A DNA stretch of 64,000 nucleotides, from the NCBI RefSeq assembly GCF_005887635.2, contig NZ_CP040818.1:3502501-3566500 (forward strand), in the 5' to 3' direction. Below the pieces are notes generated by a model, which did no database searches, was not told the origin of the DNA, and worked only from the letters and a program-made list of their open reading frames with translations. Within the stretch, counting starts at the first letter, position 1. Every line of letters starts with the position of its first letter. This DNA is from Paroceanicella profunda. Lineage in GTDB: Bacteria > Pseudomonadota > Alphaproteobacteria > Rhodobacterales > Rhodobacteraceae. Made by a program: the position numbers and the translations under genes. This document shows, piece after piece, positions 1-64,000 of this stretch.

Positions 1-134
1 GTGGACAGCCCCGCCGAAATCACCTGCGGCCAGACCAGCGCGTCAAGCCGCGCTAGCGCCTCGTTCACCGTGACATGCTTCTGCGCCTGTCCCGCCGCAA
101 GCAGCGGCAGCGCCATTCTCCGGGTCTCACTCAT
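1..134 (-). CDS. DUF2793 domain protein, N-terminal fragment (cut by window edge)
   Basis: Reading leftward from the ATG at 134-132 gives 44 codons that begin MSETRRMALPLLAAGQAQKH and continue with VNEALARLDALV. This Gln-Ala-Gln-Lys-His / Asn-Glu-Ala pattern is the N-terminal signature of DUF2793 proteins, which often follow the last GTA structural gene in Rhodobacterales. The start overlaps the end of the baseplate gene through ATGAGTGA, so the two are translationally close. A role as an accessory fibre or tail-surface component is a guess from position. The rest of the gene lies outside the window. Confidence 0.75.
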   Translation of the reverse strand, partial: MSETRRMALPLLAAGQAQKHVTVNEALARLDALVWPQVISAGLS

Positions 135-3100
135 CGATCTCAATCCTCAGGCTGGGTCCGGGGCCGTAGCTTGCCGAGACTTGCGCCACCTCGATCGCGA
201 AGGGCGCCGAGAGGCCATCTGCGGCCTGTTCGGCCGCGGTGTAGAGCAGAAAGGGCGTCGCGGTTTCCACCTCGCGCAGCAGCGCGCCGCCGGTGGCGAA
301 CACGCGCACCAGGTAGGCCTCGCTCTCCTCGGCCAGGGGCACGTCGCCCCGGCTCCAGGCATCGCCGTCCCGCCGGCTGCGCCGGGTCCAGCGCAGGTCG
401 ATATCGCCGTCGGCCTGCCGCCGCGCCGCCGCGTGAACCGGCGACCACGGCCGCAGGCCCACCCCCTCGAACGCCTCGACGACATGCGTGTAGGTCGCAT
501 CGTCATAGCCGCGCGCCGTGGGCCCGATCCGGTAATGCCGTTCGATGCCGCGCATCGAGGACGGCAGGTCGATCTGCGCGCACCCTGCGCCCATCAGCAC
601 GAAGTCCGCGCCCGCGGGCAGGTCTTCCGTCGTCAGGAACTCCGTGCCCGCCTGGCCGCGCAGAAGCCCCGAAAGCGCCCAGGTATCTGTGTCCACCAGG
701 TCGGCCTGCCGGAACTGCACCACCTCCCAGTCCTGCGCCCCGGGCGCCCGCAACGCGGCAAGGTTCGCCCCGTTGAGCACTTCTAGCCCGGAGCGCGCCT
801 CCAGCAGCCCGCCGGAAACCTTCACCCGCACGGGCACGCCCCGGGTCCACAACCAGGGCCGGGCGGCGGGCAACACGTCCAGCGTCTCGCCCACCACCGC
901 GCTGCTGCGCAGAACGGTGTCGAGCTCATAGCCGTCGTCCTGCGCCGCGTCGTAGACCGCAACCGGCCCGGGCCAGGGCACCGCCGCCGCCGCCACCCAG
1001 GGCGCATGCGCCACCTCGTTGCCGCGCAGCAGCGGCAGGTCAAGGAAGGTCGCGTAGACCGGCCCCACCTGCGGCAGCTTCTCGATCGTGTAGCTGCGCC
1101 CCGCGCCCGAATGCGCGCCATAGACCGACGCATCCACCCGCAAGGCATCCACCCGGCGCAGGCCGACGTCCTCCACCCGGTCCACCCGGTAGCGCGCCAC
1201 GCCGCCGCCGGAGGCGATGCTCACCACGTCGCCCGGCTCCACCCCGATGCGCGACGCGGGCAGCGAGAACCGCGCCGTGTCCCGCGCCACCCGCGCCTCG
1301 GACAGCCAGCGATCGGCGATCGCCTGGCCCTGCGCGGCAGACAGCGTGATCGGCAGGTCGCTGCGATCCGCCCGCGTGCCGCTGCGCCCGGCAGGCAGCG
1401 CCGCCTCGACGGTGGAGATCTGGTAGGCATTGCCCATGTCGGGAAAGCTCACCTGCACCGCCTCGGGAATTTCCGCCGCCGGTCCGCGCACCAGCTCGGG
1501 GCCGAAATCGTCCCCCCGCTCGCTCACGGCGAAGTCCCCGGCCTCCAGCGCGTGGTCCACCTCTCCCTCGCGCATCCGGAACACCAGCGTGCCATCCCGC
1601 TCGAACGCATCGAACCCGTAGGCCAGCATCAGCGGCTGCAACGCCTGGCGCGTGCTCTGCGTCACTTCCATCACGAAGCCGTCCACCACGCCGTGCAGCC
1701 CGGAGACATCGACCTCCGTCAGCCCGGCGTAGAGGCACAGCTCGGCCACCAGTTCCGCCAGCCCGCTCGACCCCATGCGCCCGGAAATCCAGTGCCCCAG
1801 CTCATAGTTGGGCCCATCGGCCCAGACCTCCTGCCGCGCCGGGAAATCCGGCCAGGGCCGCGCGTCCCAGGCCCAGACATAGGCGTTCGCAAGGTCCAGC
1901 ATCGGAGCGCCATAGACCGACGACACCGGGTTGTTGCCCGGGTCGCTCCAGTATCCGAGCACGGCCTGCAGGTAACGCAGCTGGATGAAATCATCGCGCG
2001 CGCCCTGCGAGAAATACGGCAAGGCGCTCTCCGAGGACTTCGGGTCCACGAACACGTTCGGCTGGTTGGTGCCGCGGTCCACCGCCGGGCAGCCGTATTC
2101 GGTGAACCAGATCGGCTTGCTCTGCGGCACCCAGGCGGTCTGGCTCGCGGCGCGCACGCCGCCTGCGCGGTTGTGGTGCGGCTGGCTCCACCAGTTCACC
2201 AGGTCCTTGTAGCGGAACACCCAGTGCTCGCCATGCGCGGTGTCGACGATCGGCGTGCGCGTCTGGGCCGCGCGTGCCGCCGCATCGGCGTAATACCAGT
2301 CATAGCCCTCGCCGCCGGCCACGTTGGCGCGCAGGTAGTCCAGGTCGTAGATCGAGCGCGCCGTCTGCGCGTCCAGATGCCCGGCGCCGTCGCGCCAGTC
2401 CGACAGGGGCATGTAATTGTCGATGCCGACGAAATCGACCGCCGGATGCGCCCAGAGCGGGTCGAGGTGGAAGAACACGTCTCCCGAGCCGTCGTCCGGC
2501 CGGTGCCCGGAATACTCCGACCAGTCGGCCGCGTAGCTGATCTTCGTGTCCGGCCCGAGGATCTCTCGCACGTCTGCCGCGAGCGCGCGCAGCGCCACCA
2601 CGGCCGGATAGCTCCCGGCCCCGTCCCGGATCCAGGTGAGGCTGCGCATTTCCGAGCCGATCAGGAAGGCGTCCACGCCCCCAGCCGCCTTGCACAGCCG
2701 CGCGTAGTGCAGGATGAAACGCCGGAAACCCCACTCGGCCGGGCCGGAATAGCTCACCGTCTCGCCGGAGGCGGTGAAGTCCTCCGGTGCGGCGGCCCCG
2801 AAGAAGGCCGAAACCTCGCTCGCCGCAGCCGCGGTCATGTCCGGAGACCCGGGCTGTCCCGGCGCGGCGGAAAGCGTGATGCGCCCGCGCCAGGGGAACA
2901 CGGGCTGGGAGCCCGCGCCGCTCCACGGGTCGGGAAGCGTGTTTCCCTGTGCCACATCCATCAGGATGAACGGATAGAAGGTCACCCGCCGTCCCTGCGC
3001 CCGCAGCCGCTGGATGGCGCGGATCACCGACTGGTCGGTGGGCGTGCCGCCGAAGTTCGGCCGCCCTTCCGTGTCGCTCACCACCCGGGCGCCGCTGCGG

Positions 3101-4074
3101 GAGACGCCCGACACCCGCCAGGGCATCTCCGGGCTGTCGAAGTCGCGCTGCTCCACGCCCGGCTTGATCACGCATTCCCCGCAGCGCAGGTCGGTGCCGA
3201 ACCAGGACACGATCAGGGACACCGCGTCGCAGGCCGGCAGTTCCGCCGAAAGCTGCGCCGTGGAGGCCTCGAGGTCGGTCTCCCCGGTGGTGTTGTTCAC
3301 GTTCGCCACCCGGCGGTTCGCCTTCCCGTAGGAATAGCTCACCGGGTCCGGCGCCAGCGCATATTCCCCCGTCCCGGGCGTCATCGCCACGCCGCGCACC
3401 GCCCCCCCGGGGTCGACAGCCCCATCGGGAAGGTACTGCGCCGGCACGTCCGGCCGCCGGAACACTTCCACGTTGAACTGCGGAATGCGGTTGCCGAACG
3501 TGCCCACGGCCAGGTTCTCGAACACGAGATAGGCCGTGCCGCGATAGGCCGGCGCGGCCTCCGCCCCCTCCACCGCCTCGATGAGCGGGTCCGGTTCCTG
3601 GTCCTCCGCGCCCCGGTGCAGCCGATACTGCGTCCGCTCCAGCGCAAAGGGCTTCCCATCGGCCCAGACGCGGCCGATGCGCAGGATCTCGCCCTCGCAC
3701 AGCCCGATGGCGATGCTCACCGAGTAGGAATACTCCCGCACTTCCGGCTGGCTCGGGGCCACGCCCTTGCCGCCACCGCCGCGCCGCGACACCGTCTCCA
3801 GAAAGCGGGTCGACCAGATGAGCTGCCCGGCCACCCGGGCCCGACCGGCCATGCGGGCAATCGGCGTGCCCTCGCGCGCGCCCTGAAGGCGCAGCGCGCC
3901 GAGCCGCCCGGTGTCCACCGGGTCGGATCCCTCGCCCAGCAGTTTCTGGTCGAGCACGGCGCCCACAGTCGCGCCGACGGCCCGGCCGATGACCGCACCG
4001 CCGAGACCGAGCGCCGTGCCCGCGAAGGAGCCGCCGACAGCGGCACCGGCCGCAGAGAGGAGCAGAGTTGCCAT
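127..4074 (-). CDS. GTA baseplate 'megatron' protein g15 (host-specificity protein)
   Basis: At 1315 residues this is the largest protein of the cluster. It matches the GTA g15 family: a small-residue-rich, hydrophobic N-terminus (MATLLLSAAGAAVGGSF), then a tail-associated region, a central TIM-barrel-like domain (around residues 430-760, with runs such as YAADWSEYSG and PIWFTEYGCPAV), and C-terminal phage-tail-like domains. In RcGTA it forms the baseplate with the hub and participates in cell-surface contact and DNA passage. It is the last structural gene, 12 bases after g14 ends, and its stop overlaps the DUF2793 start. There is no internal stop or frameshift. The long plus-strand reading frame opposite it is a codon-bias shadow. 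Confidence 0.95.
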   Translation of the reverse strand: MATLLLSAAGAAVGGSFAGTALGLGGAVIGRAVGATVGAVLDQKLLGEGSDPVDTGRLGALRLQGAREGTPIARMAGRARVAGQLIWSTRFLETVSRRGGGGKGVAPSQPEVREYSYSVSIAIGLCEGEILRIGRVWADGKPFALERTQYRLHRGAEDQEPDPLIEAVEGAEAAPAYRGTAYLVFENLAVGTFGNRIPQFNVEVFRRPDVPAQYLPDGAVDPGGAVRGVAMTPGTGEYALAPDPVSYSYGKANRRVANVNNTTGETDLEASTAQLSAELPACDAVSLIVSWFGTDLRCGECVIKPGVEQRDFDSPEMPWRVSGVSRSGARVVSDTEGRPNFGGTPTDQSVIRAIQRLRAQGRRVTFYPFILMDVAQGNTLPDPWSGAGSQPVFPWRGRITLSAAPGQPGSPDMTAAAASEVSAFFGAAAPEDFTASGETVSYSGPAEWGFRRFILHYARLCKAAGGVDAFLIGSEMRSLTWIRDGAGSYPAVVALRALAADVREILGPDTKISYAADWSEYSGHRPDDGSGDVFFHLDPLWAHPAVDFVGIDNYMPLSDWRDGAGHLDAQTARSIYDLDYLRANVAGGEGYDWYYADAAARAAQTRTPIVDTAHGEHWVFRYKDLVNWWSQPHHNRAGGVRAASQTAWVPQSKPIWFTEYGCPAVDRGTNQPNVFVDPKSSESALPYFSQGARDDFIQLRYLQAVLGYWSDPGNNPVSSVYGAPMLDLANAYVWAWDARPWPDFPARQEVWADGPNYELGHWISGRMGSSGLAELVAELCLYAGLTEVDVSGLHGVVDGFVMEVTQSTRQALQPLMLAYGFDAFERDGTLVFRMREGEVDHALEAGDFAVSERGDDFGPELVRGPAAEIPEAVQVSFPDMGNAYQISTVEAALPAGRSGTRADRSDLPITLSAAQGQAIADRWLSEARVARDTARFSLPASRIGVEPGDVVSIASGGGVARYRVDRVEDVGLRRVDALRVDASVYGAHSGAGRSYTIEKLPQVGPVYATFLDLPLLRGNEVAHAPWVAAAAVPWPGPVAVYDAAQDDGYELDTVLRSSAVVGETLDVLPAARPWLWTRGVPVRVKVSGGLLEARSGLEVLNGANLAALRAPGAQDWEVVQFRQADLVDTDTWALSGLLRGQAGTEFLTTEDLPAGADFVLMGAGCAQIDLPSSMRGIERHYRIGPTARGYDDATYTHVVEAFEGVGLRPWSPVHAAARRQADGDIDLRWTRRSRRDGDAWSRGDVPLAEESEAYLVRVFATGGALLREVETATPFLLYTAAEQAADGLSAPFAIEVAQVSASYGPGPSLRIEIDE

Positions 4075-4086
4075 GAAACGTCTCCG

Positions 4087-4533
4087 TCAGTCAGGAAAGC
4101 GGAACACCGCCGCGATCCGGGCGTCCCAGGCGGGTCCGAGCGGGGATTCCGTCACCGCATGGCCCGAATAGGCATGGATCACCGTCGGCGCGCCATCGCG
4201 GGCGCCGAGGATGCCGATATGCTTGGCCACCGCCCGCGCGCGCATGCGGAACACCAGCACGTCGCCCGGCAGCCGTGCATCGTGCGCCACCCGGAGCATG
4301 TGCCGTGCCGCGGCCGCCAGCATGCGCTCGTCGCCCGAAGGCTCCGACCAGTCCGGCGTATAGGCCGGCACCGGCTCGGGCTCGCAGCCGTAAAGCTCCC
4401 GCCAGACCCCGCGCAGCAGGCCGAGACAATCCGTTCCGGCCCCCCGGCAGCTCGCCTGGTGCACATAGGGGGTCCCGATCCAGCCCCGCGCGATCTCCAG
4501 CGCCGCCTCAGCGGTAGAGCGATCCGCCGTCAT
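4087..4533 (-). CDS. GTA NlpC/P60-family cell-wall peptidase g14
   Basis: A 148-residue protein with the NlpC/P60 arrangement: catalytic Cys in GTDCLGLLRGVW and catalytic His in AKHIGI, plus the Gly-Thr-Pro-Tyr segment near the N-terminus. In RcGTA the p14 peptidase is carried on the tail and opens recipient peptidoglycan. The ATG at 4533 was chosen because it follows a GGAAGGAG Shine-Dalgarno and yields the family's usual N-terminus; an upstream in-frame ATG at 4554 would lie further inside g13 and lacks such a site. The gene overlaps the end of g13 by 26 bases. Confidence 0.93.
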   Translation of the reverse strand: MTADRSTAEAALEIARGWIGTPYVHQASCRGAGTDCLGLLRGVWRELYGCEPEPVPAYTPDWSEPSGDERMLAAAARHMLRVAHDARLPGDVLVFRMRARAVAKHIGILGARDGAPTVIHAYSGHAVTESPLGPAWDARIAAVFRFPD

Positions 4534-5398
4534 GGCGCTCTCCTTCCCGCACATAGGAGGTCATCCAGTCTTCGCCCGGAAGATGAGGAAACCCTCTGAA
4601 TCTGCTGAAATTGCTGAATTTCATGCGACACGTCTCCGCCCGGCGGTCGCAGCCGGCCCGCAGGCGCAGCATGTCCCCCGCCTGAACCGGCGCCCCCGGC
4701 TGCTCCCACAGCCGCAGGCGGCGCCCGGCGCCCTCCACCAGGTCCTGGCGCACGCGCACACGCGTTCCGGCATTCGCACCGCTCAGCCATTCGACATGCC
4801 CGCGCGCGAACCAGCCACCCGCGAAACCGCCAAGCGCATCGATCACGAACTCCCGCGGGTCGGAGGCGTCAGTCACCACCGCCTCCCCCGAATAGGCCGG
4901 ACTGTCGAGATCCACCCCGCAGCGCGCATCCCCCAGAACCGCGTCGCAGTCACGCAGATAGGAGCGCCCGGCGGTGAGATTGAGCGTCTCCGACACACCG
5001 CGCATCTCCGCCCGGAAGGCATGGCCCTCACGGGTGATCTCGCCGATGCTGCCGGCGAACACCCGCAACCGCAGCTCCGGCGCGCTCCAGTCCACCAGCC
5101 AGTGCGAGATCATGGCTCCGTCGTAGCGCCCGGCAAGCACATCCGCATCGGTGATGCCCGCGGCCTGCAGCGCGCCCGCCACCTGGCTGTTGTCCACCGA
5201 CAGGCCGGTGGAACGGCTCACGGCCGTGGCCGACAGCCCGCTGGCCGCGGTGCAGGTCACGCCCTCGATCTCCAGGTCGCGGTCATGGTCGGTGAAGCCG
5301 AAGGTCACCCCGTCGGCCCGCACCAGGATCCAGCAGCGGCACAGCGTGGTCGCGCCGCTGTCGAGCTTCGCCTGCAGGGCAGGGTCGATCGCGCGCAT
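4508..5398 (-). CDS. GTA tail hub protein g13 (DUF2163)
   Basis: A 296-residue protein with the DUF2163 N-terminal region (residues about 1-160, including CRCWILVRADG and TDHDRDLEIEG) and the C-terminal beta domain ending in PGEDWMTSYVREGERHDGG, a segment typical of GTA/phage hub proteins. In RcGTA the hub sits between the distal tail protein and the megatron. It starts one base after g12 stops, so coupled translation is likely. The gene is intact and of normal length. Confidence 0.93.
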   Translation of the reverse strand: MRAIDPALQAKLDSGATTLCRCWILVRADGVTFGFTDHDRDLEIEGVTCTAASGLSATAVSRSTGLSVDNSQVAGALQAAGITDADVLAGRYDGAMISHWLVDWSAPELRLRVFAGSIGEITREGHAFRAEMRGVSETLNLTAGRSYLRDCDAVLGDARCGVDLDSPAYSGEAVVTDASDPREFVIDALGGFAGGWFARGHVEWLSGANAGTRVRVRQDLVEGAGRRLRLWEQPGAPVQAGDMLRLRAGCDRRAETCRMKFSNFSRFRGFPHLPGEDWMTSYVREGERHDGGSLYR

Positions 5399-5399
5399 G

Positions 5400-6023
5400 T
5401 CACACCCTCACTTCGATCACGGGAATGGAGGGAACCTCGCCGGCCTGAAAGGCGGCGAGCGAGGTGTCGATCCTGTCGGAGGAAAACCGCACCGGCACGT
5501 CGAACTCGAACCCGGCCGTCACCGCCACGTCGGCCGCAGGCGCGGTTGCGAAGGTGACGATGCCGGTGGTCGCGTCCACGCTCACCCCCGCCGCGGCCGC
5601 TCCGTCCACCCCCACCAGCACCGAGCCGGCCACGGGCTTGCGGATCTCGCGCAGATATTCCGCGCCGCCGGAGGCATAGCGCTTCACCAGCTGAAACGCG
5701 GTGCGGCTGCCGTCCCCGGTGCCGATGGCCTGGTCGGTGCGCGCCGGGGTGCCGGAGGGCTTGCAGGACTTGTAGTCCGTCCAGTCCTTCCAGCGGAAAC
5801 CGTTCAGCTGCCCGCCGCGCGCCTCGAAGAAGGCCACGATGTCCTCCAGATCGTCGAGCGAGCGCAGCCCGATCCCCGCGTCGAAGCTCCGGCGCGACTG
5901 GGCCCAGGGCGCGTTGCGCTCCTCGAAGCCGTTCGCGAGGGTGACGATCTCCACCCGCCGCTCCGGCCCCCCGGTCGACCCGAAGGAGAGCCCGGCCGGA
6001 AACCGCGTTTCATGAAAGCTCAT
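5400..6023 (-). CDS. GTA distal tail protein g12 (DUF2460)
   Basis: A 207-residue DUF2460 protein (TIGR02217 type). The N-terminal segment FHETRFPAGLSFGSTGGPER and the middle FFEARGGQLNGFRWKDWTDY are the conserved motifs of the family. In the GTA particle this hexameric ring closes the tail tube and attaches the hub. The gene begins 15 bases after g11 ends and abuts g13. Intact. Confidence 0.93.
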   Translation of the reverse strand: MSFHETRFPAGLSFGSTGGPERRVEIVTLANGFEERNAPWAQSRRSFDAGIGLRSLDDLEDIVAFFEARGGQLNGFRWKDWTDYKSCKPSGTPARTDQAIGTGDGSRTAFQLVKRYASGGAEYLREIRKPVAGSVLVGVDGAAAAGVSVDATTGIVTFATAPAADVAVTAGFEFDVPVRFSSDRIDTSLAAFQAGEVPSIPVIEVRV

Positions 6024-6038
6024 GCCTCACTCCCGTTC

Positions 6039-6671
6039 TCAGAGGTTGCGCTGGCCGCGGCGCATGGCCCGGCCGAGACTGGCGGCGATCTGCGCCTGGG
6101 ACCGGCGGAAACCCTCCACGTCGGGTGTGTTCACCGTCACACTGACCTGCACGCCGCCGCCCGCCCCGCGCACGCCCAGCTTGCCGTCCGGGCCGCGGGC
6201 CAGCGGCATGATCGCCTCCGGCCCCGCCTCGCCCATCAGCCCCGTGCCGCCGCGCATCCCGAAATAGGTGGGCGAGTCCACCACACCGCCCTGCGCGAAG
6301 GCCCGCACCCGGCCCGCGCCGAACACCCCGCCCTGCGCGAAGGGCATCAGCCCGGAGACCAGCGCCTCGGCGCCGGCTCCCAGCGCGTTCTGCACCGGCC
6401 GGATCGCGGCGGAGAACACGCCGTTGCCCAGGCTGCGGCCGATCCCCGACAGCACGTCGGACACCCGCGCCCCGTCGAAAACCAGCCCCTCGAAGGCGCC
6501 GCGCAGGCTCGAGCCCATGGTGCGCGACAGCGAGCGGCTCTCGCGCTCCGTGTTGCGCAGCGCGCTCTGCACCTGCTCCAGCTCGGCGCGAAACGCCGAA
6601 GCCAGGCTCTGCGCTCCGGCAAAGCCCGAGTCGAGCCCGTCGAAATCATCATCGGAAATCGGGTCAGCCAT
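6039..6671 (-). CDS. GTA short tail tape measure protein g11
   Basis: About 210 residues. The N-terminal third is helical and charged (LASAFRAELEQVQSALRNTE), followed by a hydrophobic glycine-rich segment and the repeated AQGGV(F/V) blocks and MGEAGPEAIMPL motif that end lambda-type tape measures. Its shortness matches the short GTA tail. The ATG at 6671 (MADPISDDDFDG) is preferred over the in-frame 6713 start because it overlaps g10.1 by only 8 bases. It dictates tail length and is probably ejected during DNA delivery. Confidence 0.9.
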   Translation of the reverse strand: MADPISDDDFDGLDSGFAGAQSLASAFRAELEQVQSALRNTERESRSLSRTMGSSLRGAFEGLVFDGARVSDVLSGIGRSLGNGVFSAAIRPVQNALGAGAEALVSGLMPFAQGGVFGAGRVRAFAQGGVVDSPTYFGMRGGTGLMGEAGPEAIMPLARGPDGKLGVRGAGGGVQVSVTVNTPDVEGFRRSQAQIAASLGRAMRRGQRNL

Positions 6672-6876
6672 CGGATGTCTCTCCCTTGGGTCTGTCGGGG
6701 AACCGTGCGGCAAGCGCCTCCAGGGCGCCCCGCGTCATTCCCTGCGCCGAGCCGTCTTCGAACCCGGCGAGCAGGAACAGCTCTGCCGGCGTGAGGGCCC
6801 AGAACCGGTCGGGGGCAAGGCCGAGATGCACCATCCCCAGCCGCATGAGCCGCGCCCAGGCGATGCGCTCAGCCAT
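6664..6876 (-). CDS. GTA tail assembly chaperone g10.1
   Basis: A 70-residue protein of the small phage tail assembly chaperone family (TIGR02216 type), with the characteristic segment RLGMVHLGLAPDRFWALTPA followed by ELFLLAG. It overlaps both g10 (8 bases) and g11 (8 bases). The ATG at 6876 removes an unrelated upstream extension that would run through g10. It is expected to act with g10 in loading tail tube subunits onto the tape measure and is probably absent from the finished particle. Confidence 0.85.
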   Translation of the reverse strand: MAERIAWARLMRLGMVHLGLAPDRFWALTPAELFLLAGFEDGSAQGMTRGALEALAARFPDRPKGETSDG

Positions 6877-7192
6877 TGCCCTGCGGCAGTGCGAAGGTGA
6901 GACGCAGCAGCTCCGCCGCGGCCCGCGCCGCCCCCACCGGGCCACCGCCGATCTCGCAGGCGCCCAAGCTGGCCTCATTGATGTCGAGCCCCCCGCCGCG
7001 CAGGCCCGCGGTGAGCAGCGCCAGCAGGTCGCGCGCCCGCACCTCGCCCTTCTCGAAACGTTCGACCAGTTCCACGATCGAGCCGCTGTCGAGCCGGGCC
7101 TCCAGTTCCGCCAGCGCGCCCAGCGTCAGCCGCATCGCATGCGTCGTGTCGTCGAGCACCAGCTCCACCTCTCCGCGCCACGGATTCGCCAT
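6869..7192 (-). CDS. GTA tail assembly protein g10
   Basis: A 107-residue GTA_gp10-type protein. It begins MANPWRGEVELVLDD and has the helical LGALAELEARLDSGSI segment conserved in the family. Its start shares a base with the g9 stop (TGATG), and its 3' end overlaps g10.1, an arrangement seen for phage tail chaperone pairs. The likely role is tail-tube assembly chaperone. Intact. Confidence 0.9.
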   Translation of the reverse strand: MANPWRGEVELVLDDTTHAMRLTLGALAELEARLDSGSIVELVERFEKGEVRARDLLALLTAGLRGGGLDINEASLGACEIGGGPVGAARAAAELLRLTFALPQGNG

Positions 7193-7605
7193 CAGAGCGC
7201 CGCGAAGCTGAGCGCGCCGGCCGATGCCATCGCCATCTCGTAGACGGCCTCACCATCATGGCTGCCGGAGAATTCCAGCGCGGTGATCAGGAACGGGCCG
7301 GTTACGGTGCCGAAATCCGGGATGACCACCTGAAAGGACGGGGTCTCGCCGTCGAAGAAGATCTGCCGGGCGCGTTCGTCCGTCGGCGCATCCCTGAACA
7401 CGCCGGAACCCGACAGCGATGCAGAGCGCACGCCGGCGCCGGAGAGCAGCTCGCGCCAGCGCCCGGCGCTCTCCAGCGACGTCACCTCGATCGCCTGGGC
7501 GTTGAAGCTCAGGCGCGTGGCCCGCAGGCCGGCGATGGTCTGGAACGTCCCTCCGCCGTCCATGTCGAGCTTGATGAGCAGGTCCTTGCCTTTCTGGGCG
7601 GCCAT
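7192..7605 (-). CDS. GTA major tail (tube) protein g9
   Basis: A 137-residue TIGR02126-type major tail protein. The start MAAQKGKDLLIKLDMDGGGT, the IEVTSLESAGRWRELLSGAG core and the closing SGSHDGEAVYEMAM segment are diagnostic. The ATG at 7605 was chosen over an in-frame start 23 codons upstream, because the family starts here and the upstream part is not conserved. Hexamers of this protein build the short non-contractile tail tube. Confidence 0.93.
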   Translation of the reverse strand: MAAQKGKDLLIKLDMDGGGTFQTIAGLRATRLSFNAQAIEVTSLESAGRWRELLSGAGVRSASLSGSGVFRDAPTDERARQIFFDGETPSFQVVIPDFGTVTGPFLITALEFSGSHDGEAVYEMAMASAGALSFAAL

Positions 7606-7714
7606 GTCGAAATCCTCGTCTGCTGAAATGCCGGGACTGATGGCGGGCGCGCCGCGCCCTGCCATCGCCCCCACGCGCCGGCATCATCGCCACGGCGCGC
7701 GGGGGCTGCGAAAC

Positions 7715-8137
7715 TCAGGTGTCCTCGATCACCGCGCGAAACCGCAGGGTGATACGCCGTTTCTCCGGGCTGCGGCCGCGCTGCGCGCGCGCCTGCAGGA
7801 ACCGCAACGCCACGAGATGGCCCCGGTCCAGGGCCATCTCGGCATCGACCAGCGCGTCGCACACCGCCCCGGCCACCGCCTTGGAGGCCGCGAAGCCCTC
7901 GGCGCCGGAATGCACCGTCACGTCGAAATCATGGGTGCAACCCGCGCTGTCGGCGGTGCTCCAGGCCCGCGCCGTCTCATCGCCCAGGGTGACGTAGACC
8001 GCGAGAGGGTCGGTGCTGCGCGCGGCATGCGGGGGAGCATCGTGAACCCCCGTCCCCACCAGTGCCGCCAGGGCCGCGTCTCCGCTCAGCCGGGCGAACA
8101 CCGCCTTCTGCAGGGCCCAGGACATGGCATAGGTCAT
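7715..8137 (-). CDS. GTA tail terminator protein g8 (DUF3168)
   Basis: A 140-residue DUF3168 protein with the family pattern MSWALQKAVFARLSGDAAL near the N-terminus, VYVTLGDETA in the middle and the terminal basic segment. In RcGTA it forms the ring between the head stopper and the tail tube. The first ATG (8137) overlaps g7 by 4 bases; a second ATG four codons in is equally possible. About 110 bases separate it from g9, and nothing was seen there beyond the g9 ribosome binding region. Confidence 0.9.
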   Translation of the reverse strand: MTYAMSWALQKAVFARLSGDAALAALVGTGVHDAPPHAARSTDPLAVYVTLGDETARAWSTADSAGCTHDFDVTVHSGAEGFAASKAVAGAVCDALVDAEMALDRGHLVALRFLQARAQRGRSPEKRRITLRFRAVIEDT

Positions 8138-8484
8138 GCGCCGGTCCCCTCCTCTGCCCAGATGGTGAGGTAGCGCCCCATCGGGTCATGCTCGCTCACC
8201 GCATGCACGGCAAAGACGCGCGCGCCCTCGCGCAGCCGCTGCTCGGGGCGCGGGCGCGCCGGTGATCCCTCCGGCGCGCCCCGGACCATGATCCGGTGAG
8301 AGACCCGCGCATGTTCGCGCGCGCCGATGATGGTCTCCCGCCCGGAGACCGGCTGCACATCGGCCCAGAGCGCGCCAAGCGCCTCCCAGGACACGACCAC
8401 CCCGCCGCCACCATCCGCGCTCCGCTCCGGCGCCTCCAGCACCAGGAGCCGGCGCAGGGCGGGACGGGTTCCCGCCCCGCTCAC
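8134..8484 (-). CDS. GTA head-tail stopper/adaptor g7
   Basis: A 116-residue head-tail adaptor of the SPP1 gp16 / HK97 type, with the typical LWADVQPVSGRETIIGA and HRIMVRG segments and a C-terminal beta strand RYLTIWAEE. The most economical start is a GTG at 8484-8482 that overlaps the g6 stop as GTGA; there is no suitable ATG in this frame. It closes the portal vertex and connects it to the tail. Confidence 0.87.
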   Translation of the reverse strand: MSGAGTRPALRRLLVLEAPERSADGGGGVVVSWEALGALWADVQPVSGRETIIGAREHARVSHRIMVRGAPEGSPARPRPEQRLREGARVFAVHAVSEHDPMGRYLTIWAEEGTGA

Positions 8485-9065
8485 AGCCGCACCGGGCGAT
8501 AGGGGTCGAGCAGCGCCAGAACGCCGAAGGGCATCGCGCCATCCCGGCCCTCGTCGGCACTGCGGTTCTCGTAATAGCTCGCCGAGAGCAGCAGCGAGGC
8601 CTGGCGCAGGTCGGGCGGCAGCTCTTCCCAGCTCACCGCGTAGCCGGCGTCGAACTCGATCTCGGCGCGCCCCTGGTCCGGAATGCCGGGCAGCGCCCGC
8701 CCCCAGCTGCCCTGCAGCGCGGGCGACTGGCCATCCGGCAACAGAACCCACAGGGAGGACTCCGCCTCCTCCTCCGCGCCATTGGCGGAGATGATCCGGA
8801 CAGCCGTCACCTGCCGCACCGGGGCGACGGGCAGAACCTGTCGCCCGGTCTGGCGCCACCGGGTCACCGACCAGGAAAAGCTGCGCCGGATGAGCGCCTT
8901 GCCGATGCGCGCCTCGATGGCGGCCATCGCGGTGCGCAGGTAGAGCTCGAGCAGCGAATCCTGCGCGCCATCGTCGGCAAAGCCCGATCCGAGGCGCAGG
9001 TGTTCGGCGAGGTCACGCACGGCCTTGGTCCCCAGCACGGGCGGTTCAAGCTCGGTCAGCATCAT
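8481..9065 (-). CDS. GTA head-tail connector g6
   Basis: A 194-residue protein of the phage connector family (phiE125 gp8-like / GTA g6). The conserved features are the opening LTELEPPVLGTKAVRDLAEH-type segment, an IRRSFSWSVTRW strand and the FDAGYAVSWEELPPDLRQA helix-turn region. A GAGGAG Shine-Dalgarno lies upstream of tandem ATG codons at 9065 and 9062. It forms the ring directly below the portal. Confidence 0.9.
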   Translation of the reverse strand: MMLTELEPPVLGTKAVRDLAEHLRLGSGFADDGAQDSLLELYLRTAMAAIEARIGKALIRRSFSWSVTRWRQTGRQVLPVAPVRQVTAVRIISANGAEEEAESSLWVLLPDGQSPALQGSWGRALPGIPDQGRAEIEFDAGYAVSWEELPPDLRQASLLLSASYYENRSADEGRDGAMPFGVLALLDPYRPVRL

Positions 9066-9266
9066 GGGTGGGTCTCCTCAGGCAACCACTTGGCGGGAGA
9101 AGCCGGCCCCTCCGCGCGGCGCCCCGGAGGGCGCCATGCGGCAGGACCGGCGGGAAAATCGGTGACGCCCCTGCGCCCCACGGGCAGAGGGGAAACACGT
9201 GCTGGACGGCACAGGGGCGCCCCCTGCGACCCGGCGAAAAAGCCGGGCCGCATTCGCGGATCGGCC

Positions 9267-10466
9267 TCAGGCCACCGCGAATTTCATCAGCTTGATCGCC
9301 GCGAAGTCGCTCACGTCGCCACCGATGCGCTTGGTGGCATAGAACAGCACGTTCGGCTTCGCCGAGAACGGGTCGCGCAGGATGCGCAGGTCGGGCCGCT
9401 CGGCGATGGTGTAGCCGGAATCGAAATCCCCGAAGGCGATGGCATAGGCGTCCACGCCGATGTCGGGCATGTCCTCCGAGATCAGCACCGGGTAGCCCAT
9501 CAGCCGCGCCGGCTGGCCCTGGGACAGGCTGTCGGACCACAGGAAGCGGCCGTCGGCGTCCTTCATCTTGCGCACGGCCCCGGCGGTCTTCGAGTTCATC
9601 ACGAAGGTCGCCTTGGCGCGGTAGCGCGCCCCGAGCGCGTAGACGAGATCGACGATCGCGTCCGCCGGCTCGGTGCCGTTGAAATCGCCGTTCGAACCGG
9701 TGGGCACATAGCCGATGCTGCCCCAGGCCCAGCTGTCGTTGCCCACCGCCGGGTGGTCGAGGAAGCCGCGCGGCTTGCCGTCGCCGTCACCCGCCACGAA
9801 GGCCGAGCCCTCGGCGCGGGCGAACTTGTCGGCGATGCGATCCGCCAGCCAGCTCTCGACATCGAAGGCGCTGTCGTCGAGCAGCCGCTGCGAGGCCTTG
9901 GGCATCGCCGAAAGCTCGAACAGCGGGATCGAGATGCGGTCCAGCTGCGGCGTGGTGGTCTCGCCGGTGGAGGTCGCCTCGTCCGCCCAGCCCGCGCCGA
10001 TGTCCGAATGATCGACCAGCACGTCGAAGGCCGACGCCTCCACCGTCACCACGTTGGCGATGGCGCGGATCGAATGCGCGCCGCGCAGCACGCCATTGAT
10101 CTGCTCGGAGGTCTGCGGGTCGACGAGGTAGCCCCCGTCGGCCGAAACCGTGGTCGAGAGAGCCTTCTCCTCGACCTGCAGGTGACGCAGCGCATCGTCA
10201 TCGCCGCTGCGCAGATAGGCCGAGAAGGCCTTCTTGTGCGGCAGGCCCGGCTCGGCGGCCTGGGACAGATGCGGACGGGCCGCGGAGACGGATTTCGCGT
10301 TCAGCATGGCGAGCTTTTCTTCCTGTTCGTTCAACCGGGACTTCATATCTTTACGGAAAGCACTGAATTCATTCAGGAAACCGGTCATGGCGGATTTCAC
10401 CTCCACGGCCGTACCCGCGCGCGACGGCTCAGCCGCCTGGTCACGGTTTGCATCGGAATGAGACAT
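9267..10466 (-). CDS. GTA major capsid protein g5 (HK97 fold)
   Basis: A 399-residue HK97-type capsid precursor. Residues about 25-60 form a charged helical region (FRKDMKSRLNEQEEKLAML) acting as the cleavable scaffold, followed by the mature domain with the family motifs SADGGYLVDPQTSEQ, IPLFELSAMPKASQRLLDDS, and the C-terminal block ending FAAIKLMKFAVA. The protease that would remove the scaffold is the next gene upstream. The ATG at 10466 is used. The roughly 200 bases between this gene and g6 hold no gene. Confidence 0.95.
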   Translation of the reverse strand: MSHSDANRDQAAEPSRAGTAVEVKSAMTGFLNEFSAFRKDMKSRLNEQEEKLAMLNAKSVSAARPHLSQAAEPGLPHKKAFSAYLRSGDDDALRHLQVEEKALSTTVSADGGYLVDPQTSEQINGVLRGAHSIRAIANVVTVEASAFDVLVDHSDIGAGWADEATSTGETTTPQLDRISIPLFELSAMPKASQRLLDDSAFDVESWLADRIADKFARAEGSAFVAGDGDGKPRGFLDHPAVGNDSWAWGSIGYVPTGSNGDFNGTEPADAIVDLVYALGARYRAKATFVMNSKTAGAVRKMKDADGRFLWSDSLSQGQPARLMGYPVLISEDMPDIGVDAYAIAFGDFDSGYTIAERPDLRILRDPFSAKPNVLFYATKRIGGDVSDFAAIKLMKFAVA

Positions 10467-10569
10467 GGGAGATCCTTCGTGAGATCGCATGGATGCTGGG
10501 GTTGGAATGGCGTGGCCCGGGCGCGCCGCCACAGGCCCCCCGCGGGGAGCGGCGGCGGACGGGGGCCGT

Positions 10570-11121
10570 TCAGGTCAGGTCGGCCCGCGCCTCGGCGATG
10601 GCCTCGGTGAGCGCCCGAGCGAGCGCGTCGTCCGCCTCACCCGCGCCGAGACTGGCCCGCGCGGAAGGCAGCATCGGGAAGGTCACGAGCGAGACCTCCC
10701 AGAGTTCGATTTCCTCAAGCGCCCGGCCCAGCGAGGTCTTCGCCGCGCGGACGGTGCGATACCCGATCGACAGCCCGTCGATCGCCCCGGCCTTGAGCAG
10801 CGTCAGCGCCTCGGCGCCGCGCCGGACATCGGCGAGAATGCGGCCGCGCACATGCAGGCCATGCGCATCCTCCCGGATCTCGTCCCACACGCCGATGGGC
10901 TGGGCGGGGTCGTGCTGCCAGAGCATCTTCACCTTGCGCCCCTGCGCGCTCAGCGCCGCAAGGCTGCGCGCATAGGCGCCGCGGCAGACCACGTCTCCGC
11001 CCTGGTCGGCCTCACCGAACAGCGAGGCGTAGCCGGCAATGCCGGTCTCCCCCGCGAGGCCCGTGCCGGTATCGAAGGTCTGGAATTTCGTTTCCAGGCC
11101 GAAATCGGATACTGATGTCAT
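10570..11121 (-). CDS. GTA HK97-family prohead protease g4
   Basis: A 183-residue U35-type prohead protease. The catalytic His is in the MLWQHDPAQPIGVWDE segment and the nucleophile Ser in GLSIGYR, the two conserved motifs of the family; the N-terminal GYASLFGEADQGGDVV is also typical. It processes the capsid scaffold encoded next. Full length and intact. Confidence 0.94.
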   Translation of the reverse strand: MTSVSDFGLETKFQTFDTGTGLAGETGIAGYASLFGEADQGGDVVCRGAYARSLAALSAQGRKVKMLWQHDPAQPIGVWDEIREDAHGLHVRGRILADVRRGAEALTLLKAGAIDGLSIGYRTVRAAKTSLGRALEEIELWEVSLVTFPMLPSARASLGAGEADDALARALTEAIAEARADLT

Positions 11122-11166
11122 AAGCTCTTGTCCCGAATGCTGAAACGAGGACGGGGGCCGTGGGCC

Positions 11167-11412
11167 TCACTGGCCGGCACGGCTCGCGAATTCGTAGACG
11201 AGCTGGCTGAGCATGGCGCCCGCGACGCCGTAGACGGCGAGCCACAAGCGCCGCTCCAGCCGCTCGATGGCCGACTCGATGCCCGAGAGCCGGCGTTCGA
11301 GGGCGCTCCAACGCTCCTCGCTCACCCGTTCATGGGTCTCGATCCGGGCATGCGCGCTGTCGAAGGGCTCATAGAGAAACCGCGAGCCGCTCCTGAGCTG
11401 CTCCTTGCTCAT
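11167..11412 (-). CDS. GTA small protein g3.5
   Basis: An 81-residue protein with a strongly charged helical middle (ERVSEERWSALERRLSGIES) and a single C-terminal hydrophobic stretch (LWLAVYGVAGAMLSQLVYEF), suggesting a short coiled coil anchored in a membrane. Position and length match g3.5 of RcGTA, whose function is not well defined. The ATG at 11412 overlaps the portal stop by four bases (ATGA), so it is translated with the portal gene. A role in anchoring or timing assembly is only a guess. Confidence 0.75.
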   Translation of the reverse strand: MSKEQLRSGSRFLYEPFDSAHARIETHERVSEERWSALERRLSGIESAIERLERRLWLAVYGVAGAMLSQLVYEFASRAGQ

Positions 11413-12593
11413 TCGGAGCTCCCCTCCTCCGCCTTCGGCAGGCCCAGCAGCGCCCGCTTCTCCGCGGCGCTGAGGAAATCTGCCTCCGACACCCGCCGCC
11501 ACAGCGCCTCGCGCTCCACGGCGAGGGCCGGAACCGAGTCGAGCTCGGGCGACAGCGTGAGCCGCTCGCCATAGAACTCCGGCAGCCAGCCGCCGAGCGC
11601 CGTGAGCAGGCGGTTCACCAGCGGCAGAACCGTGAGCCGGTAGAAGGCGCGGTTCGCTTCCTGATAGTTGGAATAGGTCGCGTCCCCCGGCAGGCCCAGC
11701 AGCATGGGCGGCACGCCGAAGGCCAGCGCGATCTCCCGCGCCGCCGCTTCCTTGGTCTTGTGGAACTCCATGTCGGAGGGCGAGAAGCCCATCGGCTTCC
11801 AGTCCAGCCCCCCCTCCAGCAGCATCGGCCGCCCGGCATTGCGCGCGCCCATGTGGTAGCTCTCCAGCTCTTCCACCAGGCGGGTGTACTGGTCGGAGGC
11901 CATCTGCCCCATCCCGTCGCCGCCGCGATAGACGATGGCCCCGGACGGCCGGGCGGCGTTGTCGAGCAGCGACTTCGACCAGCGCGACGCCGCGTTGTGC
12001 ACGTCCACCGCCGAGGCCGCGGCCTCCAACGCCGACATGCCGTAGTGATCGTCCTGGGGGTGGAAGGCGCGCAGGTGCAGCACCGGCCGGGCCCCGTCGC
12101 GCATGTCGAACCGCGCCTTCCGGGCGCCGACGGAATATTCGTAGGCCACCGGCCAGCCGTCCTCGCCAGGCACGACCCGCATGCGGTCCGAGCGCAGCAC
12201 ATGCAGCTCCATCGGCCGGCCCCGGCCGTCGATGCCCGACACTTCCAGGTACCCGTCGCCACTCAGCAGCAGGTGGCCGTAGAAGCTCTCGAACAGCGCC
12301 GGCCCGGATTGCGCCGGGTTCGGATGGGCGAGCAGCTGCGCCAGCGGATGGGTCTCATACCGTGCCCCGTCGCGGCTGAGAACCAGGGGAACCGCAGCCG
12401 CGGCTTCCGCGATCATCTTCACGCAGCGAAACCCCACCGGGTTGCCGATGAAGCCGCTTCGGGTGAGCGACGCGGTGTCCCGCGGCGTCCAGGCGGGCCG
12501 GCCCGCGGCCTGAAAGGCGATGACCGGTCCGGCGGCCGAGGCCTTCTGTTCGCGCGGTGCCTCCCGCGCGCTGCGTCGCAATCCCAGAAGCAT
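11409..12593 (-). CDS. GTA portal protein g3 (HK97 family)
   Basis: A 394-residue phage portal with the family landmarks SGFIGNPVGFRCVKMIAEAA, NPAQSGPALFESFYGHLLL, the AFHPQDDHYGMSALEAA region and the pore/clip part containing FGVPPMLLGLPGDATYSNYQ. The dodecamer is the DNA gate of the particle. The ATG at 12593 follows a GAGAGG-rich leader; an in-frame ATG six codons earlier is possible. About 170 bases upstream (12594-12762) hold no recognisable gene. Confidence 0.95.
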   Translation of the reverse strand: MLLGLRRSAREAPREQKASAAGPVIAFQAAGRPAWTPRDTASLTRSGFIGNPVGFRCVKMIAEAAAAVPLVLSRDGARYETHPLAQLLAHPNPAQSGPALFESFYGHLLLSGDGYLEVSGIDGRGRPMELHVLRSDRMRVVPGEDGWPVAYEYSVGARKARFDMRDGARPVLHLRAFHPQDDHYGMSALEAAASAVDVHNAASRWSKSLLDNAARPSGAIVYRGGDGMGQMASDQYTRLVEELESYHMGARNAGRPMLLEGGLDWKPMGFSPSDMEFHKTKEAAAREIALAFGVPPMLLGLPGDATYSNYQEANRAFYRLTVLPLVNRLLTALGGWLPEFYGERLTLSPELDSVPALAVEREALWRRVSEADFLSAAEKRALLGLPKAEEGSSE

Positions 12594-12762
12594 GTCTCGC
12601 CTCTCCCGCAAATGTTCAAAAACGTTCGTCTCTGCGCGAACCGGGGCCGCCGCGATACGGCGCGGCGCGCTCCTTCCGGTCCGCCCACGCCAACAGGCGG
12701 CGCGACACCCTGCGGCGTGCGCCTCACCAGCCCGCGAGGTCGGAAACTGCCTGCGCCGCGCC

Positions 12763-14166
12763 CTAGAGCGCCCGCAAACGGGGGGCCTGGTAGGACCCGG
12801 CCGGCACGATCATCAGGTCCGTGATCGCCCAGACCAGCGCATCCACGCGGTCCGGGCTTCCCCGGCCGGAATAGCCTTCCGGTCCGAGAGCGCACATCTC
12901 GGCCTCCAGCGCCGCGAAGATCCCCGCATGCCGCACCCGGCCCTGCTCATAAAGCGCGGCGACCGGCTCCGCCCGAGCCACCTTGCCCCGGGCCGCGCGC
13001 ACCGCGCGGTAGGGCAGCAGCGGATCGACCTGGCGCAGGATGTTCTCCACCAGATCGCCGCCCTGGTTCACCTCGGCCACCACCCTGTCGGCGTTCCAGC
13101 GCCGGGCCGCGGCCACGGCCGCCGCCGCCCAGACGCTCGGATGCGCCCCGGTGACACTGGCATCCTCCAGCACCCAGGCCCGCCAGTCGCGCGGCGGACC
13201 ATCCGCCTGCACTCCGGCCACCACGATGCCACAAGCATCGGCCGATTTGCCTCCCGTCACCGGGGGATCGACCGCCACCACGATCCGCGTGAGCTCCGGC
13301 GCCTCAGAGCGCATCCCCCCCAGGCCCGCCCGGGTCCAGAGCGCGCCGGGGATGGCATCGCACATCTCGCCCTCGATCTCCTGCTGGCCGAGGAAGGTGC
13401 CGCGATAGCTCTCCTCGATCACACGGAGGAAACTGCGGGCCAGATGCGGGTTGGCCCGCGTCGGCGCCGCCGTCTGCACCGTGTGCGCATCCTTCAGGAT
13501 GTCCTCCAGCAGCGGGTTCACCCGCGGCGTGGTGGTCACCACATGCCGGGGCGTCTCGCCAAGCCGAAGGCCGAACTGCAGCATGTCCCAGGTCTCGCGG
13601 CCCTTCTTCCATTTCGCCAGCTCGTCGGACCAGGCACAGTCGAACTGTGGGCCGCGCAGGCTCTCGGGGTCGGCGGCCGAGAAAATCCGCGCCTCCGCCC
13701 CGTTCGGCCACACAAGCATCCGCCGCGTGGCGATCCACTTCGGCCGGCGATCGGGCGGCGTGCAGGCAATCAGCCCGGACTCGCCCTCGATCATGATCTC
13801 CCTGGCCTGGTCCAGTGTCGCGGCCACGAGAGCCACGCGCCGGCAGGCTCCGGGCGCCTCCGGGGTCGGCCCCTCGACCTGGGAGCGCACCCATTCGGCT
13901 CCGGCGCGGGTCTTGCCCGCGCCGCGCCCGCCCATGACCACCCAGGTCGACCAGTCCCCCTCCGGGGGGAGCTGGTGCTGCATGGCCCAGAATTCGAACA
14001 ACCAGGGCAGCGCCAGCAAGGCACCGAGACTGAGCGAGCCGAGAAAGCCCTCAATCTCCTCCCGTCCCCTGGAGGCGAGCAAGCCGGCGCCATACCTCGG
14101 CACGGGCGGCATCGAGGTCGAGCACGCCCTCGCTTGCGCCGCCGATTTCCCTGCTGCGTTTTTCAA
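12763..14166 (-). CDS. GTA large terminase g2 (DNA packaging ATPase-nuclease)
   Basis: A terminase large subunit with Walker A GGRGAGKTRAG, Walker B acidic pair in FDCAWSDELAKW, and the RNase H-like nuclease with its first Asp in VVAVDPPVTGG. In a GTA it packages host DNA headfuls without sequence preference. The start is uncertain: a TTG at 14166 preceded by GAGGTGAG gives 467 residues and overlaps g1 by 116 bases; the first ATG (14112) has no clear Shine-Dalgarno. The family homology visible to me begins near residue 35, so either start is possible. Confidence 0.94.
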   Translation of the reverse strand: MKNAAGKSAAQARACSTSMPPVPRYGAGLLASRGREEIEGFLGSLSLGALLALPWLFEFWAMQHQLPPEGDWSTWVVMGGRGAGKTRAGAEWVRSQVEGPTPEAPGACRRVALVAATLDQAREIMIEGESGLIACTPPDRRPKWIATRRMLVWPNGAEARIFSAADPESLRGPQFDCAWSDELAKWKKGRETWDMLQFGLRLGETPRHVVTTTPRVNPLLEDILKDAHTVQTAAPTRANPHLARSFLRVIEESYRGTFLGQQEIEGEMCDAIPGALWTRAGLGGMRSEAPELTRIVVAVDPPVTGGKSADACGIVVAGVQADGPPRDWRAWVLEDASVTGAHPSVWAAAAVAAARRWNADRVVAEVNQGGDLVENILRQVDPLLPYRAVRAARGKVARAEPVAALYEQGRVRHAGIFAALEAEMCALGPEGYSGRGSPDRVDALVWAITDLMIVPAGSYQAPRLRAL

Positions 14167-14383
14167 GACTCACCTCGATATCGATGACTGTCTGAAGTGC
14201 CTTGTGATGAGACCGGATCAGGTCCAGCCGGGCGCGTGCGCCGGCGGGGTCCTGGTCCTCCTCATCGCGCAAATCCGCTATCGCCGAGGCCAACGCCTCC
14301 GACAGCATCTCGTACATGCGGCGCGCGCGACCGATAAGCGCCGCAGAAGTCGCCTTTTCAGAATCAATTGAAACAGAATTCAT
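14051..14383 (-). CDS. GTA small terminase-like protein g1
   Basis: About 110 residues from the ATG at 14383 (MNSVSIDSEKATSAA), mainly helical and charged (RARRMYEMLSEALASAIADL; LIRSHHKALQTVIDIEVSLE). Size, position directly before TerL, and this helix pattern match RcGTA g1, a small terminase. The same frame continues upstream to an ATG at 14464, which has an AAGGAG sequence before it and would read straight through the terminator hairpin at 14424-14455, giving 137 residues. The Shine-Dalgarno before 14383 is weak, so which start is used matters for regulation. Confidence 0.8.
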   Translation of the reverse strand: MNSVSIDSEKATSAALIGRARRMYEMLSEALASAIADLRDEEDQDPAGARARLDLIRSHHKALQTVIDIEVSLEKRSREIGGASEGVLDLDAARAEVWRRLARLQGTGGD

Positions 14384-14423
14384 TTGGAAACGAGCCTTGT
14401 GCGGAAATTGCCACCGAAACCAA

Positions 14424-14455
14424 AAACCCCCGGGATCTTGCGATCCCGGGGGTTT
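14424..14455 (-). terminator. Strong intrinsic terminator or attenuator in the GTA g1 leader
   Basis: Perfect 14-bp inverted repeat: arms 14424-14437 (aaacccccgggatc) and 14442-14455 around a four-base loop. Read on the minus strand the stem ends in GGGGG followed by TTTTTGGTTT. It follows mltG (stop 14540) and so could end that transcript, but a sigma70-type promoter (14483-14511) lies between mltG and the hairpin. Any transcript from that promoter toward g1 must pass this hairpin. Confidence 0.8.
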
Positions 14456-14482
14456 GGCGCCCATTTCGTCCAGCGTGCTCCT

Positions 14483-14511
14483 TCTATACAGAAGAGCGCG
14501 CGCAATGTCAA
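14483..14511 (-). promoter_or_regulatory. Near-consensus sigma70 promoter ahead of the GTA cluster
   Basis: On the minus strand: -35 TTGACA (14511-14506), a 17-base spacer, and -10 TATAGA (14488-14483). Transcription would begin near 14476, about 20 bases before the hairpin at 14455-14424 and 90 before the short g1 start. It lies wholly in the mltG-g1 gap. Confidence 0.75.
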
Positions 14512-14539
14512 GCGCAATCTGAAGCTGCGCTGCCGCGGC

Positions 14540-15532
14540 TCAGTTCTGTTCGCTCTGGCGCTGCCGCTCGATGCGCCGCCATTCCGCGACATTGCGGTTG
14601 TGCTCGCGAAGCGTGGAGGAGAACACGTGCCCGCCGGAGCCATCGGCCACGAAGAACAGGTAGTCGGTCTTCGCCGGCTGCATCACCGCCGCAATCGCGG
14701 CACGCCCGGGGTTGGCGATCGGGGTCGGCGGCAGACCGTCGATCATGTAGGTATTGTACGGCGTGCGCGTCTGCAACTCCGAGCGCCGCAGCCCCCGGTC
14801 CAGCACTTCCTTGCCCCCGGTGATGCCGTAGATCACCGTCGGGTCGGTCTCCAGCCGCATGCCGGCGCGCAGGCGGTTGATGAACACCGAGGCCACCTCC
14901 GGCCGCTCTCCCGGAATGCCGGTTTCCTTCTCGACGATGGATGCAAGCACCAGCGCCTCTTCCGGAGTGTCCAGCGGCAGGTCCGCCTGCCGCCCTTCCC
15001 AGGCCGCAGCCAGGATGCGCTTCTGCGCCGCCATCATCTGGTCGATCACCGTCTGCCGCGGGGTTCCGCGTTGCAGGTTGTAGGTGTCGGGCGCCAGCAT
15101 GCCCTCCGGCGGCACGGTGGTGATCTCCCCGCTCAGGAAATCCGCCTCGTCGAGCCGCTGCACCACCTGGAAGGAAGTGAAGCCTTCCGGGATGGTGATC
15201 GGGTGCAGGATCGACTTGCCGGAGGAGAGAATCGCGAGGATATCCTCCATCGACGCTCCGGCAGGGATCGCATATTCGCCGAACTTCAGCGTCGTCGCCG
15301 TCTTGGTATAGCGGGCACCGATGCGGAAGATCGTGCCGTTGGAGATCGCGCCGTCCTGCTCCAGCTTTTCGGTGATCACCGGCAGGGAGTCACCGCGGTC
15401 GAGAACCACGATGGTCTCCTGCTGCAGCGGCCCCGCGCCGCGGAACGCGCTCACGCCCCAGCCGATGATGCCCAGCACCACCAGCAGGACAGCGATCAGC
15501 AGGTTCAGCCCGTTCGCCGCGATATGGCGCAT
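14540..15532 (-). CDS. mltG: Endolytic murein transglycosylase MltG (YceG family)
   Basis: A 330-residue inner-membrane protein that cuts nascent glycan strands and releases them from lipid II polymerisation. One N-terminal transmembrane segment (residues about 8-28, NLLIAVLLVVLGIIGWGV) is followed by a LysM-like region and the YceG catalytic domain, with the key Glu in SIVEKETG, then GLPPTPIANPGRAAI and the C-terminal HVFSSTLREHN block. It starts 4 bases after fabF stops, so it is cotranscribed with the fab genes; this fab-mltG-GTA order is, from memory, common in Rhodobacterales. Confidence 0.95.
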   Translation of the reverse strand: MRHIAANGLNLLIAVLLVVLGIIGWGVSAFRGAGPLQQETIVVLDRGDSLPVITEKLEQDGAISNGTIFRIGARYTKTATTLKFGEYAIPAGASMEDILAILSSGKSILHPITIPEGFTSFQVVQRLDEADFLSGEITTVPPEGMLAPDTYNLQRGTPRQTVIDQMMAAQKRILAAAWEGRQADLPLDTPEEALVLASIVEKETGIPGERPEVASVFINRLRAGMRLETDPTVIYGITGGKEVLDRGLRRSELQTRTPYNTYMIDGLPPTPIANPGRAAIAAVMQPAKTDYLFFVADGSGGHVFSSTLREHNRNVAEWRRIERQRQSEQN

Positions 15533-15536
15533 GGGC

Positions 15537-16796
15537 TTACACCTTGCCCATGATCAGCGAAGCATTGGTGCCACCGAATCCGAAGGAATTCGACAGCGCA
15601 ACGTCGATCTTGCGCTCCCGCGCCTTCAGCGGCGCAAGGTCGAGCACCGTCTCCACCGAGGGGTTCTCGAGGTTGAGCGTCGGCGGCGCAATGCCGTCGC
15701 GCATGGCGAGCAGGCAGAAGATGGCCTCAACCGCGCCCGCCGCGCCGAGCAGATGCCCGATGGAGGACTTGGTCGAGGACATCGTCACCCGCTCCGCCGC
15801 GGAACCGAGCAGCCGGGTCACGGCGCCGAGCTCGATCTCGTCACCCACCTGGGTGGAGGTGCCATGGGCGTTCACGTAGTCGATCTGGTCCACCGTGATG
15901 CCCGCCGAGCGCAGCGCGCCCTGCATGGAGCGGAAGCCGCCGTTGCCGTCCGGCGCGGGCGAGGTGATGTGATAGGCATCGCCCGAGAGCCCGTAGCCGA
16001 GCAGCTCACCGTAGATCCTGGCCCCGCGCGCCTTGGCGTGCTCGTATTCCTCCAGCACCACGACTCCGGCGCCCTCGCCCATCACGAACCCGTCGCGGTC
16101 CTTGTCATAGGGGCGGCTGGCGCGCTCCGGCTCATCGCGGAAATGAGTGGACAGGGTCTTGCAGGCGGCGAAGCCGGCAACGCCGATCTCGCACACCGGG
16201 CTCTCCGCGCCACCGGCGACCATCACGTCGGCATCGCCGAGCATGATCAGCCGCGCCGCGTCGCCGATCGCATGCGCACCGGTCGAACAGGCCGTCACCA
16301 CGGAGTGGTTCGGCCCGCGGAACCCGTAGCGGATCGACACCTGGCCGGAGCACAGGTTGATCAGCGCGCCGGGGATGAAGAAGGGCGACACGCGCCGCGG
16401 CCCGCGATCCCGCAGGATCAGCGCGGTCTCGGCAATCGATTCGACCCCGCCGATGCCCGAGCCGATCATCACGCCGGTGCGGATGCACTCTTCCTCGTCG
16501 GTGGGCTTCCAGCCGGCATCCGTCACCGCCTGCTCGGCAGCCGTGAGGGCGTAGGTGATGAACCTGTCGGTCTTGCGCTGGTCCTTGGGAGAAACCCAGT
16601 CATCGGGATTATAAGTGCCGTTGGTGCCATCGCCGAGCGGCAGCTCGCAGGCGATGTCGCATGCAAGGTGGCTCGCGTCGAAATGGCGGATCTTGCCGGC
16701 CCCGGATTTCCCGGCGATCAGGCGCTCCCAGGTCTGCTCGACGCCGCAGGCCAGAGGCGTGACCATGCCAAGTCCGGTAATCACAACCCGTCTCAT
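15537..16796 (-). CDS. fabF: 3-oxoacyl-ACP synthase II (FabF)
   Basis: A 419-residue condensing enzyme of fatty-acid elongation. The active-site Cys is in ACSTGAHAIGDA, the two His residues in NAHGTSTQVGD and SSIGHLLGAAG, with a Gly-rich C-terminus FGFGGTNASLIM. It elongates acyl-ACP in the cytoplasm and sits between acpP and mltG. Length and all catalytic residues are normal. Confidence 0.97.
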   Translation of the reverse strand: MRRVVITGLGMVTPLACGVEQTWERLIAGKSGAGKIRHFDASHLACDIACELPLGDGTNGTYNPDDWVSPKDQRKTDRFITYALTAAEQAVTDAGWKPTDEEECIRTGVMIGSGIGGVESIAETALILRDRGPRRVSPFFIPGALINLCSGQVSIRYGFRGPNHSVVTACSTGAHAIGDAARLIMLGDADVMVAGGAESPVCEIGVAGFAACKTLSTHFRDEPERASRPYDKDRDGFVMGEGAGVVVLEEYEHAKARGARIYGELLGYGLSGDAYHITSPAPDGNGGFRSMQGALRSAGITVDQIDYVNAHGTSTQVGDEIELGAVTRLLGSAAERVTMSSTKSSIGHLLGAAGAVEAIFCLLAMRDGIAPPTLNLENPSVETVLDLAPLKARERKIDVALSNSFGFGGTNASLIMGKV

Positions 16797-16890
16797 CAGC
16801 GCTCCTCAGTTCTCATTGGTCGGGCCTCTTCTACAGCAGGGGCCGCGCTCGCGGCAAGCAACCTTCCTGTACCCCCGACCCACAGCAAAA

Positions 16891-16915
16891 CGGCATCCGG
16901 ATCGCCCGGATGCCG
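16891..16915 (-). terminator. Intrinsic terminator after acpP
   Basis: Ten-base perfect stem (cggcatccgg / ccggatgccg) with a 5-base loop. On the minus strand it is followed by TTTTGCTG. It lies 27 bases after the acpP stop and would end the abundant acpP message before fabF, which starts about 95 bases further on. Confidence 0.75.
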
Positions 16916-16941
16916 CAGTCTGTCCGGTTGCCCGGGCAGGA

Positions 16942-17175
16942 TCAGACGTTCTCGGAGATGTACTTCACCGCGTCGCCGAAGGTCTGGATGGTCTCGGCGG
17001 CATCGTCGGGAATCTCGATCCCGAACTCTTCCTCGAACGCCATCACGAGCTCGACGGTGTCCAGCGAATCCGCGCCGAGGTCGTCGATGAAGGACGCACC
17101 CTCGACAACCTTGTCCTCGTCAACGCTCAGGTGCTCGACAACAATCTTCTTAACGCGCTCAGCGATATCGCTCAT
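16942..17175 (-). CDS. acpP: Acyl carrier protein
   Basis: A 77-residue acidic protein with the phosphopantetheine Ser in [18 protein letters not shown]. It carries acyl chains between the Fab enzymes encoded on both sides. The ATG at 17175 gives the normal ACP N-terminus [16 protein letters not shown]; an in-frame upstream extension is unlike ACP. It has its own promoter-like sequence and terminator, as expected for a highly expressed gene inside a fab cluster. Confidence 0.97.
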
Positions 17176-17304
17176 AGTCCTGTCCTCGCAGTTTGCCCCC
17201 CCGCAGGGGTTGCCTAGATGTGGGAGTGCGACCGGCCGGGCGATTGTCAGTGGCCGCACAGAAACAGACCCGTAGGCAAGGCCCCCGGCTTGTATTCTGC
17301 CGCG

Positions 17305-17332
17305 CCTATACCATACCTTCCGGCACGTGCAA
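17305..17332 (-). promoter_or_regulatory. acpP: Promoter candidate for acpP
   Basis: Minus strand: TTGCAC (17332-17327), 16-base spacer, TATAGG (17310-17305), about 130 bases before the acpP start in the fabG-acpP gap. Confidence 0.55.
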
Positions 17333-17361
17333 ATCCTGATTGCACCGGTCGGAAATCGCCG

Positions 17362-18099
17362 TCAGATCATCGCCATGCCGCCATTCACGTGCAGCGTCTG
17401 GCCGGTAACGTAGGCAGCCTCCTGGCTGGCGAGAAATGCAACCGCCGCGGCGATCTCCCCGGCGTCTCCCATGCGCCCCGCCGGAATGCCGGCCAGCAGC
17501 CGCGCCTTCTGCTCGTCGTTGAGCGCGTCGGTCATGGCCGTGGTGATGAAGCCCGGGGCAACACAGTTAACCGTGATATTGCGGCTCGCGACCTCCTGCG
17601 CAAGGCTCTTGGACATGCCGATCATCCCGGCCTTGGACGCGGCGTAGTTCCCCTGCCCCGGATTCCCGGTCACGCCCACGATGGAGGTGACCGAAATGAT
17701 CCGCCCCCAGCGCGCCTTCATCATCGAGCGCAGCACGCCGCGGGCCAGCCGCATCGCCGAGGTCAGGTTGATGTCGAGCACCGTCTGCCATTCCTCGTCG
17801 GACATGCGCATGAACAGGTTGTCGCGGGTCACCCCGGCATTGTTCACCAGGATGTCGACGGAGCCCATCGCCGCCGCCGCCTGCTTGGGCAGCGCCTCGA
17901 CGGCATCCTTGTCCGAGAGATTGCAGGGCAGCACATGCGCCCGCTCGCCCAGCTCGGCGGCCAGGGCCTCCAGCGGGTCGGTGCGGGTGCCGCTCAGCCC
18001 CACGGTAGCGCCCTGCGCGTGCAGGGCCTTCGCCACCGCGCCGCCGATGCCACCCGATGCGCCGGTGACCAGCGCGGTCTTGCCTGTCAGTTCGAACAT
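17362..18099 (-). CDS. fabG: 3-oxoacyl-ACP reductase (FabG)
   Basis: A 245-residue classical SDR that reduces 3-ketoacyl-ACP with NADPH. TGASGGIGG is the cofactor motif, NNAG follows, and the Ser-Tyr-Lys triad is seen in SVTSIVG and YAASKAG. The C-terminus VTGQTLHVNGGMAMI is the FabG hallmark. It starts 10 bases after fabD stops and is certainly in the same operon. Confidence 0.97.
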   Translation of the reverse strand: MFELTGKTALVTGASGGIGGAVAKALHAQGATVGLSGTRTDPLEALAAELGERAHVLPCNLSDKDAVEALPKQAAAAMGSVDILVNNAGVTRDNLFMRMSDEEWQTVLDINLTSAMRLARGVLRSMMKARWGRIISVTSIVGVTGNPGQGNYAASKAGMIGMSKSLAQEVASRNITVNCVAPGFITTAMTDALNDEQKARLLAGIPAGRMGDAGEIAAAVAFLASQEAAYVTGQTLHVNGGMAMI

Positions 18100-18109
18100 C
18101 TGTCTCTCC

Positions 18110-19048
18110 TCACTGCGCGGCCGCGAAGGCGGCCACGTCGGCCGGGCGGTTCACCGCCACTGTTCCGGCCTCTTTTGCGATGCGCCGGATCATGCCGCTG
18201 AGCGCCTTGCCCGCGCCGATCTCGACGAATTCCGTCACGCCCCCCGGACCGGCCATCCAGGTGACACTCTCGCGCCAGCGCACGGCGCCGGTCACCTGCC
18301 GCACCAGCAGGGCGCGGATCTCGTCCGGGTCGGTCACCGGTCCGGCCAGCACGTTGGCCACCAGCGGCACCGCCGGGGCGGTGAAGGTGACACCGGCCAG
18401 CGCCTCGGCCATCCGCTCGGCCGCGGGCTGCATCAGCGCGCAATGGAACGGCGCGCTCACCGGCAGGAGGATGGCGCGCTTGGCGCCCTTCTCCCTGGCG
18501 ATCTCCACCGCGCGTTCCACCGCGGGCCGATGGCCGGAGACCACCACCTGCCCGGGGTCATTGTCATTCGCCGCCTGGCAGATCTCGCCCTGCGCCGCCT
18601 CCTCCGCCACCGCCACCGCGGTGCGGAAGTCGAGGCCCAGCAGCGCCGCCATGGCGCCGATGCCCACCGGCACCGCCTCCTGCATCGCCATGCCGCGGAT
18701 GCGCAGCAGCCGTGCGGTGTCCGACAGGCCCAGCGTGCCGGCGGCACAAAGCGCGGAATACTCGCCCAGCGAATGCCCGGCGACATAGGCCGCCTGGCCC
18801 ACCGTCACGCCCTCGGCCTCCAGCGCCCGCATTGCGGCGATGGAAGTGGCCATCAGCGCCGGCTGGGCATTGGCCGTGAGGGTGAGGTCCTCCGCCGACC
18901 CCTCCCAGATCAATGCGCTGAGCTTCTCGCCCAGAGCCTCGTCGACCTCCTCGAACACGGCGCGCGCTGCGGGATAGGCCTCCGCGAGGTCCCGGCCCAT
19001 GCCCACTGTCTGGGCGCCCTGCCCCGGGAATACGAATGCTCGGCTCAT
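18110..19048 (-). CDS. fabD: Malonyl-CoA:ACP transacylase (FabD)
   Basis: A 312-residue acyltransferase loading malonate on ACP. FPGQGAQTVGMGRDL opens the protein; the nucleophile Ser is in GHSLGEYSALCAAG, and the second catalytic residue His in SAPFHCALM. It heads the minus-strand fab operon and is divergent from rpsF across 214 bases. Confidence 0.97.
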   Translation of the reverse strand: MSRAFVFPGQGAQTVGMGRDLAEAYPAARAVFEEVDEALGEKLSALIWEGSAEDLTLTANAQPALMATSIAAMRALEAEGVTVGQAAYVAGHSLGEYSALCAAGTLGLSDTARLLRIRGMAMQEAVPVGIGAMAALLGLDFRTAVAVAEEAAQGEICQAANDNDPGQVVVSGHRPAVERAVEIAREKGAKRAILLPVSAPFHCALMQPAAERMAEALAGVTFTAPAVPLVANVLAGPVTDPDEIRALLVRQVTGAVRWRESVTWMAGPGGVTEFVEIGAGKALSGMIRRIAKEAGTVAVNRPADVAAFAAAQ

Positions 19049-19133
19049 CTGCTTCCTCTCGGTTCCGCTCTCCGAGGCTTTCCTCTAATCACTCGAAGCC
19101 CGCAGAACAAGGTTTCCCGGCCACGCCTTCGCC

Positions 19134-19161
19134 TTGCAATGGGGGCGCGTCGGTGTATAAG
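19134..19161 (+). promoter_or_regulatory. Promoter candidate for the rpsF-rpsR-rplI operon
   Basis: TTGCAA (19134-19139), 16-base spacer, TATAAG (19156-19161). About 100 bases before the rpsF ATG in the fabD-rpsF divergent gap. Confidence 0.55.
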
Positions 19162-19262
19162 GCACGCTTCCCCGGGTTTCATGAACTCGCGTAGCCTCTC
19201 GAATGCGGGCCGGCCGGGGCGGCGGACTGCATGGCGAAGCACGCCCATAGAACAGGTGGCAC

Positions 19263-19649
19263 ATGGCTCTCTACGAGCATGTCTTCATCGCGCGTCAGGA
19301 TCTGTCCAACGCGCAGGCCGAAGGGCTCATCGAGCATCTCGGCCAGATCCTCAAGGACAATGGCGGTTCCGTCATCGGCACCGAATACTGGGGCCTGAAA
19401 ACCCTCGCCTACAAGATCAACAAGGGCCGCAAGGGCCACTACGGCTTCCTGCGCTCCGATGCGCCGGCCCCGGCCGTCGCCGAAATGGAGCGTCTCGCAC
19501 GCATCCATGACGACGTGATGCGCGTGCTGACCATCCGCGTCGACGAGCATGAGGAAGGCCCGACCGCGGTCGTCCAGGCCAAGAACGCCCGCGATGAGCG
19601 CCCCCGGCGCGATCGTGACGATCGTCCCCGCCGCGACCGCGACAACTGA
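19263..19649 (+). CDS. rpsF: 30S ribosomal protein S6
   Basis: A 128-residue S6 protein, with the family start [20 protein letters not shown] and the [20 protein letters not shown] strand. The C-terminus is a charged tail rich in Arg and Asp ([18 protein letters not shown]), as in many alphaproteobacterial S6 proteins. S6 binds S18, the product of the next gene, in the platform of the small subunit. First gene of the operon. Confidence 0.97.
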
Positions 19650-19666
19650 GCAAGGGAGCAGACACA

Positions 19667-19894
19667 ATGGCACGCAAACCGTTCTTCCGCCGCCGCAAGT
19701 CCTGCCCGTTCTCCGGTGCCGACGCTCCGAAGATCGACTACAAGGACGTGAAACTCCTGCAGCGCTACATCTCCGAGCGCGGCAAGATCGTTCCCTCCCG
19801 CATCACCGCGGTTTCCGCGAAGAAGCAGCGTGAACTGGCCCGCGCCATCAAGCGCGCCCGCTTCCTCGCCCTGCTGCCCTACGCTGTCAAATAA
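19667..19894 (+). CDS. rpsR: 30S ribosomal protein S18
   Basis: A 75-residue basic protein with the S18 pattern [33 protein letters not shown] and [15 protein letters not shown]. It lies 17 bases after rpsF with a GGAG before its ATG. It pairs with S6 on 16S rRNA. Confidence 0.97.
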
Positions 19895-19906
19895 GGAGCC
19901 GACGAC

Positions 19907-20533
19907 ATGCAGATCGTTCTTCTTGAGCGCGTGGCCAAGCTCGGCCAGATGGGCGACGTCGTCGCCGTGAAGCAGGGTTTCGCCCGCAACTACCTCCTGC
20001 CCCAGGGCAAGGCGCTGCGCGCGACCAAGGCCAACATGGAGCGCTTCGAGGCGCAGCGCGCCCAGCTCGAGGCCCGCAACCTGGAGACGAAGAAGGAAGC
20101 CGAAGCCGCCGCCGCGCGCATCGACGGCCTCACCTTCATCGTGATCCGCTCCGCCGCCGAATCCGGTGCGCTCTACGGTTCCGTCACCCCGCGTGACGTC
20201 GCCGATGCCGCCGACGAGGCCGGTGTGTCCATCGACCGCAAGCAGATCGTCGTCGAGCGTCCGATCAAGGACCTCGGCCTGCACGAGCTGGTCGTGTCGC
20301 TGCACCCGGAAGTGGAAGCCGTCATCACGGTGAACGTGGCCCGCTCGATGGATGAAGCCGAGCTTCAGGCCGCCGGCCGGTCCATCCAGGACCTGCGCGC
20401 CGAAGCCGACGCGGAAGCCGACTTCGAGATCTCGGAGCTCTTCGACGACCTGGGCGGCGCCGCCCGCGAGGACGACGACGAAGCCCCGATCGAGGACGGC
20501 GACAGCCAGGCCGACGATCAGCCGACCGTCTGA
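19907..20533 (+). CDS. rplI: 50S ribosomal protein L9
   Basis: A 208-residue L9. The N-terminal 23S-binding domain ([33 protein letters not shown]) and the long connecting helix are followed by the C-terminal domain and then an acidic extension of about 50 residues rich in Asp and Glu. The E. coli protein has about 149 residues, so this tail is the main difference; similar acidic tails occur in other Rhodobacterales. The operon ends in a terminator 40 bases downstream. Confidence 0.96.
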
Positions 20534-20574
20534 TACGTCCCGTCGACATCGTCCGGCAGCAGCCGGGCACCAGA

Positions 20575-20603
20575 GCACGGCGCGCCCTCGCGCCGTGCTT
20601 TTT
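20575..20603 (+). terminator. Intrinsic terminator after rplI
   Basis: Perfect 10-bp stem gcacggcgcg / cgcgccgtgc with a 4-base loop, followed by ttttt. It ends the ribosomal operon before dnaB, which begins 83 bases later. Confidence 0.85.
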
Positions 20604-20685
20604 CGTCTCCGGGCTTATCCCCGTTATTCACACCCTGTGAATCCCGGGCGGCCGGGTTATACCGTGCCCAAGGAGAGCGATTCAT

Positions 20686-22161
20686 ATGGCCGACGGTTCC
20701 ATCACCCCCCAGACCACCAGTCCCGCCCCGCACAACATCGAGGCGGAACAGGCCCTGCTCGGGGTCCTGCTGAACAACAATGACGTGTTCGACCAGGTGG
20801 CGAGCATCATCGACCCCCACCATTTCTTCGACCCGGTGCACAGGCGGATCTACGAGATCATCCAGCAGCGCGTGCTCAAGAACACGCTCGCCACCCCCAC
20901 CACCGTGGCGACCTTCCTCTCCGAGGACCCCGGTCTCGCCGAGCTGGGCGGGCCCTCCTACCTCACCCGCCTCTCGGGGGCTGCCATCTCCGCCTTCGCG
21001 GCGCGCGACTATGCCCAGATCGTCTACGATCTCGCCATCCGCCGCGACCTGATCCGCATCGGCGAGAGCATCACCGGCAAGGCCGGCACCGTGGAGGTGG
21101 ATTCCGACCCGCGCGACCAGATCAGCGATGCCGAGCAGCAGCTCTACACCCTCGCCGAAAAGGGCAAGTACGAGGGCGGCTTCCAGTCCTTCCTGAAGGC
21201 GGTCACCGAGGCGGTGAACGTCGCCAACGCCGCCTACCAGCGCGACGGCGGCCTCGCCGGCATCTCCACCGGCCTCGTGGACATGGACCGCAAGCTCGGC
21301 GGCCTGCACCCCTCGGACCTGCTGATCCTCGCCGGGCGCCCCTCGATGGGCAAGACGTCGCTCGCCACCAACATCGCCTTCAACATCGCCAAGGCCCACC
21401 GCCGCGGCATGCGCCCCGATGGCACCGAGGGCACCATCGACGGCGGCGTCGTCGGCTTCTTCTCGCTCGAAATGTCCGCCGAGCAGCTCGCCGCGCGCAT
21501 CCTCTCCGAGCAGGCGGAGGTGCCCTCCGAGCAGATCCGCCGCGGCGACATGACGGAGGAGGAATTCCGCCGCTTTGTCGAGGCCGCCAAGGCGCTGGAG
21601 AAGATGCCGCTCTACATCGACGACACGCCGGCCCTGCCCATCTCCACCCTGGCCGCCCGCGCCCGGCGCCTGAAGCGCCAGCACGGGCTGGACGTGGTGG
21701 TGATCGACTATCTCCAGCTCGTGCGCCCCGCCACGGCCAAGGACAGCCGGGTGAACGAGGTCTCCGAGATCACCCAGGGCCTGAAGGCCATCGCGAAGGA
21801 GCTGAACCTGCCGGTGATCGCGCTCTCGCAGCTCTCCCGACAGGTCGAGAACCGCGAGGACAAGCGCCCGCAGCTCTCCGACCTGCGCGAATCCGGCTCC
21901 ATCGAGCAGGACGCCGACGTGGTGATGTTCGTGTTCCGCGAGGAATACTACAAGGAGCGCGAAAAGCCCTCCGAGCACGACGCGGACAAGATGATCGCCT
22001 GGCAGGAGGCCATGGAGCGCGTGCACAACAAGGCCGAGGTGATCATCGGCAAGCAGCGCCACGGGCCCATCGGGACCGTGGAACTCTCCTTCGAGGGGCG
22101 CTTCACCCGGTTCGGCAACCTGGTGAAACCCTATCAGCAGGGCTACGAGAACGAGTTCTGA
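20686..22161 (+). CDS. dnaB: Replicative DNA helicase DnaB
   Basis: A 491-residue hexameric helicase. The N-terminal collar domain (HNIEAEQALLGVLLNNNDVF) is joined to the RecA-like motor with Walker A AGRPSMGKTS, the GFFSLEMSAEQLAARIL segment, Walker B VVVIDYLQL and the DNA-binding loop region ALSQLSRQVENREDKRPQLS. C-terminus ends in the usual KQRHGPIGTVELSFEGRFTR-type block. No intein. It is the normal neighbour of rplI in alphaproteobacteria. Confidence 0.97.
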   Translation: MADGSITPQTTSPAPHNIEAEQALLGVLLNNNDVFDQVASIIDPHHFFDPVHRRIYEIIQQRVLKNTLATPTTVATFLSEDPGLAELGGPSYLTRLSGAAISAFAARDYAQIVYDLAIRRDLIRIGESITGKAGTVEVDSDPRDQISDAEQQLYTLAEKGKYEGGFQSFLKAVTEAVNVANAAYQRDGGLAGISTGLVDMDRKLGGLHPSDLLILAGRPSMGKTSLATNIAFNIAKAHRRGMRPDGTEGTIDGGVVGFFSLEMSAEQLAARILSEQAEVPSEQIRRGDMTEEEFRRFVEAAKALEKMPLYIDDTPALPISTLAARARRLKRQHGLDVVVIDYLQLVRPATAKDSRVNEVSEITQGLKAIAKELNLPVIALSQLSRQVENREDKRPQLSDLRESGSIEQDADVVMFVFREEYYKEREKPSEHDADKMIAWQEAMERVHNKAEVIIGKQRHGPIGTVELSFEGRFTRFGNLVKPYQQGYENEF

Positions 22162-22201
22162 TCCCCCGAACCCCCGACGCGCCGCGCACCGGGGGCCAGG
22201 C

Positions 22202-22804
22202 TCACTGTACGTCGACGAAGCCGCCTTCGCTCAGCCGCAGCAGCTTGCCGGTCGCGATGCCAAAGCGGAAGCCGGCAAGCTGCAGCCGCCCTGCCTCCAC
22301 CGCCTCGCGCACCCAGGGGAAGGTCATCAGATTGGTGAGCGACACCCGCACCACCTCGGTCTCGTAGAATTCCAGCGGGTCCACCCCCTCGGGCGGCGTC
22401 CGGCTCAGCGCATCGCCGGCCGTGCTCATCCAGGTTTCCAGGAAGTCGCTCACCTCCGCCGGCATCCCCTGCACCAGGGCCTGAACCCCGCCGCACTGCG
22501 CATGGCCGAGCACCACGATCCGGTCCACCTTCAGCACCCGCACCGCGTATTCCAGCGCGGCCGAGGTGCCGTGCCGGCGCCCGTCGGGCTCATAGGGCGG
22601 AACCAGCCCGGCCACGTTGCGCACCACGAACATCTCGCCCGGCCCGGCATCGAACACCACTGACGGGTCCACGCGGGAATCCGAACAGGCGATCACGAGG
22701 GCCTCCGGGCTCTGGCCCACCTCCGACAGAGACTCGTAGCGGGCGCGCTGCCCCGGCCACACCCCTGCGCGAAACCGCCTGTACCCTTCGACGAGCCTGT
22801 CCAT
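22202..22804 (-). CDS. Beta-class carbonic anhydrase
   Basis: A 200-residue zinc enzyme interconverting CO2 and bicarbonate. The zinc ligands are in ACSDSRVDP (Cys, with the Asp/Arg dyad) and GHAQCGG (His and Cys). The family start MDRLVEGYRRFRAGVWPGQR fits the ATG at 22804 and follows a GGGAGATC ribosome binding sequence. It stands alone, convergent with dnaB (40-base gap). Likely supplies bicarbonate for carboxylation reactions such as fatty-acid synthesis. Confidence 0.93.
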   Translation of the reverse strand: MDRLVEGYRRFRAGVWPGQRARYESLSEVGQSPEALVIACSDSRVDPSVVFDAGPGEMFVVRNVAGLVPPYEPDGRRHGTSAALEYAVRVLKVDRIVVLGHAQCGGVQALVQGMPAEVSDFLETWMSTAGDALSRTPPEGVDPLEFYETEVVRVSLTNLMTFPWVREAVEAGRLQLAGFRFGIATGKLLRLSEGGFVDVQ

Positions 22805-22901
22805 CCCCGATCTCCCTGATGTCCACATGAGCGGGACAGGCACGCTGCCCCGGGTGAGGACTAATGCCTCCCCCGCGCGCCGTTGACAAGCCGGCAGCCG
22901 C

Positions 22902-23621
22902 TCAGAACCGGGTGGTGAGCGCCGTGAGCCACTCCGGAGAGGCCGCCACCAGCGCCGCCTCCACCCGCTTGTCGACCCCCGAGACCACCAGCAGCCCGAC
23001 GGCGACCAGCAGCACGCCCAGCACCATCTTGCCACCCTTCCCGGCGCCCAGAAGCCGGGCGCGCCAGCGCAGCAGCGCCTCGCGTGACAGGAGCCCGAGC
23101 AGCATCAGCGGCAGGGCCGCCCCCAGGCCGAACACCGCCATGGTGAGGGTCACCTCGCCCAGGCTCTCCCCTCGCGCGGCCAGGATCGACGCAGCCCCCA
23201 GCGTGGGCCCCACGCAAGGGCTCCACACCGCGCCCAGCAGCACGCCGACCAGGAACTGCCCGGTCAACCCGGTGCCCTCGAACCGCCCGAAGCGTGATTC
23301 CGTCCAGCCGCTCAGCGGGCTCGCGGCCGCCGCCAGCTGCATCTGCGCCCGTGGCACCATCAGCACCAGCCCCAGCCCGATCAGAACGACGCCCCCCAGC
23401 ATGCGGAACAGCGCGAGATCGAGCCCGACGGAGAACCCCACCAGCGCCACGAACAGTCCGATCCCCGTGAACGACAGCGCCAGCCCCGCCGCCAGTGCCA
23501 CGGGCCCGGCGCGGTGCTGCGACACGGCCGTGGTCAACACCACCGGCAGAAGCGGCAGCACGCAGGGAGAAAGCGTGGAGAGCAGCCCCGCCACCAGTCC
23601 GAAAAGGGCCGTGGCCGCCAC
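22902..23621 (-). CDS. CcdA/DsbD-family thiol-disulfide membrane transporter
   Basis: A 239-residue multi-pass membrane protein of the CcdA family, which moves electrons from cytoplasmic thioredoxin to periplasmic thiols. The paired cysteines appear as STLSPCVLPLLPVV near residue 18 and GAVWSPCVGPTLG around residue 125, in the two-fold symmetrical positions expected, with about six hydrophobic segments. A GTG start at 23621 is the best choice: it is 6 bases after the stop of the thioredoxin gene and follows GGCGGAG. The gene pair should form an electron-delivery unit. Confidence 0.88.
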   Translation of the reverse strand: MAATALFGLVAGLLSTLSPCVLPLLPVVLTTAVSQHRAGPVALAAGLALSFTGIGLFVALVGFSVGLDLALFRMLGGVVLIGLGLVLMVPRAQMQLAAAASPLSGWTESRFGRFEGTGLTGQFLVGVLLGAVWSPCVGPTLGAASILAARGESLGEVTLTMAVFGLGAALPLMLLGLLSREALLRWRARLLGAGKGGKMVLGVLLVAVGLLVVSGVDKRVEAALVAASPEWLTALTTRF

Positions 23622-23626
23622 GCCCC

Positions 23627-24022
23627 CTACTCCGCCAACACGGACTCGAACAGCGCCCCCAGCGCCTCCTTGCGCGTCTCTCCCACCGAGCGCGCGGTCT
23701 CCGTCATCCCGCGATAGGCGATCAGCGTGGACTGGCGCTGCGCCCCGAGCGCGCGGACGACATCCTTCTGAGTGTCGAAATCCACCTCGAAGATCACCGT
23801 CCGGTCCTGCGCCGGCTCGGAGGCCAGCGCGTCGATGATCGGCTTCTGCGCCTTGCAGGTCGGGCACCAGTCCGCCGCGATATCCACGATCACCGGCCGG
23901 CCCTCGGCCCGGGCGGCCTCGAAATCGGCGGTCACGAAGGGCCGGAACTCCGCCGCCTGGGCTGCCATGCCCAGCATCAGCGACAGGCCCAGTCCGGAAA
24001 GGGCGGTTGCAATTCGTCTCAT
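23627..24022 (-). CDS. Periplasmic thioredoxin-fold protein
   Basis: A 131-residue secreted protein: signal peptide MRRIATALSGLGLSLMLGMA cut near AQAAEF, then a thioredoxin fold with the redox motif WCPTC in VDIAADWCPTCKAQKPII. This resembles the DsbD C-terminal domain (DsbD-gamma). With the CcdA-like protein next to it, the two together reproduce the membrane and C-terminal parts of DsbD as separate polypeptides. Probable role: keeping a periplasmic protein or cytochrome c ligands reduced. Confidence 0.85.
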   Translation of the reverse strand: MRRIATALSGLGLSLMLGMAAQAAEFRPFVTADFEAARAEGRPVIVDIAADWCPTCKAQKPIIDALASEPAQDRTVIFEVDFDTQKDVVRALGAQRQSTLIAYRGMTETARSVGETRKEALGALFESVLAE

Positions 24023-24063
24023 GAAACTCTCCCATCGCTGCGGCGTTGATCTCCTGGTTGATT

Positions 24064-24081
24064 CTGGAGCAAGCGCTCCAG
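24064..24081. promoter_or_regulatory. Palindromic operator candidate between tetR and the thioredoxin/CcdA genes
   Basis: Perfect inverted repeat ctggagc-aagc-gctccag (7 + 4 + 7). It lies 42 bases before the thioredoxin ATG and 60 before the tetR ATG, the place expected for a TetR dimer site controlling both divergent transcripts. Confidence 0.65.
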
Positions 24082-24141
24082 ATACTCAATCATGTGACAG
24101 CCTGCTGACGTGCTGGTGATCGGCCGTGAAAGGGAACCTGT

Positions 24142-24759
24142 ATGGGACGATATCGCAGCTTCGACGAGACCCGCGCCATGGACGCCGCCATCGCCTGCTT
24201 TCGCGAGCGTGGCTTTCACGCGGCCTCGATGCGCGACCTCGAACGGGAGATGGGGCTGACATCCTCCAGCCTCTACAATGCGTTCGGCAGCAAGAAGGAG
24301 CTGTTCCTGAGCGCGCTGGACGCCTATCTGAACGCCTCGTCGCGCCGGCGCATCGCCCTGCTGGATGCCGCGGAAGACCCGCTCGCGGGGATAGAGGCCT
24401 TCCTTTTCTCGGTTGTGAGCGTCTCCGCCGCGGACCGCTGCGGCTGCCTTCTGGTGAATTCGGCCGCCAGCGCGGCCGCCCTCGACAAGGACATCGGCGC
24501 CGCCGTGCGTGACGGGCTGGGGGAGGTGGAAGCCGCCTTCGCCAGAACCTTGCAGCGCGCCGTCGCCGCCGGCGCCCTGCCGGAGACCACGGACAGCACC
24601 GCGCTCGCCCGCACGCTGCTGGGCACCATCGTCTCGATCCGGGTGCTCTCGCGCTCCGCACCGGGGGAAGCCTGGCTGCGCAGCCTCGCCGACGGCGCCC
24701 TCACCCAGATCCACGCACCGGCGAACACCCGGGCCACCCCGCGCAAGCGCGTGTCCTGA
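24142..24759 (+). CDS. TetR/AcrR-family regulator
   Basis: A 205-residue regulator. The N-terminal helix-turn-helix is clear (ACFRERGFHAASMRDLEREM then GLTSSSLYNAFGSKKELF), followed by an all-helical ligand domain with a C-terminal TetR_C-like part. It contains RCGCLLVNSAAS, a cysteine pair (C95, C97) typical of one large TetR subgroup. It is divergent from the thioredoxin/CcdA genes with a perfect palindrome in between, so it probably represses them and itself. The inducer is unknown. Confidence 0.88.
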   Translation: MGRYRSFDETRAMDAAIACFRERGFHAASMRDLEREMGLTSSSLYNAFGSKKELFLSALDAYLNASSRRRIALLDAAEDPLAGIEAFLFSVVSVSAADRCGCLLVNSAASAAALDKDIGAAVRDGLGEVEAAFARTLQRAVAAGALPETTDSTALARTLLGTIVSIRVLSRSAPGEAWLRSLADGALTQIHAPANTRATPRKRVS

Positions 24760-24868
24760 TCCGGGCCTGACCAGCCCTCCGGCATCGCCCCGGGGCCGGA
24801 GCAACTGTCCTTCGGGCAGCCCCCGCTCACGCGGTCAGGCCATGTGCCGGCAAGAACGCGCCGTCCGC

Positions 24869-25387
24869 TCAGGCCGCCGCGAGAAACTTCCCCAACCGCG
24901 GCAGCCCGGCCCGCTTCAGGAACGAGCGCAGGTCATCCGTCCATCCGGCCTGAACGCGCATGTCCTCCGCAGCGGATGCGAAATCCGCGCCGGACCGCGC
25001 GAAGCCGAGCAGGAAACTGTCCGGATCGGACGGCATCACCCCGTGCCCGGCGAGACGCCGGCGGGGAAAGTCACGCAGGTTGCGTGTCACCAGAACCCCG
25101 GCTCCGCCCGCCAGGCAGGCGCCGAGCACATGGGTGTCGTTTGGGTCTGGCAGGTCCGGCGATACCGCGTCCGGCACCACGCTGGCCTGCCAGCGCGCCT
25201 CCAGCGCGGCGATCACGCCCCGCGTTGCGGCCTCGGCGGCAGCCCCGTCCCGCGCCATCGCCCGGGCCCATTCCTCCAGAATCCGCTCGGACCAGACCGG
25301 CACGAAATGCCCGCCGCCCGCCGCCACCAGCAACAGCGACCGCGTCGCCGTCGGGTAAAGCACACAGGCATCGAGCACGGCGCGCAT
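24869..25387 (-). CDS. PIN-domain protein
   Basis: A 172-residue protein with a PIN nuclease-like fold: N-terminal MRAVLDACVLYP (first acidic residue), a Glu in WSERILEEWARA, DPNDTHVLGACLAGG with the central acidic pair, and VLVTRNLRDFP. These match VapC-like PIN proteins, but no antitoxin gene lies next to it, and the C-terminus has an extra helical region of about 45 residues. Its ATG overlaps the rRNA methyltransferase stop by one base (TGATG), so it is translated from that message. A role in RNA processing is a reasonable guess, a stand-alone toxin less so. Confidence 0.75.
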   Translation of the reverse strand: MRAVLDACVLYPTATRSLLLVAAGGGHFVPVWSERILEEWARAMARDGAAAEAATRGVIAALEARWQASVVPDAVSPDLPDPNDTHVLGACLAGGAGVLVTRNLRDFPRRRLAGHGVMPSDPDSFLLGFARSGADFASAAEDMRVQAGWTDDLRSFLKRAGLPRLGKFLAAA

Positions 25388-26580
25388 CAGTCCAGCCTCA
25401 GGAAGATCGCCTTGAGGTAGGAGGTCTCCGACAGCGCGACATGTACCGGGTGATCGGGCCCCGGCCCGCCGACATGCAGAATCTGCCCCTGCCGCCCGGC
25501 CCGGGCCACGCCGCGCAGAGAGGCGGCACGGAACCGCTCCAGGTCCGCCGCATGCGAGCAGGAACACAGCACCAGGAAGCCCCCCGGGCTCACCAGCGCC
25601 GCGCCCTGCCGCGCCACCTTCTCATAGGCCCGCAAGCCGGGCTCCAGCGCCGTCTTGGACGGCGCGAAGGCGGGAGGGTCACAGACGACCATGCCGAACT
25701 GCGCGCCTTCCCCGGCCAGCGCCGCCATGGTGTCGAAGGCATCGCCCTTGCGCGTGGCGAACCGGTCGCCCAGCCCCGCGGCCTCCGCGCCCTGCCCGGC
25801 CAGCTCCAGGGCCGCGGCGGAGCCATCCACCGCAAGCGCGGACTCCGCGCCCGCCGCCAGCGCCGCCAGCCCGAACCCGCCGACATGGCTGAACACATCC
25901 AGCACCCGAAGCCCCGGGGCGAGACGCGCGGCGAAGGCATGGTTTGGCCGCTGGTCGAAGAACAGCCCGGTCTTCTGCCCGCCAATCAGGTCCGCCATGT
26001 AGACGGCTCCGTTCATCGGCACGGCAATCGGCGCGTCCACCCGGCCGCGCACGATGTCCATGCGCTCCGACAGGCCCTCCAGGCCGCGCGCGCGCCCCTG
26101 CCCGTTCACCACCACGGTGCTCACCCCGGTCACCGCCTGCAGCGCGCTCACCAAGGGCTCGATGAGCAGATCGGCCCAGGCCGCGTTCGGCTGGATCACC
26201 GCCGCGTCTCCGAACCGGTCGACGATCACACCGGGCAGGCCATCGGCCTCGGCATGCACCAGCCGGTAGAACGGGGCGTCGAACAGGATCTCGCGCAGCG
26301 CAAGCGCCCGGGACAGGCGGGCCGTCAGCCAGGCCTCGTCGATCAGCGCCTGCGGATCGGGGTCGAGATGGCGCAGCACGATGCGCGAACCGGGGTTCAC
26401 CGCCACAGTCGCGATCGGCTCGCGCTCGGCGGATTCGAGCGTGGCGATCGTCCCGGGCAGAATCGCCTTCGTGCGACGGTCCAGCACGACTTCATCGGTA
26501 AAGGACCACGGCGCGCCGGAGGCGGCATGGCGCCGTCCGGGCTTCGGGCGCAGTCGCACGGTAGGTCGGTCGAACACCAT
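25387..26580 (-). CDS. RlmI-like class I rRNA cytosine methyltransferase
   Basis: A 397-residue protein of the RlmI/RsmB-like SAM methyltransferase family (23S rRNA m5C). Parts: N-terminal PUA-like region (residues about 1-75), a linking domain with VDRFGDAAVIQ, and the Rossmann domain with LDVFSHVGGFGLAALAAGA (SAM site), VVCDPPAFAPSK (motif IV) and VLCSCSH. The ATG at 26580 is the family start. The PIN gene overlaps its stop. Whether the target is 23S C1962 as in E. coli is inferred from family only. Confidence 0.88.
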   Translation of the reverse strand: MVFDRPTVRLRPKPGRRHAASGAPWSFTDEVVLDRRTKAILPGTIATLESAEREPIATVAVNPGSRIVLRHLDPDPQALIDEAWLTARLSRALALREILFDAPFYRLVHAEADGLPGVIVDRFGDAAVIQPNAAWADLLIEPLVSALQAVTGVSTVVVNGQGRARGLEGLSERMDIVRGRVDAPIAVPMNGAVYMADLIGGQKTGLFFDQRPNHAFAARLAPGLRVLDVFSHVGGFGLAALAAGAESALAVDGSAAALELAGQGAEAAGLGDRFATRKGDAFDTMAALAGEGAQFGMVVCDPPAFAPSKTALEPGLRAYEKVARQGAALVSPGGFLVLCSCSHAADLERFRAASLRGVARAGRQGQILHVGGPGPDHPVHVALSETSYLKAIFLRLD

Positions 26581-26689
26581 GGCCTCCCTCGAGCGGCGGG
26601 GCCGGCGGGGGTGCCGGCGGTTCGGGCAGGTCATACTGCGCAAGCCGGGCGAAGGAAAGCCGCAGCACCCTCCCGGCCGCGCAGCACGC

Positions 26690-26747
26690 AAAAAAAAGGG
26701 CCGTGTCGAACACGGCCCAAGTCTAGGGAGGAACTTTGAAACTCGTA
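26690..26747 (-). terminator. Unit 1: conserved 3' UTR with CCUCCC box and terminator
   Basis: Follows the stop of the 26748-26912 gene. On the minus strand the order is CCTCCC (26731-26726), a short linker, a 9-bp stem (26718-26710 / 26706-26698) with loop TCG, then eight Ts. The segment from the box to the stem is identical in all four units of this array. Confidence 0.85.
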
Positions 26748-26912
26748 TCAGGCGGCCGTCGGGCGATGCATCATCGCGGACAGGGCAGCCCAGGCGGCGG
26801 CGACGCCGCGGCCGGTGGCCTTGAAGCCGGAGCGCAGAACGGCGGCGCGATGGGCGCGGGCGGCGCGCTCGAACTGTGCGATGTCGTCGTGGGTAAGATA
26901 GCTGCTGGTCAT
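26748..26912 (-). CDS. Small Arg/Ala-rich protein, array copy 1
   Basis: A 54-residue basic protein, too short for most gene callers: starts MTSSYLTHDDIAQFERAARA, ends MMHRPTAA. It shares with three neighbours the core AHRAAVLRSGFKATGRG and the C-terminal HRPTAA. It is predicted to be mostly helical, with two Arg-rich faces. I do not recognise a named family; DUF1127 proteins are similar in size and charge, but their usual DIGLSR-type motif is missing. The start is at the ATG 26912 after an AGAGAGAG purine run. It has its own promoter-like sequence and 3' UTR. Confidence 0.8.
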   Translation of the reverse strand: MTSSYLTHDDIAQFERAARAHRAAVLRSGFKATGRGVAAAWAALSAMMHRPTAA

Positions 26913-26973
26913 GATGCTCTCTCTTTCCTCGACCGCGCGAAGGGTGCGTAGCCGTTGCGTTGCGTTGGCATCA

Positions 26974-27001
26974 ACATGCCTCGGAACCGGATTAGTTTGC
27001 A
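26974..27001 (-). promoter_or_regulatory. Unit 1: conserved promoter (TGCAAA-16-GCATGT)
   Basis: Minus strand TGCAAA (27001-26996), 16 bases, GCATGT (26979-26974), then the gene start about 62 bases on. All four units have these two boxes with exactly 16 bases between, preceded by a conserved AATTTTTCGG-type stretch. The spacing and a CAT-containing -10 resemble heat-shock sigma (RpoH) promoters of Rhodobacter. Confidence 0.6.
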
Positions 27002-27068
27002 GCCCGAAAAATTAGGATGCCGACATGCGCAAAACGCAGAGCTCGCGCCACCCCCTTGGAATCAGGCC

Positions 27069-27126
27069 AAAAAAAAGGGCCGTGTCAAACACGGCCCAAG
27101 TCTAGGGAGGAACTTAGAAACGGGTG
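27069..27126 (-). terminator. Unit 2: conserved 3' UTR with CCUCCC box and terminator
   Basis: Box CCTCCC at 27110-27105, stem gggccgtgt / acacggccc within 27077-27097, then eight Ts on the minus strand (27076-27069). Loop is TTG rather than TCG; the rest equals unit 1 except a single base near the stop. Confidence 0.85.
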
Positions 27127-27291
27127 TCAGGCGGCCGTCGGGCGATGCATCATCGCGGACAGGGCGGCCCAGGCGGCGGCGACGCCGCGGCCGGTGGCCT
27201 TGAAGCCGGAGCGCAGAACGGCGGCGCGATGGGCGCGGGCGGCGCGTTCAATGCGGGCGATCTCGTCGTGGGTGCGGAAGCTGCTGGTCAT
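27127..27291 (-). CDS. Small Arg/Ala-rich protein, array copy 2
   Basis: A 54-residue protein, nearly identical to copy 1: it begins MTSSFRTHDEIARIERAARA, and the C-terminal 34 residues are the same. The coding DNA of copies 1 and 2 is identical over more than 100 bases at the 3' end, so they result from a recent duplication or gene conversion. Its promoter and 3' UTR are complete, and no stop or frameshift is present, so both are probably expressed. Confidence 0.8.
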   Translation of the reverse strand: MTSSFRTHDEIARIERAARAHRAAVLRSGFKATGRGVAAAWAALSAMMHRPTAA

Positions 27292-27352
27292 CGTCGTCTC
27301 TCTTTCGTGAACCGTGCGAGCCTGGCGTCGCTGTGGCGTTGCGTTGGCCTCA

Positions 27353-27380
27353 AGATGGCTCGAAGCGACATTAGTTTGCA
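27353..27380 (-). promoter_or_regulatory. Unit 2: conserved promoter (TGCAAA-16-CCATCT)
   Basis: Minus strand TGCAAA (27380-27375), 16 bases, CCATCT (27358-27353), about 62 bases before the copy 2 ATG. The upstream 40 bases (27381-27420) are almost identical to those of unit 1. Confidence 0.6.
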
Positions 27381-27479
27381 GCCCGAAAAATTAGGATGCC
27401 GACATGCGCAAAACGCAAGGCTCAGGCTGTTCTGCGTCCGACTCTCCTGCCAGCCTTCCAGCCGGCCTGCCCTTCGGAC

Positions 27480-27537
27480 AAAAAAATGGGCCGTGTCGAA
27501 CACGGCCCAAGTCTAGGGAGGAACTTTGAAACTCGTA
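27480..27537 (-). terminator. Unit 3: conserved 3' UTR with CCUCCC box and terminator
   Basis: Box CCTCCC at 27521-27516, stem extended by one pair to tgggccgtgt / acacggccca within 27487-27509, then seven Ts (27486-27480). From the stop codon to the stem it is the same as unit 1. Confidence 0.85.
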
Positions 27538-27711
27538 TCAGGCGGCGGTCGGCCGATGCAGGATCGACGTGATGGCGCGCCAGACGGCGGCGAGGCCGCG
27601 GCCCGAGGCCTTGACGCCGGAGCGCAGGACGGCGGCGCGATACGCGCGGGCCTCACGCTCGATGCGGGTGATTTCGTCGTAGGACGGGTAAACGGAGCGG
27701 GTCATGGTCAT
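27538..27711 (-). CDS. Small Arg/Ala-rich protein, array copy 3
   Basis: A 57-residue diverged paralogue: starts MTMTRSVYPSYDEITRIERE and ends SILHRPTAA, with the common core RAAVLRSGVKASGRGLAA. It differs at about 40 percent of positions from copies 1 and 2, yet its 3' UTR is unchanged. Two in-frame ATGs (27711, 27705) are possible starts. A cytoplasmic, positively charged helical protein; RNA binding is plausible but unproved. Confidence 0.8.
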   Translation of the reverse strand: MTMTRSVYPSYDEITRIEREARAYRAAVLRSGVKASGRGLAAVWRAITSILHRPTAA

Positions 27712-27764
27712 GTCTCTTTCCTCATCTGTGTGAGGGGCGTTTCCGGTGTCTTTCGTTGACACCA

Positions 27765-27792
27765 ATATGCGCCCGCCCCGCGGCTTTGTGCA
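27765..27792 (-). promoter_or_regulatory. Unit 3: conserved promoter (TGCACA-16-GCATAT)
   Basis: Minus strand TGCACA (27792-27787), 16 bases, GCATAT (27770-27765), 54 bases before the copy 3 ATG. The upstream element is weaker (AGTTTTATTGC). Confidence 0.55.
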
Positions 27793-27918
27793 GTGCAATA
27801 AAACTGGAAGCCGATATGCATGAATCGCAGGGCTGCAGACGTGAATGCTCAACGAATCCCGGGGCTCTCCTTCTTCGCGCCCGCAACAGCGACAGCCTGT
27901 CGCACCCGGGCGCCGGGC

Positions 27919-27977
27919 AAAAAAAATGGGCCGTGTCAAACACGGCCCAAGTCTAGGGAGGAACTTTGAAACTGGTG
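27919..27977 (-). terminator. Unit 4: conserved 3' UTR with CCUCCC box and terminator
   Basis: Box CCTCCC at 27961-27956, stem tgggccgtgt / acacggccca within 27927-27949, then eight Ts (27926-27919). Identical to unit 3 except the loop and three bases after the stop. Confidence 0.85.
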
Positions 27978-28151
27978 TCAGGCGGTGGTGGGGCGGTGCA
28001 GGACCGCCGCCAGGGACCGCCAGGCCGAGGCGATGCCACGGCCGGTCGCCCGGAAGCCGGAGCGCAGGACTGCGGCGCGGTAGGCGCGGGCAGCGCGCTC
28101 GATGCGGGCCATTTCTTCATTCGACGGATAGGTGATCGCGGTCATGGTCAT
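27978..28151 (-). CDS. Small Arg/Ala-rich protein, array copy 4
   Basis: A 57-residue paralogue: MTMTAITYPSNEEMARIERA at the start, then RAYRAAVLRSGFRATGRG and the end AAVLHRPTTA. It is closest to copy 3 at the N-terminus (MTMT start) and to copies 1-2 in the core. First unit of the array in transcription order. Intact. Confidence 0.8.
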   Translation of the reverse strand: MTMTAITYPSNEEMARIERAARAYRAAVLRSGFRATGRGIASAWRSLAAVLHRPTTA

Positions 28152-28200
28152 GTCTCTCTGTGCTACCGGCCCGAGGGAAGACCCGGTGTCGTTGAGAGCT

Positions 28201-28228
28201 ATATGGCCCGAGCAGATTTAAATTTGCA
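28201..28228 (-). promoter_or_regulatory. Unit 4: conserved promoter (TGCAAA-16-CCATAT)
   Basis: Minus strand TGCAAA (28228-28223), 16 bases, CCATAT (28206-28201), 50 bases before the copy 4 ATG. Closest of the four to an RpoH-type -10 (CCATAT). Confidence 0.6.
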
Positions 28229-28269
28229 GTGCGAAAAATTCGGATGCCGCCATGCATGCGCTGCAAGGC

Positions 28270-28968
28270 TCAGCGGCTCAGCCCCAGGTGCAGCAGGTAG
28301 CGCTTCTCCAGTTGGCGGAAGATCATCACGATGACGAAGGTGAGCGCCATGTACAGCGCCGCCGCCGTCAGGAAGCCTTCATAGGCCACGTAGTAGCGCG
28401 CGCGGAAGGTTTGCGTCACACCGAAGATGTCCTGGATGGTGATCACACCCGCCACCACCGAGCCATGCAGCATGAACACCACCTCGTTGCCGTATTGCGG
28501 CAGGGCGCGGCGCAGCGCCGAGGGGATCAGGACCAGGAAGTCCACCTGCCGGTCCGACAGGCCGAGCGCGCGTGCCGCCTCCACCTCGCCCTTCGGGATG
28601 GTGCTCACCGCGCCGCGGATGATCTCGGTCGCATAGGCCCCGGAGTTCAGCGAGAACACCAGCAGCGCGATCCACCAGGCGTCACGCAGGAAGGGCCAGA
28701 ACAGGCTCTCGCGCACCCAGTCGTATTGCCCCAGCGTCACCCCCAGCCCGTAGTAGAACAGGTAGGTCTGCACCAGCAGCGGCGTGCCCCTGAAGAGATA
28801 GATGTAGAAGCGCAGGCCCCGCGAGGTCCAGTGGCCCCGCGCCAGGGCCATGCCGGCGGGCAGCGCGATGCAGAAGCCTGCGGCGAGCGCCAGCACCACC
28901 AGTTCCAGCGTGGTCACCACCCCGCGCGCGAACAGCTCCCAGTGGTCGAGGACCAGGTCGAACCGCAT
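28270..28968 (-). CDS. Polar amino-acid ABC transporter permease (HisM-like)
   Basis: A 232-residue inner-membrane permease with five hydrophobic segments and the coupling (EAA) loop GEVEAARALGLSDRQVDFLV. FRGTPLLVQTYLFYYG is the signature of HisM/ArtM-type permeases. It overlaps the hisQ-like gene stop by one base. It pairs with the next gene as a heterodimeric channel for basic or polar amino acids. Confidence 0.92.
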   Translation of the reverse strand: MRFDLVLDHWELFARGVVTTLELVVLALAAGFCIALPAGMALARGHWTSRGLRFYIYLFRGTPLLVQTYLFYYGLGVTLGQYDWVRESLFWPFLRDAWWIALLVFSLNSGAYATEIIRGAVSTIPKGEVEAARALGLSDRQVDFLVLIPSALRRALPQYGNEVVFMLHGSVVAGVITIQDIFGVTQTFRARYYVAYEGFLTAAALYMALTFVIVMIFRQLEKRYLLHLGLSR

Positions 28969-29678
28969 CAGCGCAGCCCCCGCGAATAGCGCCGTTCCGC
29001 CCAGGCGAAGCCCCAGCCGGACACGGAGGTGATCGCGAGATAGACCACGATCACCACCAGCATGAACAGGAACGGGTCGCGCTGCGACTTGCCCACGTCA
29101 TTGGCCAGCCCCACCAGGTCTTCCAGCCCGATGACGGAGACCACCGCCGTGGATTTCACCAGCACCTGCCAGACATTGCCGTAGCCGGGCAGCGCGTGGC
29201 GCACGAATTGCGGGAAGAGCACCAGCCAGAAGGCGCGCAGGCCGCGCAGCCCCAGCGCCTCCGCCGCCTCGCCCTGCCCGCGGGCCACCGCCATCCAGGC
29301 GCCGCGGAAGGTCTCGGTGAGATAGGCGCCGTAAAGCAGACCGATGGAGAGCGTGCCGGCCAGGAACTTGGAGAATTCCAGCGTCTCCAGCCCCGCCACT
29401 CCGGTTGCCCAGTTCAGCAGGCGCTGTCCGCCGAAGTAGAGGATGAGCATCAGCACCAGGTCCGGGATGCCCCTCGCCAGCGTGGTGTAGATCGTGGCGA
29501 TGCGCGCCTGCAGGCGGATCAGCCCCTTGTTGAGCGCGTCGCCCTGCGGCCGGATCAGCTTCGCCCGTGCGCCCCAGCCGCCCAGAAGCGTGGCCAGCAA
29601 CAGCGACAGCACCGCGAGACAGACTGTCGTGACCGCACCACTGAGCAGCAGAGGGCCGTAGTCCAGGAGTTTTTGCAT
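28968..29678 (-). CDS. Polar amino-acid ABC transporter permease (HisQ-like)
   Basis: A 236-residue permease with the EAA loop GQGEAAEALGLRGLRAFWLV, and the N-terminal segment LSGAVTTVCLAVLSLLLATL. ARGIPDLVLMLILYFGGQ is typical of HisQ. It lies between the binding protein and HisM genes. No ATPase gene follows or precedes in the operon. Confidence 0.92.
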   Translation of the reverse strand: MQKLLDYGPLLLSGAVTTVCLAVLSLLLATLLGGWGARAKLIRPQGDALNKGLIRLQARIATIYTTLARGIPDLVLMLILYFGGQRLLNWATGVAGLETLEFSKFLAGTLSIGLLYGAYLTETFRGAWMAVARGQGEAAEALGLRGLRAFWLVLFPQFVRHALPGYGNVWQVLVKSTAVVSVIGLEDLVGLANDVGKSQRDPFLFMLVVIVVYLAITSVSGWGFAWAERRYSRGLR

Positions 29679-29738
29679 GAAGGCATCCTGCCGGGGCGCG
29701 GCGCGGGCCGGCCCCGGAACAGGGGCCGGCAGTCCTGG

Positions 29739-30500
29739 TCAATCGCCGTAGATGTCGAAATCGAAGTACTTTTCCTCGATCGTCTTGTATTCACCCGAGG
29801 CGCGGATGGCATCGATCGCCGCGGAAAGCTGGTCGCGCAGCTCCGTGTCTTCCTTGCGCACGCCGATCCCGGCGCCGTCACCGTGGTATTTCGGAATGGA
29901 ATACGGCTGGCCGAAGAAGGCGTAGCCCTTGCCGGCATCGGTTTTCAGGAAGCCTTCGTCCTCGGCAATCGAATCGGCGATCACCGCATCGATGCGCCCG
30001 GAGACGAGGTCCAGGTAGGCTTCGTCCTGGCTGGCGTAGAGCACCAGGTTCACGTCCGGAAACTCACCCTCCATGAAGGCCTGGTGGATGGTGCCGCGCT
30101 GCACGCCGACGAGCTTGCCCTTCAGGCCCTCGGACGTGTCGGTCATCTCCGTGCCCTCGCGTGCGACGAAGCGCGCCGGGGTGTTGTAGTATTTCTTGGT
30201 GAAGTCGATCACCTGCTTGCGGTCCTCGGTGATCGACATCGAGGCGACGATGGCATCGCACTTCTTCTCCAGAAGCGCGGGAATGATTCCGTCCCAATCC
30301 GTCTTCACCATTTCGCAGCTCTTGCCGATTTTACTGCAAAGCGCGTTGGCGATATCGATATCGAACCCGACGACGGACCCGTCGGGAGCCGTCTCCGAGA
30401 AGGGCGCGTAGGCCCCTTCGACGCAGATCTTCAGGTCAGCAGCGGAGGCTGCACCTGAAAGCGCCAGGGCTGCGACCGCGCCGGCTATGAGTCTGTGCAT
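29739..30500 (-). CDS. Periplasmic amino-acid binding protein (HisJ/ArgT-like)
   Basis: A 253-residue solute-binding protein of family 3. Signal peptide MHRLIAGAVAALALSGAASA, then ADLKICVEGAYAPFSETAPD, the VGFDIDIANALC segment, ASMSITEDRKQVIDFT and the ligand region YASQDEAYLDLVSGRIDAVI. These match lysine/arginine/ornithine/histidine-binding proteins. It is the promoter-proximal gene of the import operon. The exact ligand cannot be told from sequence. Confidence 0.93.
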   Translation of the reverse strand: MHRLIAGAVAALALSGAASAADLKICVEGAYAPFSETAPDGSVVGFDIDIANALCSKIGKSCEMVKTDWDGIIPALLEKKCDAIVASMSITEDRKQVIDFTKKYYNTPARFVAREGTEMTDTSEGLKGKLVGVQRGTIHQAFMEGEFPDVNLVLYASQDEAYLDLVSGRIDAVIADSIAEDEGFLKTDAGKGYAFFGQPYSIPKYHGDGAGIGVRKEDTELRDQLSAAIDAIRASGEYKTIEEKYFDFDIYGD

Positions 30501-30676
30501 ATTTATTGGCCCTCACCTGTTGATATGCCTGCATCGCAGCCGATCCGGCCCCGGGCCGTCAAGCTTTATCGACAATGACGTGACTGCAAGCCGGTCAATC
30601 TTTCATTCACCTTGTTGCCGCACAGTCCGCTTGGGGCCCCCGGGGGGCCTGCAATCCTCAGGACGGAGCATGCGGA

Positions 30677-32713
30677 ATGCCGATCCCCAGCGGATATTCG
30701 GAAACGGGCTACAAGGCCCTGCTGACGGACGACGCGGCCCTGTGGCATGACGGGTCGGGCAAGGTATCCTATTCATACGCCTACGAGATCCCGGACGATT
30801 ACTCGGCCGATCTGAAATACGTGATCGGGGAATACGCCTACGCGCCGGGCACCAGCCCCACGCTGGAGGAGACCCAGATGGCGCTGGTGGAGGCGGCGGT
30901 GTCACGCCTCAACGAGGTGGCGAACGTCAACCTCACCTCCGCCGGCGCGGACCTGCTTGCGGGGGAGGCGGACAACGGCGCCATCTTCGGGTCGGGCACC
31001 ATGCAGGCCCTCTTCGGCGGCCCTCTGGGCTATGGCGAAAGCGCCCTGCCCCGGACGGACGATGCCTATTACGAATACAGCATCCGCCGGGTCTTCGAGA
31101 ACGGCATCGATTTCTTCGGCACCAACTACAGTTCCATCTACGTGAACAACAACGGGTCGATCACCTTCGGCGGCGGCGTGCTTGCCTACAATTCCCGTTC
31201 GCTGTCGCAGGGCAACATTCCCATGATCGCCCCCTTCCTCGCCGATGTGGACACCCGCGCCGGCGGCACGGGCAGCACCAGCGGCCGGGTCTGGGTCGAC
31301 CTGGACACGCAGCGCGACTGTGTCACCATCACCTGGGACCACGTCAATTTCTATGACCGCAACGGCTCCCGGCAGAACAGTTTCCAGCTCCAGCTCTACG
31401 ACCGCTCCAACGGGGCGGGAAATTTCGACATCGTCTTTCGCTACGAGAACATCGACTGGCTCACCGGTGACGCGAGCAACGGAAACAACGGCTTCGGCGG
31501 CATCCTGCCCCGCGCCGGGTTCACGTCCGGCGACGGGAGCTACTTCTACGAACTGCCCGCCTCCGGCCGCCACTCGCCGCTGCGCGCGCTCGACGAGTCC
31601 GCCGGAAACACCGGCGTCACCGGACTGTGGCGCTTCAACTTCCGCAACAGCACGGTCGTGGACGGGAACCTCACCTTCGGCGCCCTCTCCTTCGACGACC
31701 CCTCGCAGGCCGGCGTGGTCTATGACGCCAGCGCGGGCCGGATCGGCGGAGACATCTGGCTGAACGACGAGTCCCAGTATGGCGGCACGAATTACGCCTG
31801 GCACAACGTGATGCAGAGCATCGGCCGCGCCCTCGGCCTCGCCGTGCCGGACGACAGCCTGCAAGGCGCGCAGAACAGCGCCGCCTTCACCCTGATGTCG
31901 AACAACGGCCTGCCCTCGCAACAGGACATCGACATGCTGCTGCAGTCCTTCCCCGCCACGCCCATGCTCTATGACATCCAGGCGCTCCAGTCCGCCTACG
32001 GGCCGAACCTCTCCACCCGCCTCGGCGATGACGTCTACTTCGCCGAGGGCAGCGGCACCGGCTTCGAGATCGCGGATGGCGGCGACCTCATCGCCACCAT
32101 CTGGGACGCCTCCGGGGTGGACACGTTCAGCGCCGAGGCCCAGACCACCCGCGCGGTGATCGACCTGCGCCCCGGCGCCTTCTCCACCATCGGCTCGGTG
32201 GCCAACAACGTCGCGATCGCCCTCGGCGTGAAGGACACCGGGGCCCGCTCCGCCTGGATCGAGAACGCCGTCGGCGGCTCGGCCGGTGACGTGATCTCCG
32301 GCAACGGCATCTCGAACACCCTGCGCGGCGGCGGCGGCGGAGACCGGATTCACGGCGGCAACGGCGATGACACCATCTTCGGCGATGAGGGCGACGACAT
32401 CCTGCGCGGCGCCAACGGCGAGGACACCATCACCGACGGCACCGGGCGCGACCGCGTATTCGGCGGATATGGCGACGACACCTTCATCTTCGAGACCGAT
32501 GACGAGATCGACGCCCTGCGCGACTACGAGGACGGCATCGACACCATCGTCTTCGCCGGACAGGAGGGCATGACCTTCGATGACCTGCGCTTCGTCGACC
32601 TCGATCCCGGCGTGGTCCGCATCGTCTACGCCGACCAGTTCCTCTTCGTCACCGGCCTGGAAGCCAACCTGAGCGCCGCCGATTTCGACGCGGACGACTT
32701 CATCTTCCTCTGA
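30677..32713 (+). CDS. Serralysin-like secreted protein with NIDO insertion and inactive zinc site
   Basis: A 678-residue protein. Residues about 1-90 look like the N-terminal part of serralysins (LWHDGSGKVSYSYAYEIPDD). Residues about 130-325 are a NIDO (nidogen-type) domain (INNNGSITF-like YVNNNGSITFGGG; MIAPFLADVDTR; FDIVFRYENIDW). Residues about 345-460 resume the serralysin fold, ending PMLYDIQALQSAYGPN. Where active enzymes have HExxHxxGxxH this protein has Q380, S381, R384, G387, V390, so all three zinc His and the catalytic Glu are missing. Residues 535-605 hold RTX-type calcium repeats (GGNGDDTIFGDEGDDILRG), followed by the serralysin C-terminal FIFETDDEIDALRDYEDG. It is likely a type I-secreted non-catalytic adhesin or binding protein. 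No signal peptide. No secretion genes are adjacent. Confidence 0.85.
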   Translation: MPIPSGYSETGYKALLTDDAALWHDGSGKVSYSYAYEIPDDYSADLKYVIGEYAYAPGTSPTLEETQMALVEAAVSRLNEVANVNLTSAGADLLAGEADNGAIFGSGTMQALFGGPLGYGESALPRTDDAYYEYSIRRVFENGIDFFGTNYSSIYVNNNGSITFGGGVLAYNSRSLSQGNIPMIAPFLADVDTRAGGTGSTSGRVWVDLDTQRDCVTITWDHVNFYDRNGSRQNSFQLQLYDRSNGAGNFDIVFRYENIDWLTGDASNGNNGFGGILPRAGFTSGDGSYFYELPASGRHSPLRALDESAGNTGVTGLWRFNFRNSTVVDGNLTFGALSFDDPSQAGVVYDASAGRIGGDIWLNDESQYGGTNYAWHNVMQSIGRALGLAVPDDSLQGAQNSAAFTLMSNNGLPSQQDIDMLLQSFPATPMLYDIQALQSAYGPNLSTRLGDDVYFAEGSGTGFEIADGGDLIATIWDASGVDTFSAEAQTTRAVIDLRPGAFSTIGSVANNVAIALGVKDTGARSAWIENAVGGSAGDVISGNGISNTLRGGGGGDRIHGGNGDDTIFGDEGDDILRGANGEDTITDGTGRDRVFGGYGDDTFIFETDDEIDALRDYEDGIDTIVFAGQEGMTFDDLRFVDLDPGVVRIVYADQFLFVTGLEANLSAADFDADDFIFL

Positions 32714-32765
32714 GACCGCCCGGCATCCCGGGCGGTCACCCATTCGCCGCCGTCGGCGCGCCCCC

Positions 32766-33329
32766 TCAGTAGAGGCCCACGCGCCCGCCGGGCCGGGCTG
32801 CGAGACACAGCCAGTCGTAGACATGATCGGCCACCGAGCGGAAGCAGATCAGCTCGAACATGTCGGGCCCGGTGCACCAGAACGCCACCGCCACCGAGCC
32901 GAGCCGGGTGCGGCGCAGCTCGCCCACGCCGAAGGTCGCCGGGGACAGATCGACCGGCGCACCCTTGGCGAGTACGTCGCGTGCGCCCGCGCCGGAAATG
33001 CGGAAGCGGCTGCGGGCCGAGGAGAGATCGAGGGCCAGGAAATGCTCCCCGGCCAGTTTCTCCGCGATGGAGTCCGCGATCCCGGCGGCCTCGGCCACCG
33101 GGCAGACCAGCATCAGTTCGTCCGGAGACATCCAGAGCACGGCGCCGCGCGGCCCGCTCTCCACCCGGCGCACCGCCGGCACGCCGAGGCCGAGCGCACC
33201 CTGCACCGCCGAGAGGATCGCCCCGGAGCGCAGCGTGCCGCGCAGGGTCACCATGCCGGTGGGGCCTGTGTCCTCCACCAGCGCGTCTCCCGAAAAGCGG
33301 CGCAGCGGGGCTTGGGCAATGTCAGACAT
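32766..33329 (-). CDS. soxG: Sarcosine oxidase gamma subunit
   Basis: A 187-residue SoxG, folded like part of the T-protein. Features: GDALVEDTGPTGMVTLRG, the LWMSPDELMLVCP segment and LDLSSARSRFRISGAGARDVL, all typical. The ATG at 33329 overlaps the SoxA stop by 8 bases. It is the last gene of the operon. In the heterotetramer it contacts SoxA and is needed for assembly. Confidence 0.93.
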   Translation of the reverse strand: MSDIAQAPLRRFSGDALVEDTGPTGMVTLRGTLRSGAILSAVQGALGLGVPAVRRVESGPRGAVLWMSPDELMLVCPVAEAAGIADSIAEKLAGEHFLALDLSSARSRFRISGAGARDVLAKGAPVDLSPATFGVGELRRTRLGSVAVAFWCTGPDMFELICFRSVADHVYDWLCLAARPGGRVGLY

Positions 33330-36321
33330 CCTGACGGCTCCCTTCCTTGTCGAAGAAGCAGGGCGAGACGATCCGCGCATGCATGGTGAGCGAATCGGAC
33401 ACGGGGAAGTCGATCACCTCGCCCATCCGCGCCAGCCCGTCCACGATCAGGCCCATCGCGATCGGCCGCCCGAGAGTGGGCGAGCGGTAGGTGGAGGTGA
33501 CATGGCCGATGGCCTGCGGGCGGCCGTCCGGCCGGGTGCCCGAAACCGCGTGCGCCCCGTCCGGCAGCCGGTCGCTCGGGTCCACGGTCTCGAGCCCGAC
33601 CAGCTGCTTGCGGCCCGACCCGGCGAGGTAGCTGCGCTCCAGCGCCCGCTTGCCGATGAAATCCGGCTTCTTCTTCGAGACGGCCCAGCTCATCCCCAGA
33701 TCATGCGGCGTGACGGTTCCGTCCGTCTCGTCGCCCACGATGATGAAGCCCTTCTCGCCACGCAGAACGTGCATGGCCTCGGTGCCGTAGGGCACGGCGC
33801 CCAGCCCGATCAGCCGCTCCCAGAGCAGGGCGCCCTGATCCGCGGCAACCGCGATCTCGAAGGAAAGCTCGCCGGAGAAGGAGATCCGATGCACCCGAAC
33901 CTGATAGCCGCCCAGCGTGCCCTGGGACGAGGTGAGGAACGGCAGCCCCTCGCGGGAGACGTCCATGCCGCCGAGCGCCTCCAGCACGCCGCGCGCCTTC
34001 GGCCCGGCCACGACGAACTGCGCGAACTGCTCGGTCACGTTGGCGGTGTAGGCCTGCAGGTCCCACCATTCGGTCTGCAACCATTCCTCGAAATGGCCAT
34101 GCACGCGTTCGGCGCCGCCGGTGGTGGTGTGGCACAGGAAGGTGTCGGCATCGAGCCGGACCACGACGCCATCGTCGAAGACGAAGCCGTTTTCCGTGCA
34201 CATCAGCCCGTAGCGGCAGCGGCCGGGTTTCAGGGTCGACATCATGTTGGTGTAGACGAGGTCGAGCAGCTTGCCCGCGTCCGGCCCCTTCACGATGACC
34301 TTGCCCAGCGTGGAAGCGTCGAGCAGGCCCACGCCCTCGCGCACCGTCAGAACCTCGCGGACCACGGCATCCTCGGTGCTCTCCCCGGCACGCGGATAGG
34401 CGAAGGCGCGACGCCAGTCGCCCACCGGCTCGAACACGGCGCCGGCGGCCTCCGCCCAGGGGTCGGTGCTGGTGCGCCGGGTGGGGCGGAACAGCGGCCC
34501 GCGCGCCATGCCGGTGATCGCGCCGAAGGACACCGGCGTGTAGGGCGGCCGGAAGGTGGTGGTTCCCACCTGCGGGATCGGCTGACCCAACGTGTCAGCA
34601 AGAACCGCCAGGCCGTTGATGTTGGAGAGCTTCCCCTGATCCGTCGCCATGCCGAGCGTGGTGTAGCGCTTGGTGTGCTCGACACTTTCGTAGCCCTCGC
34701 GGGCCGCGAGCTGGACGTCGGAGACCTTCACGTCGTTCTGGTAGTCGAGGAAGGCCTTGGCCCGCAGCTCCGGCCCGGCCTGCAACGGCATGATCCAGAC
34801 CGGCAGCAGCGCCGCCTCGGCGATGGTCTCGGAAAGGGGAACGGGTTCGTCGCCGGGGCGCTGCCCCACCTCCTCGCCCGCGCGACGGCCTGCGGCCGCC
34901 GCATCCGCCAGCGTCTCGCCCGTGAGCATGTGGCCGGCCGCGGTTCCGGCGGCGATCACGAAGCCCGCGCCGTCCGCCCCGGTGGGCGGGCGCTGCGGAT
35001 CGGGGGCGAACATCGCATGCGCCTCGTCCCACACCAGCTTGCCGCCGCAATGCGACCAGAGATGGACCACCGGAGACCAGCCGCCGGACATCGCCACGGC
35101 GTCGCAGGCGATCTCCTCGATCACCGAGCCCTGCCCGGACAGCGTGCAGAGCTTCACGCCCTCCACCCGCTTCGAGCCGGTGACGCCGGAGAGCGCCCGC
35201 CCGAACTCCACCCGCAGGCCGAGAGCACGGGCATCGGCGACAAGCTGCGAGGTCGGGTTCGCGCGCGCGTCGACGATGGCCGGCACGTCCAGCCCGGCCT
35301 TCTTCAGCGCGATCGCGGTGCGATAGGCGTCATCGTTGTTGGTGAGCACCACCGTCCGCGCGCCCGGCGACACCGCGTAGAGCGCGAGGTGATCGCGGAT
35401 CGCGGAGGCCAGCATCACGCCCGGCACGTCGTTCCCCGGGAAGGACAGCGGCCGTTCGATGGCGCCGGTGGCCGTGATCACCCGGCCCGCTCGGATGCGC
35501 CACTGCCGGTGGCGGGGCGCGCCGGTGGCGGGGGCGTGATCGGTGAGACGCTCGACACCCAGCACATACCCGTGATCGTTCACCGCCGAGGCCGTGAAAC
35601 GGCTGCGCAGGATGACATTGGCCCGGGCGCCGAGCGCGGCGGTCTCCGCCGCGATCCACTCCGCCGCGGGCATCCCGTCGATGACGGGGCCGTCCACCAG
35701 CGCGCGGCCGCCCCAATGCGGCGCCTGTTCGACGAGCATCACCCGCGCACCGCCGGAGGCGGCCTGCCGCGCGGCGGCAAGGCCCGCGATGCCGCCGCCG
35801 ACCACCAGCACGTCGACGAAGGCATGCACCTGCTCGTACCGGTCGGCATCGGCCTCCGCCGGGGGCTGGCCCAGGCCGGCGGACCGGCGGATCACCGGCT
35901 CGAACAGGTGCTTCCAGGCCGCGCGCGGGTGGATGAAGGTCTTGTAGTAGAAGCCCGCCGGCAGCAGGCGCGAAAGCTTCGCGTTCACCGCGCCCACGTC
36001 TAAGGCGAGGCTGGGCCAGCGGTTCTGCGACCGCGCGTGCAGCCCCTCGAACAGCTCCGTGACGGTGGCGCGCTGGTTCGGCTCGAAGCGCGCGCCCTCG
36101 CCGATGCCGTAGAGCGCGTTCGGCTCCTCCGGCCCGGAGGCGATCGGGCCGCGCGGCCGGTGATACTTGAAGGACCGGCCCATCAGCATCTCGCCGGCGC
36201 CCAGCAGAGCCGAGGCCAGGGTATCGCCCCGGAACCCGGTGAGCGTGCGCCCGTCGGCCGAGAAGGACACCGGCGACTGGCGGTCGATGAGAAGGCCCCC
36301 GCGGGGCAGTCGGGCGCTCAT
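33322..36321 (-). CDS. soxA: Sarcosine oxidase alpha subunit
   Basis: A 999-residue subunit. N-terminal 2Fe-2S-ferredoxin-like fold (residues about 10-100, FRGDTLASALLGAGEMLMGRS), an NAD-binding flavoprotein-like domain with VVGGGIAGLAAA at 173-184, then a C-terminal aminomethyltransferase (T-protein) domain that binds tetrahydrofolate (WRRAFAYPRAGES, and GMDVSREGLPFLTSSQG). The enzyme oxidises sarcosine to glycine, H2O2 and 5,10-methylene-THF. Start overlaps the SoxD stop by four bases. Intact. Confidence 0.96.
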   Translation of the reverse strand: MSARLPRGGLLIDRQSPVSFSADGRTLTGFRGDTLASALLGAGEMLMGRSFKYHRPRGPIASGPEEPNALYGIGEGARFEPNQRATVTELFEGLHARSQNRWPSLALDVGAVNAKLSRLLPAGFYYKTFIHPRAAWKHLFEPVIRRSAGLGQPPAEADADRYEQVHAFVDVLVVGGGIAGLAAARQAASGGARVMLVEQAPHWGGRALVDGPVIDGMPAAEWIAAETAALGARANVILRSRFTASAVNDHGYVLGVERLTDHAPATGAPRHRQWRIRAGRVITATGAIERPLSFPGNDVPGVMLASAIRDHLALYAVSPGARTVVLTNNDDAYRTAIALKKAGLDVPAIVDARANPTSQLVADARALGLRVEFGRALSGVTGSKRVEGVKLCTLSGQGSVIEEIACDAVAMSGGWSPVVHLWSHCGGKLVWDEAHAMFAPDPQRPPTGADGAGFVIAAGTAAGHMLTGETLADAAAAGRRAGEEVGQRPGDEPVPLSETIAEAALLPVWIMPLQAGPELRAKAFLDYQNDVKVSDVQLAAREGYESVEHTKRYTTLGMATDQGKLSNINGLAVLADTLGQPIPQVGTTTFRPPYTPVSFGAITGMARGPLFRPTRRTSTDPWAEAAGAVFEPVGDWRRAFAYPRAGESTEDAVVREVLTVREGVGLLDASTLGKVIVKGPDAGKLLDLVYTNMMSTLKPGRCRYGLMCTENGFVFDDGVVVRLDADTFLCHTTTGGAERVHGHFEEWLQTEWWDLQAYTANVTEQFAQFVVAGPKARGVLEALGGMDVSREGLPFLTSSQGTLGGYQVRVHRISFSGELSFEIAVAADQGALLWERLIGLGAVPYGTEAMHVLRGEKGFIIVGDETDGTVTPHDLGMSWAVSKKKPDFIGKRALERSYLAGSGRKQLVGLETVDPSDRLPDGAHAVSGTRPDGRPQAIGHVTSTYRSPTLGRPIAMGLIVDGLARMGEVIDFPVSDSLTMHARIVSPCFFDKEGSRQDV

Positions 36322-36641
36322 GCCGGCATCTCCCAGCCCGGACGGCGGACACGGATGCGCGCGACGATCTCCTCGGGCGGTGCGGAGACCTGGGCGGGAT
36401 AGGTGCCGAACACCTCCAGCGTTGCGGTGCAGCGCGCGGCGTGGAACCATTTTCCACAGCCGAACGCGTGGCGCCAGCGCTCGAAATGCACGCCCTTGGG
36501 GTTCTTGCGATCGAAGAGGTAGGCGGTGAACTCACCGTCTTCCGACCCCGGGCCGAAGCGCTTCAGATGCGCCTCGCCACCGGGGTGGAATTCGGTTTCC
36601 TCACCGGTGACACCGCAGCACGGACAGGTGAGGATCAGCAT
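36318..36641 (-). CDS. soxD: Sarcosine oxidase delta subunit
   Basis: A 107-residue zinc-binding subunit: LTCPCCGVTGEETEF provides the first cysteine pair and HAFGCGKWF the His and Cys further on, matching the C-C-H-C site in known SoxD structures. RNPKGVHFERW and the C-terminal EVFGTYPA segments are family conserved. It overlaps soxA by ATGA and follows a 33-base gap from the small membrane-protein gene. Confidence 0.93.
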   Translation of the reverse strand: MLILTCPCCGVTGEETEFHPGGEAHLKRFGPGSEDGEFTAYLFDRKNPKGVHFERWRHAFGCGKWFHAARCTATLEVFGTYPAQVSAPPEEIVARIRVRRPGWEMPA

Positions 36642-36674
36642 GACGGCCTCCCGCAGCGGGGGCCGGAGCCCGGT

Positions 36675-36827
36675 TCAGTTCGTGTCCACGTCGGGCAGAT
36701 CGATGGTGATGTCGGCGTCCTGCTTCTCGAAGCCGCCATTGTAGGCGTAGACGCCAAGCCCCACGACCGCGACGACGAGCGCCCCGACGATGAACGACAG
36801 TCCCGAACCACGATTGCCGGTAGCCAT
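36675..36827 (-). CDS. 50-residue single-pass membrane protein inside the sox operon
   Basis: Encodes 50 residues: MATGNRGSGLSFIVGALVVA, a hydrophobic segment (about residues 11-28, FIVGALVVAVVGLGVYAY), then an acidic tail ending ITIDLPDVDTN. Topology by the positive-inside rule is N-in, C-out. It lies between soxB and soxD and is in the same orientation, so it is cotranscribed. Short proteins of this layout occur in many Rhodobacterales, but I know no function. It could be an unrelated passenger or a membrane tether for the oxidase. Confidence 0.7.
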   Translation of the reverse strand: MATGNRGSGLSFIVGALVVAVVGLGVYAYNGGFEKQDADITIDLPDVDTN

Positions 36828-37016
36828 GATGTACTCTCCATCCCGTTTACGTTGCCCATGACAACGCGCGAGAGGGAAACCGGTTCCCCATCACCGGCTT
36901 GCCAGCCGCGCCTCACACCCTCTGCACTCATGCTGCCGCCTCGTTCTGCTGCCGGGTTACCCCGGGATCCTGCTGCCGCCACCCCGTGGAGTGCCGGAAT
37001 TCCTGTTGCGCCGCCG

Positions 37017-38264
37017 TCAGTGGGCGACGGCCGCGGCCACGCTTTCGTCGATCATCCTGCCCTCCACGAACCGGTCGAGGCCGAAGGGCCCGGCCAGCGC
37101 ATCCGGCGTGCCCTTGGCCACCGTCTCGGCCATCGCCCAGCCGGAGCCGGGGATGGCCTTGAACCCGCCGGTGCCCCAGCCGCAGTTCACGAAGATGCCG
37201 TCCACCGGGGTGCGGCCGATGATCGGCGAGCGGTCGCCGGTCATGTCCACGATGCCGCCCCACTGGCGCAGCATCTTGAGGCGGGAGATGATGGGGAAGG
37301 TCTCCACCAGCGCGCTCACCGTCTCCTCGATGTGCTGGAACGAGCCGCGCTGGGTGTAGTTGTTGAACCCGTCGGCGCCGCCGCCGATCACCAGCTCGCC
37401 CTTGTCGGACTGGCTCATGTAGCCGTGCACGGTGTTGGCCATCACCACGATGTCGATCACCGGCTTGATCGGCTCGGAGACCAGCGCCTGCAGCGCCACC
37501 GATTCCACCGGCAGGCGGAAGCCCGCCATCTCCGCCAGCACGCCCGAATGGCCGGCCACCACGATGGCGAGCTTCTTGCAACGGATGGCGCCGCGGCTGG
37601 TCTGCACGCCGCGCACCTTTCCGCCGGCGGTGTCGATGCCGGTCACCTCGCACTGCTGGATGATGTCCACCCCGAGGTCGGAGGCCGCGCGCGCATAGCC
37701 CCAGGCCACGGCGTCATGCCGGGCGGTGCCGCCGCGCGCCTGCCACAGCCCGCCCAGCACCGGGTAGCGCGGGCCGCCGGTCTCCAGGATCGGGCACAGC
37801 TCCTTCACCCGCGCGGTGGAGACCATCTCCGTCTCGATGCCCTGCAGGCGGTTCGCGTGCTCGGCGCGGCGGTAGGCGCGCAGCTCATGCTCGGTTTGCG
37901 CCAGCATCAGCACGCCGCGCGGGCTGAACATGATGTTGAAGTTGAGCTGCTGGGACAGGTCCTCGTAGAGGCTGCGCGCCTTCTCGAAGATCGCCACCGA
38001 GGGGTCCTGCAGGTAGTTCGAGCGGATGATGGTGGTGTTGCGCCCGGTGTTGCCGCCGCCCAGCCAGCCCTTCTCCAGCACCGCGACATTCTTCACGCCG
38101 TGGTTCTTCGCGAGGTAGTAGGCCGTGGCCAGCCCGTGGCCGCCGGCCCCCACCACGATCACGTCATATTCCGCCTTCGGTTCGGGCGAGCGCCAGGCGC
38201 GCTCCCAGCCCTGGTGGTAGCGCATGGCCTCCCGGGCAATGGAAAAGACGGAATAGCGGCGCAT
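37017..38264 (-). CDS. soxB: Sarcosine oxidase beta subunit
   Basis: A 415-residue FAD/FMN subunit: dinucleotide motif VVGAGGHGLATAYYLAKNHG at residues 37-56, FMN-linking His183 in ARHDAVAWGYAR, and GWGTGGFKAIPGSGWAMAE closing the flavin site. It holds the sarcosine oxidation site. First gene of the operon. 189 bases separate it from the 50-residue gene, with no gene in between. A source of sarcosine such as betaine breakdown is not encoded in the window. Confidence 0.96.
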   Translation of the reverse strand: MRRYSVFSIAREAMRYHQGWERAWRSPEPKAEYDVIVVGAGGHGLATAYYLAKNHGVKNVAVLEKGWLGGGNTGRNTTIIRSNYLQDPSVAIFEKARSLYEDLSQQLNFNIMFSPRGVLMLAQTEHELRAYRRAEHANRLQGIETEMVSTARVKELCPILETGGPRYPVLGGLWQARGGTARHDAVAWGYARAASDLGVDIIQQCEVTGIDTAGGKVRGVQTSRGAIRCKKLAIVVAGHSGVLAEMAGFRLPVESVALQALVSEPIKPVIDIVVMANTVHGYMSQSDKGELVIGGGADGFNNYTQRGSFQHIEETVSALVETFPIISRLKMLRQWGGIVDMTGDRSPIIGRTPVDGIFVNCGWGTGGFKAIPGSGWAMAETVAKGTPDALAGPFGLDRFVEGRMIDESVAAAVAH

Positions 38265-38578
38265 GAACGACTCCCCTGTTGCGGCGCGGCGATCCTCCCG
38301 CGCGGCGGAAGCGGTTGCAAGTGCCCGCGGGTCCGCGGCCCTTTCCTAGCAGGCGCCCCCCGGGGCGATGCGCCACTTTCCGGCACTCCGCCATTCATTC
38401 CCGACAGAGGTGCGCACGCCGCCGCGCGCCTGTCCGCACCGCTTGCAAGCGGGCCCCGGCCACCCTGCGGCACGGGGTGTCATGGCGCGTTCGTGCATTG
38501 AAGCCCGACGGGTGGAAGGGTAGGTTCCCGCCGACCTGATGACCACATGGGGCCGGGACCGGCCGGACTGGGAGAAAC
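38265..38578. other. soxB-ccmI divergent gap, no gene found
   Basis: 314 bases separate the divergent soxB and ccmI genes. It is GC-rich, with short frames on both strands that resemble nothing. No clear promoter or operator could be picked out by eye. Confidence 0.6.
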
Positions 38579-39844
38579 ATGGCGCTCTGGCTCAGCATCG
38601 CAGTGATCACGCTGCTCGGGCTTGCCTGGCTCGCACGGCCGCTGCTGGGCGGCGCGCGCGGCGCGGAGGCACGGGCGGAGTACGACAAGCGGGTCTACCG
38701 CGACCAGATGTCGGAGATCGACCGGGACCAGGCGCGCGGCGTGCTGTCAGCCGAGGAGGCCGAGGCCGCGCGCGCCGAGGTGGGCCGGCGCCTGCTCGCG
38801 GTGGACACCGAGGCGGCCCGCAGCGGCGCCACCGGGCCGGTGCGCGCGCCGGCGGCCGCGTCCCGCGGGCTCGCCTTGGGGCTGGTGCTGGCCGTCGGGC
38901 TCGGCGCCGTCGGGCTCTATGCCGGGCTCGGCACGCCGGAGCTGCCGGACCTGCCCCTGTCCGCGCGCCAGGACATGCGCCCCGGGCAGGACCGGGTGGA
39001 GGCCATGCTCGCGGATGCCGGCATCACCCCGGAGCCCCCCGCCACGCAGGATGCCACCCAGCTCACCGAGCTTGTCGTGCGGCTGCGCGCCGTGCTCTCC
39101 GAGCGCCAGAACGACGAGCGCGGCCACCGCCTGCTCGTCGGCGCCCTCGCCCAGTTGCACCGCTATGCGGAGGCGCGCGTGGCCCAGGCCCGCGTGCTGG
39201 CGATCGCCGGAGACGCGGCCACGGCGCGGGACCATGCGGACCTCGCCGAGCTGATGATCCTCGCGGCGAACGGCTATGTCTCCCCCGAGGCCGAGCAGGC
39301 CATCGGCGCCGCCCTGCAGGCGGACCCCGGCGACAAGCCCTCGCGCTACTATGCCGGCCTCGCCATGGTCCAGAACAGCGAGCCGCAGGGCGCGTGGAAC
39401 CTCTGGACCGCCCTTCTGAAGGAAGGCCCGCCGGATGCGCCCTGGGTGCAGGCCATCGCCCGGCAGCTCCCGAGCCTGGCCACAGCCCTCGGCCGGGACC
39501 TGCCGGAGCTGCCGGCCCCGCCGCAGCCCGTCGGCCCCGCGGCAGGCGCCCCCCTGCCCGGCCCGGATGCCGAAGCCATGCGCAACGCGCGCGACATGGA
39601 CCCCGCCGCGCGCGAGGAGATGATCCGCGGCATGGTCGACGGCCTGTCCCGCCGCCTCGCCACCGAGGGCGGCAGCGCGCAGGAATGGGCGCGCCTCATC
39701 CGCTCGCTCGGCATCCTGGGCGAGCGGGACCGCGCCGCCGCGATCTGGGCCGAGGCCCGCGCCACCTTCGCCGCAGACCCGGCCGCGATGACCGACCTGC
39801 GCGCCGCGGCCCGGGACGCCGGCGTGGCGGAGGCTTCCGAATGA
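38579..39844 (+). CDS. ccmI: Cytochrome c biogenesis protein CcmI (CycH)
   Basis: A 421-residue membrane protein. Two transmembrane segments (residues about 3-22 and 95-115), with the short cytoplasmic leucine-zipper-like part EYDKRVYRDQMSEIDRDQ between, and a periplasmic C-terminus with TPR-like helices (VRLRAVLSERQNDERGHRLL; AMVQNSEPQGAWNLW). It binds apocytochrome c for haem ligation by CcmF. No other ccm genes are adjacent. Its stop overlaps the ruvX start (ATGA). Confidence 0.92.
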   Translation: MALWLSIAVITLLGLAWLARPLLGGARGAEARAEYDKRVYRDQMSEIDRDQARGVLSAEEAEAARAEVGRRLLAVDTEAARSGATGPVRAPAAASRGLALGLVLAVGLGAVGLYAGLGTPELPDLPLSARQDMRPGQDRVEAMLADAGITPEPPATQDATQLTELVVRLRAVLSERQNDERGHRLLVGALAQLHRYAEARVAQARVLAIAGDAATARDHADLAELMILAANGYVSPEAEQAIGAALQADPGDKPSRYYAGLAMVQNSEPQGAWNLWTALLKEGPPDAPWVQAIARQLPSLATALGRDLPELPAPPQPVGPAAGAPLPGPDAEAMRNARDMDPAAREEMIRGMVDGLSRRLATEGGSAQEWARLIRSLGILGERDRAAAIWAEARATFAADPAAMTDLRAAARDAGVAEASE

Positions 39845-40335
39845 GCGCCGAGATCTTCGAGGACGCGGGCGCCCTCGGGCCCCTGCTCGCCCCCGGCGCG
39901 GCGCTCTTCGGGCTCGACCTCGGCGACAAGACCATCGGCATCGCCGTGTCCGACACGATGCGCTCCATCGCCACTCCGCTCACAACCATCCGCCGGCGCA
40001 AGTTCGGCCTCGACGCCGCGGCCCTGCTGGAGCTGACCGGCGAACGCCGCATCGGCGCGCTGGTGCTCGGCCTGCCGCGCAACATGGACGGGTCCGAAGG
40101 CCCGCGCTGCCAGTCCACCCGCGCCTTCGCGCGCAATCTCTCGCGCCTCACCGAGATCCCCATCGCGTTCTGGGACGAACGGCTGAGCACGGTGGAAGCC
40201 GAGCGCATGCTCATTGCCGCCGACACGTCGCGCCGCCGCCGCGCCGAGATCATCGACAATGTCGCGGCCTCCTACATCCTGCAGGGCGCGCTGGACCGGC
40301 TGGCCTGGCTGGCGCGGCAGGAGGAGGCGCCATGA
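39841..40335 (+). CDS. ruvX: Holliday junction resolvase-like RuvX (YqgF family)
   Basis: A 164-residue RNase H-fold protein with FGLDLGDKTIGIAVSDTMR (catalytic Asp), LVLGLPRNMDGSEGPRC and FWDERLSTVEAERML, the three conserved YqgF blocks. The family acts in 16S rRNA 5' processing and perhaps in junction resolution. Overlaps ccmI and the DUF1289 gene by 4 bases each, so the three form one operon. Confidence 0.93.
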   Translation: MSAEIFEDAGALGPLLAPGAALFGLDLGDKTIGIAVSDTMRSIATPLTTIRRRKFGLDAAALLELTGERRIGALVLGLPRNMDGSEGPRCQSTRAFARNLSRLTEIPIAFWDERLSTVEAERMLIAADTSRRRRAEIIDNVAASYILQGALDRLAWLARQEEAP

Positions 40336-40574
40336 CCGACGAGATCTGGGCCCGGAACGAGATCGACAGCCCCTGCGTGAAGATCTGCGTGATGCATCCC
40401 GGCGCCGGGCTCTGCACCGGGTGCCTGCGCACGCTGGACGAGATCGCCGGCTGGTCCGGCCTCCCGGCCGCGGAGCGCGCCCGCATCATGGCCGAACTTC
40501 CCGACCGCCGCGCCCTGCTGCGCGCGCCGCAGAACCGCCCCTCCGCCCGCCGGCGCGCCCGCCGCACCGACTGA
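40332..40574 (+). CDS. DUF1289 small cysteine-motif protein
   Basis: An 80-residue protein of the DUF1289 family: SPCVKICVMHPGAGLCTGCL followed by RTLDEIAGWSGLPAAERA. Four cysteines in this spacing suggest a metal or Fe-S site. The C-terminus is Arg-rich (RPSARRRARRTD). It overlaps ruvX by four bases. Function unknown. Confidence 0.88.
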   Translation: MTDEIWARNEIDSPCVKICVMHPGAGLCTGCLRTLDEIAGWSGLPAAERARIMAELPDRRALLRAPQNRPSARRRARRTD

Positions 40575-41068
40575 CAGGCCCGCGCCCCACCCACGGGCCG
40601 GAGCCCCAGCCTGTCGCCCGACAGCTCGAAGCGCGGCCGCCCGCCTGTCCGAGCTCGCCTGAGATCGAGCCGTCAGGCAGTCCGCCCGTGGGCGCGCCTT
40701 GCACTGCCGGACGGCCAGCGCCACCAGCCCTTCGCCCGCCAAGGCCCCGGCCTCGGGACGTCGGGCCGCAAAGCCCCCTCCGCCAACCGCTCGTTCCCCC
40801 TCAGGACGAGCCTCCACGCCCCCGGCGCCAGTTGGCCACCCGCCATCGGGGCCGCAGGCGCCGGGCCATGCGGCCCTCGCGTACCCGATCCCTGCCATCG
40901 GGACCGCAGGCGCCAGGCCGTGCGGCCTCCGCATGCCCGACCGCCCGCCGATGCGCGCCTCGCGTGTGCCACCTGCGCACGTGCCCCCATGCCGGACTCG
41001 TCAGCCCCGCCGATCCGCGCTAGTCTCGGTGCCCGAGAGATCCGAGGTGATGAGGCGCGGTCCCCGCA
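40575..41068. other. 494-base gap with a 34-bp imperfect direct repeat
   Basis: No gene was recognised between the DUF1289 gene and the aspartic protease. Two copies of a 34-base segment (40842-40875 and 40894-40927, three differences) are 52 bases apart. Several long frames cross the region, but their composition reflects GC content alone. Confidence 0.6.
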
Positions 41069-41743
41069 ATGCTGCAACTTCCGCTGATCCTGGCCCTGGC
41101 GCTGGCGCTCACCTTCGCGGTGATCCGCAGCGGAAACGGCCTGCACGAGGCGCAGACACCGCTGGTGTTCTTCGCCGCCGTGATGGCGGGCGCCGCACTC
41201 TCGGCCATGCTGTTTCACCTGCAGGGCGCGCGCCGGGCCACACGGCCGGTGCTCGCCTGGGCCGGGGTGTTCGCCTGCCTTGCCACCGCACTCATCTGGC
41301 GCGAGCGCATCGAGGAGACCGCCCGGCTCTTCGCCGCCGCCCCGGCGCCCACCGCTGCCCTCGCCGCGAGCACCGGGGAGGTGGAACTGGTCCGCGCCTG
41401 GGACGGGCATTTCCGCGCCATCGCCGAGGTGAACGACCGCTCCGTCGCCCTGCTCATCGACACCGGCGCCTCGCTCGTCCTGCTGCGCCACGACGACGCC
41501 GAGCGCATCGGGCTGAACATGCGCGGGCTCGACTATTCCATCCCCGTCACCACCGCGAACGGCCGCTCCTACGTGGCACCGGTGGTGCTCGCCTCGGTGC
41601 GGATCGGCGATGTGGAGCTGCGCGACGTGCGCGGCGCCGTCGCGGAGGAGGGCAAGCTGCAATCCTCGCTGCTGGGCATGAGCTTCCTCGAGGGCCTGTT
41701 CGAGACCACGATTCGCGGCAACCGCATCCTGCTGCGCCAGTAA
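41069..41743 (+). CDS. Membrane-anchored retropepsin-like aspartic protease (TIGR02281 family)
   Basis: A 224-residue protein with about three hydrophobic segments in the first 95 residues (LPLILALALALTFAVI; LVFFAAVMAGAALSAMLFHL; PVLAWAGVFACLATALIW), then a single-domain aspartic protease with the active-site motif LLIDTGASLVLLRH and the second conserved block SLLGMSFLEGL. This is the alphaproteobacterial clan AA protease type related to retropepsins such as SpoIIGA/Rickettsia APRc. The catalytic domain is predicted periplasmic. Substrate unknown. Confidence 0.85.
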   Translation: MLQLPLILALALALTFAVIRSGNGLHEAQTPLVFFAAVMAGAALSAMLFHLQGARRATRPVLAWAGVFACLATALIWRERIEETARLFAAAPAPTAALAASTGEVELVRAWDGHFRAIAEVNDRSVALLIDTGASLVLLRHDDAERIGLNMRGLDYSIPVTTANGRSYVAPVVLASVRIGDVELRDVRGAVAEEGKLQSSLLGMSFLEGLFETTIRGNRILLRQ

Positions 41744-41748
41744 CCGGC

Positions 41749-42750
41749 TCAGGCGGCGCGGCTCAGCACGCTCTCCAGCGCCCGGCGCACCAGTTCCGGC
41801 CCTGCGCCCGGCAGATGCGCGCCCTCCGACAGGATCCGCCGCCACTGCCGCGCCCCCGGCCGGCCGGTGAACAGGCCCAGCATGTGCCGGGTGATCTGGT
41901 TCAGCCGCGTGCCGGCGGCACATTCCGCCTCGATATAGCCGAGCATGGCCAGCACGGCCTCCTCCGGCCCGCGCCCCGCCGCCGACGCGCCGGTGACCAG
42001 CGCGTCGACGCCCGGGAGGATGCCCCCGGGATCATGATAGGCCGCGCGTCCGATCATCACCCCGTCGAGCCCGGCGGCGAGATGGTCCGCCGCAGTGTCG
42101 AGCGAGGTGATGCCGCCGTTGAGTTCGATCCGCAGCCGGGGAAATCGTGCCTTCATCCGGTGAACGATGTCGTAATCCAGCGGCGGAATATCGCGGTTTT
42201 CCTTCGGGCTCAGCCCCTCCAGCCAGGCCTTGCGGGCGTGGATGATGAAGGTGCCGCAGCCCGCATCCGCCACCCGGGCGAGGAAGTCCGGCAGCACCTG
42301 CTCCGGATCCTGCGCATCGACCCCGATGCGGCATTTCACCGTCACCTCCACCTGCGGCACCGCCGCGATCATCGCCGCCACGCAGCGCGCCACCAGCTCC
42401 GGCTCGCGCATCAGGCAGGCCCCGAAGGCGCCGGACTGCACCCTGTCCGACGGGCAGCCGACATTGAGGTTGATCTCGTCATACCCCGCCGCGGCCCCGA
42501 TGCGCGCCGCCTCGGCCAGCGCATCGGGCTCCGACCCGCCCAGCTGCAGGGCCACGGGATGTTCGGCGGCGTCGAACCGCAGCAGCCGCTCCCGGTCCCC
42601 GTGGATCAGTGCCGCGGCGGTGATCATCTCGGTGTAGAGCACCGCATGCCGGCTCATCAGCCGGTGCAGGAAGCGGCAGTGTCGGTCCGTCCAGTCCATC
42701 ATCGGGGCAACGGACAGGCGGGAGGCCACTGATAAATCCTTTTTCTTCAT
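41749..42750 (-). CDS. dusA: tRNA-dihydrouridine(20/20a) synthase DusA
   Basis: A 333-residue FMN enzyme reducing uridine in the tRNA D-loop. Motifs: LSVAPMMDWTDRHCRFLHRL, VALQLGGSEPDALAEAARIG, NLNVGCPSDRVQSGAFGACL with the catalytic Cys, and ELNGGI plus IGRAAYHDP. The ATG at 42750 (MKKKDLSVASR) is the likely start, though the frame stays open upstream to 42867. The 5' end of dusA is the known target of one integrase family, and an integrase gene starts 131 bases away on the other strand. Confidence 0.95.
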   Translation of the reverse strand: MKKKDLSVASRLSVAPMMDWTDRHCRFLHRLMSRHAVLYTEMITAAALIHGDRERLLRFDAAEHPVALQLGGSEPDALAEAARIGAAAGYDEINLNVGCPSDRVQSGAFGACLMREPELVARCVAAMIAAVPQVEVTVKCRIGVDAQDPEQVLPDFLARVADAGCGTFIIHARKAWLEGLSPKENRDIPPLDYDIVHRMKARFPRLRIELNGGITSLDTAADHLAAGLDGVMIGRAAYHDPGGILPGVDALVTGASAAGRGPEEAVLAMLGYIEAECAAGTRLNQITRHMLGLFTGRPGARQWRRILSEGAHLPGAGPELVRRALESVLSRAA

Positions 42751-42758
42751 TTTATCAG
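42729..42758. repeat. Inverted repeat across the dusA start codon
   Basis: Perfect 8-base arms ctgataaa (42729-42736) and tttatcag (42751-42758) around 14 bases that include the dusA ATG. It may be part of an integration crossover site or of a translation-control hairpin. Confidence 0.5.
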
Positions 42759-42800
42759 ACACCTGCACGCGCCTCATCTTCGTCTCGTTCCAGCCTGTTC

Positions 42801-42867
42801 TGTACCAATTACGCCGATTTCGACGCTGGACTTGGCACAATGTACCAAATAGATTCCCATGTACCAA
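42801..42867. repeat. TGTACCAA repeats in the dusA-integrase gap
   Basis: Three copies of TGTACCAA at 42801-42808, 42841-42848 and 42860-42867, plus an inverted near-copy (ttggcaca, 42832-42839) abutting the second copy to form an imperfect palindrome. They could be arm-type integrase sites or an operator for the integrase gene, whose AGGAGG ribosome site is at 42871. Confidence 0.55.
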
Positions 42868-42881
42868 GTCAGGAGGTCAAC

Positions 42882-43969
42882 ATGGGCTCGATCAGTACAC
42901 GCAAGCGAAAGGATGGCAGCGATAGCTACCTTGCGCGCGTGCGAGTGATGCGAGCGTGCGAGTGATGCGAGAAGGAACCTCCTATCATGAGACGAAGACC
43001 TTTGATAGACGCCCTGCGGCAACCGCCTGGATAAAGAAGCGCGAGAAAGAGCTAGCAAAACCTGGTGCGCTGGAAGGGCTGAACGCATGCGACCCTCCGC
43101 TGTGCAAAGCGATCGAGCGCTACACTGAAGAGACGGTGAAGGACATCGGTCGCACAAAGGCGCAGGTCCTCAGGACCATCGCCACCTACCCGATCGCCGA
43201 TCTGCCCTGTTCCACCATCAAGTCGAAGGATATTATCGAGTTTCTTCAGTCACTGCCCGGACAACCGCAAACAGTCGGGAACTACGCGAGCCATCTCGCC
43301 TCCATATTCGCCATAGCACGACCGATGTGGGACTTTCGCCTGGATGACCGGGAAATGAGAGACGCGATCACGGTCGCGCGCCGCATGGGGATCATCTCCC
43401 GTTCCGCGCAGCGAAACCGACGACCCACCCTTGATGAACTCGACCGGCTGCTGACCTACTTCATTGATCGGCGCCAAAGAGCGCCCCAGGCCATGCCCAT
43501 GCACAAGGTGATCGTTTTCGCTCTCTTCTCGACGCGCCGACAGGCAGAGATCACCCGTCTCACCTGGGATGACTTCCAGAAGGAGCACAAACGCATTCTG
43601 CTCCGTGACATGAAGCATCCCGGCGAAAAGCTCGGCAACGATACTTGGGTGGATTTGCCCCAGGAGGCCATTCAGATCATCGACAGTATGCGCAAGAGCA
43701 AGGCTGAGATTTTCCCCTACTCTCCGGACGCGATCACGGCCAACTTCACACGCGCTTGCAAGCTGCTCGGGATCGAAGATCTGCACTTCCACGATCTGCG
43801 CCACGAAGGCATTTCGCGGCTGTTCGAGATAGGTTGGAACATTCCCCATGTCGCAGCGGTCAGCGGACACAGGTCATGGACAAGCCTAAAGCGTTACACG
43901 CACATACGAGAAAGTCGCGACAAATATGCAGACTGGCTGACCCTGCGACACGCTATCAACCAAGAGTAA
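42882..43969 (+). pseudogene. Tyrosine recombinase (integrase) with a frameshifting 17-bp tandem duplication
   Basis: Tyrosine-type integrase. The translation start ATG at 42882 follows a strong AGGAGG and reads MGSISTRKRKDGSDSYLARV, the usual N-terminal DNA-binding arm, but after 27 codons hits a TGA. The rest continues in another frame from 42956, with all catalytic residues: Arg in STRRQAEI, HDLRHEGISR, GHRSWTSLKRYTH (His and Tyr). A 17-base unit is present twice (42937-42953 and 42954-42970); removing one copy rejoins the frames into a normal 356-residue protein. In the current state only a protein lacking the arm domain could be made, from an internal GTG/ATG (42956 or 42965). Confidence 0.85.
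42937..42970 (+). repeat. 17-bp perfect tandem duplication in the integrase gene
   Basis: gcgtgcgagtgatgcga occurs twice with no spacer. Because 17 is not a multiple of three, it shifts the integrase frame. Confidence 0.95.
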
Positions 43970-44294
43970 GTCCGCGCGCCGTCTTAGGTTGCAAGCGGCC
44001 TTTCAATCCTTGTCGAACTGTCCCTGCGTCACGACGATGAAATTTTCCATATGAGGACTAACATGTTTTTGGCTGGTCGCAGCTGGCCTCCTCACGGTCC
44101 AGCACATTAAACCCTAAACAGCACTTATCCATAAGTGCAGGCTTCAAAGGGGGACAGGTCACCGTTGCTGAGCGCCTTCGTCTGCCATAGCCACGCAGTG
44201 ACGTGGCCATCACGCGCCGCGGGTGGCCTCTGTAGATGACAGTGAAAATGAAATGGGAGGCCGCGACGCCTGCGAGCCTCCGCTCCCGATCGGC
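43970..44294. other. Integrase-AraC gap with an 18-bp palindrome
   Basis: No gene was recognised. The perfect palindrome gcacttat-cc-ataagtgc lies at 44121-44138. A T-tract does not follow, so it is more likely a protein-binding site than a terminator. The sequence is visibly richer in A+T than the core genome part. Confidence 0.6.
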
Positions 44295-45254
44295 TCACCT
44301 TGATCCGGCGGCGAGCAGCGCCTTGAAGTTCGCGACGTCCCGTTTTGGCGGACATCCAATGGTCCGGCCATAGTCCCGGCTGAATTGCGACGCGCTCTCG
44401 TAGCCGACGTGATGCGCGGCCTGAGAAACGCTCGCGCCCTCCGAAACCATCAGCCGGCGGGCCTCTATCAGCCGCAGGTGCTTCTGGTACCGGACCGGAC
44501 TCATCGAGGTTATCTCCTTGAAGTGATGGTAGAACGAAGACGAACTCATGCCGCACTTCCTCGCGAGGTCCTCAACCCTCAGGGTTTCGTTGTAGTGGCC
44601 GCGGATGAAGTGAATGGACCGGGCAATCCGTTCGGCATAGGTCTCGGGCAACGCGATCTTCGCCACCTCGCTGCCATAGGGTCCGGTCAGAAGAAAATAA
44701 TAGAGCTCGCGCATCGCAGCCGGGTAGAGCACGGGTACCGGGTCCGGCATCATGGTCATCCTGCACAGCCGGGCGACGCAATCCGCGAGGAATTGATCGA
44801 CCTCTCCCACAAAGACGCACGGCCCCGGCTCGACGGGCGGCACCGGCGGGCTATCGATCTTGCCCAGCACGTCTCTGAGTTCGGCGACGTCGAAGTCGAT
44901 CATCACCCCGATGTAGGGGTCGGCGACGGATGCACCCACCATCCTGCCGCTGGCGGGGATCTCGGCGCTCACCAAAAGGCACTGCATCTCGGCATAGTGC
45001 AGGCAGGTGTCGCCGAAGTAGATTTCCTTGTTGCCCCTGAGCACGACGCAGAGCGACGGCTTGTAGAGATTGTGGATGGGCAGCCTGTCCTGGAATGCGC
45101 GCACGATGTGGATACCGGGAAGCGGCGTGCTGAACCGGCCCTGGCCGCCGCCCCGCGACTCGATGAAATCGAGAGCAGCCGACATTAGCCAAGCCGGTGT
45201 GCGCCCGGTCCGGGCCGGGCCCTGCCGGGTGGTCTCGTCCAAAGCCTGAGACAT
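44295..45254 (-). CDS. AraC-family regulator with AraC_N cupin domain
   Basis: About 319 residues from the ATG at 45254 (MSQALDETTRQG). An N-terminal AraC-type cupin (PSLCVVLRGNKEIYFGD, LVSAEIPASGRM) is followed by a two-HTH C-terminal domain (LRVEDLARKCGMSSSSFYHH, FKEITSMSPVRYQKHLRLIE, and ASVSQAAHHVGYESASQFSR). The type often regulates a neighbouring reductase gene. Here the SDR gene lies 160 bases upstream in the same direction. Ligand unknown. Confidence 0.88.
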   Translation of the reverse strand: MSQALDETTRQGPARTGRTPAWLMSAALDFIESRGGGQGRFSTPLPGIHIVRAFQDRLPIHNLYKPSLCVVLRGNKEIYFGDTCLHYAEMQCLLVSAEIPASGRMVGASVADPYIGVMIDFDVAELRDVLGKIDSPPVPPVEPGPCVFVGEVDQFLADCVARLCRMTMMPDPVPVLYPAAMRELYYFLLTGPYGSEVAKIALPETYAERIARSIHFIRGHYNETLRVEDLARKCGMSSSSFYHHFKEITSMSPVRYQKHLRLIEARRLMVSEGASVSQAAHHVGYESASQFSRDYGRTIGCPPKRDVANFKALLAAGSR

Positions 45255-45415
45255 GCGCGATTCCACTGAACTGCAGTTGCGTTTCATCACAACCATAGCA
45301 TCGCGCCATCTTGTTACGCATCGCCATCAACCGCCCGGATCAGCACATCTTGGTGACAGCGGGCGGCAAAGGGCCGGCGTCCGGCCCACCAGCCGTCGTG
45401 GGAGGCACCCCGGGA

Positions 45416-46495
45416 TCAGCCGTATTTGACCCCGCTGAGCTCCTCGAGCCAGGTCCACAGCGCGGCACTCGCCTCGGGATCGAGCGCCGCCTCGCGCATG
45501 TCGTTCTCTCCCGGCGGGCCGCTTCTCATTGGCCCGCCGGTCGGTCCGTAGTAGTGGCCGCCCTGCGCCTCGGGCCAAGTAGTCGCGAAAAGAAGCGGCA
45601 CCGCGCCCTCCTCGGCCGGGGGGAACATCGCGCCCATGGTCCTGAGGCGCCGCCCCTCCATGCTGTTGGGTCCGGGGCCGTCGGGGATAAGGTGCGTCCG
45701 CGCCACGCCGGGGTGGGCCGCGACGCTGGTGATGGCCCAGCCCGCCGCCCTGCTCCGCCGCTCCATCTCGATCGCCAGTTCCATGGCGGCGAGCTTGGTG
45801 TAATTGTAGGCGGCGCCGTAATCGTAGGGGTCTGGCAGCCGCATGGTCTCGAAATCCAGAGGCTCACGCGCTGCGCGGGAACTCGACACCCAGACCACGC
45901 GGGTTTCCGGCCCGTCGCGCATCAGCGGCATCAGCTGCCCCGTCATCGCGAAATGTCCCAGCGTGTTGGTCGCGAACACCCGCTCGTGGCCGTCGACGCT
46001 CAACTCCATCGAGAGCCGCCCCATCACGCCGGCATTGTTCACCAGCATGTCGATGGGCCTGCCCTCGCTGGTCATGCGCTCGGTAAAGGCGTTCACCGAG
46101 GCCAGATCGGTTAGGTCGAACTGTTCGAACCGAACCTCCGAGTCCGGCGCGGCCTCGCGGATGAGGCGGGCGGCCTCGGCGCCGCGATCCGCCTTGCGGG
46201 AGGCAATCGTTACATCCGCACCCGCCCGCGCGAGCTGCAGCGCCGTATGATAGCCTAGGCCGCTGATATCGCCGATCGGATACCCATTGCCGCCGGTCAC
46301 GAGAGCATACCGCCCCGCATGGGACGGGATGTTCGCCACGCCCCAATCCTCTGCCTGCGAACGCGTCGAACACCCGACCAGCAGGGTTGACCCTGCAGTG
46401 ACCGCTGAGGACTGGAGGAACCGCCGGCGCGACAGCCCCGGTCGTTCGTTTGACGATGATGGCGGCACGGAACCGCGACCTAATTTCCGCTGCAT
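45416..46495 (-). CDS. SDR oxidoreductase with Tat signal and lipobox
   Basis: A 359-residue SDR. It begins MQRKLGRGSVPP; the Tat motif SRRRFLQ sits at 22-28 and a hydrophobic run ends in the lipobox LVGC at 39-42, then the Rossmann domain YALVTGGNGYPIG, NNAGVMG, and active-site YNYTK. Thus a normally cytoplasmic fold is predicted to be folded, exported by Tat, and lipid-anchored in the periplasm. The cofactor would need to be bound before export. The glycine motif is TGGNGYPIGDISGLG, longer than usual. It resembles light-dependent protochlorophyllide reductase-like / retinol dehydrogenase-like SDRs. Confidence 0.82.
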   Translation of the reverse strand: MQRKLGRGSVPPSSSNERPGLSRRRFLQSSAVTAGSTLLVGCSTRSQAEDWGVANIPSHAGRYALVTGGNGYPIGDISGLGYHTALQLARAGADVTIASRKADRGAEAARLIREAAPDSEVRFEQFDLTDLASVNAFTERMTSEGRPIDMLVNNAGVMGRLSMELSVDGHERVFATNTLGHFAMTGQLMPLMRDGPETRVVWVSSSRAAREPLDFETMRLPDPYDYGAAYNYTKLAAMELAIEMERRSRAAGWAITSVAAHPGVARTHLIPDGPGPNSMEGRRLRTMGAMFPPAEEGAVPLLFATTWPEAQGGHYYGPTGGPMRSGPPGENDMREAALDPEASAALWTWLEELSGVKYG

Positions 46496-46629
46496 GGCTG
46501 GCCTCCTTGGCTTGAGACCCAAGGTAGAAACCGCCCCTCACGGCTACGATGCCGGATACCCCGGAAAACTTGCCTCATTCTCCGACCGGCTATAGGCCGC
46601 CGGGTCAACACTCCACTCCGGGCGGGAGA

Positions 46630-47215
46630 CATCTATCACCTTCCGGCGCGGTTTGCACTCGGACATGCGGTCGTACCACCCCGTCATGTTCCACAATCGA
46701 GCATGAAACAGCCATGGGATTTCACCCTTGGCAATGCTGGCCCCATGAAACCGGAGAGCATGATGTCGGTCATGGTCAGGCCATCTTTTGCGGCGAAAGT
46801 CTTCCCATCCATACGCTCGTCCAGACGGATCAATCCCTGGTCTTCCAACAGACGATGACTCCACTCTGCATCGGGTTCTCTGAACGCAATGCCCGCGACA
46901 AGCCTCTTCGATGCCGTGACACCAGAAGAAGTTGAGCAGAACGGTCTCGCGAAACAAGCGGTGGGTGCACATTCGGATTACGGCCCGTTCCTGAAAGGTC
47001 TCGCCGGCCATACGCCGCCACCTCGTCGAAATGGCTGCAGATCGCGGTGGTCTCAGTGATGATGATGCCGTCGTGAGGCCTCAGTGCCGGAAGCTAACCG
47101 CGCGGGTTGATCGCGGTCTTGTAGGAGGGCTAGCGGTTCTCCAGCACCGCTCGGTCGATCGTCTCGACGTCAAAGCTCAGCCCCGCGGTTCATGGACGAA
47201 CAGAAGACGGTCACG
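46630..47215 (-). pseudogene. Decayed glutathione S-transferase gene
   Basis: Three reading frames on the minus strand hold consecutive GST pieces: an N-terminal thioredoxin-fold portion (INPRG, a stop, LPALRPHDGIIITETTAI) near 47195-47010; an RAVIRMCTHRLFRETVL-type piece near 47000; a DERMDGKTFAAKDGLTMTDIM piece near 46800; and a RLWNMTGWYDRMSECKPR piece near 46650. At least three frameshifts and two in-frame stops separate them, so no functional enzyme can be made. It marks decay inside the island. Confidence 0.75.
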
Positions 47216-47643
47216 AAGCTCGGGCAAGGCTGAAAGGATATGTTAAGTGTCATGCCTGCCCTCGGTGCGCGCTGTCGCCGGTCCGCTTCTCACCACTTGA
47301 TTGCTCCCCGCGCTTCGAAAAAGGTACTCTTCGGGCCATCCGCGCCGCATTTTCGGCTGATCGAGTCGCAACGGCTCCTGCTGGCCGAGTGAAAAAGAGT
47401 CACCTGCCATTCCAGCCTTGCGGGCTAAGAGACGCGATAGGACGCATGGTCGATCCCGGCGGTGCCGCGTTTAGTCAGCTTGAGCGAATTGAGCTCATAC
47501 TCGTTCTAAGCTCTGAGATCGGCAACCCGATCGCCCTTCCCAGCGGCCTTTAATTCGTAGAGCATGGTAGCCTATCCGCAGGAACGGCGAGCGAGACCGG
47601 CGCAAGTAATCTGCTCTGAGGAGACGCATTGCGTGTCAGGGGG
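47216..47643. other. 428-base stretch without recognisable gene
   Basis: Between the GST remnant and the Atu4866-like gene. Only short frames without resemblance to known families; one 35-codon plus-strand frame from 47443 (MVDPGGAAFSQ) has no clear ribosome site. It may be further eroded sequence. Confidence 0.5.
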
Positions 47644-47991
47644 TTAACCTTGCCGACGGAGGATCATGCCGCCATGGTGGAGCGTATTCTCGTCCACGAA
47701 GGTGCCATCGGCGGTGAAACCGGTATCATCCCAATACAGGATATAGGTTCCCTTCACCTCGTAGCGCCCCTGATAGGCGCTCTCGCGGGTGCCGCGCGCT
47801 TCGTCGTAGCGCCCGTTGGGCAAAAGCTCGTGGCGGACCCTGTCGTCGTCGGTGTGCCACATCCCGACATAGGGATGAGAGGCGCCTTCGGCGGCCGCCG
47901 AGCCCCGGCTGTCGGCAGGGGCCTGCACGGCCAGTCCGACAACCACACTGGCGCCAAGGGCGCTGCGGAATGCTGATTTGGTCCTTGTCAT
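47644..47991 (-). CDS. Secreted Atu4866-family protein
   Basis: A 115-residue protein: signal peptide MTRTKSAFRSALGASVVVGL cut near QAPADS, then the Atu4866 domain with VGMWHTDDDRVRHELLPNGR, the YDEARGTRESAYQGRY core and YWDDTGFTADGTFVD. The family is a small beta-barrel of unknown function, frequent next to SDR genes and regulators. It follows the 48032-48754 SDR by 40 bases in the same direction, so it shares its message. Confidence 0.82.
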   Translation of the reverse strand: MTRTKSAFRSALGASVVVGLAVQAPADSRGSAAAEGASHPYVGMWHTDDDRVRHELLPNGRYDEARGTRESAYQGRYEVKGTYILYWDDTGFTADGTFVDENTLHHGGMILRRQG

Positions 47992-48031
47992 CTGTCTGTC
48001 CTTTCTGTTGCGGAGGCCGGTGCGTCCCGGC

Positions 48032-48754
48032 TCATCCCTGCTGTCCTTGCGGGCGCACGGTGATCTCGTTCACGGCCACATTTTCGGGGCTTTCGATGAC
48101 ATGGCGGACAAGCCGACCGATATCGGCAGGCTGAAGGGCGATTGCGCGATACTCTTCCATGAAGGCCATCGTCTCTTCATGCGTGATCGTCTGCGCCAGT
48201 TCGCTGTCGACAACGCCGGGATTCACGCAGGTCACCCGAATGTGGGGACTCTCCTGCCGCAGCCCGTCCGAGATCGCCCGCACTGCAAATTTCGTCCCGC
48301 AATAGATGGCCGCCGTGGGCACCGCGTTCAGAGCTCCGATGGAGGCAATGTTGATGATCTGCCCGGCGTTCTGACGGTCCATCGCCGGAAGGACCGCGCC
48401 GATACCCCAGAGCACGCCCTTGACGTTCACGTCCACCATGCGCTCCCATTCGTCGTGCTTGCCTGCGGACATCGGCGACAGCGGCATCACGCCAGCGTTG
48501 TTCACCAGCACGTCGATCCGGCCCCAGAGGCCGAGGGCGGTGGCGGCGAAGGCGGCCATGTCCTCGCGGCTGGTGACGTCGAGCGCGCGATATTCGGCGG
48601 TACCGCCGCTGGCGTTGATGTCCTCTGCAATCGCGGCAAGCCGGTCGGTGCGCCGGGCGCCGAGCAGCAGCCTGGCACCTGCCGCACCCAGGGCCCGCGC
48701 GATGCCTTCGCCGATGCCACTGGAAGCGCCGGTGATGAGAATGACCTTGTCCAT
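48032..48754 (-). CDS. Classical SDR oxidoreductase
   Basis: A 240-residue SDR: TGASSGIGEG cofactor site, LDVTSRED, NNAGVMP, active-site Ser in NIASIG and Tyr-Lys in YCGTK. Resembles bacterial NADP-dependent SDRs such as ydfG-type reductases (Arg residues after the glycine motif in GARRTDR suggest NADP). It is divergent from a LysR gene (115-base gap), a typical regulator-target pair. Confidence 0.88.
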   Translation of the reverse strand: MDKVILITGASSGIGEGIARALGAAGARLLLGARRTDRLAAIAEDINASGGTAEYRALDVTSREDMAAFAATALGLWGRIDVLVNNAGVMPLSPMSAGKHDEWERMVDVNVKGVLWGIGAVLPAMDRQNAGQIINIASIGALNAVPTAAIYCGTKFAVRAISDGLRQESPHIRVTCVNPGVVDSELAQTITHEETMAFMEEYRAIALQPADIGRLVRHVIESPENVAVNEITVRPQGQQG

Positions 48755-48869
48755 GTCTGGCTCCTTCGTTTCGATCTGTCTTCCGACCGAACAGAAGGTG
48801 GAGGCGATTGATTGTCGCCTGTAGACCGCCCGAGGTTTATGCTGTGGTTAGCATGACTGGACAATCACC

Positions 48870-49784
48870 ATGGACCTCAACCTTCTTCCTCTTCTGCTCG
48901 CCGTCGCCAAAGAGCGGAATTTCCGCGCCGCCGCCGATCGGATGGGGGTGACGCGATCTGCCGTCAGCCAGTCGATCCGGCGGCTCGAGGACCAACTTGG
49001 CACCGCGCTTGTCCTGCGCACCACCCGCTCGGTCCACCTGACCGAGGCGGGGGCGGCGCTGGTCGCCGCCCTCCAGTCGCCGCTGACCGAGATCGGCGGG
49101 GCGCTGGAAACCGCCCAGGCCCGGGACGTGCCGCGCGGGCACCTCAAGCTTACCGCCACCTCAATCGCCGAGCCGTTCCTGTCGGGCCCGCTTCTGGCAG
49201 GCTTCGTGCAAAACCATCCGGAGATAACGGTGGACGTGACGGTGACGGACGAGGAATTCGACATCGTCGCCCATGGCTTCGATGCCGGGGTCCGGCTGGG
49301 CGAAGTCATCGAAAAGGACATGATCGCGGTGCCGGTCGGCGGCGACCAGCGTGAACGCGCCGCGGCCTCGCCGGCCTACCTGGCCCGGCACGATGCGCCG
49401 AGCCACCCGCGCGAGCTGATCGATCACCCCTGCATCGGCTGGCGGCGCGCGCCCGAGCTTGCCCCGCACCGCTGGGAATTCGTCGAAAACGGTCAACCCT
49501 TCGACGTGGCGGTGAACCAGACCTTCACCACCAACGACCTGCGCCTGATGATCCGCATGGCCATTGCCGGGGCCGGCATCACCTTCGCCCCTGAGGACTG
49601 CCTGCGCGAACATTTCGACACCGGGGCGCTCGTTCCGCTGCTGGAAAGGTTCCTTCCGCCCTTTACGGGCTTCTTTCTCTATTTCCCGCAGCGGCGCAAC
49701 ATGGCCCCCAAGCTGCGGGCGCTGGTGGACCACGTCCGGCGCTTAAGGCATCCAGGGAAGGACGGGGGCTCACGCGCCACGTAA
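48870..49784 (+). CDS. LysR-family regulator
   Basis: A 304-residue LysR regulator. HTH: LLLAVAKERNFRAAADRMGV then TRSAVSQSIRRLEDQLG; C-terminal effector domain with DIVAHGFDAGVRLGEVIEKD, the segment common in the CrgA/DsdC-like LysR subgroup that controls adjacent SDR genes. Probably regulates the divergent SDR. Its end overlaps the end of the convergent AraC gene by 15 bases. Confidence 0.9.
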   Translation: MDLNLLPLLLAVAKERNFRAAADRMGVTRSAVSQSIRRLEDQLGTALVLRTTRSVHLTEAGAALVAALQSPLTEIGGALETAQARDVPRGHLKLTATSIAEPFLSGPLLAGFVQNHPEITVDVTVTDEEFDIVAHGFDAGVRLGEVIEKDMIAVPVGGDQRERAAASPAYLARHDAPSHPRELIDHPCIGWRRAPELAPHRWEFVENGQPFDVAVNQTFTTNDLRLMIRMAIAGAGITFAPEDCLREHFDTGALVPLLERFLPPFTGFFLYFPQRRNMAPKLRALVDHVRRLRHPGKDGGSRAT

Positions 49785-50753
49785 TGGCGGTCGGGCGCTC
49801 GTCACCGGGAGGGGCTTCGACTGCCTGCTGACGAACCGTCGAGGCGTCTGGCCCAGGGTCCGCTTGAATGCCGCCGTGAACGCACTCTCAGACGCGTAGC
49901 CGACTTCGGCGGCAGCCACCGCGATTGTCAGCCCGGCGCGATCTATTCGCTGCGCCGCCCAGAGCATCCGCCACAGGGTGAGGTAGTTCATCGGCGTCTG
50001 TCCAACCAGACGCGCGAAGCGGACCGCAAAGGCTGTGCGCGAGAGGCCTGCTTTTTCGGCGAGTGAGGCAACCGTCCAGGACCGGGCGAGGTCGCCTTGC
50101 ATCGCGGCTAGGGCGCGGCGGATGTAGGGGTCTGAAAGCGCGGCCGTCCATCCGAAATGACCCTCCTGCCCTTCCTCGAGGTGGTACCGCATGAGCTCGA
50201 TCAGTAGTACATGTGACAGATGCTCGATTGAACGGGCGCTGCCCGGACGGCGCGATCTCAGTTCAGCAGCTATCCGGGTAACTGCCCAGCGGACCGTCTC
50301 TCCGCTGTCGGATCGGTCGTCGGCGCCGGAGCGGATCACGACAACGTCCGGAAGCGACGCCAAGAGGATGTCCGAGGCCAAGCCCGACAGCAGGAATCGC
50401 GCGCCCGTCATGAAGAAGTCGCCGCCGCCGCGCAGCGTCGCGGTCGCTCCGTGCGACGGTGTGGAGTGGACCGCTTCGGCAGGTTCCCCCTGACGGGCGC
50501 CCCGAGCGGACAGCACGAAGCCCTTGCCATGCGGTAGCATTACGCAATCCCCCTCTCCCAGCCAGATGCGTGAACCGGCCCCCTCGAGCGTCAGCCAGCA
50601 ACCGCCTTTCATGACCGCGTTACACTTCAGGCCGGCATGCGGTGCATAACCAATGGACCAGTTGCCCCCGGCATCCAGGCCCGCCGCGACGCAATCGTGT
50701 GGTCTCAGCAGTTCAAGCACGTCTGAAAGCGGGTCGAACAAAACTTCTGCCAT
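49770..50753 (-). CDS. AraC-family regulator with cupin_6 domain
   Basis: About 327 residues from the ATG at 50753 (MAEVLFDPLSDVLELLRPHD), the start typical for AraC regulators with a cupin_6 sensor; an earlier in-frame ATG lies at 50831. N-terminal cupin part: GGNWSIGYAPHAGLKCNAVM, WLGEGDCVMLP. C-terminal double HTH: TVASLAEKAGLSRTAFAVRF and LTIAVAAAEVGYASESAFTA. The divergent neighbours are the SnoaL and NmrA-like genes, which are probable targets. Confidence 0.88.
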   Translation of the reverse strand: MAEVLFDPLSDVLELLRPHDCVAAGLDAGGNWSIGYAPHAGLKCNAVMKGGCWLTLEGAGSRIWLGEGDCVMLPHGKGFVLSARGARQGEPAEAVHSTPSHGATATLRGGGDFFMTGARFLLSGLASDILLASLPDVVVIRSGADDRSDSGETVRWAVTRIAAELRSRRPGSARSIEHLSHVLLIELMRYHLEEGQEGHFGWTAALSDPYIRRALAAMQGDLARSWTVASLAEKAGLSRTAFAVRFARLVGQTPMNYLTLWRMLWAAQRIDRAGLTIAVAAAEVGYASESAFTAAFKRTLGQTPRRFVSRQSKPLPVTSARPPLRGA

Positions 50754-50854
50754 CGACAAGTCCTGAACGATTGCGACATTTTTGCGAACCATCACACATA
50801 AATGGTTCGGAGAGAAGTCATATCTGGGCATGGTAGATCACCAGGAGACCCGAA

Positions 50855-51460
50855 ATGAACAAACCTCATCCCTATCCCTCCGCCCCCGCCCGGTTCTGCA
50901 TCGCCGCATTTACCGCGACTGTCTTCATCGGTTCTCCGCTGCAGGCGCAGGACGCGCAGATGGACCTGCCCTTCGAGGTCATCGTGTCCGAGGCTACCGA
51001 AGATGCAGCCGCTGCCCACGAGGTTGCCGCCGCCCGCGCCGACTGGCTGGAGGCTTTCGCGGCACAAGACCTCGAGCGAATGATGTCCTTCTACGTCGCA
51101 GACATCTATTCATACGATCTCATGGCCGCGCCTACCGAAAACGGTCTTGCGATGGCGTTCGATGGCGAGGCGATCTGGCGGCAGAACTGGGTCGCCTTCT
51201 TCGAGATGTTCGAAGACGATCTTGTCATATCGATCGACGATCTGACTGTCTATCAGCAGGGTGATCTGGCGACCGTGCGTGGGTTGACGCGCTTGGAAGG
51301 CACAATTGTAGACGGTCCTTTCGTCGACATGTGGACGCGGGAAACGAACGTCCTGCGCCGGGTGAACGGCCGCTGGCTTGTCCTGCACGATCACGTTTCG
51401 GTCCCAATCGATTTCTCGACGGGACTGGCGCTTACAGACCTTGTGCCTGACCATCGCTGA
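50855..51460 (+). CDS. Exported SnoaL-like (NTF2-fold) protein
   Basis: A 201-residue protein: signal peptide MNKPHPYPSAPARFCIAAFT to about LQAQDAQ, then an NTF2/SnoaL fold with RADWLEAFAAQDLERMMSFY, SYDLMAAP, and WLVLHDHVSVPIDF. The pattern is the ketosteroid-isomerase-like DUF4440 or SnoaL type, with the C-terminal His-Val-Ser-Val-Pro segment. Likely binds or isomerises a small hydrophobic compound in the periplasm; catalytic competence cannot be judged. The NmrA gene starts 37 bases later. Confidence 0.75.
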   Translation: MNKPHPYPSAPARFCIAAFTATVFIGSPLQAQDAQMDLPFEVIVSEATEDAAAAHEVAAARADWLEAFAAQDLERMMSFYVADIYSYDLMAAPTENGLAMAFDGEAIWRQNWVAFFEMFEDDLVISIDDLTVYQQGDLATVRGLTRLEGTIVDGPFVDMWTRETNVLRRVNGRWLVLHDHVSVPIDFSTGLALTDLVPDHR

Positions 51461-51497
51461 CGATCGCGCCTGAGACACACAGACAATGGAAGACGAT

Positions 51498-52373
51498 ATG
51501 ATCCTGTTGACCCCCCCCACCGGAGACATCGGTCACCGCGTGCTTGGCCGGCTGCTCGACGCCGGCACACATGTCCGCGTCATCGCGCGTGATCCATTCA
51601 AACTGTCGATGGACAACCGCATAGACGTCATTCAGGGGTCGATGTCAGACGCTGACACCATCGCGCAGGCGCTGCCGGGCGTGACGCGCGTGTTCTGGCT
51701 GCCCCCCGGTGACCCGAGCCTCCCATCCGCGAGGGCCGCCTACCGTGGGGTCTCGCAGGCCTTTTGCGACGCTCTTCCGGGGTCGGAGGTGACGAGGGTG
51801 GTCAGCATCTCCGCCCTCGGCCGCGGTTGGCCCAAGCCTGCCGGGCTTGTCACCGCGACGCTAGAGGTCGACGACATGATCGCGCGGACGGGTGTGCACC
51901 TGCGCGCCCTGACCTGCGCCTCCCTCATGGACAACTTTGCGCGCCAGATCGAACCGATCCGGGCCACGGGCATGTTCTACCAGCCGACACCCGGCGACAA
52001 GAAGCTGCCGCATGTCGCCAAGTCCGACGTGGCACGCATCGCGGCGGATCTCCTTCTGGATACCGGCTGGACGGATGTCCAGGAGCTTCCGCTCCTGGGT
52101 CCGGAGGACCTGTCGTTCGACGAGATGGCAGTCATCCTGTCGGAGTTTCTGGGCCGTCCGGTCAAGGCGGTGAAGATGAGCATGCCTCAATTCGAGGAGA
52201 TGATGCGAGGACTCGGTGCAAGTGAGGGCATGGCGCAAGCCTATGTGGAGATGATGACCGCCAAGAATGAGGGGATCGACACCCTCGACATGACTGCCTC
52301 GCGTCGGACAACCCCGACCACATTTCGCGAATGGTGCGACCAGGAGTTCCGCGCGCTGATCGGAGAAATCTAA
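51498..52373 (+). CDS. NmrA-like NAD(P)-binding protein
   Basis: A 291-residue atypical SDR of the NmrA/QOR2 group: start MILLTPPTGDIGHRVLGRLL, where GDIGHRV is a modified dinucleotide motif; ARDPFKL; HVAKSDVARIAADLLLD; and TFREWCDQEF. Another ATG at 51486 is possible, but GGAAGACG immediately before 51498 is a better ribosome site. Either a redox sensor or a quinone reductase-like enzyme. It is cotranscribed with the SnoaL gene. Confidence 0.82.
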   Translation: MILLTPPTGDIGHRVLGRLLDAGTHVRVIARDPFKLSMDNRIDVIQGSMSDADTIAQALPGVTRVFWLPPGDPSLPSARAAYRGVSQAFCDALPGSEVTRVVSISALGRGWPKPAGLVTATLEVDDMIARTGVHLRALTCASLMDNFARQIEPIRATGMFYQPTPGDKKLPHVAKSDVARIAADLLLDTGWTDVQELPLLGPEDLSFDEMAVILSEFLGRPVKAVKMSMPQFEEMMRGLGASEGMAQAYVEMMTAKNEGIDTLDMTASRRTTPTTFREWCDQEFRALIGEI

Positions 52374-52465
52374 CCTTTGGTCCGCCCCAAGCGCGAGATC
52401 ATAGCATACTCACAGGCGCGGTCGGGACATCTCCGACCGCACCTGCCTCGGCGCCCTGCCACGGG

Positions 52466-53200
52466 TCACCACGGCTCGATCCCGTCATGGGCCAAGAAAC
52501 GGCCGGTTGTGCCGTCCCCGCGCAGCGCCGCCGCCACAGAGGCGCGGGCGCCGTCGCGGGGCGACTGTGCGCCCGGCCCGCCGCCGTTCAGGTCGGTGGC
52601 GGTAAACCCCGGCGCGACGGAATTGACCACGATCCCCGTCCCCGCAAGCTCCTTGGCGAGCAGGATGGTCGCCATGTTCAGGGCGGCTTTTGAGCAGTTG
52701 TAGCCCGTCAGGCGAACGGCATCGAACTCCCAATCCGAGTCGCTGTGACGGGACAGGGAGCCGAGGCCGCTGGAGACATTCACGATCCTGCCCGCCGGCG
52801 CCTTGCGGAGCAGTGGGAGCATGGTCTGGATGACCTCGAGCGTCGAAAAGAAATTCACCTCGAACAGATCGCGGACCTGTGCCAGATCGGCCGCGCCCGG
52901 CGGCCCGTCCCCGGCGACGCCGGTTCCGGCATTGTTCACCAGGACGTCGAGATGACCGAAGGTCGACCGGATCTGCTCGGCCACGCTGTCTCGGGACGTC
53001 GCATCCCGGACGTCCAGCGCGATCGGTCGAGCGTCGATCCCCTCTGATCCGAGCCGGCCCGCAGCCTCGTCGCCGCGACCTGCATCGCGCGAACCGATCA
53101 GGACCGTGTGGCCTTCCAGACCGATCTGACGCGCAGTCTCGAACCCTATGCCCTTGTTCGCCCCGGTGACGAGGACGACGAGTCCTGTGCTCTGAGCCAT
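52466..53200 (-). CDS. SDR oxidoreductase (carbonyl reductase-like)
   Basis: A 244-residue SDR with VVLVTGANKGIGFETARQIG, NNAGTGVAG, SSGLGSLS and active-site YNCSK. This resembles the plant/fungal carbonyl reductase-like group (TGANKGIG is its usual motif). The start at 53200 follows AGGAGAG; an upstream in-frame ATG at 53248 is less likely. Divergent from a TetR gene with 71 bases between, probably its repressor. Confidence 0.88.
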   Translation of the reverse strand: MAQSTGLVVLVTGANKGIGFETARQIGLEGHTVLIGSRDAGRGDEAAGRLGSEGIDARPIALDVRDATSRDSVAEQIRSTFGHLDVLVNNAGTGVAGDGPPGAADLAQVRDLFEVNFFSTLEVIQTMLPLLRKAPAGRIVNVSSGLGSLSRHSDSDWEFDAVRLTGYNCSKAALNMATILLAKELAGTGIVVNSVAPGFTATDLNGGGPGAQSPRDGARASVAAALRGDGTTGRFLAHDGIEPW

Positions 53201-53271
53201 ATCGCTCTCCTCTTGCTGTCTTGCGTTGAGAAGCAGATATATGAGCAAACCCTCAGCTTGGTTACTCGCAT

Positions 53272-53925
53272 ATGACGCTCATCCCGCAGACACGGTTAAA
53301 GCCCCGCAAGAACCCCGTTCAGGCCCGTGCCAAGGCGACTGTCGACGCCATCTTCGAAGCGACGGCTCAGGTTTTGCTGAGCGAAGGGCTGGCCCGACTG
53401 ACCACGAACCACGTGGCGACGCGCGCCGGGGTGTCGATCGGCACGTTGTACCAGTACTTCCCCGGCAAGGAGGCACTGCTGTACGCGCTGGTCGAGCAGC
53501 TTCTGGATCAGGTTGCCTGCCAGATCGAAGAGGCCTGCGCCGCGGCCGAGCGCCCTAGGCTGGACGACTGCGCAGCGGTGTTCGTCGAGACGTATTTCGC
53601 GGCGAAGACGGGCGACCCCGAAAAGGCCCGCGCGCTTTATCTGGCCTCGTCGCACCTCGAGATGAGCGCGCTGGTCTCCCGCACAATCGTCAGGCTTCAG
53701 GATGCAGCGGCGCAGATGTTGCGCCGCTGCCCGGAGGTCCGTGCCGCCCCACCCGACGAGGTCGTGACCTGCTGGGTTGCCGTCGTCACGGGCGGTACTC
53801 GGCAGATTCTCGAAGACACGAACTCTGCCATGCTTCTGCCGGGATTTCACATCGAGCTCACCCGGCTTTCCAGCGCCTACCTCAGGTCCGCTTTTTCAAG
53901 CGGTCCGAAGCGTTCTGACGGGTGA
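53272..53925 (+). CDS. TetR-family regulator
   Basis: A 217-residue TetR protein: RAKATVDAIFEATAQVLLSE then LTTNHVATRAGVSIGTLYQY with FPGKEALLYALVEQ is a textbook HTH. The C-terminal domain resembles TetR_C_33 or AefR-like regulators. It sits divergent to the carbonyl-reductase-like SDR. The 71-base gap has only imperfect inverted repeats around 53241-53270. Confidence 0.9.
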   Translation: MTLIPQTRLKPRKNPVQARAKATVDAIFEATAQVLLSEGLARLTTNHVATRAGVSIGTLYQYFPGKEALLYALVEQLLDQVACQIEEACAAAERPRLDDCAAVFVETYFAAKTGDPEKARALYLASSHLEMSALVSRTIVRLQDAAAQMLRRCPEVRAAPPDEVVTCWVAVVTGGTRQILEDTNSAMLLPGFHIELTRLSSAYLRSAFSSGPKRSDG

Positions 53926-53955
53926 CGCTGCCCATCTCCGCCCTGCCCCGACCGG

Positions 53956-54764
53956 CTACAGCAGCCCTTCCTGCCGGGCCTGGTGCACCGTTCGCACCGT
54001 CGGCGTGAAGCTGAGGCTGCGGGCCAGCGACCCGTCGACATGCAGATACCACGGGTTGCTCAGGGGCTCGGCCTTCGGCTCCATCTTGGCCCCCGACAGG
54101 CTGACAAGCTCGAAGACCGACAGCGGCGCCTCGTCAGTGATGTTCACCACGCGGCCGTCGAACCTACCGTCCAGCGCAAGTTGCACCGCCGTGGCGATGT
54201 CGCGATGGTGAACCGTGCTCATGCGCTGCGCCGGGTGCCAGTTGCCGACATGTTGGGGCAGCGCCTCCAGATGCCCGTCGCCGTCGCCATAGACGAAGGG
54301 AAAGCGCAGGGCCGCCCAGGTCAGGCCGCTGTCGCGCAGCGCGGTTTCGGCCGCCACCTTGCTTGCGGGATAGGCGTGCTGCGGATCGACCGGGTCGCTC
54401 TCCTGCCCTGGATGCGGATTGTTTGCATCGTATACGTGGCTGGTGCTCGACAGGATGAACCGGGCGTCGGGCGCATGGGCCCGCACCGCCGCGATCAGGT
54501 TGCGGGTGCCGTCGAGGTTGCTCTTCCAGATCAGGTCAGTGTCCGTTGTGCGGAACACCGCGGCAAGGTGCACGACAGCCGTCACGCTCTGTACCGCCTC
54601 TGCCAAGGAGCTGGGATTGAGTATATCGCCACGCGCGGCAGTGAACCCGTCCAGGCAGGGTTTGCCCTCGCGCAGGAGAAGGCGGCAGTCGTGGCCCGCG
54701 TCGCGCAGCCGGGGGTCAGGCGCGCGCCAACAAGGCCGGTGGCGCCGGTGATCAGGATTGTCAT
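53956..54764 (-). pseudogene. NAD-dependent epimerase/SDR gene with a frameshift at a G5/C5 run
   Basis: Extended SDR: starts MTILITGATGLVGARL at 54764 and, after one frameshift, continues LRDAGHDCRLLLREGKP, VTAVVHLAAVFRTTD and YPASKVAAETALRDSG (Tyr-Lys active site), to VHQARQEGLL at 53956. The shift lies in a run of five Gs (54711-54715, CCCCC on the coding strand); six would restore one frame of about 269 residues. It follows a MarR gene by four bases and would be its target. Either a true recent mutation or a sequencing error in a homopolymer. Confidence 0.8.
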
Positions 54765-54768
54765 GGGA

Positions 54769-55230
54769 TCAGTCCTTTTTCAGAAGGGAATGCAGGTTTT
54801 CGGTGGCCGTCCGGAGGACCCGGGCAGCGATTTCAAGATCGGCGCGATCGGCGCCGCCGAAGGCCGCGTCATGGATGAAGGTCAGGTCCGGAAGCTCCTG
54901 CCACAGCGCCTGCCCCGCCGGGGTCAGGGACAGCAGGCGCTGGCGCTGATCCGTGCCGTCGGCGGATTGCGCCACCAGGTCCTTGCGCACCAGCGTTGTC
55001 ACGATGCCGCTCAGCGTCGCGCGCTCCAGTTCGAGCATTCGCCCCAGATCGCGCTGCACGGTCGGGCCTGAGTTTGCCAGGTGCCAGAGCACATACCACT
55101 GGGTCGACCCCAGGTCGAAGGGCCGCAGGGTGGCATCCATCACCGCCCGCCCCGCCATGTAGCAGCGTTTCGCCCAGGCGCCGACTGCGGCATCCGCATC
55201 GGCCTCGGTCATCTCGTCCGCTTCGGACAT
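54769..55230 (-). CDS. MarR-family regulator
   Basis: A 153-residue winged-helix regulator with LGSTQWYVLWHLANSGPTVQ, RDLGRMLELERATLSGIVTT (recognition helix) and VRKDLVAQSADGTDQRQRLL (wing). It starts at 55230 and ends 4 bases before the epimerase gene, an autoregulated two-gene operon. A perfect inverted repeat (55250-55284) lies 20 bases upstream of the start. Confidence 0.92.
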   Translation of the reverse strand: MSEADEMTEADADAAVGAWAKRCYMAGRAVMDATLRPFDLGSTQWYVLWHLANSGPTVQRDLGRMLELERATLSGIVTTLVRKDLVAQSADGTDQRQRLLSLTPAGQALWQELPDLTFIHDAAFGGADRADLEIAARVLRTATENLHSLLKKD

Positions 55231-55249
55231 TGATCCGCCTATCCATAAT

Positions 55250-55284
55250 GTTCGCTACCATACGATAATTGATAGGTAGCGAAC
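55250..55284. promoter_or_regulatory. Operator candidate for the MarR regulator
   Basis: Perfect 10-bp arms gttcgctacc (55250-55259) and ggtagcgaac (55275-55284), spaced by 15 bases rich in A+T. The gap separates MarR from the LysR gene end. Confidence 0.75.
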
Positions 55285-55331
55285 GAATGTCAAGGGACCC
55301 AGACCGGGGCGGCGGCATCCCAGACCCAAGC

Positions 55332-56231
55332 CTATGTTCCGGGTCTGACCGTCTTCACCGTGTTGACGAAGGCCCGGAGGGCCGAGGGCATGTGCCGGTT
55401 GCGGGGGTAATAGAGCGCGAGACCATCGATCTGCGGACACCAGTCCTCCAGAATCGTGCACAGCCGCCCGTCACCCAGGAAGGGCTGCGCGAAATGCTCG
55501 GGCACATAGGCGATGCCGTGCCCCGCCGCCGCGGCCTCGGCCAGCAGGTCGTTGTCGTCCAGGGTCAGTGCACCGGGAACGTCCAGGGCGACCTCGCTGC
55601 CCCGTTTCGAGAACTCCCAGCGATAACGTTTGCCGCTGGGCAGGCGCTGCCTGATGCAGACATGCGCCAGCAGGTCCTGCGGGCTCTGCGGCCTGCCACG
55701 GTCGCGCAGATAGGCTGGGGCGGCCACCGCGATGAAACGTGTTCCGCCGTCCAGTCGCACGGCGACCATGTCTTGCGGAATGGCCTCCAGCAGCCGGACG
55801 CCGGCATCGAAACCCTGCTCCACGATATCGACAAGCTGGCCTTCCGAGACCAGATCCAGTTCGACCTCGGGACACTCCGCCAGGAACCGCGGCACGACCT
55901 CGCGCAGCAGGATGCGGGCGCCGCTCTTGTTGGCGTTGATCCGCAGAATGCCGCCCGGGCGGCCGCGCACCTCGGACAGCGTGTCCAGCGCATAGTCGAG
56001 GTCTCGAAGGACAGGATCCAGCCGTTTGAGCAGGTCTGCCCCCGCCTGCGTAGGCGACACGCTTCGGGTCGTGCGGTTGAGCAGGCGGACGCCCAGCTTC
56101 GCCTCCAGCCCGATGATGGCGTGGCTCAGCGCAGAGCGCGACACCCCAAGGTCATCCGCCGCCTTGCGGAAACTTCGATGCCGCGCGACCGCCGCAAAGG
56201 CGGCGAGATCGTTCAGGCTGGGTCTCGCCAT
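55332..56231 (-). CDS. LysR-family regulator
   Basis: A 299-residue LysR protein: DLAAFAAVARHRSFRKAADD then GVSRSALSHAIIGLEAKLGV (HTH) and an effector domain with DIVEQGFDAGVRLLEAIPQD. Close in pattern to the LysR at 48870, so both belong to one subgroup. It is divergent from the 56331 SDR over about 100 bases. Confidence 0.9.
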   Translation of the reverse strand: MARPSLNDLAAFAAVARHRSFRKAADDLGVSRSALSHAIIGLEAKLGVRLLNRTTRSVSPTQAGADLLKRLDPVLRDLDYALDTLSEVRGRPGGILRINANKSGARILLREVVPRFLAECPEVELDLVSEGQLVDIVEQGFDAGVRLLEAIPQDMVAVRLDGGTRFIAVAAPAYLRDRGRPQSPQDLLAHVCIRQRLPSGKRYRWEFSKRGSEVALDVPGALTLDDNDLLAEAAAAGHGIAYVPEHFAQPFLGDGRLCTILEDWCPQIDGLALYYPRNRHMPSALRAFVNTVKTVRPGT

Positions 56232-56330
56232 TCGTGACCCCCCCTCACCAGATCATCCCAAACTGGGGACGTTATCACATCAATGGAAGCGCCTAGATCA
56301 GAAAGGACACCAAGATCGAAGGATATTCAC

Positions 56331-57164
56331 ATGACAAAGACATGGTTCATCACCGGCGCCTCTTCCGGCCTCGGCAAGGAAATGGCCGCGCAATTGCTTG
56401 CCCGGGGCGACCGGGTGATCGGGACCTCCCGCAATGCGGCGTCGCTGAAATCCATCTCGGAGCAATACCCGGACCGCTTCGACGCCTGCCTGCTCGACCT
56501 GACCGACCCCGGAGGCCTCGGGCAGGCGGTCGATGCCGCCTTCGACCGGCTGGGCCGGATCGACGTCATCGTCAGCAATGCGGGCTATGGCCTGTTCGGC
56601 GCCGCCGAGGAACTGGACGCGGCAGAGATCGACCGCCAGATCGCCACCAACCTGACCGGGCCGATCCACCTGATCCGGGCCGCCCTGCCCCACCTGCGGG
56701 GCCAGTGCGGCGGGTGTATCGTTCAGGTCTCGTCGGAAGGCGGGCAGATCGCCTATCCTAGCTTCAGCCTGTACCACGCAACCAAATGGGGCATCGAGGG
56801 CTTCATCGAATCCCTGGCGCAGGAAGTGGCGGGTTTCGGAATTACCTGCGTCGTTGCCCAGCCCGGACCCACGGGAACGAATTTCGGCGCCAACCTTGTG
56901 GTGGCCGAGGCGTCCGAGGCCTACGCAGAGACCCCCGCCGGCGCGGTGCGCCGCGCGATCCTCGACGGCAGTTTCGTCCTGAAGGGCGACGCGGCCCGGA
57001 CCGCCGCTGCGATGATCGACGCTGCCGAGAGCAGCTCGCCGCCCCTGCGCCTGACCCTTGGCAGCACGGCCTACGAGTCGATCGCCGACGCCCTAAAGAT
57101 GCGCCTCGCCGCTCTTGAGGCGCAGCGCGAAGTTGCTCTGAAGGCAGACCGGACAGACCTTTAA
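56331..57164 (+). CDS. SDR oxidoreductase
   Basis: A 277-residue SDR: WFITGASSGLGKEMAAQLLA, NAGYG, SSEGGQI and active-site YHATK. It resembles the SDR_c5-like or YbbO-like oxidoreductases. The ATG at 56331 with AAGGATATTCAC before it is the start; the upstream frame is unrelated. Predicted NADP preference (Arg after the glycine motif, GTSRNA). Likely target of the divergent LysR. Confidence 0.88.
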   Translation: MTKTWFITGASSGLGKEMAAQLLARGDRVIGTSRNAASLKSISEQYPDRFDACLLDLTDPGGLGQAVDAAFDRLGRIDVIVSNAGYGLFGAAEELDAAEIDRQIATNLTGPIHLIRAALPHLRGQCGGCIVQVSSEGGQIAYPSFSLYHATKWGIEGFIESLAQEVAGFGITCVVAQPGPTGTNFGANLVVAEASEAYAETPAGAVRRAILDGSFVLKGDAARTAAAMIDAAESSSPPLRLTLGSTAYESIADALKMRLAALEAQREVALKADRTDL

Positions 57165-57315
57165 ACGCACAGCTTATTTGATCTCGCTCACCCCGACGGC
57201 CTGTCGCTTTTACCAGAGACGCTATGGATCGGGTTATTCGCAACTATCTACCGAAGATACAGTATCCGAAGCCCCACGTGAAACGGGCACCGGGCAGATT
57301 GGCGGGGCTCCGAGT

Positions 57316-58734
57316 TCAAGCCGCCTGCGGCAAAACAAGGGCGGCCCTCAGGCCAGGATCGCGCTGGGACAAGACGATGTCGCCGCCATGCTGACGGGCA
57401 ATTGCGCGGGCGATCGAGAGGCCAAGGCCTATTCCCCCGGTCTCCCGCGACCGCGACTCTTCAAGGCGGAAGAAAGGTGTGAAGACTTCCTCTAGGTCGC
57501 CGAAAGGAATACCCGGCCCTTCGTCCTCGACGAAGATGGTCACACCCTTTTCGTCGGTGACAAGCCGGACGTCGGCGCCGCCGGCATAGCGGACCGCATT
57601 CTCGATGAGATTGCGCAGAACACGTTTCAGTCCCTCTGGACGGCAACGGTAGTCCTGCCTCTCTCCGAGCACGAAACGGACAGGATGTCCGATTTCGGCA
57701 AGATCGTCGCACACGCTTTCGACCAATGCCGTCAGGTCGATGGTCCGCGTCGGTTCGCTACTCGTGTCCTGGCTGACGAGGGAAAGAGTGGCTTCGGTCA
57801 TCGCCTGCATCTCGTCGATGGTTGCAAGCATCCGGTCGCGCAATTCGGCGTCGTCGACCAATTCCGCCCTCAGGCGAAGAGTCGTGAGCGGGGTGCGTAG
57901 GTCGTGGCCGATTGCGGCCAGCATGCGGGTACGGTCCGCCACGAAGCGTTGGAGTCGCTCCTGCATGCTGTTGAAAGCGACGGTCGTGCGCCTGATGTCC
58001 TCGGGTCCATGTACCGCTAACGCTGATACCTGCTCGCCTCGACCCAACAATTCGGCCGCCCGGGTCAACTGCCGCAGCGGGCTCGCGATGCGTCGCACAG
58101 TCAACACCCCGACAAGGGAAACAAGTATCGCCGTAAGAGCCAGCGACAATGGCAAATGGGTACGCCAGAGCGCCGGATTGATGTTCTTGTAATGCGCAGC
58201 GTTGAGCACCCGTCCGTCACCGATCGGAACGATCACACCGGCCCCATTCTGCCGCGCAAAGTCGAGGGACCGGGTAAGGATTGGAAGCTCGGAATGGTCC
58301 GCCGTGGAAAGCGACCATTCGGCACCCTCCATGAAGTAACCTGCATCGACGCCGGCAGGCAGGCGATACCCGGCGTTGGCCCTCCCCTCTTCTCCGAGGA
58401 TGTCATGAAGCGGCACCTCAAAGCGCTCGAAGGCCTGCTGCACCCAAGACTCGATCGCTACCTGTCGGTCGTTGGAGATCCAGAAACGCGAGGTATCCGT
58501 ACTGGAGATCGGCAGGAGTTCGTCCAGCAGGTCCGGAGGCACCGTCTGAGCCAAACGAGCCACCGCGGCGGCACGACTGGCGAGTTCCGCTCGGGCAGCC
58601 GCGCGCAGGTCACTCTGCAGGTAGTCCCATAGGATCGCGAAGCCGATTGCCTGTGATGCGAATAGCGCGACCAGCATTGACAAGAGCAACTGTGCCGTCA
58701 CGCTTTTTTGCAGGATGCCCACTAGGCGGTTCAA
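57316..58734 (-). CDS. Sensor histidine kinase
   Basis: A 472-residue membrane kinase of the EnvZ type. TM1 at residues about 12-35 (VTAQLLLSMLVALFASQAIG), a periplasmic sensor of about 155 residues, TM2 near 194-213, a HAMP region (RRIASPLRQLTRAAELLGRG), H-box GHDLRTPLTTLRLRAE with the phospho-His, N-box LIENAVRYAGG, and G boxes VEDEGPGIPF and GGIGLGLSIA. It overlaps the response-regulator stop by four bases. Confidence 0.93.
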   Translation of the reverse strand: MNRLVGILQKSVTAQLLLSMLVALFASQAIGFAILWDYLQSDLRAAARAELASRAAAVARLAQTVPPDLLDELLPISSTDTSRFWISNDRQVAIESWVQQAFERFEVPLHDILGEEGRANAGYRLPAGVDAGYFMEGAEWSLSTADHSELPILTRSLDFARQNGAGVIVPIGDGRVLNAAHYKNINPALWRTHLPLSLALTAILVSLVGVLTVRRIASPLRQLTRAAELLGRGEQVSALAVHGPEDIRRTTVAFNSMQERLQRFVADRTRMLAAIGHDLRTPLTTLRLRAELVDDAELRDRMLATIDEMQAMTEATLSLVSQDTSSEPTRTIDLTALVESVCDDLAEIGHPVRFVLGERQDYRCRPEGLKRVLRNLIENAVRYAGGADVRLVTDEKGVTIFVEDEGPGIPFGDLEEVFTPFFRLEESRSRETGGIGLGLSIARAIARQHGGDIVLSQRDPGLRAALVLPQAA

Positions 58735-59456
58735 TCTGCGAAGACCTCCGGCATGAAGCTGTATCCGCCGCCGCGATGGGTCTGAATGATGGTGGGGGAT
58801 TTCGGGTCGCTTTCCACCTTGCGGCGTAGACGACTGATCTGATTGTCGATGGACCGGTCGAATGGATCGGCCTCACGTCCTACGGTCAAGTCCAGAAGCT
58901 GATCGCGGCTAAGCACCATGCCAGGATGCTCGACCAGCACTTTCAGCAACCGGAATTCGGCGGTCGACAGTGGGATCCCGACCCCGTCTTCACCTTGCAG
59001 TTCTCGCCGCGACAGGCTGAGCACCCAACGGTCGAAGCGTACGACACCGGGCCGTCGAGCGGCCCGCTGAGGAGGCAGGCTGTTCACCCTGCGCAGAACG
59101 GCTTTGATGCGGGCGACGAGCTCACGCGAAGAAAACGGTTTGACGAGGTAATCGTCGGCACCAAGTTCCAGACCGATCACGCGATCTGTCTCGTCGCTCC
59201 GCGCGGTCAGGAATATAATAGGAATGTCCGGCCCCGACCGCGAACGCAGTTCCCGGCAGAGTGTCAGGCCGTCCTCGCCCGGCATCATGATGTCGAGCAC
59301 GACCAGGTCCGGCGCCCCGGTCTCGACGATCCGCCTAAGGCCGGTGCCATTTTCTGCAGTGCTGACCCGATAGCCTTGTTGCTGCAGATATTTCGAGACC
59401 AAGTCGCGGATATCGCGGTGATCGTCGACGACGGCAATGTGGGGTACTTGCGTCAT
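58731..59456 (-). CDS. OmpR-family response regulator
   Basis: A 241-residue regulator: receiver with Asp10/11 (AVVDDH), phospho-Asp55 (VVLDIMMPGEDG) and KPF lysine in DDYLVKPFSSRELV, then a winged-helix output (LSTAEFRLLKVLVEHPGMVL; SRDQLLDLTVGREADPFDRS). It is the first gene of the pair and divergent from the iorA-like gene across 291 bases that hold direct repeats, so it probably regulates both. Confidence 0.93.
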   Translation of the reverse strand: MTQVPHIAVVDDHRDIRDLVSKYLQQQGYRVSTAENGTGLRRIVETGAPDLVVLDIMMPGEDGLTLCRELRSRSGPDIPIIFLTARSDETDRVIGLELGADDYLVKPFSSRELVARIKAVLRRVNSLPPQRAARRPGVVRFDRWVLSLSRRELQGEDGVGIPLSTAEFRLLKVLVEHPGMVLSRDQLLDLTVGREADPFDRSIDNQISRLRRKVESDPKSPTIIQTHRGGGYSFMPEVFAD

Positions 59457-59576
59457 GGCAAGTCCTTCAGTGTTAAACTTGTTCCCTACTATATCCCCTT
59501 TTTAGCCCAAGGCTCGTTCCAAACTGTATCCGTTTGTAAGCGCCACCGAGTCCAGGCGGCGGCTTCCCCCGATCCC

Positions 59577-59592
59577 GATACACATTGATACA
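59577..59592 (+). promoter_or_regulatory. GATACA direct repeats, candidate OmpR-type operator
   Basis: GATACA at 59577-59582 and 59587-59592, phased by exactly 10 bases; a related tgtatc lies at 59525-59530. OmpR/PhoB-type dimers bind tandem half-sites at this spacing. It sits between the regulator and the molybdoenzyme genes. Confidence 0.55.
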
Positions 59593-59747
59593 AACCGCGA
59601 CCGAGCCGGCACAGCCGCGCGACAGGATCCGGGTAGCGTGCATGAACCGAAGCGCGAGGCAGAAGGTCCAACCGCTTCGCAACACTATCACGAGCACCCG
59701 GCAATTACCGTCACCGACCGGGTCCGCAACTGAGTTCAGGAGCCGTC

Positions 59748-60212
59748 ATGGTCACATTTACAGTCAACAACGCTCCAGTCGATCTGGACGTAGACCAGGA
59801 CAAGCCCCTCCTTTGGGTGTTGCGCGAGGACCTCGGCATCCTCGGCCCAAAGTACGGCTGCGGTGTGGCCCAGTGCGGCGCCTGCCGGGTTCTCGTCAAC
59901 GGCGTGTCCGTACCCTCTTGCGTGACCTTCGCAGGCGACCTCGAAGGCGCCGAGGTGGTGACGATCGAAGGGCTCGCCGAGCCGGATGGAACGCTCTCGG
60001 TCGTCCAGCAGGCTTGGATCGACGAACAGGTACCGCAGTGCGGCTTCTGTCAGCCGGGCTTCATCATTGCGGCGACTGCGCTTCTGGCGTCCAACCCAAA
60101 CCCCAGCGACGCCGAAATCGATGAGGAAATCTCCAATATCTGCCGATGCGGAACCTATCCCCGCATCCGGCGGGCAATTCACCGGGCAGCCGCGGCGCTG
60201 TCCGAAACCTGA
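59748..60212 (+). CDS. [2Fe-2S] subunit of an isoquinoline 1-oxidoreductase-like enzyme
   Basis: A 154-residue xanthine oxidase-family small subunit. First plant-type cluster: YGCGVAQCGACRVLVNGVSV with a fourth Cys in PSC; second cluster: QCGFCQPGF and NICRCGTYPRI. It passes electrons from the Mo cofactor in the partner subunit to a cytochrome or other acceptor. RBS AGGAG before the ATG. The large subunit follows after 21 bases. Confidence 0.93.
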   Translation: MVTFTVNNAPVDLDVDQDKPLLWVLREDLGILGPKYGCGVAQCGACRVLVNGVSVPSCVTFAGDLEGAEVVTIEGLAEPDGTLSVVQQAWIDEQVPQCGFCQPGFIIAATALLASNPNPSDAEIDEEISNICRCGTYPRIRRAIHRAAAALSET

Positions 60213-60233
60213 TCCGAAATCGAGGTCATCTAG

Positions 60234-62552
60234 ATGCCACGTCTGCTATCCCGTCGCAGTTTTCTCATTACCGGCGCGGTGCTCAGCGGCACTGTCGCGG
60301 TCGCAGCCACGGCTGGCATAGGCTATCTGGCAAGCGTGGATATCGACGGCCCGGACGGGTTTGTCGACGGCGACCGCGCAGTGCTGAATGCGTTCGTCGC
60401 TATCTACACCGACGGCACGGTCTCTGTCTTCGTGCCGAAAACAGAGATGGGCCAAGGCATTCACACCGGCATCGCCATGCTGGTGGCCGAGGAACTGGGC
60501 ATTCCCTTCGACAACCGCATATCGGTCGAACATCCGACAGAGGTGCTCCCCGTCTATGGCGGATGGGCATCGCAACTCGGCATCCGCCCCGAAGAGGCCA
60601 GCGGCCCACTTCACTGGCTGGGGCGACGCGCATTGGGTGCGGCATCAATCGTGTCCACAGGGGCCTCGTCGTCGACGTATGAATTGTGGACCAGTCTGCG
60701 TCAGGCCGGTGCTGCGGCCCGCCACATGCTGGTTGGCGCCGCCGCAGCCGAAATGGGCGTGGCGCCCACTGAACTGACGACCCCGGGCGACGGCAGCGTG
60801 GTTCATGAGGCGACCGGAACCAGCCTGACCTATGGTCATTTGGCCCTCGCGGCAGCGACGATACCACCGCCCGAGAGCCCGGAGCTGAAGCCGGCTTCAG
60901 ATTGGCAGCTCATCGGCCGGTCCCAACCGCGCGTTGACATTCCGGCCAAGGTGCGCGGATTGCCGGTCTTTGGCATGGACGTGATCCAGCCCCAGATGCT
61001 TTATGCCTCGATCCGGCAAGCGCCCGTGACCGGTGCAGCGGTGGCCCAGCTGGTGAACGAGGCAGAGCTACGCGAGATACGGGGTATTGTTGACGTCGTA
61101 GTGATCGAAGACACCAGCGTCGCAGTGATTGCAGACAGCTGGTGGACCGCCGAGCAGGCCCTCTGGCGGGCCGAAATCGCGTGGACGCCAACAGAATGGG
61201 ACGATCTTTCAGGCGTAGAACTGGCCCAACGGATGGAGGCTGCTCTCGACAGCGATGAGCCTAATATAGTTCACGAGGTAGGCGAGCCGTTCCCGGACAC
61301 GCCTGACCGTCTGGTTGAGGCCGCCTACTCCGCACCGCTTGTCACCCATGCCTGCATGGAGTCGATGAATGCCACGGTACTGGTCCGCAGTGACGGCACC
61401 GCCGAGGCGTGGGTCTCGTCGCAGTCCCTGACCTCGGCTCGGTGGGGGGTTTCCCGGGGCGCCGCGGCGGCCGGAATCGACCTAGACGAAATTAAGGTGA
61501 ACGTGATGCAGAACGGGGGCGCCTTCGGCAGGCGGACCGAGTTGGACGTGGTTCAGCAGGCCGCCTTCCTGGCTGCGCTTCACCCGGATCGACCGGTCAA
61601 GCTGCTCTGGTCGCGAGAAGAGGATATTGGACGCGGCATCTATCGAAGTCACGCCCGCGCCCGCCTTCGGGCGGCGTTAGGCGAAGACGGATTGCCCATC
61701 GCCTATGAGGCGCGGGTCGCCGGACAGTCGGTCGCGCAAGGACTGATGGGCCGTCTGTTGCCCATTACAGGAGGCGGTAATCCCGAGGGTGACTTCCTAA
61801 CGTCGGAAGGACTGGAAAGCCCGCATTACGTGATCCCAAATCAGCGTGTTGGCTCGCACCATGTCCCCAGCAATATCCGTGTTGGTCTCTGGCGGTCGAA
61901 TGGCTTTTCGCACAACGTCTTTTTCGCGGAATCCTTCTTCGACGAATGCGCCCATGCTGCGGGCACCGATCCGCTAGAGTACCGCCGACGACTGCTGGTG
62001 GACAGTCCGCGCCTACTGAACGTGCTCGACCGCGTCGCCTCGATGGCCGACTGGGGTAGCCCATTGCCTGCAGGCCGGGGCCGCGGCATCGCCATTGGCG
62101 GCGCCTATTACAGCGTTGTCGCACAGGTGGTCGAAGTCACGGTGGCGATTGACGGCGAGATTACGGTCGACGAGGTGTTCTGCGCCGTCGACGTAGGCAC
62201 CGTGATCAACCCGGATCAGGTCACCGCGCAGATGGAAGGTAGCATTCTCTGGGGGTTAACCACAGCGCTAATGAGCGAGAATACCGTGGAGAACGGATCC
62301 ATCGTCGAGTCGAATTTTCACGATTTTCAGGTCCAGCGCCTGCGCAACGCGCCACGGATCACAGTCGAGATCGTCCCCAGCGAGGAGTTGCCGGGCGGGG
62401 CCGGTGAGACCGGAGTGATCCCGATTGCCCCCGCTCTTGGCAATGCGATCTTCGCAGCGACGGGTCGTCGCATTCGATCGCTGCCGCTGGCAGTGACCGA
62501 AACCATCGGGGAGCGCCAGACCCGGTCGGTCCTGCGGACTGCGGACGCGTGA
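60234..62552 (+). CDS. Molybdopterin subunit of an isoquinoline 1-oxidoreductase-like enzyme, Tat-exported
   Basis: A 772-residue IorB-like aldehyde oxidase/xanthine dehydrogenase large subunit. It begins with a Tat signal ([15 protein letters not shown]). Landmarks: [34 protein letters not shown], the [12 protein letters not shown] segment and the C-terminal [20 protein letters not shown] with the catalytic Glu. The family hydroxylates N-heterocycles or oxidises aldehydes with water-derived oxygen. As in IorAB, FAD is absent. No dedicated XdhC-like chaperone was seen in the window, so it may lie further on or elsewhere. Confidence 0.92.
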
Positions 62553-62564
62553 GAAACTGAAGTC

Positions 62565-63236
62565 ATGCTTGATCATCAACTTTCGTCAACTTCGACAAAT
62601 GGTCCAGAGCGCAGGATGCCTGATCTGAGGTTGTTCCTGCGGACCTGGGCCGCGCACCCGCTCCGAGTAGCGGCCGTAGCCCCTTCCAGCGCGACCCTCG
62701 CTCGCCTCATCACCCGCGAGATCGACCCCCCAAGCGCTCCCATTCTGGAGCTCGGCCCCGGAACGGGAGTGTTCACCCGCGCAATTGTCGAGCGTGGCAT
62801 CCCCCCCGCCAATCTGACACTGGTCGAATACGGGCCGGAGTTCGCCGCCCTGTTGCGCGCGCGTTATCCCGAGGCCCGTGTTGTCGAAGGCGATGCGTCA
62901 CGAATCCGACCGAGAGATTTGTTTGCCCAAGGGGAAGTCGGCGCAGTCATCAGTGGTCTCGGTCTATTGTCGATGTCGCCACGCACCGTGCTCGCTATTC
63001 TTGCCAATGCCTTCGATTGCCTGCGGCCAAGTGCCGGGTTCTATCAGTTTACCTATGGTCCGCGCTGTCCCGTGCCGCGCCCGATCCTCGACCGCCTCGG
63101 ACTCAAGTCGCGGCGTATCGGCGGGACAGTGTGGAACCTGCCGCCGGCCTCGGTCTACAAGATCACCCGGCGTGCACCTCGACACCCATCGTCTGTCGCT
63201 CGAAGCAATCCAGCCAATGGGTTGCCGGGCCAATGA
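62565..63236 (+). CDS. SAM methyltransferase (phospholipid N-methyltransferase-like)
   Basis: A 223-residue class I methyltransferase: [19 protein letters not shown] (SAM motif I), [20 protein letters not shown] and [19 protein letters not shown]. This pattern is that of PmtA-like phosphatidylethanolamine N-methyltransferases. The start is either 62565 or the in-frame ATG at 62616 ([11 protein letters not shown]), the latter closer to the family start. It is 12 bases after iorB and may be in the same message. The C-terminus is extended by about 25 residues. Confidence 0.75.
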
Positions 63237-63238
63237 CC

Positions 63239-64000
63239 ATGTGGACAGCCCGGGACATGCCCTCGCAAACCGGCCGCTTGGCCATCGTAACTGGAACCAG
63301 CGGTATCGGGCTGGAGACGGCCGTCGCCCTTGGAAGAGCGGGGGCCGAGGTCATTCTTGCGGGTCGCGACCCGAACAAGGGAAGTGACGCGATCGCGCAA
63401 CTTCGCGCCTTGGTGCCCGGCATAATCGTTCGGTTCGAGACGCTGGACCTCGCTAACCTTATTTCCATATCCACCTTTGGCCGACGCGTCTGCGCCGCCC
63501 ATGACCGGCTCGACCTGCTGGTCAACAGTGCCGAGGTGATGATGCCTCCGGCACGGCAGGAAACCGACAACGGATTCGAACGGCAAATTGGGACAAACCA
63601 CCTGGGGCATTTCGCCCTGACGGCAGCTCTGCTGCCACTCCTGCGACGAGGCGCCGGGGCACGGGTGATTTCTCTGGGGAGTATTCTCGCACGGCACGGT
63701 GCGATCGATTTCGACGACCTCGACGCCGTGAGGACCTATGACCCGATGACGGCCTATTGCCGGTCTAAGCTGGCCTGCCTGCTGTTCGCGTTCGAACTGC
63801 AACGGCGGAGCTGGTCTAGTAGTTGGGGGATTACGAGCATTGCGGCGCATCCCGGTATTCCTCGAGATTGCCTTGCAAGGCTAAGCGTCGGCAGACAAAC
63901 CCGGAAGTGGCGCATCCTCAACTATTTTCCGCTCCTGTCTCAGCCTCTCGCGCAACATTCCCTTCCGGTTTTGTTTGCCGCGACATCCGACAACGCATAC
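63239..64000 (+). CDS. Atypical SDR, C-terminal part cut by window edge
   Basis: Open from the ATG at 63239 to the window end, 254 codons. It begins MWTARDMPSQTGRLAIVTGT, with the glycine motif TGTSGIGLE one residue shorter than TGANSGIG, LVNSAEVMM in place of LVNNAGVM, and active site YCRSK. Closest to retinol dehydrogenase/WWOX-like SDRs (FERQIGTNHLGHFALTAALL). The departures at two normally fixed places suggest a diverged or decaying copy, though the frame is open. It begins 2 bases after the methyltransferase stop. Confidence 0.78.
   Translation, partial: MWTARDMPSQTGRLAIVTGTSGIGLETAVALGRAGAEVILAGRDPNKGSDAIAQLRALVPGIIVRFETLDLANLISISTFGRRVCAAHDRLDLLVNSAEVMMPPARQETDNGFERQIGTNHLGHFALTAALLPLLRRGAGARVISLGSILARHGAIDFDDLDAVRTYDPMTAYCRSKLACLLFAFELQRRSWSSSWGITSIAAHPGIPRDCLARLSVGRQTRKWRILNYFPLLSQPLAQHSLPVLFAATSDNAY

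Follow-up and report, generated by a model that had tools for sequence, protein, structure and literature searches.

In Paroceanicella profunda we found four small genes, arranged head to tail, which each join a gene of the RSP_7527 small-protein family to a probable anti-Shine-Dalgarno RNA of the MmgR/SorY kind as their 3' UTR. The array lies on the minus strand of the analysed stretch of 64,000 nucleotides, called the window here, and is kept in a second species, Oceanicella sp. SM1341. Each of the four units, in transcription order D, C, B and A, consists of a promoter-like element, an ORF of 54-57 codons and the 3' UTR RNA (Table 1). The host of the array is a marine bacterium. On the upstream side the ABC transporter permease gene is adjoined by a gene for a family 3 solute-binding protein (PF00497).

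Table 1. Features of the four-unit array and its flanking genes, in window positions
Feature	Positions	Strand	Details
Downstream flank, SAM-dependent methyltransferase with PUA-like domain	25387..26577	-	start codon uncertain
Unit A 3' UTR RNA	26690..26747	-	CCUCCC box 26731-26726; terminator stem 26718-26698; RF00519 40.9 bits, just below cut-off
Unit A ORF, RSP_7527 family	26748..26912	-	54 aa; NF046098 37.1 bits
Unit A promoter region	26973..27022	-	predicted start 26966; motif 27022-26996; -10-like CATGTT 26978-26973
Unit B 3' UTR RNA	27069..27126	-	box 27110-27105; stem 27097-27077; RF00519 45.7 bits
Unit B ORF, RSP_7527 family	27127..27291	-	54 aa; NF046098 38.4 bits
Unit B promoter region	27352..27401	-	predicted start 27345; motif 27401-27375; -10-like CATCTT 27357-27352
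Unit C 3' UTR RNA	27480..27537	-	box 27521-27516; stem 27508-27488; RF00519 40.6 bits, just below cut-off
Unit C ORF, RSP_7527 family	27538..27711	-	57 aa; NF046098 40.6 bits
Unit C promoter region	27764..27813	-	consensus only; predicted start 27757; diverged motif copy; -35-like TGCACA; spacer 17; -10-like CATATT 27769-27764
Unit D 3' UTR RNA	27920..27977	-	box 27961-27956; stem 27948-27928; RF00519 41.5 bits
Unit D ORF, RSP_7527 family	27978..28151	-	57 aa; NF046098 42.4 bits, cut-off 26
Unit D promoter region	28200..28249	-	consensus only; predicted start 28193; motif CGGCATCCGAATTTTTCGCACTGCAAA 28249-28223; -35-like TGCAAA; 17-nt spacer; -10-like CATATA 28205-28200
Upstream flank, ABC transporter permease (PF00528)	28270..28968	-	

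All four ORFs are matched by NCBIfam NF046098 (RSP_7527 family) at 37.1-42.4 bits with a cut-off of 26, and none of the four has a Pfam match at E 0.1. The proteins are small and basic (pI 11.2-12.0), and the coding sequences are 67-93% identical in pairwise comparison of the units. The AlphaFold model of protein D, a single long helix with a mean pLDDT of 69, is too weak for a fold search. Assignment to DUF1127 was tried and rejected, given the missing Pfam match and an hhalign probability of 0.4% between 20 RSP_7527-type and 7 DUF1127 proteins; the four DUF1127 matches in the P. profunda genome all lie away from the array. The protein search returned nine proteins, all on the P. profunda or the SM1341 contig, and SM1341 was the sole genome returned by the related-locus search.

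The initial annotation had claimed that the 3' UTR is more conserved than the coding region and that an RNA with a CCUCCC box and a terminator stands behind every gene, and both claims hold in all four units. The run AGTTCCTCCCTAGACTTG begins 12 nt past each stop codon, is invariant in the four units, and is followed by GGGCCGTGT-loop-ACACGGCCC, a GC-rich stem of 9 bp, and then by 7-8 T. Units A and C share 122 of 174 coding positions, compared to 58 of the first 60 nt of the 3' UTR. All eight units, the four described here and the four of SM1341, have the 18-nt core AGUUCCUCCCUAGACUUG without a single difference.

SM1341, the sole other genome of the genus in the comparison, carries the same four units with the same order and neighbours, and the sequence after its unit A runs on into the same methyltransferase gene. 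In both genomes there are signs of partial gene conversion between units A and B, whose coding sequences are 93% alike within P. profunda and only 80-82% alike to the sister orthologues; after the 25th codon the two units reach 99% in P. profunda and 94% in the sister pair. Therefore, the likeness of copies within one genome overstates selection, and the invariance of the run might be ascribed entirely to gene conversion among tandem copies with no selection on the box. We regard this as extremely improbable. The run is identical between the species in all four orthologous pairs, although orthologous third codon positions are only 62-79% identical (differing by 21-38%) and the spacers are identical in 68-83% of the aligned letters (differing by 17-32%). 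In addition, a free-standing MmgR-like element elsewhere in P. profunda carries the same CCTCCCTAGACTTGGGCCG as the array. The comparison between species is free of the gene-conversion bias, so that the identity seen there keeps its full weight and concerted evolution as the whole cause is largely refuted.

The terminator stem does vary in the sister array. In its unit B, GGGCC/GGCCC is replaced by GAGCC/GGCTC, a compensatory exchange of G-C to A-U with the box intact; its unit D has one G-U pair, and two of the eight units (sister A and sister B) lack the innermost pair of the stem. A box that mutates while the stem is kept had been named beforehand as an outcome that would speak against a functional box, and the opposite is seen in the sister array, where the stem compensates, in one changed pair, and the box is fixed. 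Over the eight units, one of 14 pairs is changed on both sides, which is equalled by 61 of 500 shuffles. The stem is paired in 98% of the cells compared to 23-51% for slid controls, a gap that is expected because any stem taken from its own sequences shows it.

In six of the eight short folds every base of the box is predicted to be unpaired at 0.77 or more, and the box forms the loop of an AAGUU/GACUU hairpin adjoining the terminator. Sister units B and C prefer another fold than this hairpin; in the predicted fold of sister B half of the box, three bases of six, is mostly paired (unpaired at 0.30-0.46), and in that of sister C three are unpaired at 0.60-0.63. For near-full-length transcripts the box is predicted to be unpaired at 0.49-0.98.

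The promoter-like hexamers, of which the -35-like one reads TGCAAA or TGCACA, are spaced equally, by 17 nt, in all four units. Downstream of them lies a conserved CAACG, whose first A is found 7 nt past the -10-like hexamer and was taken as the predicted start, giving predicted transcripts of 277 nt (A), 277 nt (B), 278 nt (C) and 274 nt (D). The upstream motif CGGCATCCNAATTTTTCGNNNTGCAAA, searched with up to three mismatches in the two Oceanicella-lineage genomes, occurs at three places per genome, all within the array (reversed-pattern control 0), and thus at three of the four units in each. Because every unit has a promoter-like element and a terminator of its own, the array looks, on consensus evidence, like four small transcription units and not like one operon. 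By eye the upstream motif resembles a LysR-type dyad, which would point to regulation by a LysR/VtlR protein, but it is no clear match to the VtlR motif of Brucella (PMC12595884).

The 3' segment had been described as sRNA-like from the letters alone, and it does match a known sRNA family, Rfam RF00519 (MmgR/suhB). In a cmscan search of 2 kb the four units scored between 40.6 and 45.7 bits (E 1e-7 to 2.1e-6), and in the search of the whole window two units lay above the cut-off of 41 (E 3.4e-6 and 3.9e-5). Two units fall below this cut-off by 0.1-0.4 bits. As sequence matches these are not due to chance. The 5' stem-loop that precedes the box in RF00519 is deleted or reduced in all four array alignments, and the array RNAs do not look like independent RNA genes as in RF00519, since each lies directly behind an ORF of 54-57 codons with the promoter-like hexamers before the ORF. 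MmgR shares with the array RNAs UUCCUCCCUAGACUU and a GC-rich terminator stem, but is described as a trans-sRNA of 77 nt with three stem-loops (PMC7143759), whereas the array RNA is a 3' UTR without the 5' hairpin. MmgR influences PHB storage, and no direct target is described for it (PMC7143759). The array RNAs also have the CCUCCC, the GACUU, the GGGCCG stem and the terminator of SorY; however, the linker of SorY is UGUUGGACUU instead of UAGACUU, and SorY has its own promoter (PMC6238624) and an adjoining LysR gene. Against the SorY model RF02651, with its cut-off of 111 bits, the array RNAs reach only 26.5-28.9.

The initial annotation had pointed to CcsR, by analogy, as a related design, and this did not stand, since the proteins belong to another family and both the form of the motif and the layout of the transcript differ. 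In the CcaF1-CcsR1-4 locus of R. sphaeroides (cuckoo/CIN1 type) a small-protein gene is likewise followed by repeated anti-SD-type RNAs; in the array small basic proteins adjoin an anti-SD RNA, the RNA is present four times, and DUF1127 genes are described together with CcsR-like RNAs (PMC10253847). However, the CcsR locus has a DUF1127 gene upstream and CCTCCTCCC / CCUCCUCCC repeats, and its four RNAs are reported to be co-transcribed with the one gene (PMC10253847), whereas the array has a single box abutting the terminator, a promoter-like element and a terminator for each RNA, and proteins that are not DUF1127 by Pfam or profile comparison. Repeated CUCCUCCC motifs in one precursor were not found in the array, where each unit has one CCTCCC with its own terminator, and no cuckoo-named family is among its Rfam matches. 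We located the CcsR RNAs themselves at L092, in a genome taken as R. sphaeroides 2.4.1. That the array is a CcsR/cuckoo (CIN1) locus, with a gene for a small RNA-binding protein and CcsR-type sRNAs, is therefore very unlikely. By sequence, its nearest RNA relatives are of the MmgR and SorY type and not CcsR, and MmgR, SorY and UdsC are better comparators.

Elements of a CCUCCC box plus terminator abound among the sampled genomes of the order. The pattern CCTCCCT-N1-5-GACT-N0-3-GGCC was found in 261 of 292 sampled genomes, which in the table all belong to a single family, usually 1-3 times per genome, with a reversed-pattern control that gave mostly 0 and occasionally 1 or 2. P. profunda has the most copies of the module in this table, six. 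At least three linker types recur, namely TAGACT, TGTTGGACT (SorY type) and TGTCAGACT. Among the matches listed, to which those of the window itself do not belong, no two modules within 10 kb of each other were seen by eye; tandem repetition of the module is, among the matches listed, confined to Oceanicella. RF00519 gave a match at E 0.001 in 41 of 121 genomes, above the cut-off in only 2; among 14 control genomes two were matched as well, including a Thermus. In the set of 29 RF00519 loci L061-L089, 23 have a CCTCCC row and six have none (L063, L076, L080, L081, L085 and L089), so the weak RF00519 matches include plain terminators. Two relatives of the array RNA lie elsewhere in P. profunda. 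The MmgR-like element adjoins dinB and scores 69 bits; the other, of SorY-like form and next to a LysR gene, has 31.6 bits and stays below the RF00519 cut-off.

For a comparison of stems, with hairpins parsed by hand, 31 array and free-standing elements were tabulated. The elements were selected from L001, L006, L057, L059 and L061-L089 (28 rows, of which five were omitted: L057 and L059 as sister duplicates, and L074, L087 and L083 (plus strand)); as the non-array rows were picked by their CCTCCC, they are silent on box conservation. RNAalifold found no pair in these 31 mixed elements, MAFFT having shifted the stems against each other. In all 31 the box sits directly before the terminator, as would be expected if it acted in cis, serving the small mRNA to which it belongs in processing, in stability or as a binding site for a protein, with no free trans sRNA. 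The leader of unit A, with GAGGAA, could indeed pair with the box (duplex -14.7), but those of units B-D pair poorly (-5.4, -8.1 and -9.2). Moreover, in P. profunda and in other genomes the same box-GACU-terminator module adjoins dinB or a LysR gene, at sites apart from the RSP_7527 and DUF1127 genes, and SorY and MmgR are described as acting in trans or are grouped with the trans-sRNAs (PMC5036791, PMC7143759). We therefore consider a box acting in cis unlikely.

Genes matching NF046098 are mostly single. The 72 matches, of which four are those of the window, come from 65 genomes out of a sample of 244 from the order; G141 has three, which are scattered, G177 and G198 have two, and both Oceanicella genomes have four. 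Thirty of the 72 matches, all outside the genus, were inspected as loci, and in 14 of these 30 a methyltransferase is encoded on the same strand no more than 1.5 kb downstream. A CCTCCC before the terminator was found behind none of the 30 genes, so that the exact unit of the array is supported by two species only. Two of the 30 do have CCTCCC in the first 200 nt past the stop, but it was rejected in both, as it falls on the beginning of the methyltransferase gene in L035 and beyond a terminator in L043; a suspected box upstream of the gene in G004, with an RF00519 match of 31.2 bits, is a terminator without box.

One of the 14 loci, L037, is most probably RSP_7527 of R. sphaeroides itself. 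Its genome G094 can be taken as strain 2.4.1 because the NF046098 match at 1,289,944 agrees with the published RNA 5' end of 1,289,874 and the SorY box at 1,632,683 with the published 5' end of 1,632,642. RSP_7527 is reported to have an mRNA of 300 nt, from whose 3' UTR RNase E cuts the sRNA UdsC of about 67-70 nt, and overproduction of UdsC lowers the expression of an rpoHII reporter (PMC6238624, PMC8625941, PMC9779115); the predicted UdsC site on rpoHII begins two nt from the mRNA 5' end (PMC9779115). The array shares with this locus the protein family NF046098 and the syntenic position before the methyltransferase gene, as well as, by prediction for the array, a message of similar length and a 3' UTR RNA that ends at the terminator (PMC6238624, PMC8625941, PMC9779115). 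It differs in being fourfold, RSP_7527 being single-copy. Neither CCTCCC nor CCTCC occurs within 200 nt of the stop at L037, and identity of the array RNA with UdsC, which has no CCUCCC box, is ruled out. From the synteny and the lack of the box in UdsC, the most plausible reading of the array is that the ancestral RSP_7527/UdsC locus was expanded and has here a 3' end of another kind, the MmgR type. The absence of a box before a terminator from all 30 outside loci favours a gain of the box RNA in Oceanicella over a loss elsewhere.

Taken together, we consider it probable that each unit encodes a small-protein mRNA which is cut to give a 3' UTR anti-SD sRNA acting in trans, and does so fourfold. 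Anatomy, conservation, synteny and family matches are observed features of the array. Upon them we infer expression, cleavage, mode of action, targets, dosage and the direction of evolutionary change as follows. Each unit would be transcribed separately into a predicted RNA of about 274-278 nt, which would be translated into the small basic RSP_7527-family protein and would stop at the intrinsic terminator. Cleavage past the stop codon, by RNase E if the analogy to UdsC holds, would leave a stable RNA of about 58-65 nt. This sRNA is predicted to expose UUCCUCCCUA largely unpaired, mostly as the loop of the AAGUU/GACUU hairpin, and the exposed box would pair with G-rich Shine-Dalgarno regions of other mRNAs and block their translation. 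The RNA would be a shortened MmgR-type element without the 5' hairpin, taken on in the Oceanicella lineage as the 3' end of the RSP_7527 gene, and the multiplication of gene and RNA to four would raise the RNA dosage from four promoters.

A bolder reading, which we hold to be unlikely, is that in Oceanicella a mobile anti-SD terminator module replaced the older UdsC-type end of the RSP_7527 genes and that the CCUCCC RNA is the unit under the strongest selection, with the ORF as its nest. The protein would act on its own RNA, by analogy to CcaF1 acting on CcsR, and the whole would form a self-contained, dosage-tuned riboregulator array.

For targets of the putative trans-acting sRNA, leaders with AGGGAGGA 3-12 nt before ATG were counted. 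There are 36 matches (35 sites) in P. profunda with 1 in the reversed control, and 45 in the sister with 4 in the control; as evidence of targets these counts are weak because such leaders are expected of strong SDs anyway. The longer TAGGGAGGA-N3-12-ATG occurs once in P. profunda (reversed control 0), before a DctM-type gene of a TRAP transporter, and the 19-mer TAGGGAGGAAACGGCCATG of this leader is identical in the sister while the first codons differ. The sister has three more TAGGGAGGA-N3-12-ATG matches, one of which is the opposite strand of the array, with 2 in the control. Five other AGGGAGGA-to-ATG strings are letter-identical in both genomes, as string matches and not as assigned orthologues. 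The duplex of the box region with the DctM leader reaches -18.4, compared to a best value of -12.2 among the leaders of 47 long ORFs of the window. Among the AGGGAGGA leaders at 15 loci of P. profunda others reach -19.9, and because these pair as strongly the DctM leader is a lead only. With the whole RNA the duplex is uninformative, as 51 and 102 of 500 shuffles are as low. The gene takP is part of a TRAP transporter. The DctM-type gene is a suggestive candidate target, by analogy, because SorY is described as a regulator that limits malate import, with takP as its known target (PMC5036791, PMC6238624).

Small proteins with a 3' sRNA (UdsC, CcaF1-CcsR) and CCUCCC RNAs (MmgR, SorY) are known already. 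New, as it appears, is an RSP_7527 gene with an MmgR-type 3' RNA that is repeated four times as a unit and kept in two species. In the searched literature RSP_7527 is found for R. sphaeroides only, and 'RSP_7527 family protein' and Oceanicella together with small RNA are absent from it; key works on cuckoo and CcaF1 lie outside its scope, and a prior report is possible. The array suggests that a module of box plus terminator may come to form the 3' ends of various small-protein genes and be copied along with them. It also offers a natural case for testing whether anti-SD RNAs and small basic proteins belong with each other. If the RNA were indeed a mobile module acted on by its own protein, the array would be a second origin of the pairing of a small protein with an anti-SD sRNA, from a family without detectable relation to DUF1127, and this would point to a function of the pairing as such.

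Elements of the CCTCCC-GACT-terminator type were found by pattern search in 261 of the 292 genomes of the order, with three linker types, and the type with the TGTCAGACT linker may represent an unnamed sRNA family. Like the MmgR-like element of P. profunda, elements in two loci from other genera (L061 and L116) have dinB as a neighbour. The SorY-like element shares its neighbour, a LysR-type regulator gene, with the R. sphaeroides SorY locus (L117). In the genome of another genus (G198) two CCTCCCTAGACTTGGGCC elements were seen, one preceded by dinB and the other by a LysR-type gene.

The TAGGGAGGAA sequence in the leader of a DctM-type gene is fully complementary to UUCCUCCCUA, and the 28 nt surrounding it are unchanged in the sister genome, Oceanicella sp. 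SM1341.

Positions of the elements (L, fetched loci; G000, P. profunda genome; C1 and C2, contigs)
Feature	Position	Strand	Remarks
MmgR-like RNA element	L001 1509-1574 = G000:C1:2532310-2532382	minus	69 bits; adjoins dinB
SorY-like RNA element	L006 1508-1576 = G000:C1:2305394-2305469	minus	adjoins LysR-type regulator gene
CCTCCCTAGACTTGGGCC elements of G198	boxes at L115 2459 and L116 2582		
TRAP transporter DctM-type gene leader	G000:C2:255077-255095 (L120)		with TAGGGAGGAA
Array-only upstream motif	window 26996-27022, 27375-27401, 28223-28249		contains TTTTTCG-N3-TGCAAA dyad

Within the array, the 3' halves of the ORFs of units A and B (window 26748-27291) are near-identical to each other in each of the two genomes, a sign of gene conversion. 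The upstream motif, with its dyad, may be a site of the LysR type that overlaps the -35-like element.
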